From the NCBI GenBank assembly GCA_026075535.2, contig AP026544.2:11656001-11720000 (forward strand): a stretch of DNA of 64,000 bases, written 5' to 3'. Shown piece by piece: positions 1-64,000 of this stretch. The stretch's first letter is position 1. Each line of letters begins with the position of its first letter. The notes beneath the pieces were generated by a model, which was not told where the DNA came from, searched no databases, and was given only the letters and a program-made list of their open reading frames with translations. This stretch comes from Tricholoma matsutake. Taxonomy: Eukaryota > Basidiomycota > Agaricomycetes > Agaricales > Tricholomataceae. A program made the position numbers and the translations under genes.

Positions 1-334
1 TAGGCCAAGCCAAGAGGTCTTTACACTCCCCCCCATATTCCTATAGGAATCCGATGATTCCGATGATTCTGATTGGACTCCGATTGGAATCCAACCATAT
101 TCCGATGTCATTTTCACCAGCCAAATTGACATGAAATGGCACATTTAGTCCTAGTCCAGTCCAATGTAGTCTGATCAGATTCCGATTGGACTATCAGAAT
201 TTCCTAGGAATTTCTGATCATAGAAATCACATAGGACTAGTCCGAAGTTATGCTAAGACATCAGACAACATAGGATTCCAATAGGAATGAAAGCAGCCTT
301 GCTTAGTAAATATAGTATGAAAAATTAAATGCAC

Positions 335-412
335 ACATGAGAATTGAACACTTGACATTACAGAAGATTATGTAAGCCTAAACCAACAATAATACCATTA
401 GGCTAAGCAGTC
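335..412 (-). promoter_or_regulatory. tRNA-like module, left side of TIR element 1 (Pol III A and B boxes)
   Basis: On the minus strand an A-box-like TAGCCTAATGG lies at 405-395 and a B-box-like GTGTTCAATTC at 351-341, 44 bp apart, a normal tRNA spacing. The B box has CA where the canonical GGTTCGANTCC has CG. I could not pair a convincing acceptor stem, so this is a tRNA-derived promoter relic, not a functional tRNA. It points outward to the left terminus of the element. Confidence 0.5.
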
Positions 413-1657
413 AGTACAGGTAAGTGATCATACTACACTACATACCATTCCTGCAGGTGTGATGACAAAGCACATAGCCACGTCATCACACCTGCCAGCT
501 CATCACTCCTACCACCACCACCAACGATGACAAGCATGCCACTTCCATCCCCCCCACCTCAACCACCTCAACCCAGCAACTCCCACCACTCCCACTCCAC
601 CCCCATCTCTAGATGAGCCCCCAAGACCAGAAATGACCAGTTTCAATACCACGCAGCCCAAACAATGCCCAAATGATGCAATTGTCATTTGGGCCCATAG
701 TAAGTTTTTTTTTTCATTTGTTTCTTACTTTTGTAAACTAACTAATTCATTTGTTTTGTTTCTAGGTTCTAATCTACGTGGGTAACGACGGACCGATGCA
801 AGCCAACCCACACCCAACAATGCCACTGGCAACCCCCCTCCTCCCCATCAAAATGGGATGTGAGGGTATCGATCGTGGTCAGGAGCGTGGGGAGCAACAC
901 CAGGAGACCCCAAAAGGGGAATACCCACCCGGTAAGCACCACACAACCCCTCCCCTCATGCCACGTCACTGACAAACCAACAATGCACCCACCCCATGCC
1001 TATGAGCTGCTGCTCATAGGGTGGAGTGTATGGACCCCCCACGACACTGATGACCTCCATCACTGCCATGAGTGACTGCTCATGGGGTGTATACGGGGTG
1101 TGAGAGCACGGGAATGGCATGGAGGGACCACAACAGCACCAAACGACATGCCTATGAGCAGCTGCCTGTAGGGTGGTTTGTGGGTGCAGATGATGAGGGG
1201 GATGAACTACAAGGGTGATGAGGGGGGGGGGGGTGATGAAATGACACGGGGAAAGGGAGACAATGACCAGAAGAGGAGGGAGGGGAGACAAGGGAGGGGA
1301 AGGAAGCCATGGGGGAGGCAAGGTGAGAGAGGCGAGACACAACGGAGATGAGAGGGAGGGGAAACGATGGGACAGGGCTGACAAGACAGCTGACATGATG
1401 CACCACCACCCCCTCCCCCCTGTTTTGCGGGTGGGTGGGTTTTTTTTGTAGAATTTAGAATAGTATAATTAAATAGTATAATTAATTCTCCCCCCCACAT
1501 TTACGTGGGGTTTTTTTTTTAAATCTATATTAGTTATGTACTCCCTCGCAAAGATGCGAGGGCTCAACAATTTTTTTTCGAGCTCTTGTGAGAGAGGTTA
1601 AAAATAAGTGAACTAATCCTAAGTGCTTTAAATGGACTTTATATTACATATTTATTA

Positions 1658-1752
1658 ATGCTCCTGTGGCTCAACTGGTTGAGCACTTGTTTGGTAGTCA
1701 TGTCACTTATATCCCAAGGTCTGGGGTTCAATTCCTGCTCTGCCCATTTATT
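1658..1752 (+). promoter_or_regulatory. tRNA-like module, right side of TIR element 1 (Pol III A and B boxes)
   Basis: Plus-strand A box TGGCTCAACTGG (1667-1678) and B box GGTTCAATTCC (1735-1745) match the Pol III internal promoter consensus; the D-arm-like segment GGCTCAACTGGTTGAGC can fold. The B box has the same CG-to-CA change as the other three modules. The region after the B box (CTGCTCTGCCC...TTATTTTGTAAG) is similar to the right module of element 2 (26720-26812). It points outward, toward the right terminus. Confidence 0.6.
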
Positions 1753-1988
1753 TTGTAAGCACTTTCACCAAGTTAAGTCTTCCGAAATGGTGTGGTATTC
1801 CAACTACTACCTGTTGGAATTGCATAGGACTTTACTCAGAATTTACTAGGAATTTCTTGGAAATAAAAGTACATGGTCATCAAGATACATTCCGATTGGA
1901 TTCCTATCGGATTCCAATTGGACTCTTATCGGAAAACTCGGACTCCTAGGACTCTGATAGGAATACCGGGGGGGAGTGCAAAGTTTAC

Positions 1989-2324
1989 CAAGCCAAGCCG
2001 GGTCACTTAATGGCCCAGCTTGGGGTGCTGAACAGCCAAAGCCAGGCCATGAAGCTGTGGCTTTTTGGTGGGTTACAGCGATGAATTTCTTGCAGGTTTG
2101 TTGAAGTTTTTGGTGGTGGGAAAGTTATCTCAATATGGTAATACATTCTCATCTTTACACCATTGTCCTAACTCATGTCACATCGACATTACCTGCTTCT
2201 GGCTGGGATCCCACCACTTTCCCATCAACTTCCCAGTCAGGTTTCAGCCACCACCATTGTACTTCAGCCTGATTTGACAGCAAACCCTGTGCCAGCAAAG
2301 TTGCTACATCACTAGCATTTATGC
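1989..2324. other. Intergenic, no gene recognised
   Basis: Between TIR element 1 and the gypsy-2-type LTR. It starts with the TSD of element 1 and GGCCAAGCC-like words that recur near 4380-4430. No conserved coding frame was seen. Confidence 0.4.
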
Positions 2325-3511
2325 TGATGATGCTCAACCCAGGAAAACCACCAGAACTGCCAATGAGGCAATCAATGATGTTTGTGACGAGTCCGAGGAG
2401 GGTTGCGAGATGTTCCGAATGTTCGTGGTCAAACCTCTGATAAGATTACTAGTTAACACTAGTCATGAAGGTAGTGTTATGCAAGACGAAGGCGTTTGTT
2501 GTGGTCCGATCAAGTATCGATCAATATCGAGGGCAATCAATGAGATCAACGACGAATGAGTTTTATCGTTGATGGTCGATATGTGAATTATGGGGACCTT
2601 TTGATAGGTCGATGGTATACGAAGGGTGCGGCAAACTGCTATAAAGTTTTGGAAGGGTTGCTAGAACTTATGATGAGAGGATCAAGGGAGGATCAAGGAT
2701 GCGACTATTGCAGAGGTTTCTCGTCGATCGAGAAAACCCGCAGAGACTTAGATTGTTTTTACAAAGCTGATCGGATGCTTAGAACTGTCTACGAGACGAT
2801 ATTTGAAGACAGGTTATTGTTATTTCCAAGTAGATACTACAGAGTTTTATATGTTTTAAAGAAACTTCCTAAAATGGAATGAGAAACATGTGTAGAACAT
2901 GAGGCAAAAGATATGAGTTAAGGCACAAGGCCATAAAGGAGACTGCAATCCGAACAAGAAAGATATATATATCATATGATGAAAGAGTAATAAAGGGAAA
3001 GAACTAAAAGAGACTGTCCTTTGTGTATAAACTGCGCTAAGTCTCGCAATAATGCGTCCAGCGGGTTCTGTGCGCGATAGGGACTTGGAACGAGGCTGAC
3101 CTATGATCAGCAGGTTTGAGCATGAGTTGGAATATGTCCTAGTGCATGGTCTTCCACCATTTAGATAATGAAGGCGGTGCCCGATGTCCCTCGTAGTTTC
3201 TCGATATCGATCGATGACACTCGACGATGCTCGACGATGCTCGATCGCGGTTGCGGCTTGTTCGAAGTTGGTCGGGGATGTTTGATGGTCATGTAGGGGA
3301 ATCTTAGTGACTTTCGGGGTAGTTCTAAGGTTGTGCGATGTGGGCTTTTGATACGATCGATGTCGCTGGTGATGTTTCAATGCAGTCGATATGATATCAC
3401 AATCAATAGAGTGGGTCGCGCTGCGTCTGGGACATCGTAGGAGTTAGCCGATGTGATTAGAATGATGCTAAAGTGTTGAATCGGTCCTTGAGCCGAGAAG
3501 ACGACCTATCA
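2325..3511 (-). repeat. Solo-like LTR of the gypsy-2 family
   Basis: The whole interval aligns end to end with the two LTRs of gypsy-2 (32303-33473 and 41426-42605), beginning TGATGATGCTCAACC and ending GACGACCTATCA. Strand is assigned from the complete element, whose coding strand is minus. No internal retroelement sequence adjoins either side, so it is probably a solo LTR. Flanks (TATGC and ACGTG) do not form a clear target duplication, so ectopic recombination or an old insertion is possible. An ORF-like stretch inside it (2556-2882) is also found in the other LTR copies and is LTR sequence, not a gene. Confidence 0.75.
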
Positions 3512-3667
3512 ACGTGTTTGTTGCACATTTGACAAGCCTCATTCATGTTGCTGAGGCTTGAGCTGACTTCAGATTGTGATAAGTTTGATAAGTTTGATAA
3601 GTTTGTCATATTCTTCGAACTAAAAAGCTAAATACAATTTCTTTCCTCGTCATAAAGGCTTAAGAAA

Positions 3668-3937
3668 TCACAAGAGGGAGCAAAGACCAAAGTGGCAGGC
3701 TGGTAGGAAGGCATCAGGATGCTTGTGCAGCAGGCTACCAATGAGGTATGCAATATCTACACTCCTGCGATGGCTGTTGCTGACTACCCAACCTCGCAGA
3801 CCAGCCAAACACATGCAGAGTGAATAGGCCTCGTCGACACTTACATCAATCCATGGAATGCCTTTGTTCTGTTTACCAAAATGTCCATTCAAGATCTTGT
3901 GATCCCCAGTTGGATTCGCTTGGCTGAAACCATGCAT
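3668..3937 (-). pseudogene. Fragment of an uncharacterised protein-coding sequence
   Basis: An 89-residue open stretch with protein-like composition (IPWIDVSVDEAY, GLRGWVVSNS, HRRSVDIAYLIGSLL). It seems familiar from unnamed agaricomycete protein families, but I cannot assign a function. No start or splice context extends it clearly. Low confidence. Confidence 0.3.
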
Positions 3938-5384
3938 GACATAGGATCAAATGTATTTGAGATGGACCACAATGAACAGTGAGGACCCCTCAAAAGACAG
4001 GAGAGTGGGCCAACAACAATGAATGGCATGATGATGGGCAATCGTTGTCACAATACCTGTGAAAGGGTCTCTTGTACTAGTATATTCATTTGTCATTCCC
4101 CCTCGATCGCTAACTGGGTTAAGTTGTGTTATAAGTCACGTATTTGTTAATATTCGCGTTCACACAATCTTAATAGATACATTTTCCTAGTATCGTTGAC
4201 TTTGTAGCTACCCTGAGTGAATGTTAGGGGGCATAATAGTCTCATTTGTCACACAAGAAGACTATGTATTCCTCCAAGTAGCTTCCTGTACTACTAATAG
4301 ATCAGTACGCAAAAATTGAACATTCTACATGCAAAAGCCATGCCCTAATCGACGGCTTTGGCCTGGCCTGTGTGTTGAGAAAGCCAAAGCTGGGGTTTTC
4401 AGGCCAAGCCGGGCCAGAACAGCACTATTTTCATTGGAACCAATGTTTTTTACCCAGAGCAACTGCCTCTGGCTCAGTAATTTTCAGATAGCTTGCTACT
4501 GTAGGTCTGTGGCATTGATAAGTGAGACAATAAAGGTGGCACATCAGGAATGACTGACTCGACCACTTTGAGTGAATAGTCTTGCTGTAATGTTGTAACT
4601 AGTTGCTGGGCACCCATTGTAGGGAAACGGGTGTGAATCTCTTGAACAAAGGGGCTGATAACATCAAATGTTGCATCTTGCTGTCGTGTTCCTTTCAGAC
4701 CGAGTTCTGCATGCGCTCAAGATACATATTTGGCACTGCAAACAGTCAGTCTTAACATGTTGATCTAAAAATTGGCTATGCATGCCTGATCCCATATTGA
4801 GAGTTGTCAAAATGATCCAGTACGTGCTCTGCAATACAATTGTCATTGAAGCCAAGCTTCCAGTGGTATCAAATCCAGGAATGTAACTCATCCTGAGACA
4901 CTGAAAATATTGAGCGGAAAAGATTGGAAGTAATAGTACCATGTTACATATGCAATGGTTTGTGTTGATTTCCTCATGCCATGGAATCTGGACTGAAGGA
5001 CATTACTGTAAACTTGAAACCTTGAAACCTTGAGCTTGAAAGATGAACTTAAACCTTGCTTACAAATATTGGCATTGAAAATGATATATACTATAGTAGT
5101 ATTTAGTAGTCAATTCATGTCGGGGGTCTTTGATACTGGACTTGGTTATGCTGCTTACATATTGATGGCAGGTGCTCAGAAAACGAGCTGTCCAGTGCTT
5201 GTTGCCATACGACTAGTAAATTACCAGTAAATTACCGGTAAATAATAGGTTGGTGAAAAATATGAATTTTTCATGCAACCCTATTCAGGAATTGCCATAT
5301 GGGACATGTGCTTGTAATTTCTGGAATTCCCGCATGGGACAAACAAACAGTTGAAAATTTTTTTCTTCTCTTCTTCACCAACCA
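3938..5384. other. Intergenic with weak coding-like traces
   Basis: No mobile-element ends were recognised here. A minus-strand open stretch at 4664-4942 contains a cysteine pair (DCLQCQIC) and may be a relic of a protein gene, but nothing confirms it. The remainder is AT-rich without obvious structure apart from short direct repeats such as CTTGAAACCTTGAAACCTTGAG near 5015. Confidence 0.3.
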
Positions 5385-5645
5385 CCATGTTGGCATCTCC
5401 CTGTCATAGGGAGTTGCTGTGCTGACATAGTCAGCATCCAACATGGATGGGCCCGCATTTCTATCAAAGAGATGTTAAGCACAGCTGTCATGGCTGTGTG
5501 GGTGGTAATGTTATGTTGTATGTAGTCCCACCACATCAGCATCTCCCTGTCATAGGGGGTTGCCCTGCTGAAATAGTCAGCATCTGAGGTGGATGGGCCC
5601 AGATATCTATCAATGCACAGCTGTCATGGCTGTGTGGCAACCTAC
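5385..5645. repeat. Tandem repeat, units 1 and 2 (split by gypsy-1 copy A)
   Basis: Two units share GCATCTCCCTGTCATAGGG, GCTGACATAGTCAGCATC, GGATGGGCCC and CAGCTGTCATGGCTGTGTGG. A third unit follows the gypsy-1 insertion at 11862-11985. Removing the retrotransposon and one target duplication puts the three units in tandem with a spacing of about 110-145 bp. Confidence 0.65.
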
Positions 5646-6047
5646 TGTTAGGGCAACACCCACTATCTGCTAGCTAAGACCGTGCAGGTTCTCTCTACAA
5701 GAAGGGGGCGGGATCCGTGTGCGTGATGGGGAAATTGATGGTTTTGATGCGAGGGGTTATCAATAGGTAAGTTTGTTGAGATAGGCCTTTCACACTGAAA
5801 ACGTAGGTGGAATACCTAAGAGAACACAACTGGGGTCCCTTAGGCATATATTTAGGGTTTATATACTATGTTACATATATTGTACATTGTTGTTACCGAT
5901 GCACTCGTACATGCACATACATTTTGATGCGTGCGAAATAAAATTCTCATGCTATCAAAATGTAGCATCATTTGGCGTCATGTAGCGTAATTCGACATAA
6001 TAAAATAAAAATGAAAGTTGATTAGGTAATGGGGTGGTTTCCTAACA
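5646..6047 (-). repeat. Gypsy-1 copy A 3' LTR
   Basis: 402 bp with TGTTAG...CTAACA termini. It aligns throughout with the 5' LTR at 11460-11861; differences are almost all C/T and G/A changes. It contains the conserved TATATAAA box and the 11-nt AGTTGTGTTCT (minus strand). Confidence 0.95.
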
Positions 6048-6061
6048 TTACCCCCCTTTTA
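6048..6061 (-). promoter_or_regulatory. Polypurine tract of gypsy-1 copy A
   Basis: On the coding strand the sequence AAAAGGGGGGTAA lies immediately upstream of the 3' LTR, the expected place for the plus-strand DNA primer. The same tract precedes the LTR at 29261 and 56652. Confidence 0.8.
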
Positions 6062-6102
6062 TGCCTCGACTTCCAGGCGGGAAAATATTATGTTTGTCCC
6101 CT

Positions 6103-9100
6103 CTATGAAAGGTAAGGCCAGAATTTCATCCCCTCATACACCATTCTCGCAATGCAAGGCGGAGCATTCGGATTACATTTAAAGAATTGGGCGATTGCAT
6201 TATGTGCTCGCTTACAATTCTCTTTGGGTTCCCACGAATTATTTTCATTGGTATAGTTTTTCCACTTTATTAAGAACTCCAATTTGTTCCGTCGAAGATG
6301 TGAGTCTAGAATTTCTTCAACTATGTATTCTGGAGCACCTTCTACTATTATCGGAGGTTGCGGAGTAGTTTGTTGGCCAGGAATAGTGGGCGGACGGTAA
6401 GGGTGTAGGCAGGATACATTAATCTCAGGATCAATCTTAAATGATTGGGGTAATTTTAGCATTACTGCATTAGGCGAGATCACTTTAGAGATTGCATATG
6501 GGCCAACTTGTTTCTCCGTAAGTTTCTTTGAAGGTCGTGGAATATTCAGGTCCTTGGTACTTAGCCATACCAAGTCAGCAACTTTGTACTCTGGAGCACA
6601 TGCTCGAGTATGATCCACGTGTCGCATCATGTCATCACGTGCTTTCTTCAATGCCGCCTCTGCTTCCTCTTGTACCCTTTGCATCTTAGATACAAAATCT
6701 TCTACCGACTGTACTTTGACTTCCCTTCTGGGTTCTACTCCCATGCGAGGATGATATCCATAATTCGTGAAAAAGGGTGACATACGAGTAGCCGAATGGA
6801 ATTTGTTATTGTGGGAAAATTCAGCAATTGCCAACCATTCGGGCCAGTCGGTTTGTCAGTAGTTGACAAACATATGTAGGTACTGCTCCAACTCCTGATT
6901 CATTCTCTCTGTCTGCCCATCAGTCTGCGGGTGATATGTTGTAGATAATTTGGTTTGAATTCCCAATATGTTGTTTAGTTCTCGCATAGATGCGGAAGCA
7001 AATTGTGGTCTGCGATTGGAGATAACGGTATTGGGTAACCCATGTAACCGCCATACCTGATTTAGATAGAGGCGCGCCAAGCCCAATGATGAGGTTTCTG
7101 TAGTAGTAGGAATAATATGGACCTCCTTTGTAAAGCAGTCGCATACTATGAATATTGCATCGTACCCTTGAGCCTCGGGTAATCCAGTAATAAAATCCAC
7201 AGATATATCTTGCCACAGCGCTTTAGGTATAGGGTTCGGCATTAATTTTCCTGCAGGTTTTTCTGGAAATTCTTTCCCCCTCATGCACATATCACATCCA
7301 TCCACATACCCCAACACATACTTTGAAATTCCAGGCCACCAATAATTTCTCATTACTAATTCCAATGTCTTCCATCTTCCTGGGTGTCCGGCAATCAGCA
7401 TATTGTGATGTAACTGGACAATCTCCCTTCACAAATCCTGATCCTTCGGTACATACACTTTTCCTCGAAACAACACCAACCCTTGTTCCTCAGCCCATTC
7501 GTCTCCTTTGATATTACCTTTCTTCTCTCCCTTCAGAGCTTTCATGGCTTCCACTACTTCATCATCCATTTCTGAACATTGTCTAATTTTAGACAACATT
7601 TCCATTTCCGAGCTATCTATTAATAGATGCCCTTGACGCATAGCACAAATGCAAAAGTATTCGGGTTTGAGTAAGGTAACATTTTTATTGTCCTCCTCCA
7701 CCCCCCTTTTATGATCAATACGTCTGGATAAGGCATCTGCTTTCCTCATTAAGCTTCCCGCTTTATGGACCAAGTGAAAGTTGAAATGCGATAGGAATAG
7801 TGCCCAACGCGCTTGCCGGCGATTAAGCTTTTTAGTGGACATGAAGTATTGCAGATTTTGATGATCTGTCCAGATCTCAATTTGATGCGTACATCCCTCC
7901 AAATAATGCCTCCATGCCTCCAATGCTCGTATTATCCCCAACATCTCTTTGTCATGCACATCATAATTCCTCTCCACATCATTCAACCCTTTTGACAAGT
8001 ATGCACAAGGATGCCATTTGTCATCTTTGCACAGCATTGATAATACCGCTCCAGTAGCAAAATCGGATGCATCGCATTCCACTCGCAAAGGGCATGTGAA
8101 ATCTACTGGGGCTAATATTGGTCCCTCCACAAACTTCCTCTTCAACTCCTCAAATGCTGTCTGCTGCTGCTCTCCCCACCTCCACACTACTCCCTTTTGT
8201 GTAAGATTATGTAAGGGTGTGGCAATTTTAGAAAAATTGTGCACAAAGCGACGATAATAATTTGCGAGTCCCAAGAAGGCTTGAACCTCCTTGACATGGG
8301 TGGGTGCAGGCCAATCTGTGATTGGCTGTACCTTGATCGGATCCATTTTGATCCCGTCAGGGCCGATCAATAATCCTAGGAACTCGATCTCGCTTGCCCC
8401 AAACACACACTTCTCTGGTTTCAAAAATAGATCGTTCTCCGCCAACCTCCGTAACACCTCTTGCACTATTGCTTCCTGATTCTCTTCATCCTCCATAAAT
8501 ATCAGAATGTCATCAATAAATATTATTACCACGCCTTTGTCTATTACGTCCTTGAAAATGTCGTTCATCATATTTTGAAAGGTCGGGGGACTATTAGTCA
8601 TCCCAAAAAACATGACAAGTGGCTCGAAGGATCCTCAACGCGTGGCAAATCCAGCCTTCCACTCATCTCCTTTCTTTATTTGTACATTGTTGTATCCCCA
8701 TCGTAAATCCAATTTTGTAAAGACCTTGGCTTTTCCCACCTTATCAATTATTTCTGAGATCAACGGCAGGGGGTACGCATTCTTCACTGTCCACTCATTC
8801 AGATACCTATGATCAGTACACATCCTCTTCCTTTGGTCTTTTTTGGGCACAAAGAATATTGGTGATGTCTGCAGTGATTTCGAAGGTCGTATGTATCCTT
8901 TGCACAATTGCTCCTTCAGGAATGCATCCACTTCTTCTTGTTCCATCGGAGATAATGGATATACCTTCGACTTCTTTGGCACAAACCCTGGCTTCATCTC
9001 AATCACATGATCCCATGGCTTCTGCACCGGCATTCGCTCAGACTCCTTCTTTTGGAACACTGACAAATGTTCATGATACACTTTTGGCACCCATTCCTCC

Positions 9101-9969
9101 ACTGGCTTCTCCACCTTCACAATATTCTTGTCCCACGACTGTCCTCCATGAACTGCTCTAAAGGTTTGCTTCTGCTCTTCTTTCTCGATCATGATCGGAA
9201 CTTCCCCATTTGGCATTTCCTCATCCTCCACTTCCTCCATCGTAACAGAATACTTCCTCAGACATTCTTTCTCTTTCTTTTTCCTTTTTTCTTTCTTCAT
9301 CTTCCTCCCATACACATTACATTCCTTAGGACAACGAGTCATTTGTACTTTCCCAGTTTTCCAATCAATTTCGGGATTATGCTTCCGTAACCATGGACAT
9401 CCTATTATTAGATTGGTTTTCCCAAGATCGCACACTTCGAATATGGCTCACTCCTGATGCTCCTGATACTTTAGTACCATAGTCACCTCCTCCTTGATAG
9501 TTCCTCCACAATTGACTGTTCCATCAATATTGTACACCATTATAGGTTGTGCCAGCTTGCATGTGTTAATACAGTTTCCGGTAATTAAGGATCGATTAAT
9601 AAATAATCCTGTAGCACCGCTGTCAAGCAACGCTTCCACATCAATAGCTGCATGCATGTCCACTGTCTTCAGTCCCACAGTCAAGGTGATTTCGGGTTCT
9701 ATTTGCGCAGAGCGAATAAAGAATTTAGGGGTTTTCGAAAATGACATGTGACAATTTTCTTAGTTGCATGATTCGCAACAGTTGTACTCCTCCTCGATTT
9801 CCTTTTCTGATTTACTCTGGGTTTCCTTGGATACTAATACATTGTAACGATTCTGGGTCACCAATGGGGAAACCTTCACTGGGACTCTTCCACAAAATTC
9901 TCCTGCTTGCCTTCCTCCTGCTTCACTTCCTTGATTGTAGCTCCCCTGATCTTTCTCTTCTGCTTGCAA
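6103..9969 (-). pseudogene. pol: Gypsy-1 copy A pol: protease, RT, RNase H, integrase, chromodomain (broken)
   Basis: Fragments at 9969-9760, 9747-9448, 9435-8635, 8613-7429, 7401-6856 and 6834-6103 together form one polyprotein. Visible motifs: aspartic protease LLDSGATG; RT FTKLDLRWGY and FIDDIL; RNase H ECDASDFA and WTDHQNL; integrase zinc-binding CDMCMRG, then VDFITGLP and [19 protein letters not shown]; chromodomain YIVEEILDS...FLIKWKNYT...SWEP. Breaks: TAA at about 9760, TGA at about 9445, 8632, 7427 and 6853 (copy C or B has CAA, or CGA is the inferred ancestor), and a short deletion near 6113 that changes the C terminus. The integrase middle catalytic Asp (SDRGPQF in copy C) is Asn here (SNRRPQF). 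The reading frame is -1 relative to gag. Confidence 0.92.
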
Positions 9970-10973
9970 TACTTAGAAATATGTCCTAACTGCCCACAGT
10001 TAAAACATTTAAGTGGGGCTCGTCTTCCCACTTGATCAACCTCCATTGCCTCTGCTGGTGCTGCTGACTCCGTAACTATAGGTGTCACTGCCATGGCCGG
10101 TGGCTGTGCCCTCGGAGCTTGGGCCTGAGGTGCATTTCCTTTCTTGGACTTTCCTCCTGATGACTTTCCAAATTTACTACTTCCATACATCAACTTTGAC
10201 TCCGCCTGTTCCTGCCGATATTGCCGGTCAAGGCGCATTGCCCAATTATACCACTCATCCAACTTCTCTGGCATAGAAGGTAGTCAGTAGATAGACTTGA
10301 ATAAAGAGGGATTTAATCCTGCTTTCAAAAACTCTACCAACGCGGCTTCTCCCATGTCTGTTTGCAAAGCTTCTGCTTTAAACTGCAAAATAAATTCATC
10401 CGCCATTAAGGAACCTTGGTGCATGGTCTTTAATTTAGCATTGGCTGTCGCCTTTGGATTAGGGTCTCCAAACTGTGCCTCCAATCTCTCCAGAAATTCC
10501 TTGAAGGTTGCAAATGGTTTATTTCCTGTGGCAATTTGATTAATAGCCTCGTTTCTCCAGAACTGTGCTTTCCCCCCCTGAATGTATGAGAGAGCAAACA
10601 TAATCCTAGACTCGGCTGTATGAAACTCGGGCTTCCTCCCATGGATGTACAATACTATAGAGCTGATGAAGGATTTTGCATTCTCCATGGTACCGTCAAA
10701 GATTTGCAGGGGTGCATACTTAGGTAAGCGCGCTTTTCCATTTCCGGATTTCTCCACTGTCTCATCCTCCTGCAATATCCACTCCACCATCTCCTCCATC
10801 TCATCATCTCTTTCTCCTGTCGTCTCTGGCTGTACTTCCACTTGTCTGGGCTGTGATGCTGCCAATACTGACACTAATTGCGACATTTGCGCTGTGAGCA
10901 CATCAATTTTTGCCTCTAGTGCTGGTATGGGAACAGGATTAGGACCGGGATTAGAAGTTGAAGGTTCGGACAT
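9876..10973 (-). pseudogene. gag: Gypsy-1 copy A gag with zinc knuckle (one nonsense codon)
   Basis: Begins MSEPSTSNPGPNP and runs to FVEESQ, the same extent as the intact 365-residue gag of copy C (60485-61582). A single TGA at 10286-10284 replaces a CGA present in copy C. The capsid-like middle (about residues 80-240) has the fungal retrotransposon gag character (FLERLEAQFGDPNPKATA), followed by a CCHC knuckle CFNCGQLGHISKYC near the C terminus. It would package element RNA into particles; the nonsense codon truncates it before the knuckle. Confidence 0.9.
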
Positions 10974-11446
10974 AATTGTAGAATCTGTGATGAATCACTT
11001 CTTCAACAAATTCAAAATTTTACTTCGAGACCTCTCCAAACGTTTACGGGTCACGTGATAAGGTTCATCAAGGTTCGTCAATGGTTCGTCGTTCGTCAGG
11101 CGCCTATTTTGACACTTCGGATCAACAACCCTTCCAACAATGCCTGATCTCAGAGATATCGCTGAATTTGGCTTGTAACTAAAATAGTCGTCCAAATAGA
11201 GTGATGTAAATCGTAACTAAACCAGATCCGATTGGTTGTCTGGTTGCAGCTGTCCTAATGATGAGCGCTGCCTCTCAATCACTGGCAGTCGCAATGTAAG
11301 GCAAGGCCTGGTGTCGGCTTACAAAAGAAAAGGTAGATTACGTATATACAAGTACTTCCGGCTTGTGCTGAAAGGATGAGTAATTGGATGTGGCGTGGTG
11401 AAACAATGACGTATGCGCAAGTAAGAGAAGGCGCACTGATATGGGA
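10974..11446 (-). other. Gypsy-1 copy A leader between primer site and gag
   Basis: About 470 bp of untranslated leader, closely repeated at 61583-62055 in copy C. Apart from the primer-binding site I see no conserved ORF; packaging signals are expected here but cannot be identified by eye. Confidence 0.5.
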
Positions 11447-11457
11447 AGTTGTGTTCT
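11447..11457 (-). promoter_or_regulatory. Predicted self-primer binding site of gypsy-1 copy A
   Basis: The coding strand reads AGAACACAACT, starting 2 nt after the 5' LTR end. It is perfectly complementary to AGTTGTGTTCT in the LTR (11645-11635 on the minus strand), which lies where transcription should start. This is the arrangement known for Tf1 of fission yeast, whose mRNA 5' end folds back to prime reverse transcription. No tRNA-type TGG start is present at this position. Confidence 0.7.
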
Positions 11458-11459
11458 TC

Positions 11460-11861
11460 TGTTAGGGCGACACCCACTATCTGCTAGCTAAGACCATGTG
11501 GGTTCTCTCTACAAGAAAGGGACGGGATCCGCGCGCGTGATGGGGAAATTGATGGTTTTGATGCAAGGGGTTATTAATAGGTAAGTCTGTTGAGATAGGC
11601 CTTTCACACCGAAAACGTAGGTGGAATACCTAAGAGAACACAACTGGGGTCCCCTAGGCATATATTTAGGGTTTATATACTATGTTACATATATTATACA
11701 TTGTTGTTACCGACGCACTCGTACATGTGCATACATTTTGATGTGTGCGAAATAAAATTCTCACACTATCAAAATGTAGCATCATTTGGCATCATGTAGC
11801 GTAATTCGACATAATAAAATAAAAATGAAAGTTTATTAGGTAATGGGGTGGTTTCCTAACA
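11460..11861 (-). repeat. Gypsy-1 copy A 5' LTR with promoter
   Basis: 402-bp LTR with a coding-strand TATATAAA box (11679-11672). The A of AGTTGTGTTCT at 11645 lies 34 nt after the first T of that box, so transcription is predicted to begin at the self-primer sequence. The elements TATATAAACCC and CCCCAGTTGTGTTCT are conserved in all five gypsy-1 LTRs of the window; TATATAAGCCC replaces the former in copy C. Confidence 0.85.
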
Positions 11862-11985
11862 CCTACCATGTGGGCATCTCCCTGTCATAGGGAGTTGCTG
11901 TGCTGACATAGTTGGCATCCCACATGGATGGGCCCACATTTCTATCAAAGAGATGTTAAGCATGGTTGTTATGGCTGTGTGGGTG
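11862..11985. repeat. Tandem repeat, unit 3 (after gypsy-1 copy A)
   Basis: Continues the repeat of 5385-5645 (GCATCTCCCTGTCATAGGG, GGATGGGCCCACATTTC). Its first five bases CCTAC are the gypsy-1 target duplication. Confidence 0.65.
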
Positions 11986-12484
11986 TTGGGAGCTCCTTCC
12001 CCAGTGGACCCAGTGTGTGCTGTCAACAGTGTCATCCATCTGGGAAGGATAGCAGTGTTATTTGGATGTGCTGTAGCCCTTCCTTTCCCTTGGGACCTAG
12101 TGTGCGCTGCCAACAGCGTCATCTGTTTGGGAAAGGGCAAGGCTAACCTAAGTCCTGTAATATCTTCATAGTTTTCTAGGTAAGAGGTCTTTATTAATAG
12201 GGGGCACAGCTGTCCAAAGCCTTGTACACAGTTCCCACTGTCCTGGGCTAACATGGATGGGCCTTTGTCTCCTTGTAATTATTTGTTCATAGGCTGAGCA
12301 ACCCTCCAAAGCCTGTCTTGCAGTTCCAACCATGGTTTTGCATACCTTTGCTTAATTTTGCATAATTTGGTGTAATTTTGTGTAATTTAGGCAGGAGTTA
12401 CAAATAATAACAAACAGCCACATGCAATACTTTGCCATTTTTGTCAGTCACAGATAGTCACAACACCTTATACTGACATCCATC
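11986..12484. other. Intergenic with a short imperfect duplication
   Basis: A segment of about 75 bp (around 11992-12060) with GACCCAGTGTGTGCTGTCAA recurs imperfectly at about 12075-12140 (GACCTAGTGTGCGCTGCCAA). No gene was seen. The stretch immediately before 12485 should contain the promoter of the next gene, but I recognise no clear core element. Confidence 0.35.
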
Positions 12485-14438
12485 ATGCCTCCAAAAACTG
12501 CACGTCTAGCCTGTCTACCAGCTCTGTTAACAACATTTAGCATTCCATCTGTTTCCTGGAAACCAGATCCTAACATGATGCAGCAGTTCCAGCAGGATTG
12601 GAGTGTAACCTATACCATCCCTGAGGAGATCACGGTACAAGGGAGGACCTGGTATTCAATTTCAGCATATGGCCCCAAACAGGATTATCTTGGCACAATT
12701 CTCCTTCCACCAAAATACTATCCCATTTGGAGAAGATTGGTCTACAGCACATTATACCAGGAACAAATGTACAACTCATGGACAATCAACACCAAACGGC
12801 TTCAGAACAAGAGCTTAAACAAGGTGGAAGAGCAGATGATTCATTTAAGGAATAATGCCAGTGTTAGATTTGCACAATACCTTGTTTGTCGGCGTCTGGT
12901 GCTGGAAGAATTCCTAAAGATCCGATTCGATAACAACCTGGAGCCAGTGATTCAATCTCTGATTGAATTTGGTATTAGAAATTCCAGGGATTGGCTTTTT
13001 GACACCTTCGATGATGCCAAAGAAGCTGGTGCTGGCTACTTGAGGCTAGATCCTACTAATTCCAAGAACCTCAAGGAGTTTGGTGAGTGCAGAGGTTCTG
13101 TTATGTTCCATCATTTTCACATCAATTCCTCCAGAGAAGAGTTATGAGCCTGGACTGGACAAAATGTTTCCTCCTGCCCAAGATGATGAGTGGTGGGATG
13201 GAGATTTCAAGCACTTTGATTTCCATAAACTATTCTCTGAGATTGTAAAGCATGCCCCAGTTGCTATGGCCAATGAGTCTCTTGAAGAAACCAACTGGGT
13301 CCTGGCCTGTAATGGTATGGCACCCAATGCATGGCATGAGTATAGCACAGAAAGGATTGTATTTTTTTCAGAATCCTTTGTGGAATTCCTGCAGCAAGGT
13401 AAGAGTTAAAAGCTTTCAAGGCTATCATGGTTAAGTTTTGAACAGATGGGGTTGGTGATCCATGTGGTGAAGCTGAGGTCTTCTTCCATTGGTACCTTGG
13501 CCATGTGATGGAGATAACATCAGAGATGATGGATAATGAGATGAGAGTGGTGCTGGGGGATCATTTGAAGACAGACTTGGCAGGGTCAGCAGAGAGAAAG
13601 GCCTTTATCGAAAGGTTGCAAAACGATTCTCAGGCTGGAGAGGCTGGTCGAGAGGCTGGTTGAGAGGCTGGTAGGTGTTACTTACATTGACCAGTAGGTT
13701 CTTTGTACTGAACACCATCTTCTTTTTTCAGAAATAGCAGAGACTATTGCTGGCCTCAATGAGCTCCAGAAACAAAAAGGTATCTGCATGTTTGAAGATC
13801 TAAAAGACCTGAATTGTGCATTGCTGATTGTTTCTATTCTCCCAATTCCCCACCCATCAACAAGGGAATGAACAACATGGACATAGACCAGACCCTTCCA
13901 AACCCTGAGGATTAGATGGCTGGTAGGTCTTACTTACATTGAAAGGAAGGTTCTTTGTACACTGAACACCGTCTTCTTTTTTTAGACAAGAGCCTTCCTG
14001 AAGTGATTCAGAGCCTTCCTACCAAAGCCATCAATGTTCTACAAGCTTTATGTCAACCTGATGGTGGAGTGGAATTGCCCAAAGCTTTAGAGCAGCTCAT
14101 CCAGATTTTTGGCCCACCAACAACAGAACTTTGCAAGAAGTTGGTGGATGACTTGGTCATTGATCCATCTGGTGAATCCCATAAAGAATGGGGTATTGCA
14201 ATAGCAGATGCTATTGCTGGCCTCAATGAGCTCCAGAAACAAAAAGGTACCTGCATGTTTGAAGTTCTCAAAGACCTGAATTGTACATTGCTGATTGTTT
14301 CTATTCTAAGAAGCTTTTCCCAATTCCCCATCCATCAACAAGGAAACAAATGACATGGACATAGACCCGACCCTTCCAAACACTGAGGATGACATGGTGA
14401 AGCTCTACACCACACAGAATGCCAGACTACTTTCCTGA
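12485..14438 (+). CDS. Uncharacterised multi-exon protein gene (partly duplicated 3' end)
   Basis: ATG at 12485 opens a 199-residue first exon without stops (MPPKTARLACLP...NLKEF). A 52-bp intron (13083-13134, GTGAGT...CCAG) and a 47-bp intron (13399-13445) splice in frame, giving KEF-EKSYEPGLDKMF and LQQ-DGVGDPCGEAEVFF. Exon 3 runs to about 13670 with one late TGA (GGT TGA GAG). A further exon at 13986-14246 (DKSLPEVIQSLP...) is open; the last exon is not settled. From memory it resembles unnamed agaricomycete proteins with a WK.D......F...W and YEPGLD..FPPA...WW pattern; no enzymatic motif is visible. Best-preserved gene of the window; it faces the decayed gene at 14999-17351. Confidence 0.6.
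13669..14390 (+). repeat. Tandem duplication of intron plus exon within the uncharacterised gene
   Basis: The intron segment CTGGTAGGTGTTACTTACATT (13667 on) recurs at 13919, and the exon segment GCTGGCCTCAATGAGCTCCA occurs near 13750 and again near 14215, each followed by similar 3' sequence ending with CATAGACC(A/C)GACCCTTCCAAA. The first copy lacks the DKSLPEV part, so it is a partial, internally deleted duplicate. Confidence 0.7.
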
Positions 14439-14998
14439 ATATTTATCTGTACCTCTTACATTCTTTTAATTTTGATCTGATTCAAACAAGAGTGTACCAT
14501 CATCAACTGGCCACTGAGAAGGCCCAATCTCTGTAGCTTCCTTTACCATACAGGAAGGGAAATGTTAAATATGAATGGATGGTTGTTTCTTATCTGAGCC
14601 TTAGGAGAGGACCAGGAATATTTTACTGACTCATATAGGCAACCATAGGCAACCAGAGGCCACCGCAGGCGACCAAAGGCGACCACAGGTATGCCTACTG
14701 CACAATGCTAAAGGCAGCTGACACTATTCAAATGAGTAGAACCTGCCTCAGATACAAATAAAGGTTGAAATCAGTGCAGGAAACTATTGCAACATGGCAT
14801 TTGCCCATATTGAGGTAGTGTGATGTGACAGGAGAGGACCAGGAATATTCTACTGACTAGTATTATTAAAAATATGTTAATTTGCTAGATCAATACATGG
14901 GCCACTTAACAAATGCAGGGGCTGGTAGGATAAAGTTCAGGATTCCCAAATTTGCATTGGCCAGTTGATGGCTGTATTACATACATACAATTTGTAGT
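14439..14998. repeat. Intergenic with 10-bp minisatellite and a short direct repeat
   Basis: At about 14634-14690 a degenerate 10-bp unit GGC(A/G)ACCA(T/A/C)A is repeated about six times. The phrase GGAGAGGACCAGGAATATT(T/C) occurs at about 14602 and again at 14832. No gene seen. Confidence 0.6.
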
Positions 14999-15569
14999 TC
15001 AAAGGAACATTGTGGACAGACCATCAAGAGAAGGAAATATGTGGCAGAATAATAAGGGTGCTTTTACCTTGTTTAACCATGTAAAAAAAGACTGGCTGTC
15101 TAGTTTCACAAACTTGGACTTCCACTTACATGTTTTGCACTGGATCCTCACAGCATCATCCTTCAATTCTCCAATCATGTGTCCAGGGTGTCCCTTGCTG
15201 GGGCAGTTGGCTGTACCACACTTTGTAAAGGTATAGCCCAATGGCTGCTCAGCTCTGTGCATACCAATTTGGGATGCTGTAAATGCACTTGTGGTTTTGC
15301 AGATGGCAATAACAGTGTTTGTGGTGATGGAGGTGGGGAAGGCAACAAGGGTTTCAGATACTGTCTCCCATGGATCCCCATTTATGCCATGGACAGCAAC
15401 CCTTTCTACAAGCCCATTGAGAAAGGGCTGGATATCATGAGCCATGGTTTCCTGCCCACCAAATGCTATGAAAATGTCCAGAAAGCCACTATTAATCTTC
15501 TCAGTGTGGGCAATGCACACACTATGTTAAGACTATAGGTCCTTGACTCAGCCTTGGCTTCATGTATCG

Positions 15570-15820
15570 CAGTTGGAGACTTTCCAACTGTCTCGGTATC
15601 ACACTAGGAGACTTTCCTAGTGTATCGGGCTTCCTGCCTTCGCTTGGGTACTTCCTCAAGTAGTCACGGCTATCTGTACTCAGAGGCTCTCTGAGTAGAC
15701 CATTCGTTCATGTATCACAGTTGGAGGCTTTTCCAACTGTCGAGTTCGGGTTATCACCGATAGGGGCTCCCTAAGCTGTCGAGTTCGAGTGTATCACAAC
15801 TAAGGGACTTCCTTAGTTGT
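15570..15820 (-). repeat. Array of seven short hairpins with covarying stems in the LTR leader
   Basis: Perfect or nearly perfect stems around a constant pentaloop: 15570-15590 (8 bp, loop GACTT), 15601-15623 (9 bp, GACTT), 15643-15660 (about 6 bp with one G-T), 15677-15697 (8 bp, GGCTC), 15717-15740 (9 bp, GGCTTT), 15761-15773 (4-5 bp, decayed) and 15796-15820 (10 bp, GACTT). Stem sequences differ (CAGTTGGA, ACACTAGGA, TACTCAGA, ACAACTAAGG) while both arms change together. On the coding (minus) strand each hairpin is followed by GATA(C), and several by CGA. The array begins about 75 nt after the TATA box, so it should lie in the transcript's R/U5 leader. Confidence 0.85.
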
Positions 15821-15984
15821 CGAGTGTTCAGGTTGAGTCTAAGACCGTTGGTTGAATTAGGTCAAGCTGGAGAATACACAGAGTGTAGCTACAGCTTATA
15901 TACTGTTCTAGGACTACCTATCGTCCAATCGGAAAGTGAGATGCTTATCAGGTAAATATAGACAAGAACAATGGAGACAATAGG

Positions 15985-16068
15985 CCTCATGCCTCGCATG
16001 AGGTGTCCGATGTCACGGATCCGATGTCAAGGATCCGATGTCAAGGACATGCTGCGGTGCAGCATGTC
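15985..16068. repeat. Two strong hairpins and GGATCCGATGTC repeats in the solo-LTR upstream part
   Basis: CCTCATGC (15985-15992) pairs with GCATGAGG (15996-16003) around CTC. GACATGCTGC (16046-16055) pairs with GCAGCATGTC (16059-16068) around GGT. Between them TCCGATGTCA(A/C)GGA is repeated, and TCCGATGTCC recurs at 16079. They lie in the predicted U3 part, upstream of the TATA box in coding orientation. Confidence 0.75.
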
Positions 16069-17484
16069 GATCGTGGGGGTCCGATGTCCCAGGCCTCATG
16101 TAAAGGGGGTTGTCGTACCACGGTGCATGTGGGAGTGGGTGTACGGAGTCTCCACGCATCAAGGTGTCTTTCATCGGAAGAGAGTCAAGTCGAACAAGAA
16201 AAAATGAACTGCCTGTACTTGCGGGTTCCTGTAGACAAATCATAACACACTATGTTGAACAACATAGTTTGAAATGAGTCCAGTGAACAGATCCCAGTTC
16301 ACTGCATTCCTGACCACAGATCCAGAGGCAACCATAACCATCATCTGCCAGCCTCCATGAACCTTAGGGGTAATATCTGCCCAAGGCAGCACTCCAGGTC
16401 CAATTTCCAGAATAGTGTTGTATGTCTGGGCATCCTGGGATGCCTCAGCCATCTCCTGCCATATGTCATGTCCCACATATTTATGGATAATGTCCCAAAG
16501 AGATAGACAGGTTTTTACACCTGTTAAACCATCTGTAGCCTGTAGTGGCCATCCCAAGTGTCAGAATCAAGGACTATGATAAGATTCAGTGGCTGCCCAT
16601 CACTCAGAGACTGATTGATGAAGCCAATTTGAGTATTGTGCTTCATTGGAATTCCCTCCTTCATGTCACAGGTCGCCCAGTGTAACTATGCCAGGGGATC
16701 ATTAGCAATGAAGGAGAGAGTAGTTTGTATGGGACTCATACATCTGCAAGCCCTAATGCATGGAGGCTACCAAAGGTGCATTCCAGCAACTTCAGGACCA
16801 GTGAATCCCTGTTTTTTAGTTGGAGCCCAAGGAGGAGAAGAGGCCAAGTGATTTTGGGGGTCTGTCGAAGACCACTCCCAGTCAGATAATATGGAAGAGG
16901 GGCAGATTCTTTCTTATCCCTTCCATTACAGACAGAGCACTGAAACTTCGAGTGATAAAGCTTGACAGAGCTAGCCCCAATACACCCTGGACCACCTGTA
17001 TACCTACAAATGCACATTATAGCCCCACAGCTGATACAAACTGCTGAATCTTTGGGTTCACAAAAGTCAGAGCAAAAAAAACAGTAATTCGCCCCATATT
17101 TCCTGATGGCATCCAAGTACTTCACTGCCAAGGCTGTGGGATGTAGCAGAGCATGATGTATTAAGAGAAAAACACTTACCAGAAGACAGGATGCCATTGC
17201 TGTTTGGGGCTGATGGTTGAGGCACTAGCCAAGGAGCTGCTGAAAACCAATGTGAGGTCCACATCACATCACCTCTGTAGTGCACCAACCTGAAGGGGCC
17301 AAAGTCTGGGCAGAGCCACCACATGCTCCACCTGCCAGGATAACAAGGCAAAGGTCATTGTCTGTGGAGTGGAATCAATACGTTTCAACCAATGGCAAGT
17401 AGAAACATGTCTGCTTACATGCTTGAGTGCAGGGAGGCATATGAACAGTGGGGAAAGAAAGGAAGAAAGATAGCTTAGCCTCAT

Positions 17485-17898
17485 TTGTGAAGGATTTATA
17501 TTTGCTTCTTAAATATGCAGCCTCATGCATGGCACAGCCTCATGATGGCATAGCCTCATGATGGCATGGCCTCAAGGCCTGCCCAGCCCTGCCCCTCCTT
17601 TTGAGGTAATAGGCAGTAGTAACAAATGATTTTGCATAGTTCTGAGTAATGCGGCAGATAGTCAGGGTGATAGAGGATTGTGCGTAATTGTGTGTAATGT
17701 GGTAGGTATGCCATAGTGATATTAGGTAGCATAACTACATAGATTATCCTGTGTACAAAGTAACCATAGCAACTAGCATGTAAGATTAGCCTCATGGCTG
17801 ATCCTAGGCAGACAGCCCAGTCTGGTCTGCCCTTTTGGGTAGTACAGGGTGGTGACAAGTGATATTGAGTAGTTCAACTTGTGCATAATATAGCAGTA
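17485..17898. repeat. Repeat-rich spacer left of the pogo element
   Basis: CAGCCTCATGATGGCATAGCC-type words are repeated at 17520-17575. The segment near 17690-17790 (TGTGTAATGTGGTAGGTATG, GTAGCATAACTACATAGATTAT, CCTGTGTACAA) is closely similar to 20850-20950 on the other side of the pogo element, in the same orientation. No gene seen. Confidence 0.6.
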
Positions 17899-20828
17899 CA
17901 GTCATTCATGCCTCTTTGGAACAACCAAATACCAATAATGTCCAGAAATTTTGTATACCAAGTTAAAAGACATTCTGAATTGACAGGATTTATGCAATAC
18001 ATATGATATATCTATGAAGCACTTCAAAATCACTATCGGACAATGTTAAATGGTGTAGCGGACATAATCAGTGCAGAAGGTCATTATTAGTCAAAACTGG
18101 GTCATTGATACAAAGTCACATCAAGGTGTGATTTCTAAATCGGGGTGATTTCTAATCGCTACCTAGATCATCATCTATCAACATCTGGTCCAGATCCTGC
18201 TCATCCTCCTTGCTACTCTCATCCTCAGGATTAAAATCAGCTACCATAGGCTTGCAAAGGGCCTTTTCCATGGTTGGCATCTTTGGCTTCATCCATCTTG
18301 GCTTGCGATGGTCATATTTTGCATTGTCTCATTCAATTGTCCACTTCTTCACATCTTCATCCCATCCACTCTTCAAGTCAGCATTCCACCCCTTTCGATC
18401 CATCTCACACACTTTCCATACATCCATTGCTTCATTATCCTTTTCCTTGGCTTTTTTCTTCACTGCGGCTTCTTCAACCGCCTTATCTTGGCCGTCCTGC
18501 CACTCCTTGACACCTGCAATGATGTCAAGTTGTATTAGGATCTTTGCTCAGCTGTCCATGTTAATCTTGCCGGTCTTCCTCTTCTTTGATTTCTTCTCCT
18601 CTTGGGCTTGCAGCTGTCCCCTCACGCTCTCGAGGTACATTGAATGCAAGATGGTCTGAGCTTGCATCCCCTGCATCACTCTCTTCTGTGCATCCACAAT
18701 CATGTTGCTGGCACGTAATGTTTCCTGTAGATTTCTCTCCAACTCAGTGGTTGGTACTGTATCCAGAACCAAGGTATCCCGCTCATTCAGAGGTGACATA
18801 GTGGTAGTGAAAATGGGCAGCAATGTGGATGTCAACAGAATAGGTGAACTTGAAACTAGAAATGATGATGATGTCATTGCTAACAATGCTATCGCACATT
18901 GTACAGGCGTGTATGAAGAATTTGGTGATCCTGTGGTTCTCTCAGGTCTTTCTGGTAACTTCTCAATCTCCTGCTGCTTCCATTTGTGTGGTTTGTGATG
19001 GGATATCAAATCAATGAGTTCACAGACTGGGCTGGTCAATCCAAGTGGGAGAAGGCTGGTTGTCGATGTCTCAAGGCTAGGCACCATCATCTCTGTGGTA
19101 ACAACATCAGGATTATATGGCACTATTCCTGTCTTTGCAAAAGCCGCATGAATGGTACTCTCTGTGAATGCATGAACATGTGCCTTGGCATAGACTGTCA
19201 TGAAGTTCAGTTTACTCACAGCAGGTCCTCATGCTTCAAATCTGTCTCGTTCATCACTCCAGGCCCATTTCAAGACACTGAAGATCACGACATCAAGCCC
19301 TTGATATACATGAGTGGAATGTGAAGGATAGCACAACATGATGATGTTGTTGTCCCATGCATACTCCAGGAAGCCAAGTGTATAGTGCAAACTATGGCCA
19401 TCAACAAGAAGGAGTTGAGTTTGTCCATCTGCCTTCGCTGTTGTTTGCAGGTCCCAGTCTTTGAGCCACAATACACCAATCTCACCCGATGTGTACCCTT
19501 TCTTTTGATAGCCCATTCTGAGAAGAACAATGAGGTCAATCATATTATCTTATGAGTTTTAGTACCTCGCATCCAATGGGTTGTTCCGCAGCCACTTTGC
19601 TCCCCTTTGTAAATAACAGTAGGTGCAACGGTAGTTCCATCAGCACAGATAGTGGGTAAGACTGTGATGTTTTCTTGATTTCTGCTTCATTGCTGATGCT
19701 GTATTTTAGCTCCGGCTGGGCCAATGACCCACTCTGTCACACCTATGCCTGACTGTATCCCTGTCTCATCTGCACTGTAGACCAACTCATCTGGAATGTT
19801 ATACCTTTCTCTTACTTCCTTCAGTATTGCAAAATATTCTTCCTTTGTTATCGGATTGACAGCACGACCACGAGAGCCATCAAGTGCACTAGACCAATTC
19901 ATTCTGAGCCTATTGTGATGTTTCGTGATGAAGCAGTTCCCCCATTCCCTGCCCAGTCCTCTCTCGGGAAAGTCTTTGCCCAACCCATGCTGTAAGACTG
20001 CCTCAGCATGCTCCTTCAACCATCGTGGACTAAGTGGGAAGCCCTGTTGTGCCATCTCAATTGCAAGCTTCATGATAATCTCATGTTCCTGCTCTGTCAA
20101 CCAACTCTTTTTCCCATTAGACTGAGTCAAAGTTACACCACCTTTTGCATGGCGGATCAAGGTGTTAAATGAGAGAGGGATACACGTGCCTGTTGCAGCA
20201 AAGTGAGCATCTGATGTGTCTTGACAGATTTGACACAATGATTTCTTCTTTTCCCCAGGTGTGAGAGATCTCTGCTGTTCTTCTGCATAGGTCTTTGAAG
20301 CAGAAGCTTTGAGATCATCCACTTCCTTCCTGTTGAACTGGTTTTTAAGTTCTTGGGACTTTGCCTTGTTCACCATGGTGTGTAGGAGTGCTTTTTGCAT
20401 CTTGCTTTGGTCCCCCTTCCATTTTTGGATTCCTAATTGGGCAAGTGTGATGTGACTTCACGCGATGCTTGCTTTTGCTCATTGAGAACCTTTGCCTGAT
20501 TTCCTCTTTACACCAGATGGATATCCTAGAAATGACTGTCTCAAGTTCATTATGCAAGGTATGCTGATAATATTGTCACAAAAAATTCATCCAATATAAG
20601 TTACTCTTCATATATTACCTGAAACAAAATTCAAATTTTGGTCAAAACCAGCTACAAATTACTCTCCTGTAAGATCTAATAGCTGCACCAGTCCATGGTT
20701 CTACATATGTATACATATAAGCTACTCATTGGATATTATAAAAAGTCCGAGGGTATTTGTGCAGAATTGAGGTTGTCAGTGTTGTTTGTATCATTGACCC
20801 CGATGTATCAAAGAGGCATGAATGACTG
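17899..20828 (-). mobile_element. Pogo/Tc1-mariner DNA transposon
   Basis: Perfect 20-bp terminal inverted repeats, CAGTCATTCATGCCTCTTTG at 17899-17918 and its complement at 20809-20828, flanked by TA on both sides (17897-17898, 20829-20830). It encodes a transposase on the minus strand. Size 2930 bp. Perfect ends but a broken transposase suggest a fairly recent, now non-autonomous copy. Confidence 0.93.
18548..20482 (-). pseudogene. Pogo-type DDE transposase (CENP-B/HTH family), decayed
   Basis: Likely ATG at 20482 (MSKSKHRVKS). Visible features in order: HTH-like segment (SWLTEQEHEIIMKLAIEM, FPLSPRWLKEHAEAVL); catalytic core with first Asp in LVYSADETGIQ, second in LLLVDGHSLHYT and third in THVYQGLDVVIF, as in DDE_1 domains; lysine-rich, coiled-coil C terminus (QAQEEKKSKKRKTGK). 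A 48-bp intron (19565-19518) joins NNPLDAR to MGYQKKGYT. Breaks: an extra G in a G run near 20412-20416, a 1-nt loss near 19610, and TGA codons at about 19687 and 19226. It would cut and paste the element between its TIRs. Confidence 0.88.
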
Positions 20829-21215
20829 TAGTCAGTGTGATGATGAATGTCCATAATTCTGTGTAATATGGTAGGTATGTGGGGGTGTTAGCATGTAGCA
20901 TAACTATGTAGATTATTGTCCTGTGTACAAGCAACCATTGCAACTAGCATATATGCTGGCACAAGGTAACCATCACAACTAGTGTGTTACTTGGCCATCC
21001 AGCTTTTGAACAATTGCTGATCCTTAAGGTAACGTCCATCTTTGGAACAATTGCAATCCTACTTTAAAAACCCTCTGCAGCCAGCAGTTGTAATTCATCC
21101 TCAAACATGAAACACCTGGCCCATCCTGTGAGATCAAACATCATATGTCTACCTGTTCTCACAGAAATGAATACAGACACAAACCCCTCCTCACAACAAA
21201 AGGATCCCTGGGCCC
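20829..21215. repeat. Repeat-rich spacer right of the pogo element
   Basis: Contains the second copy of the repeat at 17690-17790 (TGTGTAATATGGTAGGTATG, GTAGCATAACTATGTAGATTAT). CAACTAG(C/T)(A/G)T words recur. No gene seen. Confidence 0.55.
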
Positions 21216-22960
21216 ATGGCCAATAGACCAAGATCTGTATCTGACAGTGACTCCTTTACTGAACTAAACAAGTTGGACCAGGATGAATCTCTGCAAACAT
21301 CTGAACAGGGAAAACAGTGTTGCCCTAAAGCAGCAAAAAAAAGAATACCCAGTGATTATACTTCTATGCTAGATGATGTTCCACATTAACTGATGTGATC
21401 CCAAGAGGATGACTTGCAATCAATATGTCCCCCCTCCAACATTCTTGGAAGGTGTGGCAACAGATGGCTTGATGGCCCTCTCTAATACAAGAGGGGAGAA
21501 GAAGTGTTTGAAGGACATGGAAAGTCAGATGCACCTGCATGTTGAAGCATTTAAAAAATATGCAGACTGTTTTCTTGTCCCCATGACTATTGCTGACCTC
21601 CAATCAGTCCAAATGTCCAAAGAAGTCAAATTACAGCTGGATCGGTACTGCTTAGAAACATTGGAACCTCAGCCCCACTCCTGACCATTTTCTGCCATGT
21701 ATTATGATCTGAGCAAAACATTATTGTTTTGCTATATGGGCGATTGCTGGAAGGATGGGTTGGTAGAGGTAAGATTTCTCTTCATATTTTCATCCAATAT
21801 ATCTGATCATATTCATCTGAACCCCTCTATGCAACCTCTAGATAGTCAGTACAAGGATCAAACCTTGACAGACCTTGAAAAAGGTATAGGAGAAGGAAAA
21901 AAGGTAGTTCATGATGGGCTTCATGTGGGTGCAACTTGCTTCAGTGAAGCTAGAACTAAACCCCTTGGTTTTTAGGGTGACACCCTGAAGCTCTACCATG
22001 AAGCTACACAGATGCTCTGCTCCTGTGTCCATCCCAAGTTTGAAAAAGACCAAAGATACAACACAAAACCCAAAGAACTCCTTGATCCATGCCTCATGCA
22101 TTACCAGATCCAATCAAACCAAGCAGCTGGCACTTCAGAGGCAGAGGAGCGGAAAGGGGTGCTTCACCTGGTTCAAGGATGGATCCAGCAGAAACAGCCA
22201 GAAAAGGTAGGCCTTGGACATATCCCTATCTGCCCATTGACTCATGGTCTCCCCTTAAAAGGGTCTTTTCTTATCCTCGGAATTTACTCATAGTGGAATT
22301 GGCCTGGGTGGAATTTGGTGCTGGTACCATGCCACTCGACCTATCACCTTGGTTTTGGCCACCATTTTCAAGGAACTCTTTCCTAAAGAATATGAAGAAT
22401 TTAAGGCTGCTTTTGAGGCAGGGGTATGGTTGGAGGACGATCCTGGTCCATGGCTAGGACGAGCCATCATATACAAGGTGTTTTCTGTTATCTGCATGAA
22501 ATGTTAATCACAGGCTTCTTTTTGGGAGGCTTTGCTGCATGGGCCTTTTTTGGACTTGAAGGGATTACCAAGGGGGCTGTGGAAAGAATAACCCATGGGT
22601 CATCAGTTTTTGCCCCTGTAGGATGTCACTTCCTCAATTCCCACTTTGTTTCAATTGTTTTGGGATCAGCCTGAGGTGCTTTGGTCAGAATTTGACATTG
22701 TGGATGCCCGCACTTTGGTGCTAGGGCTATTGGACAGGGATGGTATAGAATCATCATGGAGGGATGGGAACTCATTCGGAACACTTTCAGCATTCAACAC
22801 AGTGTCATCACTTTGCGCAGGTAGGGGAGCTTCATATGGGACCCCTGGATCCATTATCACTAGGCAAACTTAATCACCAACTGATAACAGTAATGACAGT
22901 GCTATGTACTTTGAGGGCTTTCACACAATGTGTCCATTGCCTCCCATTCTGTGATGTGTC
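21216..22960 (+). pseudogene. Decayed multi-exon coding locus, possible 2OG-Fe dioxygenase-related family
   Basis: Coding-like pieces occur at 21216-21380 (MANRPRSVSDSDSFTELN), 21409-21684, 21840-21975, 21980-22200 and 22340-22480 (FKELFPKEYEEFKAAF, DPGPWLGRAIIYK), then 22620-22820 (WDQPEVLWSEFDIVD). The frames change and stops intervene, so introns and damage cannot be separated. The DPGPWLGRAIIYK segment reminds me of the region upstream of the iron-binding HxD motif in agaricomycete TET/JBP-like proteins, but no HxD is visible. Function is therefore unproven. Confidence 0.35.
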
Positions 22961-23225
22961 CTGATTGTGACAATGATTGTGCCATACAGAGGAGCATTGG
23001 GGTTTCATTCAGAACACTTTCAGCATTCAAAACAGTGTCATGATTTTGTGCAGGTAGGGGAGCTTCATATGGGACCCCTGGATCTATCATCACTAGGCAA
23101 ACTTAATTTCAAACTGATAACAGTAATCTCAATGCTACGTACTTTGAGGGCTTTCACCCAATGTGTGCATTGCCTCCTGTTCTGTTCTGTGTCCTAACTG
23201 TGACAATGACTGCATTGTACAGAGT
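22772..23225. repeat. Tandem duplication, unit about 233 bp
   Basis: TCATTCGGAACACTTTCAGC at 22772 and TCATTCAGAACACTTTCAGC at 23005 start two copies that stay alignable through GGGGAGCTTCATATGGGACC, CACTAGGCAAACTTAAT and GTACTTTGAGGGCTTTCAC to about 23220. It includes the 3' part of the preceding coding-like locus. Confidence 0.85.
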
Positions 23226-23587
23226 CCCACTTGCACAAATTGGGAACGGAGGACACTCAACCATTTAAGGTGTTCAACAGGATACAGTGACTGTCCATGT
23301 AGTCCATCAGATATTCTGGAAAGACAGTGGAGAAGGAGTTCCTCATTAGTCAGTGACCAATCTAAGAAATCTGAAATTCAAGTCCATATGATAAACAAGT
23401 AGCAAAAGCATGTAAATGGCCTACCATATTTGAGGACATCAATGTCCTCATAGGCTTTTTGGAGCACTGGGGCATTTTGCTTGCAATTTTCTGGGTCATG
23501 GGGGATACCTAATAGGAACCTGCATAGCCATCGCTGCAGACTTTCTGGGAGGGACTTCTCCAGGGGAGGAGGATCTACCCCTCTATA
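23226..23587. other. Spacer, nothing recognised
   Basis: No ORF, repeat or terminal structure that I can support. Confidence 0.3.
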
Positions 23588-25361
23588 CTAGCAACCCATG
23601 GTAACATCCTTTCTCAGTGAATCCAGAAACATAACCCCTTTATAAAAGGTCATGCTCTGAGCAGGCTCTGCAGAGTTAGCCATCCAAAGGTACATTTGTT
23701 GAACCATGTTGAGTAGGATCAATAAAGGCAGGCAGGCCTGATGCATGAGATACACTGTATGGTCCCTGCCAGCAACAAAGGCAATGAAGCCACTGTCCTC
23801 TTTTAGAAGCCATTTGGAAGATGGAGGAAGAGAGAAGGGGCAAGTATCGGTAGTAGTGGTTGGCCACCAACCATCTTCTAGCAAGTCCATGGTTCATGGG
23901 GATTGCAAATCTCTGGCTAGATGTTAAAATATATATAGTAAAAACCCTTGGCTGACATAATAATTTGATGACAATTCTAGAATAATCCCCTATCCAAGAT
24001 TACCATCCACTCTTCAGCGCTTTGTTGGATTAGAAGAAGTTCCAATTGACTTCCGCTTTGTCATATTTTGGGTATCACTTGGGAACACAATTCCAAACAC
24101 CTGGTTCACAGGTAGGAAACACTCCATTGGTTCTTCTGCCCCATCTTCAAGAAATACAGCTCGAGTATGATCATCCTGAAGGAAGTGAGTGGTTAATAGC
24201 TTACAACACAGCTTCTCTTGGTCATCTTGTGACCTCATTCTGTATTGCCATTAGCCACCTTCCCTGTTAGATGAGATAGGAGACAAAAGCATTATCCACT
24301 GAAACAAGCTTGCCAGGTCCATCCTCCTGCACGAGCTTGATTGTGTCAGTGAGGAACTCGACCAAAGCCTGTGCATCCAATTGCGCTAACTTGATTTCTT
24401 CTTGCCCATGCAGAGAAGGAGGGATGGATGGATTCCTGTATTGTTGACAGTTGATGACATTCAGGAGAAGCATCATAGAAAGCAGAGCAAAGATGTCAGT
24501 CATACCATCCATGGTGTCAAGAGCAGGGATGTGGCCTTGCTCTGTTGTGGTCAACTGAGCTTCTTCTGTGCTTTGGTGTGTCGTGATGGAATGGCACACA
24601 TAGCGAACATAATGGCAGAATGTTCAGCAAGCATCAGATTGCCTGTTACTCTGCGTTCCCCCTAGAAATGTATGGAACATTGCTCTACAAGTGTACACAA
24701 TGCTGCCTCTGGAAAAGAAGGCATCTGCCTCCCAGGCAGCTGAGGCCATGACAAGAAGAGTCATGGAGAATTGCAGACTGTATAATCTAGAGGACCATGT
24801 TGTTAACAACAGATGAAAGTAGATCAGACACAAGTTGCTCCTACAGTCTGGTATTTGGTTCTAACACTATGCCTTCATGCTGTGCAGTATCATCCTTCAA
24901 CATTGCATATGCCTTTCCACTGCATAGTCTCAGGTGTATGGAGAGCCCATCTGGGTCCATTGAAAAATTTACCAGAGCTCCACTAGTCGCTGCTCCACAC
25001 CAGGATGCCCATTCCTGATGGGTAAATATGTCTTGACAAAAGCTGTGACCTTTTGTTGCCTTCCATGCAAGCCGACTGGAATCTGCTGTGTTCTCAAGCG
25101 AGGTCTTTACACTCCCCCCCCCCAATCCGAGTGGACTCTGCTCAGACACTCAGACTGTCTGAGTACTGTCCGAGGACTTTGCTCGGACTTTGTTCGGACT
25201 TCTTTGGCTGAAAGTCCTGCCAAACTAAATGTCCAGTCCAAGCTGAGTCTGAGCTGAGTCCTTGGACTGTCTGAGCGTCCCAGCGGAGTCTGAGTGGACC
25301 AGGACTCATACAGTCCTAGGACTGGCCAAGTTGCTTATATAATTGACTGAAAAATCAGTGG

Positions 25362-25446
25362 CTACTGCAGGGATTGAACCCTCATAGTCACATGATAAAG
25401 TACATTTAAGGCAACAATATAACCGTTAGACTAAAGTATCATTACA
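25362..25446 (-). promoter_or_regulatory. tRNA-like module, left side of TIR element 2
   Basis: Minus-strand A box TAGTCTAACGG (25433-25423) and B box GGGTTCAATCC (25381-25371), 42 bp apart. This is the closest of the four to a real tRNA (CTTTAGTCTAACGGTTA...GAGGGTTCAATCCCTGC), but the acceptor stem does not close convincingly. It points outward to the left terminus. Confidence 0.6.
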
Positions 25447-26272
25447 GGTAGATAGTTTTATCTCTCTATGTACCGCCCCAGCTGTGATGACAAATCAACA
25501 CAGCTGCATCACCAATGATGATGCCAGCTCATCATCAATCATCATTGTTCACCACCAACCACCACCACCACCACCACTTGACAACAATGCCTCCCTCCCA
25601 TGTCCCGCTGCTGCCACTGCCCCCTGAACACCCCACAGCCATGGGCCCCATGCCAGCACACGATGAAATGGGCCCAAACAACGATAGAGTTGTTTGGGCC
25701 CCAGGTGAGTTTTTTCTTTTTTCTTTTCTCATGTTTTCTTTAAGCTAACACATTTTTTCATTAATTATAGGTTATATCTATACTGTAGCAGCACAATGAC
25801 CCCAAAACCACCAAACAAGGAACAACAATGAGACCACGACCCAGCAGCCACCCCCGCCAGTGTGAGCAACTGCTTGCATGGGGGAGAGCAGCTGCTAACG
25901 ACGACGATGACCACAGTGAACGACAACACCACCTGCCCCACCACTGCTCATAGGGTGGATGATGGGTGGAACAACAACAATTATGGGAGACCCCAACGAT
26001 AGCCAGTACCCCCCTAACTGCCACAGGCAACTGCTCGCAGGGTGGATGGGGGGTGTGAGAGTGCAGGTAACGACAGGGAGACAAAAAAGGCCCAAGAGAC
26101 GTCAATGTCTCTTGGGTTCTAGATAAGTTTTTTGTTTCCTTTTCTCATTTCATTTTTTGATTCTAACCAACTTTTTTTAGGTACAAACTACTACTGGCGA
26201 CGATGACAATGGGGGGACACCACCACCACCACTGCTGCGAGCCCCTGCTCACAGGGTGGAAGGTGAGGGTGA

Positions 26273-26395
26273 AGAGACAAGGGGGAAGGGAGATGAGAGG
26301 GAAGGGAGATGAGAGGGAAGGGAGATGAGAGGGAAGGGAGACGAGAGGGAATGGAGACGAGAGGGAAGGGAGATGAGGGGGAAGGGAGACGACAA
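26273..26395 (+). repeat. Purine minisatellite, 16-bp unit
   Basis: About seven near-identical copies of GGGAAGGGAGATGAGA, pure purine apart from one T or C per unit. It lies inside TIR element 2. Element 1 has a comparable but less regular purine block at 1200-1375. Confidence 0.85.
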
Positions 26396-26719
26396 CACCC
26401 ACCCCATGCCTATGAGCATCTACTTGTGGGGTGGTTCAGGGGGGAGAAGAATGGGGACAGGAGAGTGAGAGGGCCAGGGGACAACCCAGGGAGAGATGAA
26501 CGCCACCACGAGCAACTGTTGCTCGTGGTGGGTGTTTTTAATTTATTTTTATTATTGATAGTTACGGCCCCCTCCCCTTGAGCTTGCAAGGGGAGGGCTT
26601 AGTATTATTTAATTACCCATATTAATTACCCCTCGCACAGATGCGAGGGGGTCAATTTAATAATCTATTCATGATATATATAAAAATTAGATTTCAGTAA
26701 TAAATAGATATGATGTATG

Positions 26720-26812
26720 TAAACTACTTGGCTTAAGTGGTAGAGTGTGCATGTGTTGTCGTCACGTGATTGCTAGTCCAGAAGGCTGTTGGTTCAATTC
26801 CTGCTGTGCACA
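26720..26812 (+). promoter_or_regulatory. tRNA-like module, right side of TIR element 2
   Basis: A box TGGCTTAAGTGG (26729-26740) and B box GGTTCAATTCC (26791-26801). The downstream sequence CTGCTGTGCACACATTATTTTGTGAG resembles the right module of element 1. It points outward to the right terminus. Confidence 0.6.
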
Positions 26813-27323
26813 CATTATTTTGTGAGACTTATAAGACTTTCTCTAAGACTGGAACTCGGACTTTACTTGGACAGTACTTTAGAAGGTGTAAATAAATACA
26901 CAATTGATGTTGTCCAAGCAAAGTCCGAGTGCAGTCCGAGTGTCTGAGCAGTGTCCAAGCAGAGTCCAAGCAGAGTCCAAGCAGAGTCCAAGCAGAGTCT
27001 GAGTGTCTGAGTGTCCGAGCAGAGTCCAAGCAGAGTCCACTCGGACTGGGGGGGGGGGGAGTGTAAAGTACGGTCTCAAGCCGGTGTGGGGAATCCCCTG
27101 GAAAGTAATGTGCAAGGAGGCTTTTCCCACCATCTCCTTTAACATGGCTATTAAGCAAAGATTGCATGATTCCAGAAACAACCCTGTCTTCCTCCAAAGA
27201 CTGATCTGGATATGGATCCTCTCAGAAATGAATGGTTTAGACAGGCATAATAAATATCTCACCTTGTATATCTATGACATACTGCATGTCACCATGTCCA
27301 AGCATGTCAACAAAAATGCTTGA

Positions 27324-27465
27324 CCGCATTCGACACGATATCGTGCTTGGTAGACTTGGTTGGGAGTGGTCGCACTGCTTCTGGGACCTCGTGTGAGTTA
27401 TCCGATGTGATTAGAATGTGGTCAAAATGATGAATCGGCCTTTGAGCCGAGGAGACAACCTATCA
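27324..27465 (-). repeat. Fragment of a gypsy-2-family LTR
   Basis: Matches the last 140 bp or so (plus-strand order) of the LTRs at 2325-3511, 32303-33473 and 41426-42605, ending GAGGAGACAACCTATCA. It is joined directly to the truncated gypsy-1 copy B. Confidence 0.75.
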
Positions 27466-29249
27466 CCACTAAAAAGCTTAATTGCAGGCAAGCGCATTGG
27501 GCACTATTCCTATCGCATTTTGATTTTCACTTGGTCCACAAAGTGGGAAGCTTAATGAGGAAAGCAGATGCATTATCCAGATGTATTGATCGTAAAAGGG
27601 GGGTGGAGGAGGACAATAAGAATGTTACCTTACTCAAATCCGAATACTTTCGCATTTGTGCTATGTGTCAAGGGCATCTATTAATAGATAGCTCAGAAGC
27701 GGAAATGTTGTCTAAAATTAGACAATGTTCAGAAATGGATGATGAAGTAGTGGAAGCCATGAAAGCTCTGAAGGGAGAGAAGAAAGGTAATATCAAAGGA
27801 GATGAAAGGGCTGAGGAACAAGGGTTGGTGTTGTTTTGAGGAAAAGTGTATGTACCGAAGGATCAGGATTTGTGAAGGGAGATCGTCTGGTTACATCACA
27901 ATATGCCAATTGCTGGACACCCAGGAAGATGGAAGATATTGGAATTAGTAATGAGAAATTATTGGTGGCCCAGAATTTCGAAGTATGTGTTGGGGTATGT
28001 GGATGGATGTGATATGTGCATGAGGGGGAAAGAATTTCCAGAAAAACCTGCAGGAAAATTAATGCTGAACCCTATACCTAAAGCACCGTGGCGAGATATA
28101 TCTGTGGATTTTATTACCGGATTACCTGAGGCTCAAGGGTACAATGCAATATTTGTAGTATGCGACCGCTTCACAAAGGAGGTCCATATTATTCCTACTA
28201 CTACAGAAACCTCATCATTGGGCTGGGTGCGCCTCTATCTAAATCAGGTATGGCAGTTACATGGGTTACCCAATACCATTATCTCTGATCGCAGACCACA
28301 ATTTTCTTCCGCATTTATGCGAGAACTAAACAACATATTGGGAATTCAAACTAAATTATCTATGGCATACCACCCGCAGACTGATGGGCAGACAGAGAGA
28401 ATGAACCAGGAGTTGGAGCAGTACCTATGTAGGTTTGTCAACTACTGACAAACCAACTGGCCTGAATGGCTGGCAATTGCCAAATTTTCCCACAATAACA
28501 AATTCCATTCAGCTACTCGTATGTCACCCTTTTTCGCAAATTATGGATATCATCCTCGCATGGGAGTAGAACCCAGAAGGGAAGTCAAAGTACAGTTGGT
28601 AGAAGACTTTGTATCTAAGATGCAAAAGGTACAAGAGGAAGCAGAGGCAGCATTGAAGAAAGCATGTGATGACATGATGTGACACACGGATTGTACTCGA
28701 GCACATGCTCCAGAGTACAAAGTTGGTGACTTGGTATGGCTAAGTACCAAGGATCTGAATATTCCATGACCTTCGAGGAAACTTACGGAGAAACAAGTTG
28801 GCCCATATGCGATCTCTAAAGTGATCTCGCCTAATGCAGTAGTGCTAAAATTACCCTGATCATTCTAGATTGATCCCAAGATTAACATATCCCGCCTATG
28901 CCCTTACCGCCCACCCACTATTCCTGGCCAACAAACTACTCCACAACCTCCAATAATAGTAGAAGGTGCTCCAGAATATATAGTTGAAGAAATTCTAGAC
29001 TCACGTCTTTGACGGAACAAATTGGAGTTCTTAATAAAGTGGAAAAACTATACCAATGAAAATAATTTGTTGGAACCCGAAGATAATTGTAAGCGAGCAC
29101 GTAACGCGATTGCCCAATTCTTTAAACGTAATCCAAATGCTCCACATTGCATTGTGAGAATGGTGTATGAGGGGATGAAATTCCGGCCTTACCAAAATTT
29201 CACAGAGGGGACAAACATAATATTTTCTCACCTGGAAGTCGAGGCATAG
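27466..29249 (+). pseudogene. pol: Gypsy-1 copy B pol remnant: RNase H end, integrase, chromodomain
   Basis: Reads FHLVHKVGSLMRKADALSRC, then after TGA codons near 27837 and 27873 the integrase ([50 protein letters not shown]), TGA at 28448, more TGA codons near 28680, 28768 and 29010, and a chromodomain end (FLIKWKNYTNENN). All these stops are TGA. The integrase keeps D, D and E at the visible catalytic positions. Confidence 0.9.
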
Positions 29250-29260
29250 AAGGGGGGTAA

Positions 29261-29662
29261 TGTTAGGAAACCACCCCATTACCTAATAAAATTTCATTTT
29301 TATTTTATTATGTCAAATTACGCTACATGATGCCAAATTATGCTACACTTTGATAGTGTGAGAATTTTATTTCGCACGCATCAATATGTATGTGCATGTG
29401 CGAATGCGTCGGTAACAACAATGTACAATATATATAACATAGTATATAAACCCTAAATATATGCCTAGGGGACCCCAGTTGTGTTCTCTGAGGTATTCCA
29501 CCTACATTTTTGGTGTGAAAGGCCTTTCTCAACAAACTCACCTATTAATAACCCCTCACATCAAAACCATCAATTCCCCCATCATGAGCGTGGATCCTGC
29601 CCCCTTCTTGTAGAGAGAACCCACATGGTCTTAGCTAGCAGATAGTGGGTGTTGCCCTAACA
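29261..29662 (+). repeat. Gypsy-1 copy B 3' LTR
   Basis: 402 bp, TGTTAGG...CCTAACA. Contains AGTTGTGTTCT at 29477-29487 and an upstream TATATAAA box, as in the other four LTRs. Confidence 0.93.
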
Positions 29663-29830
29663 TGTGCAAGGGGTACCTGGGATGTTGATCTGTGACACAG
29701 GGGTTGGGGGGGGGTCCTACTGGCCAGCCTAAAAATATTTTCTACATATGGCTCAGAAGTGCATTTGTAAGCATCAGGACTCAAAGAACATGAAGCTAGT
29801 AGACGTAAAATGAGAAATCCAACTGATTCT
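29663..29830 (+). repeat. Dispersed repeat with a G-run (partner at 55740-55920)
   Basis: AAGGGGTACCTGGGATGTTG, ATCTGTGACACAGG and a run of G are repeated in inverse orientation at 55868-55919, and similarity continues through ATGGCTCA(G/T)AA...AGTAGACRTAAA. The element's outer limits are not defined. Confidence 0.6.
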
Positions 29831-29967
29831 TCTTCATTCTTTTCATGTTTAAAGCATTTCAGACAGAAAATATGTCTCAGTCACATAAAGTGCAATCAAT
29901 TTTATTTAAGTTTGATCAATATGACAACATGTGATAACAGAAACAAAAGTACGATGAATCACATACA

Positions 29968-32302
29968 ATGAGATGCCCAGATTGCAATGAAGATAGATGT
30001 GTTGGAACAGGTGGTCCAAAAAATCTTGCCAGCCACTGGGGGGGAAAACTATGCCACAATGGGCAGGAAAGGAAGGCCCAGTTGAAAAAGCAGGGTAGAA
30101 CACAGATATTGTTCAACATTGGTATCACGAAGGCCACAGCTAAACCGAAAAACATAGTCACAGCTACCTCATCCCAGTCTCTAATCCATGCTGCCACGCC
30201 AGCCAGCGAACAGCAAGGACTAGTCCATGATGTCAACACATGTGAAAGGAAAGGCTGTTTGACAGCATGGGGATTACTCCAAAGGCTACGCGATGCCGCA
30301 GGGGGTCTTGAGTTATTGCCTGGAGTGCCTGAAGCCAGAGACTATGATGAGTTGGCATCATTTAGTCATGAAGGAGCTGTGTTTGAGTTGGCCGCTGTTA
30401 GTGATGATGAAGTCTGGGAGGCAGTAAACCCTCAACTCGACCGATTACTAGGTTTTGGATGACTGAAGGATGAAATCTGCACATTAATCCAGCAAGGGCT
30501 GAAAGGGGTGAAAGGACTATGTGGATTCTTGGAATATCTTGTAGAAGAGAAAGTGATAGTGGGAGGTCTATTGGAAGGAAAGGTCACCATTCTCCTCAAC
30601 ATGATGAATCAGTAAGACAGCACCTAACTGATGATAAGTTGACTGATCTATGACCCAGGTTAATGCCATGCAGCACAGGCAGTCAGATGAAGCCTATTGA
30701 CATTGACTTGGAAGTTGAGAGGCATTCGGCTGAGTGTGTCACCACCAAACTAGCCAGTTCTGCTTCCACAAATCTGACTTCACACTGTCATGGCATTCAT
30801 CTAGTTATGCAACCTGGCATCAGCCCATATGAAAGCTATCCATTTATGCTACATGCAAAGCTTAAACTTCCTTGGAATATTTGTATCATGAATGATCAAC
30901 TCACCCTCTTGTCTATCCATTGCCATGGCTACATAAGCCCAACTATGAAGTCTCATGCTTGTCGAGAATGTGAGAAGCTCCTAATGCACAATGTTGTTGA
31001 AGGAATCATGGACTGAATGAGGGATGGCATGCATGAGAACTCTATGCTCGCCTACTAACCAATCGGAGGGTTAATTGAAATTGTATGGCATAAGAACAAT
31101 CAGCTGAATGTATTGCAAATAACAAAGCATACCATATCACGATGGCTCGCCACACATGCTAGGACTCTCGATGATTATAAGAAGTTTGTGATGGCATTAA
31201 GTGAAGGGAAAACACAGAGAGTTGATGCTCTAATTCATGTGGGGTTGAGGTGGGGTGCAGGAATATGTGGGTTGCTGCAATTGCTTGATCATGCAAACCA
31301 GGGTCTCTATAAACCTAAGGGCTTTATGGAAGAAGAGATGCTTCATGGCATCTTGTTCCTGCGGCTTGGCGGCTCCCGTGTGGCAATGCTAGCACACTGA
31401 ACCCTCGGTTCCCCATTGGTTTCAACCCTGAGACAAAATAATCCCATTTTGCCTCTCATTGTATCACCAGGAAGTCCAACATTGCAAGAGATTCAGCAGC
31501 CTTTAAAAATAGAGATGTAACAGGGGCATATGGATATGTTCCAATGATAGATAAAGTTGCTATTGAAGTGCATTCATGCTGGGATCCCACAACAAACAAC
31601 ATACTCAGTTTATGTCAGGAACACACAGCTCACCTCAGTCTGAAATTCTGCTCAATCAACAATGTCAAAGTGCTATTCCGAGGTATTTTGGATGGAGAAT
31701 GTCATTATGCAAAAGAGGTGCATGTGTCATGATAATCCCATTTGTACATCTACTAAACCGGACTTCTAGGCATCTGTCTTTTCCATTGGATTGTTATCTG
31801 GTGATCGCCACATCGCTGGATCTCGACCATTTTTAGCTTTGGAAACTTGCAAGAGAGAGGATGGTGAGGTACATGGACGACTCATTTCTCTCGTTATCGA
31901 TGCATGTGTTGCTGAGATGAAGTCAATTGGTGTCTCAATGTATTGCATTTAGTGTTTCAAGGTCCGGTCTTTTGCTGTTTTGCTGTATCTCAGCAATGAC
32001 TGGATGAAATCATTTCATCAAAGAGAGGACCCCCCATCATTTTCAGTTCTCTATCCATGATTAAATTTTGTGATTATGTTGACAATCACTGACCAGAATT
32101 CTTATGTTCCAGAGATGACCCCCTGGTCTTTGGCCAGATCTATCTGCTCAAATATTTTCATGATTTTATCTTATTGTTTGAGGTAGTGGGAGGCAGTTTG
32201 AATTTTAAAAAGACTGCAAAATACTGCAACCCAAATGGACCTCGAAACACTAATTGCATTGCCTCTGATGGTGAGAGTCACCATGGTGCTTCACTTACAG
32301 TG
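29968..32302 (+). pseudogene. Decayed uncharacterised agaricomycete gene, 5' portion (split by gypsy-2)
   Basis: An ORF opens at 29968 with a zinc-finger-like start (MRCPDCNEDRCVGTGG, NLASHWGGKLCHNGQ; a BED-like C-x2-C...H...C), followed by decayed coding stretches: 30663-31016 (PFMLHAKLKLPWNICIM), 31113-31400 (HTISRWLATHARTLDDYKKF, LLQLLDHANQGLYKPKGF), 31544-31732 and 32226-32300 (NCIASDGESHHGASLT). The continuation is at 42608-42955. From memory it matches a large unnamed multicopy family in agaricomycetes with a DGE...GDDD.T.DKDWKH core. A mobile-element origin is possible (BED-like finger, multicopy) but not shown. Confidence 0.6.
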
Positions 32303-33473
32303 ATGATACTCAACCTGGGAAAACCACCTAAACTGCTGATGAGGCAATCAATGATATTTGCGACAAGTCAGAGGAAGGTTGCGAGTCATTCCAAATGTTT
32401 GTGGCCCAACCGATGGAAAGATGACCAGTTGGTACTAGTCGTGAAGGTAGTGTTATGAGAGCCAAAGGCATTTGGTGTGGTCTGATCAAGTATCAATTGA
32501 TATCGAGAGCGATCAACGAGATCAACAGCAAACGAGTTTATTGTCGATGGTCGATATGTGAATTCTGGGGACCTTTCAATAGGTCGATGGTATATGAAGG
32601 GTGTGGCAAATGGCTATGAAGTGTTGGAAGGGTTGCTAGAACTAATGACGAGAGGATCGAGGATGCGATGATCGCAGAGGTTTCTCGTCGATCGAGAAAA
32701 CCCGCAGAGACTTAGATTGTTTTAGAAAGTTGATTGAATGCTTAGAACTGTATACAAGACAATATGTGAAGATGATTTCTTGTTATTTCCAAGTAGATAC
32801 TACAGAGTTTTATATGTTTTAAAGATACTTCCTAAAATGGAATGAGAAACATGTGTAGAACATGAGGCAAAAGATATGAGTTAAGGCACAAGGCCATAAA
32901 GGAGACTGGAATCCGAACAAGAAAGATATATATATCATATGATGAAAGAGTAATAAAGGGAAATAACTAAAAGAGACTGTCCTTTGTGTATAAACTGCAC
33001 TAAGTCTCACAATAATGCATCCAGCGGGTTCTGGGCACGATAGGGACTTGGAACGAGGCTGACCTATGATCAGCAGGTTTGAGCACTAGTTGGAATATGT
33101 CCTAGTGCATGGTCTTCCACCATTTAGATAACAAAGGTGGTGCCCGATGTCATTCGTAGTTTCTCAATATTGATTGATGACGCTCGACAATGGTCGATGA
33201 TGCTCGATCGCAGTTGTGGCTGTTCGAAGTTGATCGGGGATGTTCGATGGTCATGTAGGGGGGGATCTTAGGGACTTTCAGGGTAGTCCTAAGGTTGTGC
33301 GATGTGGGCTCTGGATATGATCGATGTCGCTGGTGATGTTTCGACGTGGTCAATATGATATCGCAATCGATAGACTGGGTCGCGCTGTGTCTGGGACGTC
33401 GTAGGAGTTAGCCAATGTGATTAGAATGATGCTAAAGTGGTGAATCGGTCCTTGAGCTGAGGAGATGACCTAT
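32303..33473 (-). repeat. Gypsy-2 3' LTR
   Basis: Aligns with 41426-42605; about 9-12 bp shorter because of a deletion near 32655. Adjacent to the polypurine tract. Confidence 0.88.
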
Positions 33474-33487
33474 CCTCCTCCCCCTTA
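33474..33487 (-). promoter_or_regulatory. Polypurine tract of gypsy-2
   Basis: Coding strand AAGGGGGAGGAGG directly abuts the 3' LTR start (ATAGG). Confidence 0.7.
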
Positions 33488-33623
33488 CTGAAATTCTGAC
33501 CGTCCCGGTCAGTTGAGCCAAAATAACCGGGTCATGTGACATTGTTGATCATTGATTTAAGATGTGTCGTGGTTTGAACTTTTCTCTTTCCATTTGATCT
33601 CTTCCATCCACCTCCTCGAGAAC

Positions 33624-34997
33624 ATGTCCATCCTCGCTGAACTCGCCCTTCCCATCCTTGAATACACGAAATCGATGCCCGAGGCTGGCAAAGCTGAAGA
33701 GTTGGACTTCGAAGTATGGGGTCGAGGTTTTTGTGAGAAAATGGTATGTCTTGTCGTGTTCTTTGTTTATCTGCTTCCTAATCTTGTTTGATAGACTGAA
33801 TACAATGACCTGATTGGGTCATTTGACGAGGCATGCGACGAATGTGTGCAGGCGACATTGGACGAGGCCATCGGGCTGTTCGTGCCATTCGCTTGTGAGG
33901 GCTGGCTGTCTTGCAGGGGCAAGTATCTGTTTGAGGAGTATTTGAGGACAATCGAGGAAGAGAGGAAGAGAGAGGAGGAGAGGGAGGCTTGGCAGGCAGC
34001 CATCGAGGCCAAAGTCCAGAGGATCGAGGAACGACAAGACGCGCTGGTCGAGGCACATCGATCATTCTTGGCTGAAGTGTGGGCCAAAATGGTTTCAAAG
34101 GATGGTACAGCTGTGCTCAAGCTGATGCACCTCTCGATCGATTGGGATGAGGCCGCAGACGAAGCAGGGCTTCTGGTCGATGACCCACCGGTCATTCAGC
34201 GGATCATCAAGAAGAGGAAGGCGGATGAGATGGACGAGGAGGAGGAGGGTGAGGACAAGCTCAATGAGGAACCCGTGGTCGCAAAGTGGGTGCGGCTAGA
34301 GGAAGGTGACTTGATCACCTTCCATGGGCCGGTAAGTGGTCATTCTATGTCGATATTGTTAAGACTAATTACACTTTTGATGTTGCTTTAGTGTGATCGT
34401 TGCGCTGGGCTGAAAACAGCTCCGGAATGCATCGTCGAGGAGGGCACCCCAAAGTGCAAGAAAAGCACTCAGGGGCTGCAGGGGTGCTACTGGGAGGGAG
34501 TATTGAGGTGAGGATTCCGTCGAGGCAAATCGAGGCAAATGGTGGGCTCTCAACGAGCTACAAAGGGTACTGAGGAGTCGACGGAGGTGTCAACTCCCAG
34601 ATGTAGTAAGTGATCTTTTTTGATGACGAGTACAATTGCTAATCTGTATGATTCCTTAGCCATACGCATTTGGGCTATGCAGCCCATCCAAAATGCAGAG
34701 GCCGGGCCCTCAAAAGTCAACGAGTGCCCAAAACAAATGGTGAAGGCAAAGCCGAAGATGGCTGAGAAGGAGAAGGGGAAGGGTAAGGGGAAAGGGAAAG
34801 TGTGAGAAGTCAAACCTGAGGTTGTGGGTATGGTCGAGGGGGCATCGATGGCGGTGGAGGATGAGATGATGCAGTCGGATGCATCAAGACTCCATCGTTG
34901 ATATCTTGCAGAAGTGCTGGTGTGGAAGAAACTGGAGGTGGAAGTTTTGATGGAGGAAATAGAGGTGTTGGAGAGGAAATGGGAGGAGTCCCAGTAG
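33624..34997 (+). CDS. Antisense accessory gene inside gypsy-2: coiled-coil / zinc-cluster-like protein (decayed)
   Basis: Four exons, 33624-33743, 33795-34331, 34392-34605 and 34660-34997, with introns of 51, 60 and 54 bp (GTATGT...ATAG, GTAAGT...TTAG, GTAAGT...TTAG), all keeping frame; about 400 codons. Order: N-terminal LAELALPILEYTKS; acidic EACDECVQATLDEA; charged coiled coil (EEERKREEEREAWQ); acidic stretch DEMDEEEEGEDKLNEEP; cysteine motif C-x2-C-x8-C-x8-C-x2-S-x6-C (CDRCAGLKTAPEC ... GCYW); lysine/glycine-rich AEKEKGKGKGKGKV; glutamate-rich end. Three in-frame TGA codons (about 34508, 34804, 34892) fit former CGA. It lies between pol and the 3' LTR on the opposite strand. Function unknown; nucleic-acid binding is an inference. 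Confidence 0.7.
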
Positions 34998-35322
34998 AAT
35001 TTCGTTTTATTGTTTTAATTTTATTGTTTTTCTTGTGTCTGAGATAAGTTTGAAATGAGAAATATCGTGTGCGATCGAAGCCAGGAAATGTAAGATATAT
35101 GCAAAAAAAAAAAAACATAGGAGAGAAAGAAAAAGAAAGAAAGATGGATGATTGATCAAAACGAGACATAGGGGAAAGGCTCAGAACTCCTTCATAGCCG
35201 AAAAAACCCGTCGAGCTTGCACGAACACGTTTCGAATGATATTGCAACTTGTAATAGTACACTGTTATAAGATCGAGAGTTTGTTTTAATATCGCAAGTA
35301 AGAAAAAGAAAAGAAATTTGCT
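34998..35322. other. Gap between the antisense gene and gypsy-2 pol
   Basis: Convergent 3' ends meet here. T- and A-rich runs (35008-35035, 35100-35115) could serve both transcripts as 3' processing regions. No ORF. Confidence 0.35.
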
Positions 35323-38300
35323 CTACTTGTCTTCGTCGAGGTCAGGAATGCTTTCGTCGATGTCTCTGTCAATGTCCGATGTTGTTCGAAGTTGTTCAAG
35401 CCAATGATCATCGATATCAAAGAAGTTCGGAGGAAGGGGAATCAATTTCCATGCTAGATAGGGTAGAATTCGGAAAGCTGCTACTGGTTGATGAAGAACT
35501 GATCCATCGAGCTCGCAAAGAATATAAGTGCCACCATAGTTTTGTGCAATGACTGTGAGTGGGCTGAGATATTGAGCTCGCATTTTTTGATTAAGAGCTT
35601 TTTCGATCTGTGTGTTTCGCATGAGTACAAGGTCACCTTTTTCGAAATTGTAGTCTCGAATTGTTTGCTTGTGAACTTCTTCGAAGCGTTTCGCAGCTTC
35701 TCATTGAGTGGTGTAGACTCTAGAGTAGAGTGCTTCGAGATTGGTCGACCATTTCTGTAGGGCGATAGGGCGTCGGGCAATGAGATCGGTGGAGGAGAGT
35801 ATTGAATCGGGTGGTGGTTGTAGATATGTTGCTTCTGAGATGTCGAGAGGGATGAGTGGATGATAACCTGTGATCGCAAAATAGGGTGAACAACCCATTC
35901 GTATTCGAACTGTTACCTGTTCTGCCCAAAAGACCGAGTAGGTCCCAACCGACCATCGAGTTTGATCACCATCGACAGCCTTGTAGAGCGATTGTCGTAC
36001 ATCGAAGTGGGCTCATTCGACGAGACCATTGGCACGAGAATTGTACCCACTTATCCAAATGTGTTTGATATGATATTGCTTCGACAAATACTCGAGGGCA
36101 GAAAGAAATGCTGCACCATTGTCAGTAATGATCTCATAAAGCAAGCCCCAACAACAAATGATTTCTTTGAAGATCCAATCACCAGTGGTCTTCGCTGTTT
36201 TGTTGCGAAGCATCCTGAACTCCGGCCAGTATGATATTGAACATCAACCTTGTACTATATAGCGATATCCGCCGGAAGGTGGCATGTGCATTGTGTTGAT
36301 GTAGACTTTTCCGAATAGAGGAGGGGGTGTGGCGACGATTGGTGGAATAAGAAGATTTCAAGTTTGTCACAACTGACAGTAGTGGCACGTTCAGATGTAC
36401 CATGCGATATCGGCTTTCAGGTTGGGCCACCAGAATTGTAGTGCGATGTGAGACTTTGTGGCAAAGATCATTTTGTGGCCGATATGGTTGTGCGACAACT
36501 GGATAATATCGATGCGATGGTCTGGAATTGCGATGATCTTGTGTTTGCCATGACGATCTTTTCACCATAGTTTTCCAGAATCTATGAAGAACTCGGTGCA
36601 ATATCACATGAAGGTAGCGTACTGTGTGTCTGATAGATGTGGGGGTTGCACCATCTTGTCTAACCATCTATGAATGAGCAGTAATCATTCGTCTTCTTTC
36701 TTTGATTTGTCCGATTGAGGTATGTCTTCATATGAAACGTCCTCCCCCTTACTGAAATCCGAAGCTTGGGCGAAAGTGGAATAAGTTGTGTGAGAGGGGA
36801 AAGGTCGAATCGAGATTGGGTTGATTTGGTGAGCGAAACCATGTAGTTTGTCGATCCAGTGACTGAATTCTTCTTCTACTTTGACATTGTCATCTTCGGT
36901 TTGTCAAGGACGTCGCGAAAGACCATCCGGCCCATGGTGTGTACCTGCGACATGAACTAGCATGAAGTGGAATGTTAGAATGGAAACTATCCATTGGTTT
37001 ATGCTAGTGCTAGGCACAATATCGGGATTTGAGAGCATGCCTTTGATATACCTCGCATCGACCTCGATGATAAGGTTTCGTACCCCTATCAAGTATGAAC
37101 AAAGGCCCCAAGGGCTCGATATAGACGATAAAGTTCGAGTTTCGGTTGCAAAAACTGGGATTTGTGGTCATTGAGCATGATTGAGCCAAATTGACTGTAG
37201 TATCGCTTTCAAGGGTTATCACGGTTGCATTGTGTTAGGAAATAGCCGATGGCGATGCTCGATGTGTCGACTGCAAGGATTACTGGGGCGTTTGAGGTAT
37301 AGTCGATGGCTCGAATCGCTGGCGAGTTTAGGAGCGCATGCTTAAGATCTTCTTGCGCTGCTACCTGAGATGGGCCGAATTCGAAGGGCACATCTTTTTG
37401 AGTAAGATTGATTAGCACAGCTGCTCGATGTGCGAAACTCTGGATGAAAATTTGACAAACTCCAATCGTTCCTAAGAACACCTTAACCTCTGTGAGCATA
37501 CGACATGGACCTCATTTCCGGATCTTATCGATATGTGTCGGGTCAGCCATTTGGCCTTGAATATTGCATTGATGACCTAAAATGATTATCTCGGGGACAC
37601 AAGCAAATAATTTTGGTCCAGAGAATGTCCCACCACAATACTTCATGCGCTGGACGATGCAATTTAGGTTCTCAAAATGCTCCCATACAAATCGTCGAAT
37701 GCCTGAGTTGTCGACGATCATTTCATAAGACCCACCGATCGTTCAATATTCCGATTTCGGACCCTTCACCAGTGTGTCATCGATATATGGGATCATGATG
37801 TGAGGGACCTCGGGTTGTAGGATGAAAGTTACATCGTTGTGTAGGATCGGAACCGAGTTTGTCCAACCCATCGGTGAGGTGACAATTCGAAGTGTGCCGA
37901 ATGGGGTCTGGAAAGTCGTTAGATCTCGAGAGGATTCAGATACGAGCCTTTTGTCAAATGCAACATATAAATCCAACATTCCTCCACAAGCATGTCCCCC
38001 AAACTGTTCGGCTAAATGCTTGGGGATCAGGACTATGCCTGAGTGCTGAATCGTAACTTGGTTTAGCGGCTTGAGGCTGTGGACTATTCGGAGCAATTTT
38101 GCATCTTTCTTCGCAATGCAAAACCATCGCGATCAGTATGATGAGTTCGGCAACTTGTAGACTCCTGCTTCGATCTTCTTTTTCAGCATCTCGCAAATCT
38201 GTTCATACAAACTGGGCGGTATGGGGATATTGCGTTTGACCCAAGGGGTATGAGGAACGACTGGGAACTTGATAGGGGGGAAGAAATCGGGTCGAAATCT

Positions 38301-39684
38301 TCCTCGTTCATTTTCCGTCCATGCAAACCCTGCTTGCTGGTTTCGAATGAAGTCATGCATGAGGTCTCATTCTTGAGGCCATAAGAAATTGCCTGGATGA
38401 TTTTGATCGATGATGTTTTTGCATTCGAGGTTATATCAAGGAGATGGTTTGAATATTGGAGGATGGGGATTTAGTGGAGGCATGTCTTTGAGGGGATCAC
38501 CCTTCATGCGTCGAATAATTCTAAAATGATCGGGTAGTCCGGCCACGATTGGACAGACCTTCTGTGCGACTGGTTTATACTTTTTCTTTGTTGATAAATA
38601 ACTAGACTGTGATTGTTGGAAATAACTGAGGAAGGGGAAACATACGATGAAGAAGTTCGCATAGGTATAAACACCATCGAGGCGCTTCGAGGAATGTGGA
38701 ACTTGTCACACGCAGATAAATATAAGTCAGAAAGTGTTGCAGATAATTCTTCGGAGGAGTCGATTTTGGGGATATTTGCAGTGCGCTTGATAAATAGAGA
38801 GGAGTCAGAAGAGTTGAACGAGATGATGAAAGTGCACTGTTCCGAAATTTCATTCTCTAATGCTGAAAATCCTCTCAAACTATTTTTCGACAATGGTGCG
38901 ATCGAGTACCGAGGGAATTGTAGCGGTCTGAGTTGAGTTCGGATCACATATCGTGATAGTTTGGGCTTCGTTCTGATAGTTTCTAATGACGCTTTCCGTC
39001 AAGACGTCGAAAGGCTGTCTGAGTAGAATATCATATGCCGGGTCCCAAATAATATGTATCTGCATGTATAAGGTGATTCCACGGAGATTGCAGGGTACAT
39101 TGTGTGCTAAACCGAGTGTTTCATCTACAGTCCCATTGGCAGACTGCATCAGAAGCCTAATCGAGGAGTTGTATGCTAGACCAAGTTCATGGCAAACATC
39201 TTCGGCCATCAATATGATCAAGGAACTGGGATTGACAACACTTTCTACCTGGTTGTTACCATGGACATCCATAATAACTGATCTAATCGATGAAGTTTCT
39301 TTAGCGACAACGAAAGGCTGAGGGATTTCACCGGGTTGGAGACTGCTAATATAGGTCTCGTATGGGTCAGGCACGATGATCACATCGGGACTAAACATGT
39401 TTGTCGCATTGTTTCCAGATTGTGGGACTGACCTGTTCTCTCCATTTTGTTCGAACCTCAGGTGAAAGCGAGAGTAATTCCTCAGATGTCAGCATGATGA
39501 TCAGCATCTTCATTGAGCGCGCAAATATATCATGCGCGATTTTCTCGTTCTGTACCAGTGCCTGTGTTGCATATGATGGTCTGTCTTTTTCCTTACCCTT
39601 TGATGCGCCAGCAAAGTTCCTTTCGTGTGGTGGCAAATAGGCGTTCTCCCTGACCAACACGTATGGGTGTACCGAGGTTTGCAT
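35323..39684 (-). pseudogene. pol: Gypsy-2 protease-pol (decayed)
   Basis: Pieces in order: 39684-39391 (KIAHDIFARSMK, LTSEELLSLSPEVRTKWRE), protease 39398-38880 (the usual catalytic DxG is replaced by NPSS in VVNPSSLIILM; then SANGTVDETLGLAHNVPC, AYDILLRQPFDVLTES), RT 38360-37743 (FAWTENERGRFRPDFFPP, YIDDTLVKGP), 37721-37209 (FLGTIGVCQIFIQSF, AVDTSSIAIGYFL RNase H start), 37092-36904 (HHGPDGLSRRP), integrase 36667-36013 (ITDNGAAFLSAL, NSRANGLVE) and 35956-35323 (C-terminal, ending PDLDEDK). Many TGA stops and frame changes. The family is recognisable from agaricomycete gypsy polyproteins and has no chromodomain that I can see. Confidence 0.85.
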
Positions 39685-40116
39685 TGGGGGTATGGTGGTC
39701 GATGGCGAAGTGGTCAGTGTCGATGTTGGAGCAGTAGTTGAAGTCGAAGGGTTGACCGTTGTCGATGAAGATGTTGAGGGTGGTGGGACTGTACCAGTAG
39801 ATGTTGATGATGCAGGGATGGGAGTTGTCGTAGCCAGAACTGAATTTCGAACCTCTTTGTTCGGACGCGAAAATGGTCGACCACTTCAAAGCACGAATAT
39901 TTTGTGCTCGAGAGCCGCTATTCTATCTTCGGAGTCAGCTGTCAATGTCGAGCTATGATAAATGCCTTTCGTTTCTGATCCCGATGTAGAAACAGCATCG
40001 GATTCTGTTATCGAAGTGATCGCAGCCGAGGTTGAACTAGTCAAAGTCGAAGGTCCCAATGGTGTGATGCTGAATAAAAGTGTGGCTGCTGGGGTTGCGT
40101 CTGGGTTGTGTTTCCA
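39685..40116 (-). other. Linker between gypsy-2 gag and protease
   Basis: Decayed continuation of the polyprotein; a low-complexity valine/aspartate- or serine/threonine-rich stretch (39692-39890, repeated GTCGATGTTG-like words) corresponds to the proline/threonine-rich linker expected in this family. No separate gene. Confidence 0.4.
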
Positions 40117-41385
40117 TCATTCATCGATCCATTCCTTGATAAACCTGCTGGGGATACTTTGAGGGGTGAATTGTCTGTTTGGAAGTATGATCTTTCCTTC
40201 CACGTTTCGCTTACACTTCCCTTCATTCAAGTATGACTGACAAACCATACAGTCAGGAATAAAATGTCCCAATAAACTGCAGAATATGCAAAGGAGTGCA
40301 TCGATGTGCACCTGTCTGTCTGCCAAATTAGTGCGAGAATTTTTAGTACCTGTGATATGCGTAGCGATGGTGCTAGCGAATCGTTCGAACATCGCATTTA
40401 GATCTTCAGTTTGGATCGTAATAGTTCCAGGTGACGAGGTGACTGTATTTCCGACATTCAATGTCAAGTGCGATGAAGAGGTCGATTGGTGGATTACTGA
40501 GTTTGATGTGTTAGAGCCTGCTAGAACAAATTTTGCCACATTGTGAATGTCATTGAGTGGATATGGATCATCAGGATAATGGTCAAGGAATTTGAGTTCG
40601 AGTCGTTGAGCAATTCGAGTCCATAAGCCAGGTTGGAATCCTCTAACATAAGCTCTGCTTTGCTTTGCTTCCGAGATCCTATTCTTTGCTCGCAAAAAGT
40701 GAGTAATGTTGTAGAATGTGCGATAATACATTCCTAGATCGCTCATGTCAAATATCCCAATGTGTAGCTGTTCTCCCACTAATTTGTCCATGTCCGATAT
40801 GCTCCACTTGCAATTGTCTTCCGAGCCAGGATAGAGTTTGTGTACTGCTGTTCAAAATTCGTTGAATGATGTACTGGGCTGATATTCTGGAAGCGATTCC
40901 CAGAGTTCGGAAGAGTTGATGTCGAGGTAGCGACAAGCATGTTTCTTCATTAGATTCAATTCTGTAACACCGCAGGTTGGGAATAGTAGTGCAAGTTCTT
41001 CAAAGTATCATCGGAGCTCTCGAGGCTGAGTAGGGTCAAACTTCGGAGTGTTTGAGTGCCCACGAGCTGGCATCACGGTTTGGGTAGTCATGAATGCGAT
41101 GACTCTAGGGGTAGGGGTTAAGACTTGTGTAATAAATGGTAGAGGTGTCAAAGTTGTTGGAAGGATAAATGAAGAGGTCGATGATGATGACAAAGAAGTA
41201 GATGACAATGTGGAAGGCGATGATATAGGTGAAGGAAATAGTCTACGATGAGTAGATTCTGCTTTGGAAACTGGAATTAGAATGTCTCCCGATTGTTCGA
41301 GAGATTCGAAGGTGTGACAAGTATTGATACGAAGGGTTCTCGCTTGTGTTGGCCTAAGCCGAGGAAGTCGAGGTTGGTCTGACAA
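40117..41385 (-). pseudogene. gag: Gypsy-2 gag (decayed)
   Basis: MSDQPRLPRLRPTQART at 41385, a serine/threonine-rich segment, FDPTQPRELR just before a TGA, FEELALLFPTCGVTELNLMK, then 40791-40117 (LRAKNRISEAKQSRAY, RGFQPGLWTRIAQRLELK) and a CCHC-like knuckle (CIFCSLLGHFIPDC) followed by YLNEGKCKRNVEGKI. Stops at about 41008 and 40850 (TGA). This is the capsid precursor of the element. Confidence 0.85.
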
Positions 41386-41402
41386 TGAAATGATTCAGAA
41401 AC

Positions 41403-41419
41403 CCTCGTGGTGGGCTCCA
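41403..41419 (-). promoter_or_regulatory. Predicted tRNA primer-binding site of gypsy-2
   Basis: Coding strand TGGAGCCCACCACGAGG, a few nt after the 5' LTR end. It begins TGG, complementary to a tRNA CCA tail, and predicts a primer tRNA ending GGUGGGCU-CCA. I do not name the tRNA. Confidence 0.6.
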
Positions 41420-41425
41420 AAAATG

Positions 41426-42605
41426 ATGATACTCAACCCGGGAAAACCACCTAAACTACCAATGAGGCAATCAATGATATTTGCAACAAGTCAGAGGAAG
41501 GTTGCGAGTCATTCCGAATGTTTGTGGCCCAACCGATGGAAAGATGACCAGTTGGTACTAGTCGTGAAGGTAGTGTTATGAGAGACAAAGGCGTTTGGCA
41601 TGGTCCGATCAAGTATCGATTGATATCGAGGGTGATCGACAAGATCAACGGCGAACAAGTTTATCGTTGATGGTCGATATGTGAATTCTGGGGACCTTTC
41701 AATAGGTCGATGGTATATGAAGGGTGCGGCAAATGGCTATGAAGTGTTGGAAGGGTTGCTAGAACTAATGATGAGAGGATCAAGGGAGGATCGAGGACGC
41801 AATGATTGCAGAGGTTTCTCGTCGATCGAGAAAACCCGCAGAGACTTAGATTGTTTTAGAAAGTTGATTGGATGCTTAGAACTGTATACAAGACAATATG
41901 TGAAGATGATTTCTTGTTATTTCCAAGTAGATACTACAGAGTTTTATATGTTTTAAAGATACTTCCTAAAATGGAATGAGAAACATGTGTAGAACATGAG
42001 GCAAAAGATATGAGTTAAGGCACAAGGCCATAAAGGAGACTGGAATCCGAACAAGAAAGATATATATATCATATGATGAAAGAGTAATAAAGGGAAATAA
42101 CTAAAAGAGACTGTCCTTTGTGTATAAACTGCACTAAGTCTCGCAATAATGCATCCAGCGGGTTCTGGGCACGATAGGGACTTGGAACGAGGCTGACCTA
42201 TGATCAGCAGGTTTGAGCATGAGTTGGAATATGTCCTAGTGCATGGTCTTCCACCATTTAGATAACGAAGGTGGCACCCGATGTCGCTCATAGCTTCTCG
42301 ATATTGATCGATGATGCTCGACGATGCTCGACGATGCTCGATCGCGGTTGCGGCTGTTCAAAGTTGATTGGGGATGTTCAATGGTCGTGTAAGGGGATCT
42401 TAGGGACTTTCGGGGTAGTCCTAAGGTTGTGCAATGTGGGCTCTTGATATGATCGATGTCGCTGGTGATGTTTTGACGCAGTCAATATGATATCGCAATC
42501 AATAGACTGGGTCATGCTGCGTCTTGGACGTCGTAGGAGTTAGCCAATGTGATTAAAATGATGCTAAAGTGGTGAATCAGTCCTTGAGCCGAGGAGACAA
42601 CCTAT
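41426..42605 (-). repeat. Gypsy-2 5' LTR
   Basis: About 1180 bp, aligned with 32303-33473 and the solo-like copy 2325-3511. Ends GACAACCTAT followed by the candidate duplication CAATG. Confidence 0.88.
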
Positions 42606-42955
42606 CAATGGCTCTGACCCAAAGCCAACTATTGGATGAGCAAAGTCCACTCTATGCTATTCTGGGTGGAATGCAGCTTATGAACCTCCTTGTTGGGAAC
42701 AACAACCTCACGACTGATAAAGACCCCAAGCACATTATGAAATGATGTCAAAATCTATTACTGAGAAAGTCTGGTGTGCTGATTCTCGACACTCATATCA
42801 CTCCGGCCCTACTGCGGTTTCATCTCAAGGAATCCAGACTATCTTCAGTTCATATTGACAACCTCCTTGACCCAACATACAAGCAAAATGTTCCTGTTTG
42901 TTACACTCTTCTGAAAGAAATTTGGTCACTCCAACATCCCATTGGCACCGACTAG
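42606..42955 (+). pseudogene. Decayed uncharacterised agaricomycete gene, 3' portion after gypsy-2
   Basis: Reads ALTQSQLLDEQSPLYA, MNLLVGNNNLTTDKDPKHIM, one TGA, then CQNLLLRKSGVLILDTHI, HIDNLLDPTYKQ and LLKEIWSLQHP, ending at a TAG at about 42955. It continues the frame that stops at 32300 and fits the same unnamed family (GDDD.T.DKDWKHIFKR-like core). It ends abruptly beside the foldback. Confidence 0.6.
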
Positions 42956-42962
42956 TGTTGCC

Positions 42963-43223
42963 ATGGCTTGAGCCGCATTTTTTGCTATCTTGGGAAATAA
43001 ATTATGTAAAATCACTAAAATATTTGAGGAGCTAGATCCCATCAAAAGCTGAGGGGTCTCCTGCCAACTCTAAGCGATCAGAGAAGGGGTTCCTGAGATA
43101 TTCCGGTGGCTTTGAAATGGCTCAAGCCAAGCCATTTCAAAGCCACCAGAATATCTCAGGAACCCCTTCTCTGATTGCTTAGAGTTGGCAGGATACCCCT
43201 CAGCTTTTGATGGGATCTAGCTC
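42963..43223. repeat. Foldback: near-perfect inverted repeat with about 92-bp arms
   Basis: Left arm about 43029-43120 (GAGCTAGATCCCATCAAAAG ... GGTGGCTTTGAAAT), right arm about 43132-43223 (ATTTCAAAGCCACC ... CTTTTGATGGGATCTAGCTC), spacer under about 15 bp. Only a few mismatches were found. In addition TGGCTTGAGCC (42964) is complementary to GGCTCAAGCCA near the centre (about 43118). The right arm runs into gypsy-3 gag, whose 5' end is missing. Confidence 0.85.
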
Positions 43224-43960
43224 AGTTGAGCCTGGTCTTAATGACCCAACAGATTCCGCACACTGGATGTGGGACTATGAAGCTTTCCTTGCTGAGCTGG
43301 AAAGTAACTTCAGCCTGCATGACCCAGTCAGAGATGCAGAAAAAGCTCTATCTGACTTAACAATGAAGAAAGGTGGTCGTATCACGAAATATAATGTTGA
43401 CTTCTGGGAATTAGCTTCTAGGGTCAATTGGAATGAAGCAGCCCTTCATGACTGCTATTTCCATGGCCTTCTGCTCCGGCTTTGCATAGAAGTTCTCTGG
43501 GGTGGTAAACCCAACACTCTTGCAGAACTGTGCTTGAAAGCACAGGACAGCAACGACATCTACTGGATGCAGGAAGATGAATCCCATTTTGAAACAAAGA
43601 ATTCCAGTAATGTCACTAACTCTAGTCAGAAGGACTCTCCCAAAAGTCCTTCCCCATCCACAAACCAAGCCTCTTCAAACTCCGCCCATGGTAATACCTC
43701 CAACCAGCAGTCTTCCATGACAAAGAACATGCCCTGAGACAAGCCCAAGTCGTCCATCTCCAATAAGTTGGGGAAGAACACCAAGCTTGCTGGGGAGGAA
43801 TGAGAACTTTGCATGAGAGAATGACTTTGTCTCTACTGTGGTGAGGAAGAGCACGTAGCAGGAAACTGCCCGAAATCCAAAGCTGCAAAAGCCTGTGCCT
43901 CCATTGTTGTTCCTGACACTATGGACTCGGAAAAATAGTCCACAACCCTCAGGAAACAGC
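43202..43960 (+). pseudogene. gag: Gypsy-3 gag (N-terminally truncated) with CCHC knuckle
   Basis: Gag capsid-type sequence: WMWDYEAFLAELESNFSLHD, DAEKALSDLTMKKGGRITKY, ELASRVNWNEAALHDCYFHG, GGKPNTLAELCLKAQ. After a TGA at 43737 and 43802 the frame continues to a CCHC knuckle (CLYCGEEEHVAGNC, about 43836-43877). The first third of a normal gag is absent because the foldback adjoins. Confidence 0.85.
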
Positions 43961-44039
43961 CATTGGGGCTGAGTGTTGTGTTGACCTTACCCACTTGGCT
44001 GCCTACATTCATCTCAACGTGTCCGCTCTTTCCGACCCT

Positions 44040-47000
44040 GACTCCCTAACCATTCTTTTAACCTTTCCCGACTCTTCCGCCCCTTTCTGAACCCTTATCA
44101 ACTCTGGCTCCTCCCATTGCTTCCTTGACTCCTCTTTTGTGTTGAATAACCAACTCAGCATGGAATCCATTAACCCGATCAGATTATGACTCTTTGATGG
44201 ATCTTGCAACTCCACCATAACTCAGGTTGTCAAACTTCCGATCACCTTTCCTGCCAGTGAAGTGTTCAATTTGTCATTCTATGTAACCTCACTCAACTCT
44301 TCCTGTTCCGCTGTACTCAGTCATAACTGGCTGAAGCAATACAATCCGTTGATTGACTGGTCTTCAAGCCAACTCACTTTCTGCTCTGCAGATCATAGAG
44401 GTCCAGCACCCCTGATGTCACCTTTGCCCCTGAACCTTCTGGTAGAAATCCTCGACTCCTCTGCACTTTCCAAACCCACCATTCCTCCCAAGTTTACACC
44501 CCCTGACATCTCTTTCATCAATGCTGCTGCTTATGCGCGTGCTAGCAACTTCCTGGGGCAGTAGCTTTTCAGATGACCTTCGCTCCAGAAGGGTTATCCA
44601 CCCGCTCCGCCCAATCCACTAACCCATCCGACCTTTCTGATATTCCACTTGAGTATCACAAATTCGCTGATGTCTTTAATAAGACTAAAGCAGACACCCT
44701 TCCTCTGCACTGGTCTTACGACCTCAAGATAGAGACAAAAGACAACACTCCTCCACCTCCAGGCCACATGTATTCTCTCTCTCCCTCTGAATTATCTGCT
44801 CAGGTTTCATCTGCCCATCCAAGTCTCTGCATGGTGCTCCGATTCTCTTTGTCAAGAAGAAGGATGGTAGTCTCCGACTTTGTGTCGACTACCGAGGACT
44901 CAACCATCTTACAAAGAAAGACTGCTACCCACTTCCTCTCATTTCCGACCTCCTCGACTCCCCCTGAAAAGCCCGCTTGTTCACCAAGATAGACTTGCAG
45001 CACACTCATCACCTAGTCCGCATTGCTGATGGTGATGAGTGGAAAACCACTTTCTGCACCCGCTATGGATCCTTCGGGTGGTTAGTGGTTCCCTTTGGAC
45101 TCACTAATGCACCCGCAGCCTTCCAGTGGTTTATGAATGACATCTTCAGCGACATGCTGGATGTGTGTGTCATTGTATACCTTGATGACATCCTGATCTA
45201 TTCAGATGACAAGTCCCAGCACGGGGCTCACATTAAAGAAGTCCTCCGCCATCTCCAGAAAAATGGACTTTATGCCTCTCCACAGAAATGTGAGTTCCAC
45301 AAAGACACTGTTGAATATTTAGGTTTCATCCTTTCACCGGATGGACTCCGGATGTCCGAGGATAAAGTCAAAACCATGCTCGACTGGCCCGAGCCTAGGA
45401 AAGTCAAGGATATACAATCCTTCTTAGGCTTCTGCAATTTTTACTGCTGCTTCATTAACAGCTATTCAGACATTGTCATTCCACTCACCCGCTTGACATG
45501 GAAATCTGCACCCTGGGACTTCAACAAGAAGTGCTGCGACACTTTTGAAAAGCTCAAACAAGAATTCACTCACGCCTCCATCTTAACCCAATGGGTACCC
45601 GACTCACAAATGGTACTTGAAACCGACACTTCTGACTATGCCCTAGCAGCAATGCTTTTGGTTTACACTATGGATGGAGAAATCCATCTGGTCACTTTTC
45701 ATTCCCGCTCCTTTAATCCTGCTGAACTAAATTATGACACCCATGACAAGGAACTCTTGGCCATCTTTGAAGCCTTCAAACACTGGCAGCAGTACTTTGA
45801 GGGTTCCACAAACCTGGTTGATGTGGTCACCGACCACAAACATCTGGAGTACTTCAGCACTACTAAGTTGCTCACCTGCCGCCAGGCCCATTGGTCTGAA
45901 TACCTTTCCCAGTTCAATCTCATCATCCACTTCCGCCCCGGAAAATTAGGGGCCAAGCCAGACGCGCTCACTAGACAATGGGACATCTACCACAAAGGGG
46001 GAAATAGTGACTTTGCCTCCGTAAACCCAACCAACTTCTGACCTGTATTCACACAAGAACAGCTCACCTCTTCCCTTTGGGCCACCTATTTTGCCACACC
46101 CATCCTTTGACAAGCAGTAATCATGGATGTTGAGAAACTTCACAATGACATCCACACCTCCCTACCCCTTGACCCCTTATCATCCGCACATCTTCCGACA
46201 CCTGTCGGCCCCAACTGGACCATAGATGAGGCAGGTCTTCTCCGCCACTTCGACCAGATTTATGATCTGGACGTCATGGATCTCCGCCTCAAAGTCCTTC
46301 AATACAAACATGATCATATCCTCTCTGGCCACTTCGGACAAAACAAAACTGAGCAGCTTGTCCGCCAGGAATATGTCTGGCCAAACCTCCGCACCTTTGT
46401 GCAGGAATTCTGCAAATCCTGTACCACTTGCAAGCGATCCAAATTGCCTCGACACAAGCCCTATGGGTTCATTGAGCAACTACCTGACTCTGACGGTCAC
46501 ACCGCTATCCTGGTCATCATTGACTGCCTCACCAAGCAAGGCATCTTCATCCCAACTGTCAATGAAATCACAGCCCAAGAACTAGCCAACCTGTTCGTCC
46601 TCCACATCTTCTCCAAGCATGGTGTTCCGTCGCATGTCACTTGCGACCGGGGATCCGAGTTTGTCTCCCATTTCTTCTGCTCCCTCGGAAAAGCGCTCGA
46701 CATGTGGATCCACTTCACTTCTGGTTATCACTTGCAAGGTGATGGTCAGACAGAATGACTTAATCAGACCTTGGAGCAGTACCTCTGGATCTTCTGCAAT
46801 TATCAGCAGGACAACTGGTCTCACCTCTTACCCTTGGGCGAATTTGCCTACAACAATGCTCCCTCTGCCTGTACAGGTGTATCTCCTTCCTTTGCCAACA
46901 AAGGCTATCACCCGAACATTTCCGTCTTCCCCGAACGTGACTTAGCCTCACAGCATGCCTGCGAGTTCGTCGTTGACTTAGACGACCTTCATCAGGAGCT

Positions 47001-47538
47001 TCAGAAACAGCTTGCAGCTGCTCAAGAGCATTATCAAGGCCCTGCGGATAAACATCAGGCACCCACACCCGGCTTCAACATTGGTGACTCTGCCTACGTC
47101 ACTGCTGAAACTATCTGAATTACTTGTCCTTCCAAGAAACTTTCCAAAAAGAACCATGGTCCTTTCGAAATCATCGCCCGCCTGGGTACTCACTCAGTCA
47201 CCCTGCAGCTTCCAGACCACATGCGGGAGATCCACCCTATCTTCCATGTCTCTCAACTAGATAAACACTCCCCAAACACCATTCTGAATGGGATACAACC
47301 TCCACCTCCTCCCATCACTATCAATGATGAGCTCAAATATGAGATCACCAAAGTCCTTGACTCCAAGGTCAATAATCGATGTCGATGCAAGATTCTCTAC
47401 CTCGTCCAATGGGAAGGCTACCAGGGAACCGATAAGGAGACCTCCTGGCTACCTGTTATGGAGCTTGACCACACCCAAGAACTCTTTGCAGATTTTCACA
47501 CCTGCTACCCACAGAAACCCAGACCATTACCCGCTTAA
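44040..47538 (+). pseudogene. pol: Gypsy-3 pol: protease, RT, RNase H, integrase, chromodomain (decayed)
   Basis: Protease LINSGSSHCFLD (Asn where the catalytic Asp of DSG is expected) and AVLSHNWLKQYNPLIDW. RT from about 44977: FTKIDLQHTHHLVRIADG, YGSFGWLVVPFGLTNAPA, YLDDILIYSDD (intact catalytic pair). RNase H ETDTSDYALAA and VTDHKHLEYF. Integrase HILSGHFGQNK, CKSCTTCKRSK, VIIDCLTKQG, TCDRGSEFVSH, DGQTE. Chromodomain YEITKVLDSKV, LVQWEGYQG, TSWLPVMEL. In-frame TGA at 46039, 46108, 46756 and 47116; upstream of 44977 there are frameshifts. Confidence 0.9.
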
Positions 47539-47627
47539 AGTCTATTCACGTTACTTATTCACTCAGTCTGAACTCAGAAACAAAATTCATTGAAAAAAAA
47601 AGAAGTTTTTTGGATCTGACCGGATCC

Positions 47628-48630
47628 CTACACTACCTCCACTTCTCCCTGTCTGTCTTCATCACCCTCTCCCCCAATTTCGCCCTCTTCTCCGCCCTTG
47701 TCCTTCTCTTCACCCTCCTCATATCCACTCTCACTCTCCTCCCCATCATCTGCCTGGCTTTTCTCCAGATACCTCTGGAAGGCCACCCAGTCATCTCCAG
47801 ACTTGTGGATCCTGTGTCTTTCCCACCGGGACTCTCGCACTGCCCGCTCCACCTCTTCATCACCCTCATTGCTCTCCTCCCTGGCACTTTCTTCCTCCAC
47901 CCACTCTGGTTCCAAAGCATCCCAGATCTCCCCCATCGACTCCCACACCGCAGTAGCCACCTCAGCAAACCCCTTCCTTATCAGCTTCATCAGCTGCTGC
48001 ATTACTTCCAGGTTTTCCCCACTAATCCCTGTCGTTCCCGCTGTGGTTCCCACCAGTTTTGCTGCAGGGGCCTCCTGCCCCTCCCACACTACCTCCTCAC
48101 ACTTATGTTTGATGTGCGTGCAGTTGTCGTACACGTGTCCCCTCACACCCATCTTGAACAAGCAATCTTCTGATATTTGCATATAGGCCACACTTATCAG
48201 TAAGAGAAGACTGAGAAAGGAAACCAGTACGCACCTTTTGCAGGGCAATGCAGCCTGCACCTGCACCAGACCCTCCGACTCCTCTGACCCCACTTGCGCC
48301 TTCGACTTGGCAACTTTCTTTTTCTTTGGGGACTTGCTCCCCTCGGCCTCATCCTCTAAACCCATGGCCACAGCTGCCCGCTTCTTCTCCGCTCATTTTG
48401 TGGCCGATGCCTCTTTTTTCCATGCCTCTGCCTGGCGCGCCTCCTCAGCCTTTTCAGCCTCCTCTGCTGCCTTTTGTGCCTCCTGCACCCGGTGTTCCTC
48501 CTCCCTCACCACTTCCTCCAGCACCTTCATCTCCTTTTCCATCTGCTCCCTCAGTGCCACTCCCTCTGTTTGTGTTGGGCCTTCATCATGGCCATTTTGA
48601 TCTGCACAGAGACTGCTGGGGGGGACATAT
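47628..48630 (-). CDS. Antisense accessory gene inside gypsy-3: coiled-coil / zinc-cluster-like protein (decayed)
   Basis: Likely start ATG at 48628 (MSPPAVSVQIK), then a frameshift into a glutamate/alanine coiled coil (MEKEMKVLEEVVREEE, AEEAEKAEEARQAEAWKK), a TGA near 48395, a basic segment (KSPKKKKVAKSK), a cysteine cluster and an acidic tail (ESESGYEEGEEKDKGGEE). Cysteines: CKRC, then after a probable intron of about 65 bp (GTGCGT or GTACTG ... ATATCAG, near 48236-48172) CLFKMGVRGHV-Y-DNC-THIKHKC; Tyr stands where a Cys completes C-x2-C. The pattern C-x2-C...C-x10-[C]-x2-C-x6-C matches the antisense protein of gypsy-2. It sits 90 bp after the chromodomain stop, on the other strand. Function unknown. 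Confidence 0.65.
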
Positions 48631-48641
48631 TTGATAGCTGA

Positions 48642-48657
48642 TGGGGGAAGGAAGGAA
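48642..48657 (+). promoter_or_regulatory. Polypurine tract of gypsy-3
   Basis: TGGGGGAAGGAAGGAA followed by CA and the proposed LTR start TGAAAA. Confidence 0.6.
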
Positions 48658-48659
48658 CA

Positions 48660-49298
48660 TGAAAATTTTTTCAATCAATTGCCACATTCAGAAATTCAAC
48701 CAACTGCCTCATTTGGACTCAAACCCTCACGTGCCTCGTAGGCTTGGCACTAAGGGGGAAATACTTTCAAGAACCATTCCTTGCCCGATCGGAACCCACA
48801 TCTGTCCAACTCTTTCCTGCATGTCAAACCTGACATTTGTCTACTCCTTCCGATTTTGTTCCCAGCTGCCTTGCACTGCCCACACTGCTGTGCACCAGGC
48901 CACCTTGTACAGCATCCATGGCTGCCTTCCCAAGGCTGCCATCTCTATTGCAAATTTGACTACGGATTCCTGTGCGGCTCCCGCTAGATAATTTATCTGC
49001 GCAGTTGAGACACTGCCACAATCTTTGTTCCTGTTCCGCATTATTCCGGACTACAGTATTTAAGCTTAGTTAGTTTTGCCTTGTATTCCTCAGTTTGTAT
49101 ATCAACATAGACTCGACTTTATCCTGCCAATCTAAACCTCCTTCTACTCCAACCTCAGTTCTCTAAGAGTCTGAACTCCATTCGACTCGACCTCTAGTCT
49201 CCCTCTGAAGTTCTAACCTCACCTGAACTTAACCTAAGTCCCTCTGTACTCCTCCCCACATTTACCCGCACTTTCCCACTCCTACCTCTAAACTTTCA
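48660..49298 (+). repeat. Probable 3' LTR of gypsy-3
   Basis: Starts TGAAAATTTTTTCA directly after a polypurine tract and could end AACTTTCA at 49298, giving short inverted ends. A promoter-like AGTATTTAAGC lies near 49058. With no second copy to compare, the right boundary is a guess. Confidence 0.4.
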
Positions 49299-49906
49299 AC
49301 TTGAAATTAGGACACCAGATGAGGTGAAGGGTGCAGCTTCTTACAAGCTGAAGCCAAGTCATTTCTGTTCCCCCTCCTGCAGAATCCGCATCGACCTGAC
49401 AACTCCCACTATTATCACCTGTGGTGTCCGATTGGATTCCAATGCACACTCTAGGATCAGTTCTTAACAGGAACATACTGTCCAATTTGAGCATCCTCGA
49501 TGAATATCCTTGTTGTAACTGTCAGATAGATATCACGGTTTTACAGGGGCTGAGATCTCTATGAATCAACTTTGGGCAAGGCTGAGGTTGTCAAATCATG
49601 GCATAGCATGAAAAGCAAAAGGGAAATGGTGAATGATCGATGGGTGGTGTAAACACAGCAAATTTCGAGGCGAGAGGCAGAAAACTCACAGGGTGCTGGA
49701 ATGATTACCATATCTGGTGACACCTGTGAGTTAAGCAAATATGACCAAACACCATTTTGCCATCCATCATTTGATCATATCTTGATCAAGGTATCACCAC
49801 AAGTGCTACGGTTTGGTACATAGCTTCCCTTATCCATGCCATTGAATATTAAATCCACATCATCGTGATTTATTGTTATTTACCTTGTAAATACCACAGT
49901 GGTCCA
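49299..49906. other. Intergenic, nothing recognised
   Basis: No ORF with protein-like features and no terminal repeats before the MITE target duplication at 49907. Confidence 0.35.
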
Positions 49907-49914
49907 GTACCCAG

Positions 49915-50645
49915 TAGTGCTTAAAGGTCCAGTCCATGTGACCGGAAAATAACCAGAACTGGACCAGACCATCAGTCCGGTTTTTTCAAATTTTAAGTTA
50001 GAAAACTGCAAAAGACCGGTCCTACAAGACCAGTCCTGACCAGTCATAACCGGTTAAGCACAGCTACATAATCCTCTTGTAATTATCTTGAAACTGGTCA
50101 AAAACTTAAGCAAATCAGTGAAGAATTGAGTGAGATATCACCAAAAATGAGTTTCCTGATCAGGTTTCAGGTTGTGAAACCCATCTGTGGTGATGTCTCA
50201 CTGAATTCTTCACCGATCTGCTTAATTTTTGGACCGGTTTCAAGGGAATTACTATTGGTAGGTTCCCCACAAGTGGTTTTGAGCAGTTATTCCCACTTCA
50301 TACATCAGTCTTACTGGCTTTTAGTAAAACCGGTCACATCAGGAAACTTGTTTTTGGTGATATCTCGCTCAATTCTTCACCAATCTGCTTAGTTTTTTGA
50401 CCAGTTTCAAAGGAATTACTATGGGTAGGTTTCCCACAAGTGTTTTTGAGCAGTTATCTCCACTTTGTACATCAGTCTTACTGGCTTTTAGTAAAACCAG
50501 TCACGACTGGTTAGGACCAGTTTTTGCAGTTTTTTGTGGTTCTGGTCCAGTTATTTGGTTATTTCCTTTTATGGAGGACCAGTCCGGTTCCAGTCTTGCC
50601 AAAAATAACATGAGAACTGGGACCAGACCGGACTTTTAAGCACTA
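49915..50645 (+). mobile_element. hAT-like MITE, copy 1
   Basis: Ends TAGTGCTTAAA and TTTAAGCACTA are perfect inverted repeats (similarity continues as (A/G)GTCC), with 8-bp target duplication GTACCCAG at 49907-49914 and 50646-50653. 731 bp, no ORF. Inside, a block of about 135 bp (TTCTTCACCGATCTGCTTA ... TTTTAGTAAAACCGGTC) is present twice in tandem (about 50206-50340 and 50374-50506), and its GTGAAGAATTGAGTGAGATA part occurs once inverted near 50117. AACCGGT/GGACCAG words are frequent. Confidence 0.88.
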
Positions 50646-50720
50646 GTACCCAGGGTGGTCCAGATGGTGACCTACAATAGTATGTCCAGAATAGTGCCTA
50701 GAAATGACTACATTCTAATG

Positions 50721-53700
50721 TTAGAGATCATCATCATCCTCCCATTCACAAACACCATCATCTTCAACCACATTCAAGTCAATGAACTCCCTTTCATCCT
50801 CTGGATCTTCCACACTAATTTCATCACCTATTTCCTCTCCCATCTGATGACCAGGCCAATGCCACTCCCCTGCTTCCAAAGACAAAATTGCACCAGTAAG
50901 GGCAATTTTAAGGTCTCCAACTTTGGCTCTTGCAGATACTTTGTCAAGATTGGGAGCACCCACATTCCTAAATGCTCCAAGTTGTTTTCTGAGATCGTTT
51001 CCTACCATCTTCTGTATCCAATCCTTGTCCAACTCCAACTGAAGTTCCTCAATTTCCTTTTTTCATTGTGCTGCTGCTTCCTTCCATTTATTTGCAGCCT
51101 CCTCTCGCTTCTCATTTTTTTCTTGTTGACATAGAACCATTTCCTTTTGTTTGGCCTGATCTTTTCCTTTATATGCATGAGCCTGCCCACAAAGAAACTT
51201 GAAATCTCCAGGTTCTGTAAATGATGCATTCATGAAGTTTTGAGTATTATTGTGTTCAAACATTGCAAGTGCATTATAATTTGTCATGGCATGCTGGGGC
51301 TTCATTTGCATTTGAACATGGAAAGCACCAAGTGCACCTTCATTGACATCATTTGTTGCTGGCATCCATGCAAGTTCCTTCTCTTCTACTGTAGACTGAT
51401 CAATTAGTCCACCAGGTGCAAACTCAGATGTAAATCATTTCCATGTCTCCTCTGCTCCTTCAAAGAAGGCAGTAAGAAGTCCATGAGTATGAGGAAATGT
51501 GGAAACTTTTTCATGAACAGCTTCAAAGATTTTGGGTGAATTCCAGTTTTGTTCATGGAGTGCTGCAGTTGTAAATGAAGGAGATGGCCCAATGAGCAAA
51601 GATTATGAATTATCTCTCCTATATGATCTAATACCTTGGCATGGTATGGACCAAGTTCAAGTGCATTCTGTCCAGGAGTATGAACTCCTTGCATATATGG
51701 ATGAGAGATTGATTGAGCATAGAGTGATAAGACAGCAAGCTCAGAAAGGGTAGGAATATCATGAATTGATTCCAGAAGTTCTGCTCCATATGGTTGAACT
51801 TCTTTGTGCTTTTTCAAAGTTGGTAATATTTGAGATATGCTGTAAATTGTGAAAGATGGGCTAAAATAGCACTTGCACCATCACAGTATGATCCAAAATG
51901 TGTATTGGATGTATCAGGAAAAGTAAATTCACCCCCAACATTTTCTTGCCACCAGAAGCGAAATATATTGTGATGCCCTTTTTTGTCATCCTTGTGATTG
52001 AAAAGTGCACCTGCCAATTGAGTTGCTTTGATTCCTCCATGTGCTGTAGTTTCAAATGCTCATTCTTGTGCTGGTGTGATTGTATTACTATCAGATACCA
52101 TATCAGCAAGAACAGCAGCATTGTCATGGTTTGCAAGTAGAATAGGAGGTGTTTGCTTGTGCTCCTCCCACCATTTGGACATTGCAATATATCCACCCCA
52201 AACACTGTTCAAATCCTTGTGGCAACCACAGCCAGCCCAAACAAAGTATGTCAAATGTCGTTTTTCCTTATCAGACATCATTTCATAAACATCCTTTCCT
52301 AGTTCAATAACAAGATCTTCAGACATTCTTGCTAAATGAGCTCACTGTGTTTCAAGAGGCAAAGCATTCCATGCACCAGTTCCACCAGACTTTGAAACAA
52401 CCTCACAGTATTTTGCATAGAACTTTGGCACAAGTTCTTGATTATCAGAATCAAGAATCTTTTGTTCACCCAATTGCTGTAAAGCAGCAGACATTTTGAG
52501 CTCCTCCAGCATACAAGCATCCTTCTTTTCCTTTGCACAATGATCTGTCATCATTCCAACCAGTTTGGCAAAGATATCAACTGTACGTAGAAGTGATCCA
52601 TGTCATTTTCCCAAGGGCAAGCGATTATATAAATCAACAACAGAATCAAGCACCAAGTTCCAATCCTTGATTGACTCTTTGCTAGAGCTATCAAAGGATG
52701 GAGTAATGCCCAAAAACCATGTGACATGCTGTTTGTCTCCATCAGATGATTTATAGTCACTAGCCTTCAGATTGATATGCCATGAATAATACTGCACATT
52801 CTGATGACTAGTACCACCTCCACTTCCTGTTAGTGTTTCAGCTTCAGCCATTTCAAAGCCAAGTTGAATTTGGCTAGCAACATATCCTTCCATAAGAATA
52901 TGTGAAACAGTCCGATGGCTAATGGATCCTTTTGTCGTAATTCCAGCACTTTTCAAAATGGCTGTAATCACTGTACTAACATATTCTTTTGAACAGCCAG
53001 CTTTGACAAGTAGATGAATAAGATTCTGAGTTTCCTGGGTGTAAACAACCTTGTGTAAAAGTGAATGTGTGGATTTTTCATGAATGGCCTGTTGTTGAGC
53101 CTTCTCTCTTGCCTGGATTACAGCCTTCTGTCGAAGTGTAGTAGCATTCTCACAATGCTTTGAAAAATAAGCAGCCTGAGATTGTGATTGTTTGAGATTT
53201 TTCTGTACCAGAGCAAGCTTTCCTTTAGCCTTAGCCAGCTCTATCTGAAACTGATCCATAGTATGGAAAAGTTGATCCTGTAGATTGGGATGCTTCTTTT
53301 CAAGCTGTGCCAGACTTTCACCACATGAAGTAGTATCACAAATTAGCTGCTTTTGTTCAGCGAGATGCTGTGCATTAGTCACCTGAAGGATTTCTATTTT
53401 ACTTTCAAGAAAATCCTTGCGAGCTGCACCACACTGATGGGCACAATATTCAACATGGAAACATTGGTAAAGCTCAGCTGATTGAGATTGTTTTACTTTT
53501 AAAACCTCCAAAGCCTTGGAAAGCTCAGCCTCCAATAAAGACACTTGATTAGTTTGGATTCTTGCAATGTGTCAATAGTGGCCTTTGCCTCTGAAAGCTG
53601 TGCTGCAAGTTCAGTGTTTCCACCATCAAGATTGGAAGTGAGATGTTGGGTTGGTAGGTCCAGTTGGGCTGCATTGAATCCAGCTATATTCTTCTTTCAG

Positions 53701-53730
53701 GAAGAGTAGCTGCTTTTGGTGGCATGTTGT
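50721..53730 (-). pseudogene. Decayed copy of a multicopy agaricomycete protein family, function unknown
   Basis: Long coding locus on the minus strand. N-terminal coiled coil (LAEQKQLICD, LALVQKNLKQSQSQ), middle RTVSHILMEGYVASQIQLGF, TSHQNVQYYSWHINLKASDY, LGITPSFDSSSKESIKDW, then FAKLVGMMTDHCAKEKKDA, KRHLTYFVWAGCGCHKDLN, PPILLANHDNAAVLADM, KATQLAGALFNHKDDKKGHH, TFPDTSNTHFGSYCDGA, LSLYAQSISHPYMQ, PATNDVNEGALGAFHV and an acidic C terminus (50760-50721). Five TGA codons interrupt one frame (about 52602, 52345, 52057, 51812, 51059). Frameshifts occur near 53550 and 51540. I know this family from agaricomycetes only as unnamed, high-copy proteins. Confidence 0.7.
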
Positions 53731-53760
53731 TGAATAATCTAGATTTGATTATTATTAGTT

Positions 53761-54230
53761 TTAAGTGCATGCAAATATAATGTAATTTGGGTACCTTTGG
53801 TGGGAAATTGCAGAAATATGGTTACAGTAATATATTGGATTGTCTTCTTCACCAGATGGTATTGTATAACCACCTGTCTTTGATCTGGTCCACAACTGCC
53901 CAGACTCGAAAGAGAATGTGTATCTACAAACTTGGATATAATGGTGAAGGTATCTACAGAAATGTACTAATTCCAGGTCCACACAGTTGTCTGGAATGGG
54001 GCAGTCATAGGACATGCACCCCCTTTCTCAACTTGGCACCACCCAAGTGGGTTTGCTTTGTTGAGGACTACAAAAGACTGAATAGATCTGTATGAATGTA
54101 ACACAACTGTTAGGGTAGGGAGAAATAAGTCTGGGTGGTTTGTCCACCATGATATATGAAATGACATGCTTGTACCATGCAGTTTCGGCATGTTGTTGCC
54201 ACATATGACCATGGGAACACACTATAGTGG
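53761..54230 (-). pseudogene. Weak coding remnant, uncharacterised
   Basis: Minus-strand stretches with protein-like composition (SFHISWWTNHPDLFLPTLTV, FVVLNKANPLGWCQVEKGG, then LWTRSKTGGYTIPSGEEDNP) in changing frames. No start, splice pattern or known domain; possibly another member of an agaricomycete repeat-gene family. Confidence 0.35.
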
Positions 54231-54917
54231 TTGGTAACCCTTCTGAGGAATAGAACTCAGCATAGAGTACACGGATTGCTTAGGTGTGAGAGAGCGGTCC
54301 AAACGGAATATCATGCTCTATAAGCCTCTGGACACAAAAATTTGAATTTTGTAATGTAAACCATTTAAATCAGCAAATTCTACCCCAAAATGGGGTGTTT
54401 CATGATGAAGAAGCACTATTTTAGAAAAACGGCCTCCAGAGACGTGAAGAGCACAAAAAATCAGTAAGAGTTGCCTCCAGGACCTTAGTTGTATGATCAG
54501 TATACAAAGAGTTCTATAGGTTTGAGTTTTCAGCCTATTTGAAGGGGGTTTTTGGCTGGTGTTTGCTGAGATATGTATATTCAAGAGCTTTTATTGATCA
54601 TCTAGCATAACAGAACTATGGTACATATATATTAAATGATCTTGAAAGTGACTCCGAGCCAGTGGTGCTTTTGTGCCCACTTGAAATTGCTTGGGTCAGT
54701 CGTTGGAGCATTGAATGACACACATGCATCACGTGGCATCACCAAGCACTTTCAGTGATATGCGGGGATTGCCCACTCCCACTACTATATTTGGAAATAA
54801 TTACATAATTTTTTAAAAAGATTTTCGCTCAGCTTCGGCCCAACTTCAGCCCACTGAATCTCCCGACTGACCATATTGGTATGTATATATCATGGTCTAA
54901 TAATATATTACCCAGGA
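54231..54917. other. Intergenic, nothing recognised
   Basis: AT-rich spacer without credible ORF, repeat ends or RNA signal. Confidence 0.3.
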
Positions 54918-55604
54918 TACAGACTGATTACTGTTGCACTCATAGGCATTGTGTTTGCTGTGGGCATGAATATTACATTCTTGTATCCACTCATGGAAGG
55001 CAGAAACTCTCATCCCTGGAATAGTGCTGTGATTATCAGCATATGTTACACTACAATGTCCAAGCTTTTTTTCATTGGGAAACTTATCATGCTGAATGCA
55101 GCTAATAGATTCATTACATCAGGTGTACTTCTTGGACTATTCATCACATGGTCATGGTATTGTGGAACTGTGCTGCTTCTCCCACTCTGGCTCTTGAAGA
55201 ACAGGACACTCATTGGCCCTTCTCTAGCCAATTTCTTTCTCTGGATGAACATGGTCTACATGAATCCTTCCTGTCATCATAATTGCAGATTATCAGAGTT
55301 ACTCATGTCAATGACAGGATTGGAGTGATGTATCTTATGACATGGTACCAAGCCATCAAAGGTGTGTCACTGACTCTTGGCCCTTTATATTGCCTGTGCT
55401 TATATTCCTTTGTTGCAGGCCATAGCCCCACTTGCTCTGGAGTAGATCTCATTCCATATTCCTTGGTAACCTCAGCCTTCACCACAATTTCAGGTGCATT
55501 TGTGAGCAAATTTGGCTACTACTGGCACATGCTGGCTTCAATTCCATTGATTGCCTCAGTTGGCATGTCAGTCTTCATTCATCATCAGTTGCCAGCATGC
55601 TGAT
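54918..55604 (+). pseudogene. MFS (DHA2-like) transporter remnant
   Basis: Hydrophobic segments typical of transporters: ITVALIGIVFAVGMNITFLY, FITSGVLLGLFITWSWYCGT, VLLLPLWLLKNRTLIGPSLA, FFLWMNMV, then in another frame YLMTWYQAIKGVSLTLG, SGVDLIPYSLVTSAFTTISG, AFVSKFGYYWHMLASIPLIA. The WLLKNRTLIG...SLA.FFL.MNM...YQA.KG...SG.D..P....GA.VSKFG order fits fungal 14-TM DHA2 drug/proton antiporters, covering roughly TM7-TM11. The first half is missing, and insertions (for example near 55260-55330 and 55375-55420, perhaps introns) shift the frame. Confidence 0.6.
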
Positions 55605-55739
55605 TGAGCTGTCAGCATTCCAGTGGGTTAGAATTCATGATCAATGAAACAACCTTGGAAACCAAACTTCAGATGGATGGCCTGGGCTTGTTGAGAAATG
55701 GATGACAGTGCTGATGACACATTTTTGGCCCCCAGAACA
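55605..55739. other. Spacer
   Basis: Trails the MFS remnant; nothing recognised. Confidence 0.3.
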
Positions 55740-55920
55740 CCCCAGAACACAAGGAAAAGGCAAAAATTTGTTACTTTTTGTATTTATGTCTACTACTTTG
55801 AATCCCAGCACCTCCAAACACAGTTATGAGCCATAAGTAGAAAAAGAAATTTAAGCCTCCAGCAGGACGCACCCCCCCCCACTCCTGTGTCACAGATCAA
55901 CATCCTGGGTACCCCTTGGG
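55740..55920 (-). repeat. Dispersed repeat with C-run (inverse of 29663-29830)
   Basis: Complement of this segment reads GGGGTACCCAGGATGTTGATC and TGTGACACAGGAGTGGGG, matching 29668-29720, with weaker similarity further on. Confidence 0.6.
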
Positions 55921-56250
55921 GAAAGTTGTAAAAATTTATACTTTGAAAACTTTGTCTGTGGAAAATTTGTTATTTTCAACCTTCAGCAAGACATAACATA
56001 AACTGTAAAGTCACTGAGGATGAAATTTGAGAATTTTTAATGGACAAAGTCTTCTAATTCTTTTAAAAAGGATATTACCCTACTCACGAGGCTCATCAGT
56101 GGAGGGTGGGAGGCTGCAGTGATGCTGCAAGGTTTGCACTATTTCACCTGATGTGTACTTTGTGTATTCAAGTAATGGATTGGAAAACCCAAGGGGGCAG
56201 TGGAATGGTGTTGAGAAACACACTGTGAGAGTCTGTGAATACCATATTGC
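55921..56250. other. Spacer before gypsy-1 copy C
   Basis: A minus-strand open stretch (56080-56250, FSTPFHCPLGFSNPLLEYTK) may be coding and is cut by gypsy-1 copy C, but I cannot identify it. The last five bases ATTGC are the target duplication. Confidence 0.3.
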
Positions 56251-56652
56251 TGTTAGGGCGACACCCACTATCTGCTAGCTAAGACCATGCGGGTTCTCTC
56301 TACAAGAAGGGGGCAGGATCCGCGTGCGTGATGGGGAAATTGATGGTTTTGATGTGAGGGGTTATTAATAGGTAAGTTTGTTGAGATAGGCCTTTCACAC
56401 CGAAAACGTAGGTGGAATACCTAAGAGAACACAACTGGGGTCCCCTAGGCATATATTTAGGGCTTATATACTATGTTACATATATTGTACATTGTTGTTA
56501 CCGACGCACTCGTACACGCGTGTACATTTTGATGCGTGTGAAATAAAATTCTCATGCTATCAAAATGTAGTGTCATTTGGTGTCATGTAGCGTAATTCAA
56601 CATAATAAAATAAAAATGAAAGTTTATTAGGTAATGGGGTGGTTTCCTAACA
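56251..56652 (-). repeat. Gypsy-1 copy C 3' LTR
   Basis: TGTTAGG...CCTAACA, 402 bp; preceded on the coding strand by the AAAAGGGGGGTAA polypurine tract (56653-56666). Confidence 0.95.
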
Positions 56653-56663
56653 TTACCCCCCTT

Positions 56664-59600
56664 TTATGCCTCAACTTCCAGGCGAGAAAATATTATGTTT
56701 GTCCCCTCTGTGAAATTTTGGTAAGGCCGGAATTTCATCCCCTCATACACCATTCTCGCAATGCGACGCGGAGCATTTGGATTACGTTTAAAGAATTGGG
56801 CGATCGCGTTATGCGCTCGCTTACAATTCTCTTCAAGTTCCCATGAATTATTTTCGTCGGTATAGTTTTTCCACTTTATTAAGAACTCCAATTTGTTCCG
56901 TCGAAGACGTGAGTCTAGAATTTCTTCAACTATGTATTCTGGAGCACCTTCTACTATTATCAGAGGTTGCGGAGTAGTTTGTTGGCCAGGAATAGTGGGC
57001 GGACGGTAAGGGCATAGGCGGGATACATTAATCTCGGGATCAATCTTAAATGATCGGGGTAATTTTAGCACTACCGCATTAGGCGAGATCACTTTAGAGA
57101 TTGCATATGGGCCAACTTGTTTCTCCGTAAGTTTCTTTGAAGGTCATGGAATATTCAGGTCCTTGGTACTTAGCCATACCAAGTCACCAACTGTGTACTC
57201 TGGAGCGCATGCTCAAGTATGATCTGCGTGTTGCATCATGTCGTCACATGCTTTCTTCAATGCCGCCTCTGCTTCCTCTTGTACCCTTTGCATCTTAGAT
57301 ACAAAATCTTCTACCGACTGTACTTTGACTTCCCTTCTGGGTTCTACTCCCATGCGAGGATGATATCCATAATTTGCGAAAAAGGGTGACATACAAGTAG
57401 CCGAATGGAATTTGTTATTGTGGGAAAATTCAGCAATTGCCAACCATTCGGGCCAGTCGGTTTGTTGGTAGTTGACAAACATACGTAGGTACTGCTCCAA
57501 CTCCTGATTCATTCTCTCTGTCTGCCCATCAGTCTACAGGTGATATGCCATAGATAATTTAGTTTGAATTCCCAATATGTTGTTTAGTTCTCACATAAAC
57601 GTGGAAGCAAATTGTGGTCCACGATCAGAGATAACGGTATTGGGTAAGCCATGTAACCGCCATACCTGATTTAGATAGAGGCGCGCCAAGCCCAATGATG
57701 AGGTTTCTGTAGTAGTAGGAATAATATGGACCTCCTTTGTAAAGCGGTCACATACTACAAATATTGCATCGTACCCTTAAGCCTCAGGTAATCCAGTAAT
57801 AAAATCCACAGATATATCTCGCCACGGTGCTTTAGGTATAGGGTTTGGCATTAATTTTCCTGCAGGTTTCTCTGGAAATTTCTTCCCCCTCATGCATGTA
57901 TCACATCCATCCACATACCCCAACACATACTTCAAAATTCCGGGCCACCAATAATTTCTCATTACTAATTCCAACGTCTTCCATCTTCCTGGGTGTCCGG
58001 CAATTGGCATATTGTGATGTAACCAGACAATCTCCCTTTGCAAATCCTGATCCTTTGGTACATACACTTTTCCTCGAAACAACACCAACCCTTGTTCCTC
58101 AGCCCATTTGTCTCCTTTGATATTACCTTTCTTCTCTCCCTTCAGAGCTTTCACAGCTTCCACTACTTCATCGTCCATTTCCGAACATTGTCTAATTTTA
58201 GACAACATTTCCATTTCCGAGCTATCTATTAATAGATGCCCTTGATGCATAGCGCAAATGCAAAAGTATTTGGGTTTGAGTAAGGTAACATTTTTATTGT
58301 CCTCCTCCACCCCCCTTTTATGATCAATACATCTGGATAAGGCATCTGCTTTCCTCATTAAGCTTCCCACTTTATGGACCAAGTGAAAGTTGAAACGTGA
58401 TAGGAATAGTGCCCAACATGCTTGCCGGCGATTAAGCTTTTTAGCGGACATGAAGTATTGCAGATTTTGATGATCGGTCCAGATCTCAATTTGATGCGTA
58501 CATCCCTCCAAATAATGCCTCCATGCCTCCAATGCTCGTATTATCCCCAACATCTCTTTGTCATGCACATCATAATTCCTCTCCACATCATTCAACCCTT
58601 TTGACAAGTATGCACAAGGATGCCATTTGTCATCTTCGCACAGCATTGATAATACTGCTCCAGTAGCAAAATCGGATGCATCGGATTCCACTCGCAGAGG
58701 GCGTGTGAAATCTACTGGGGCTAATATTGGTCCCTCCACAAACTTCCTCTTCAACTCCTCAAATGCTGTCTGCTGCTGCTCTCCCCACCTCCACATTACT
58801 CCCTTTCACATAAGGTTATGTAAGGGTGCGGCACTTTTAGAAAAATTGTGCACAAAGCGACGATAATAATTTGCGAGTCCCAAGAAGGCTTGAACCTCCT
58901 TGACATGGGTGGGTGCAGGCCAATCTGTGATCGCCTGTACCTTGATCAGATCCATTTTGATCCCATCAGGACTGATCAATAATCCTAGGAACTCGATTTC
59001 GTTTGCCCCAAACACACACTTCTCTGGTTTCAAAAATAGATTGTTCTCCGCCAACCTCCATAACACCTCTTGCACTATCGCTTCATGATTCTCTTCATCC
59101 TCCATGAATATCAGAATGTTGTCAATAAATATTATTACCACGCCTTTGTCTATTACGTCCTTGAAAATGTCGTTCATCATATTTTGAAAGGTCGGGGGAC
59201 TATTAGTCATCCCAAAAAACATGACAAGCAGCTCGAAGGATCCTCGATGCATGGCAAATGCAGCCTTCCACTCATCTCCTTTTTTTATTTGTACATTGTT
59301 GTATCCCCATCATAAATCCAATTTTGTAAAGACCTTGGCTTTTCCCACCTTATCAATTATTTCTGAGATCAATGGCAGGGGGTACGCGTTCTTCACTGTC
59401 CACTCATTCAGATACCTATAATCGGTACACATCCTCTTCCTTTGGTCTTTTTTGGGCACGAAGAATATTGGTGACATCTGCAGTGATTTCGAAGGTTGTA
59501 TGTATCCTTTGCGCAATTGCTCCTTCAGGAATGCATCCACTTCTTCTTGTTCCATCAGAGATAACGGATATACCTTCAACTTCTTTGGCACAAACCCTGG

Positions 59601-60578
59601 CTTCATCTCAATCACATGATCCCATGGCTTCCGCACCAGCATTTGCTCAGACTCCTTCTTTTGGAACACTGACAAATGTTCATGATACACTTTTGACACC
59701 CATTCCTCCACTGGCTTCTCCACCTTCACGATATTCTTGTCCCACGACTGTCCTCCACGAACTGCTCTAAAGGTTTGCTTCTGCTCTTCTCTCTCGATCA
59801 TGATTGGAACTTCCCCATTTGGCATTTCCTCATCCTCCACTTCCTCCATCGTAACAGAATACTTCCTTGGACGTTCTTTCTCTTTCTTTTTCCTTTTTTC
59901 TTTCTTCATCTTCCTCCCATACACATTACATTCCTTAGGACAACGAGTCATTTGCACTTTCCCAGTTTTCCAATCAATTTCGGGATTATGCTTCCATAAC
60001 CATGGACATCCTATTATTAGATTGGTTTTCCCAAGATTGCACACTTTGAATATGGCTCGCTCCTGATGCTCCTGATACTTTAGTACCATAGTCACCTCCT
60101 CCTTGATAGTTCCTCCACGATCGACTGTTCCGTCAATATTGTACACCATTATAGGTTGTGCCAGCTTGCGTGTGTCAATACCGTTTCCAGTAATTAAGGA
60201 TCGATTAATAAATAATCCTGTAGCACCACTGTCAAGCAACGCTTCCACATCAATAGCTGCATGTGTGTCCACTGTCTTCAGTCCCACAGTCAAGGTGATT
60301 TCGGGTTCTATTCGCACAGAGCGAATAAAGAATTTAGGGGTTTTTGGAAATGACATGTGACAATTTTCTTTGTTGCATGATTCGCAACAGTTGTACTCCT
60401 CCTTGATTTCCTTTTCTGATTTACTCTGGGTTTCCTCGGATACTAATACATTGTAATGATTCTGGGTCACCAATGGGGAAACCTTCACTGGGACTCTTCC
60501 ACAAAATTCTCCTGCTTGGCTTCCTCCTGCTTCACTTCCTTGATTGTAGCTCCCCTGATCTTTCTCCTCTGCTTGCAA
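56664..60578 (-). pseudogene. pol: Gypsy-1 copy C pol (five visible interruptions)
   Basis: 60578-59310: zinc-binding-like CCESCNKENC, protease LLDSGATGLFINR, RT start FTKLDL. 59252-58806: FFGMTNSPPTFQ and FIDNIL, in which the second catalytic Asp of FIDDIL is Asn. 58796-57777: RNase H (ESDASDFATGAVL, WTDHQNLQYF), integrase N terminus (CDTCMRGKKFPEK, VDFITGLPEA). 57512-57213: DGQT region end and YGYHPRMG. 57092-56664: chromodomain (YIVEEILDSRL, FLIKWKNYTDENNSWE). Stops: TGA near 59308, 58803, 57534 (TAG) and 57211, TAA near 57777. Frame is -1 relative to gag with a 94-bp overlap. Confidence 0.92.
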
Positions 60579-61582
60579 TACTTAGAAATGTGTCCTAACT
60601 GCCCACAGTTAAAACATTTAAGTGGGGCTTGTCTCCCCACTTGATCAACCTCCATTGCCTCAGCTGGTGCTGCTGACTCCGTAACTATAGGTGTCACTGC
60701 CATGGCCGGTGGCTGTGCCCTCGCAGCTTGTGCCTGAGGCGCCTTTCCTTTCTCGGACTTTCCTCCTGATGACTTTCCAAATTTACTACTTCCGTACATC
60801 AACTTTGACTCCGCCTGTTCCTGCCAATATTGCTGGTCAAGGCGCATTGCCCAATTATACCACTCATCCAACTTCTCTGGCATAGAAGGTAGTCGGTAGA
60901 TAGCCTTGAATAAAGAGGGATTTAATCCTGCTTTCAAAAACTCTACCAACGCGGCTTCTCCCATGTCCGTTTGCAAAGCTTCTGCTTTGAACTGCAAAAT
61001 AAATTCATCCGCTGTTAAGGAACCTTGGTGCATGGTCTTTAATTTAGCATTAGCTGTCGCCTTTGGATTAGGGTCTCCAAACTGTGCCTCCAATCTCTCC
61101 AGAAATTCCTTGAAGGTTGCAAATGGTTTATTTCCCACGGCAATTTGATTAATAGCCTTGTTTCTCCAGAACTGTGCTTTCCCCCACTGAATGTATGAGA
61201 GAGCAAACATAATCCTAGACTCGGCTGTATGAAACTCAGGCTTCCTCCCATGGATGTACAATACTATAGAGCTGATGAAGGATTTTGTATTCTCCATGGT
61301 ACCATCAAAGATTTGCGGGGGCATGTACTTAGGTAAGTGTGCTTTTCCATTTCTGGATTTCTCCACTGTCTCATCCTCCTGCGATATCCACTCCACCATC
61401 TCCTCCATCTCATCATCTCTTTCTCCTGTCGTCTCTGGCTGTACTTCCACTTGTCTGGGCTGTGATGCTGCCAATACTGACACTAATTGCAACATTTGCG
61501 CTGTGAGCACATCAATTTTCGCCTCTAGTGCTGGTATGGGAACAGGATTAGGACCGGGATTAGAAGTTGAAGGTTCAGACAT
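60485..61582 (-). CDS. gag: Gypsy-1 copy C gag, intact
   Basis: Uninterrupted 365-codon frame from ATG (MSEPSTSNPGPNPVPIP) to FVEESQ. N-terminal proline-rich segment and short coiled coil (LEAKIDVLTAQMLQLVSVL), acidic EERDDEMEEM-like stretch, capsid domain (YAPP/YMPPQIFDGTMENTKS, FLERLEAQFGDPNPKATAN, LKTMHQGSLTADEFILQF), basic linker (SSKFGKSSGGKSEKGK) and one CCHC knuckle CFNCGQLGHISKYC around residues 320-335. Length and order are normal for fungal chromovirus gag. The 3' end overlaps pol in the -1 frame; no classical slippery heptamer was found in the overlap, so the mechanism of pol expression is open. Confidence 0.93.
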   Translation of the reverse strand: MSEPSTSNPGPNPVPIPALEAKIDVLTAQMLQLVSVLAASQPRQVEVQPETTGERDDEMEEMVEWISQEDETVEKSRNGKAHLPKYMPPQIFDGTMENTKSFISSIVLYIHGRKPEFHTAESRIMFALSYIQWGKAQFWRNKAINQIAVGNKPFATFKEFLERLEAQFGDPNPKATANAKLKTMHQGSLTADEFILQFKAEALQTDMGEAALVEFLKAGLNPSLFKAIYRLPSMPEKLDEWYNWAMRLDQQYWQEQAESKLMYGSSKFGKSSGGKSEKGKAPQAQAARAQPPAMAVTPIVTESAAPAEAMEVDQVGRQAPLKCFNCGQLGHISKYCKQRRKIRGATIKEVKQEEAKQENFVEESQ

Positions 61583-62055
61583 AATTGTAGAATCTGTGAT
61601 GAATCACTTCTTCGACAAATTCAAAATTTTACTTCGAGACCTCTCCAAACGTCTACGGGTCACGTGATAAGGTTCGTCGAGGTTCGTCAATGGTTTGTTG
61701 TTCATCGGGCGCCTATTTTGACACTTTGGATCAACAACCCTTCCAACAGTGCCTGATCTCGGAGATATCACTGAATTTGGCTTGTAACTAAAATAGTCGT
61801 CCAAATAGAGTGATGTAAATTGTAAATAAACCAGATCCGATCAGTTGTCTGGTTGCAGCTGTCCTAATGACGAGCACCGCCTCTCGATCACTGGCAGTCG
61901 CAATGTAAGGCGAGGCCTGGTGTCGGCTTACAAAAGAAAAGGTAGATTACGTATATACAAGTACTTCCGGCTCGTGCCGAAAGGATGAGTAATCGGATGT
62001 GGCGCGGTGAAACAATGACATATGTGCAAGTAAGAGAAGGTGCACTGATATGGGA

Positions 62056-62066
62056 AGTTGTGTTCT
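62056..62066 (-). promoter_or_regulatory. Predicted self-primer binding site of gypsy-1 copy C
   Basis: AGAACACAACT on the coding strand, 2 nt inside the 5' LTR boundary, complementary to AGTTGTGTTCT at 62254-62244. Identical to copy A despite the general divergence. Confidence 0.7.
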
Positions 62067-62068
62067 TC

Positions 62069-62470
62069 TGTTAAGGCGACACCCACTATCTGCTAGCTAA
62101 GACCGTGTGGGTTCTCTCTACAAGAAGGGGGCGGGATCTGCGCACGTGATGGGGAAATTGATGGTTTTGATGTGAGGGGTTATTAATAGGTAAGTTTGTT
62201 GAGATAGGCCTTTCACACCGAAAACGTAGGTGGAATACCTAAGAGAACACAACTGGGGTCCCCTAGGCATATATTTAGGGCTTATATACTATGTTACATA
62301 TATTGTACATTGTTGTTACCGATGCACTCGTACATGCGCATACATTTTGATGCGTGCGAAATAAAATTCTCACGCTATCAAAATGTAGCGTCATTTGGCG
62401 TCATGTAGCGTAATTTGACATAATAAAATAAAAATGAAAGTTTATTAGGTAATGGGGTGGTTTCCTAACA
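62069..62470 (-). repeat. Gypsy-1 copy C 5' LTR
   Basis: 402 bp; its plus-strand start is TGTTAAGG (one change from TGTTAGGG). TATA box and start-site 11-mer conserved. Confidence 0.95.
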
Positions 62471-63271
62471 ATTGCTGTATATGGACACCAACACATTTGA
62501 CTTTGATGTGGACACTATATTTAGTGTGTCAGGTTCCCTTTGAGGTGTGTGTACTGATCCTCACAGTGGATGCCTTTATGATGCCTCCTGTAAGGGGACT
62601 AGAGGGTGCCCCACATGTTTCTCCTATTTTTTATGTTCGTCCTATATTTTTCCCCATCTCGTTTCCTTCTATTCTTCATTTTCTATGATTTTTCCTCATT
62701 TTATTACTAATTTCCCTTTCTATCATGTTTGTGCATGTTGACAGTTTTATATTTAGAGATGGAGTACCCCTTCCGACATCTACCCTTTGGTACAATGTCA
62801 TTCAGTGGCCTTGATCAGCCTATCTCCGCCTTTTCTATTTTTAGATTATTATTTGATTTTTGCAGTTTTCACATATACTGGGCACTGGCAAAGGGGTCCT
62901 TAGAGTTTTCTCTTTGGATTTCCCTTTGCTAGGTGTGCCTCCAATCCCTGTACTATGTAGTATAATTTTAACTTCGGATTTCCCTTTGCTAGAGGCTGAG
63001 GTTGCCCTTATACCTCCCCCTTTGTCTAATATGATACATATATATAGTATATAGTCAGACAACCACCTCAGTCTGTTATACAATGACTGAGGTGAGTAAC
63101 AATATTATTATTTAGATGAGAACGGCTACTTACTGTACCTATAGTTTATTCTTGTATATGCTAGGTACAGCATTCATGTATAGTCTGTTATACAATGACT
63201 GAGTTTATTCTTGTATATGCTCGGATTGACTTGCTACAGGTTATGGGCCACTCCCATCTTTGACTGACAGT
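62471..63271. repeat. Spacer with short direct repeats, no gene recognised
   Basis: GTCTGTTATACAATGACTGAG occurs at about 63071 and 63182; GTTTATTCTTGTATATGCT at about 63146 and 63203; GGATTTCCCTTTGCTAG at 62917 and 62978. ORF-like pieces lack protein-like features. Confidence 0.5.
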
Positions 63272-64000
63272 TAGTGCTTAAAAGTCTGGTCCGGTCCTGG
63301 TTCTCACACTATTTTTGGCAAGACCGGAACCGGACTGGTCCTCCATAAAAGGAAATAACCAAATAACTGGACCAGAACTGCAAAAAACTGCAAAAAATTG
63401 GTCCTAACCAGTCATGACCGGTTTTACTAAAAGCCAGTAAGACTGATGTACAAAGTGGAAATAACTGCTCAAAAACACTTGTGGGAAACCTACCCATAGT
63501 AATTCCTTTGAAACTGGTCAAAAAACTAAGCAGATTGGTGAAGAATTGAGTGAGATATCACCGAAAATGAGTTTCCCGATGTGACTGGTTTTACTAAAAG
63601 CCAGTAAGACTGATGTATGAAGTGGGAATAACTGCTCAAAACCACTTGTGGGGAACCTACCAATAGTAATTCCCTTGAAACCGGTCCAAAAATTAAGCAG
63701 ATCGGTGAAGAATTCAGTGAGATATCACCAAAGATGGGTTTCATGACCTGAAACTTGATCGGGAAACTCGTTTTTGGTGATATCTCACTCAATTCTTCAC
63801 AGATTTGCTTAATTTTTTGACCAGTTTCAAGGTAATTACAAGAGGATTATGTGGCTGTGCTTAACCGGTTATGACTGGTCAGGACTGGTCTTGTAGGACT
63901 GGTCTTTTGCAGTTTTCTAACTTAAAATTTGAAAAAACTGGACTGATGGTCCGGTTTTTTCTGGTCCTGGTCCGGTTTATTTTCTGGTCACATGGACCAG
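63272..64000 (-). mobile_element. hAT-like MITE, copy 2 (inverted, reaches window end)
   Basis: Starts TAGTGCTTAAAAGTC and is the reverse complement of the element at 49915-50645 almost to its far end (the window stops within the TCACATGGACCAG segment, about 20 bp short of the expected terminus). The same internal duplicated block is present. Its target duplication should be CTGACAGT (63264-63271) but the other side is outside the window. Confidence 0.85.

Follow-up and report, generated by a model that had tools for sequence, protein, structure and literature searches.

Self-priming of reverse transcription by the 5' end of the RNA is established for the retrotransposon Tf1 and its relatives, and the available portions of the reports describe their leader as a "pretzel" built of three duplexes (PMC10085805, PMC7175516, PMC4600332). 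For the matsutake mushroom, Tricholoma matsutake, the available part of the genome report attributes 37.4% of the genome to LTR elements and gives a length of 426 bp for the LTR of marY1 (PMC10211490). According to the accessible part of a 2023 study, the full-length retrotransposons identified in Tricholoma section Caligata are marY1, marY2N and megB1 (PMC10627285). The chromovirus with a hairpin array described below appears to be absent by name from that set and may sit in some repeat library.

The window analyzed here, a stretch of 64,000 nt of T. matsutake (assembly GCA_026075535.2, contig AP026544.2, positions 11,656,001 to 11,720,000, forward strand; all coordinates below are counted from its first base), contains a cluster of hairpins for which an original prediction, made from the sequence alone, had proposed a constant loop, stems that change while remaining paired, and a place in an LTR leader. 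We consider it probable, at roughly 70%, that this array is an RNA structure in the R-U5 leader of a self-priming Ty3/Gypsy chromovirus of the Tf1/sushi type. The most important context, missed by the original prediction, is that the array lies between a putative self-primer and the primer binding site (PBS). No such array was described among the matches listed from open-licence literature on self-priming elements, basidiomycete and chromovirus leaders, and packaging hairpins, as judged from titles and the starts of abstracts.

The LTR and Its Element

The array occupies the R-U5 part of a 723-nt LTR, the element sense being the minus strand of the window.

15525..16247, minus strand: solo LTR, 723 nt, sense TGTTATG...TCTTAACA
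15520..15524: target-site duplication CACTA, left copy, from flank comparison
16248..16252: target-site duplication CACTA, right copy, from flank comparison
15896..15902, minus strand: TATATAA, which we take to be the TATA box of the LTR promoter

The initial placement of the array in an LTR, downstream of the TATA box and in the part expected to be transcribed from the minus strand, is thus borne out by the 723-nt LTR. Because no second LTR or internal part of the same kind adjoins 15525–16247 in the window, we read it as a solo LTR, and by sequence it is that of a Ty3/Gypsy chromovirus of T. matsutake. With the window LTR as the query, the best 40 of 1,423 first-look candidates were scored as family-1 LTR places; the first-look candidates, numbering more than 1,000 places per query, of which 40 were scored, suggest a high but unproven copy number. 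Full-length copies elsewhere measure ~7.5–7.75 kb. The 5-bp flanks agree in all four full-length copies with comparable LTR ends, and the LTR pairs within these four show 20–28 differences over 698–805 sites, mostly transitions.

The reading frames of the full-length copies, pieced together from two of them, lie on the minus strand and encode, in this order, Gag, protease, RT, RNase H, the integrase zinc domain, SH3_Tf2-1 and a chromodomain; this is the order of Ty3/Gypsy chromoviruses (Gag, PR, RT, RNase H and IN, with a C-terminal chromodomain). In particular, the frames of copy L049 scored above the Pfam cut-off for Ty3_capsid, RVP_2, RVT_1, RT_RNaseH_2 and Integrase_H2C2, and a frame of copy L050 for SH3_Tf2-1 and Chromo, with rve falling under the cut-off in both. 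ARAGORN (bacterial code) found no tRNA genes in the window, and Rfam returned zero families at the gathering score for 10000–22000.

The U3 part of the 723-nt LTR (15985–16068) carries TTGACATCGGATCC repeats and the palindromes GACATGCTGC-ACC-GCAGCATGTC and CCTCATGC-GAG-GCATGAGG; similar palindromes or repeats occur in several related LTRs. In the LTR copies L009–L048 and L062–L101, CpG sites are heavily altered by C-to-T and G-to-A changes, as methylation or a RIP-like process predicts.

Hairpins in the Window Copy

Seven hairpins stand between the arms of a long helix.

15830..15846, minus strand: closing helix, 5' arm GGTCTTAGACTCAACCT (inverted repeat I1; relatives' folds)
15796..15820, minus strand: hairpin 1, ACAACTAAGG-AAGTC-CCTTAGTTGT, perfect stem, with orthologous forms in relatives
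15756..15779, minus strand: hairpin 2, right arm decayed; in most other copies ACAGCT(T)AGG-AAGCC-CCTAGCTGT
15717..15740, minus strand: hairpin 3, ACAGTTGGA-AAAGCC-TCCAACTGT, perfect stem
15677..15697, minus strand: hairpin 4, TACTCAGA-GAGCC-TCTGAGTA, perfect stem
15643..15660, minus strand: hairpin 5, imperfect, CTTG(A)GG-AAGTA-CCCAAG, 6 bp with one bulged base
15601..15623, minus strand: hairpin 6, ACACTAGGA-AAGTC-TCCTAGTGT, perfect stem
15570..15590, minus strand: hairpin 7, CAGTTGGA-AAGTC-TCCAACTG, perfect stem
15538..15554, minus strand: closing helix, 3' arm AGGCTGAGTCAAGGACC (inverted repeat I1; relatives' folds)

The array was found where the original prediction had put it, although seven fully paired hairpins with stems of differing sequence had been claimed: five have perfect stems of 8–10 bp and two are imperfect (15756–15779 and 15643–15660), and the stems do vary, except that two of the five perfect ones are identical in sequence. 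The two right-arm changes in hairpin 2 are private to the window copy in comparison with 39 other aligned copies. Counting as perfect any hairpin with a stem of at least 8 and a loop of 3–7, we found five in 15540–15840, whereas 2,000 dinucleotide shuffles averaged 0.018 and never exceeded 1. Among 1,274 overlapping stretches of 300 nt taken across the window, at least four such hairpins occur in just 4, each of which covers the array.

Folding is significant on both strands and slightly more so on the antisense one (z-scores of −5.4 for the sense and −6.5 for the plus strand), which would suit palindromes that act in DNA, as cruciforms or protein sites, and not in RNA; palindromes are present in U3 as well, and G.U and A.C are about equally frequent among variants shared between copies (5 and 4), giving no sign of a bias toward sense-strand RNA. 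We give this alternative very little likelihood, as it is at odds with the joint conservation of loop and stem and with the RNA-level partners (primer, PBS and closing helix) that bracket the array.

The second-densest hairpin place of the window, 26503–26650, has three perfect hairpins of 9–13 bp with unrelated stems and loops within 150 bases, beside a GA-rich repeat. At ~26740–26840, the words GGCTTAAGTGGTAGAGTG and GGTTCAATTCC, which we take to be tRNA-like A-box and B-box motifs, suggest a SINE-like element.

The Array in Related Elements

The original prediction had staked its standing on the presence of the array in other copies, and each of the 125 leaders counted (38 of group A, the window's type, 29 of D, 12 of C, 19 of F and 27 of E) has at least two hairpins with the same loop. 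RAGNM-loop hairpins of −6 kcal/mol or lower range from 2 to 7 per copy, with means of 6.6 in A, 5.6 in D, 4.2 in C, 2.7 in F and 2.7 in E; shuffling as many as ten copies from each group gave averages of 0.005–0.03. Counted in this way, the window copy has four. Compared with D, group A has an additional hairpin where the array begins.

Family-1 hairpins are enclosed by the long closing helix, and family E has hairpins with AAGNC or AAGCA loops between its primer and PBS. The predicted combination of a constant loop with a following GATA(C) word held in part: the loops AAGTC, GAGCC and AAAGCC are present in the window, and GATA(C) follows most family-1 stems; by eye, it was not seen after family E stems, and it is therefore no universal component of the motif. 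Thus, the parts that are constant across families are the loop and the position. One array position keeps a loop of its own, AAGYA, the loop elsewhere being AAGYC.

A Putative Self-Primer and Its Primer Binding Site

Upstream of the closing helix in the element sense lies a candidate primer.

15859..15869, minus strand: self-primer CAGCTTGACCT, putative RNA 5' end, complementary to the PBS of full-length copies

The PBS, AGGTCAAGCTG, is the reverse complement of CAGCTTGACCT and falls outside the solo LTR of the window; in full-length copies, it follows the 5' LTR (...TTAACA) after a 2-nt gap. Among 101 family-1 loci examined, 44 had a readable PBS, 53 ended in flank, 3 lacked a clear LTR end and 1 lacked the primer. 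The PBS matches all 11 nt in 27 of the 44; in another 15, every base pairs if one or two G.U are allowed, and 2 have a mismatch. In every case, the PBS starts 2 nt past the LTR. Of the 98 family-1 copies in which TATATAA was found, 97 have the primer 33 nt downstream of the beginning of the box. Family E has a primer, TAGTTTAGATCT, and a PBS, AGATCTAAACTA, that are unrelated to the family-1 pair yet complementary to each other: among 27 copies, 22 have no mismatch, three have one, one has four and one has no recognised primer, and the primer again sits 33 nt past TATA (26 of 26). Judged from these alignments, the whole primer/PBS pair differs between the two families while complementarity is kept. 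A tRNA-primed PBS begins with TGG, which pairs with the CCA end of the tRNA; neither the family-1 nor the family E PBS opens with TGG, and tRNA priming was rejected by eye.

Ten further Gypsy places, hand-chosen among the 150 integrase matches listed and read over 2.4 kb each, comprised seven of family E, two of family 1 (L108, and L107, extended as L131) and one, L102, of another kind. L102 has two 426-nt repeats, a short leader of ~110 nt and, at 1862–1984, a primer/PBS-like match of 10 nt between the LTR and a site 2 nt beyond it, the two being 113 nt apart. RAGNM-loop hairpins were found in neither of two LTRs of this 426-nt type; the array is therefore dispensable for self-priming in general. 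An LTR of the 426-nt type with 89.7% identity to that of L102 is present in the window at 62589–63012.

Primer and PBS are separated by about 240–345 nt in family 1; in family E, the distance is about 237 nt. Of 16 single-copy leaders tried together with their PBS, 15 were folded (L053 was skipped), and all 11 primer:PBS pairs had predicted probabilities of 0.75–1.0 in the 15. The closing helix is present in 10 of the 15 minimum-energy folds and missing from those of L066, L071, L080, L108 and L116; in some folded leaders, a competing hairpin forms at the LTR end. An exact 19-mer spanning the LTR end and the PBS had four hits in IMG/VR, none with the primer in the 600 bases upstream; these hits, coding-like by eye, were considered as outside relatives and taken as unrelated.

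Since the leader ahead of Gag is strongly folded and its linkers contain ATG triplets, it might alternatively serve translational control, slowing scanning or causing shunting and so favouring genome RNA over messenger. The position of the array is already explained by the primer/PBS frame, and we consider such a role distinctly improbable.

Covariation Between Subfamilies

The first hairpin takes the form ACAACTAAGG in A, ACAACTCAGA in C, ACAGCT(T)AGG in D and some F, and ACAG(T)CTAGA and ACAACTTAGA in F, each with a matching partner arm of its own. At a position where A-T and G-C are both common, 96 of 96 copies are paired; the apical pair is formed in 92 of 96, and a pair with three types in 50 of 54 (copies with ten-base arms on both sides), two misread rows, in which the pattern had taken the next hairpin, having been subtracted by hand from these counts. 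When arms were swapped among the six subfamily forms, the true assignment was the best (1 of 720), although some arms taken singly pair equally well or better with the partner of another subfamily, the D left arm doing better with the L078 right arm than with its own. For the AAGYA hairpin, the same test is weak, giving 1 of 6 while one cross pair is better; for the closing helix, it gave 2 of 24, and the assignment other than the true one is the swap of A and D, which have identical left arms. In these comparisons, covariation is visible between subfamilies and not among recent copies: no compensated changes were seen by eye among the 40 closest copies, and for this reason, the search was extended to the other subfamilies.

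The claim that structure is kept while sequence changes therefore holds between subfamilies, where the arms pair (1 of 720; 96 of 96), and column tests gave it no support at the level of single copies. In the 98-copy set with mechanically assigned columns, 24 of 37 private internal stem variants break a pair and 13 leave it paired, as is expected of dead copies, yet this lends no support to covariation. Variants shared by at least three copies were paired in nine cases and broken in six, and the difference from private variants was not significant (p = 0.09); 30 of 48 variant pair states were unpaired in the 76-copy set. This outcome of the column tests is due in part to bulge positions that shift between subfamilies in the alignment. 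Of 80 leaders, L029 (no LTR end) and L042 (no primer) were left out throughout; L062 and L063 are outside the 76-copy set and shortened in the 98-copy set, and L115, whose primer is changed, is outside the F set and retained in the primer/PBS count. The copy tree has strong support for 9 of 95 inner branches, and hence, the counts of changes on it (P1 9, P2 5, P3 1, P4 9 and P7 6) were not relied on.

Diversity at non-CpG sites is 0.022 in stems and 0.058 in linkers (p = 0.016, with sites treated as independent). CpG sites in linkers have a mean diversity of 0.35, and CpG takes up 39 of the 132 linker sites and 3 of the 102 stem sites. Much of the gap between conserved stems and variable linkers is therefore CpG decay.

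Paired double changes might also come from the way in which the array is generated, if tandem duplication combined with arm-templated copying (template switching during reverse transcription or replication) keeps producing perfect palindromes anew and introduces both changes in one step. The units are related direct repeats, two with one stem, group A exceeds D by one hairpin at the array start, and double changes are frequent at one hairpin; arm-templated remaking could be the source of some double changes. As an account of the array, we find this mechanism unlikely: it leaves unexplained the persistence, over two families, of the loops and of their place between primer and PBS, the bracketing and the lower non-CpG diversity of stems than of linkers, and even the widely separated primer and PBS change together from one family to the other.

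A Possible Role in Self-Priming

Under the self-priming reading, transcription would start at CAGCTTGACCT, 33 nt after TATA, and the 5' end of the RNA would pair back onto the PBS next to the 5' LTR; as in Tf1, RNase H would then cut the folded 5' end, yielding the primer of reverse transcription; in the Tf1/sushi group, this cut falls between bases 11 and 12. The bracketing helix and the hairpins, if they fold in the cell as predicted, would compact the leader such that the primer meets the PBS, and selection would hold the pairing of the stems while leaving their sequence free. With their common loop (AAGYC, in one position AAGYA), the hairpins probably offer Gag or RT a docking site that is repeated along the leader. 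The constancy of the loop argues for a bound protein beyond compaction, and we hold tentatively, at a little under even odds, that Gag or RT is bound there in addition to the compacting role.

Some retroviral packaging signals consist of repeated same-loop stem-loops in the RNA leader. The array could likewise be a packaging or Gag-nucleation device, with AAGYC loops bound by zinc-knuckle Gag and its nearness to the PBS incidental. Families with unrelated primers have the loop in common while their stems differ, 2 to 7 hairpins per copy would be tolerable for a docking array, and a CCHC knuckle frame was found in two of five full-length copies scanned. The hairpin that keeps its own AAGYA loop looks more like a position-specific structure, and common loops might be inherited via duplication. 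We regard packaging, which is compatible with self-priming, as plausible at somewhat less than an even chance.

The self-priming and docking roles may be combined. An expandable, covarying array with a near-invariant pentaloop, placed between primer and PBS, would then fold the leader for self-priming and offer identical docking sites to Gag or RT, with the unit number ranging from 2 to 7 and with loop and pairing outlasting a complete change of primer and PBS; we advance this combination more tentatively still, the odds being rather against it. If the loops do bind Gag, the array would offer a compact, repeat-built example of multivalent genome recognition.

Comparison with Known Systems

Retroviral packaging leaders resemble the matsutake leader in that a number of stem-loops close to the PBS share a single loop motif; the likeness is one of description, and Gag binding is putative here.

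marY1, of the same species, is likewise of the Gypsy type, and L102, tentatively linked to marY1 by the 426-nt length of its repeats, shows the 10-nt match suggestive of self-priming. As far as the available part of the report allows comparison (PMC10211490), marY1 differs in LTR length, 426 against the 723 nt of the window LTR, and the 426-nt type is without RAGNM hairpins.

The closest likeness in priming is to the Tf1/sushi leaders (Tf1, Tf2, Tj1 and Tosmo1-3). In the available portions of the reports, these have an RNA that begins with a stretch complementary to the PBS next to the 5' LTR, an additional pairing of LTR sequence downstream of the primer with sequence near the PBS, and the chromovirus protein set. 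The first and last of these have counterparts in the matsutake element, and its bracketing helix is a candidate counterpart of the additional pairing. The complementarity of the 5' end and the PBS is present in its sequence, the 5' end being placed by the 33-nt distance from TATA, and it is on this complementarity, together with the Pfam domains, that membership in the Tf1/sushi type is proposed. In contrast to the three duplexes described there, the matsutake leader of about 240–345 nt holds 2–7 same-loop hairpins, and its PBS begins 2 nt after the LTR; where two further duplexes accompany the primer duplex (PMC10085805), we find a single bracketing helix, which forms in 10 of the 15 folds, and in some, the competing hairpin at the LTR end. 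For Tf1 and related elements, the broad lines of how the RNA 5' end reaches a PBS hundreds of bases away are known; the matsutake family appears to bridge a long leader of this kind by means of modular hairpins. With more than 100 natural copies and two primer types, the matsutake leaders are a ready dataset for covariation and probing.
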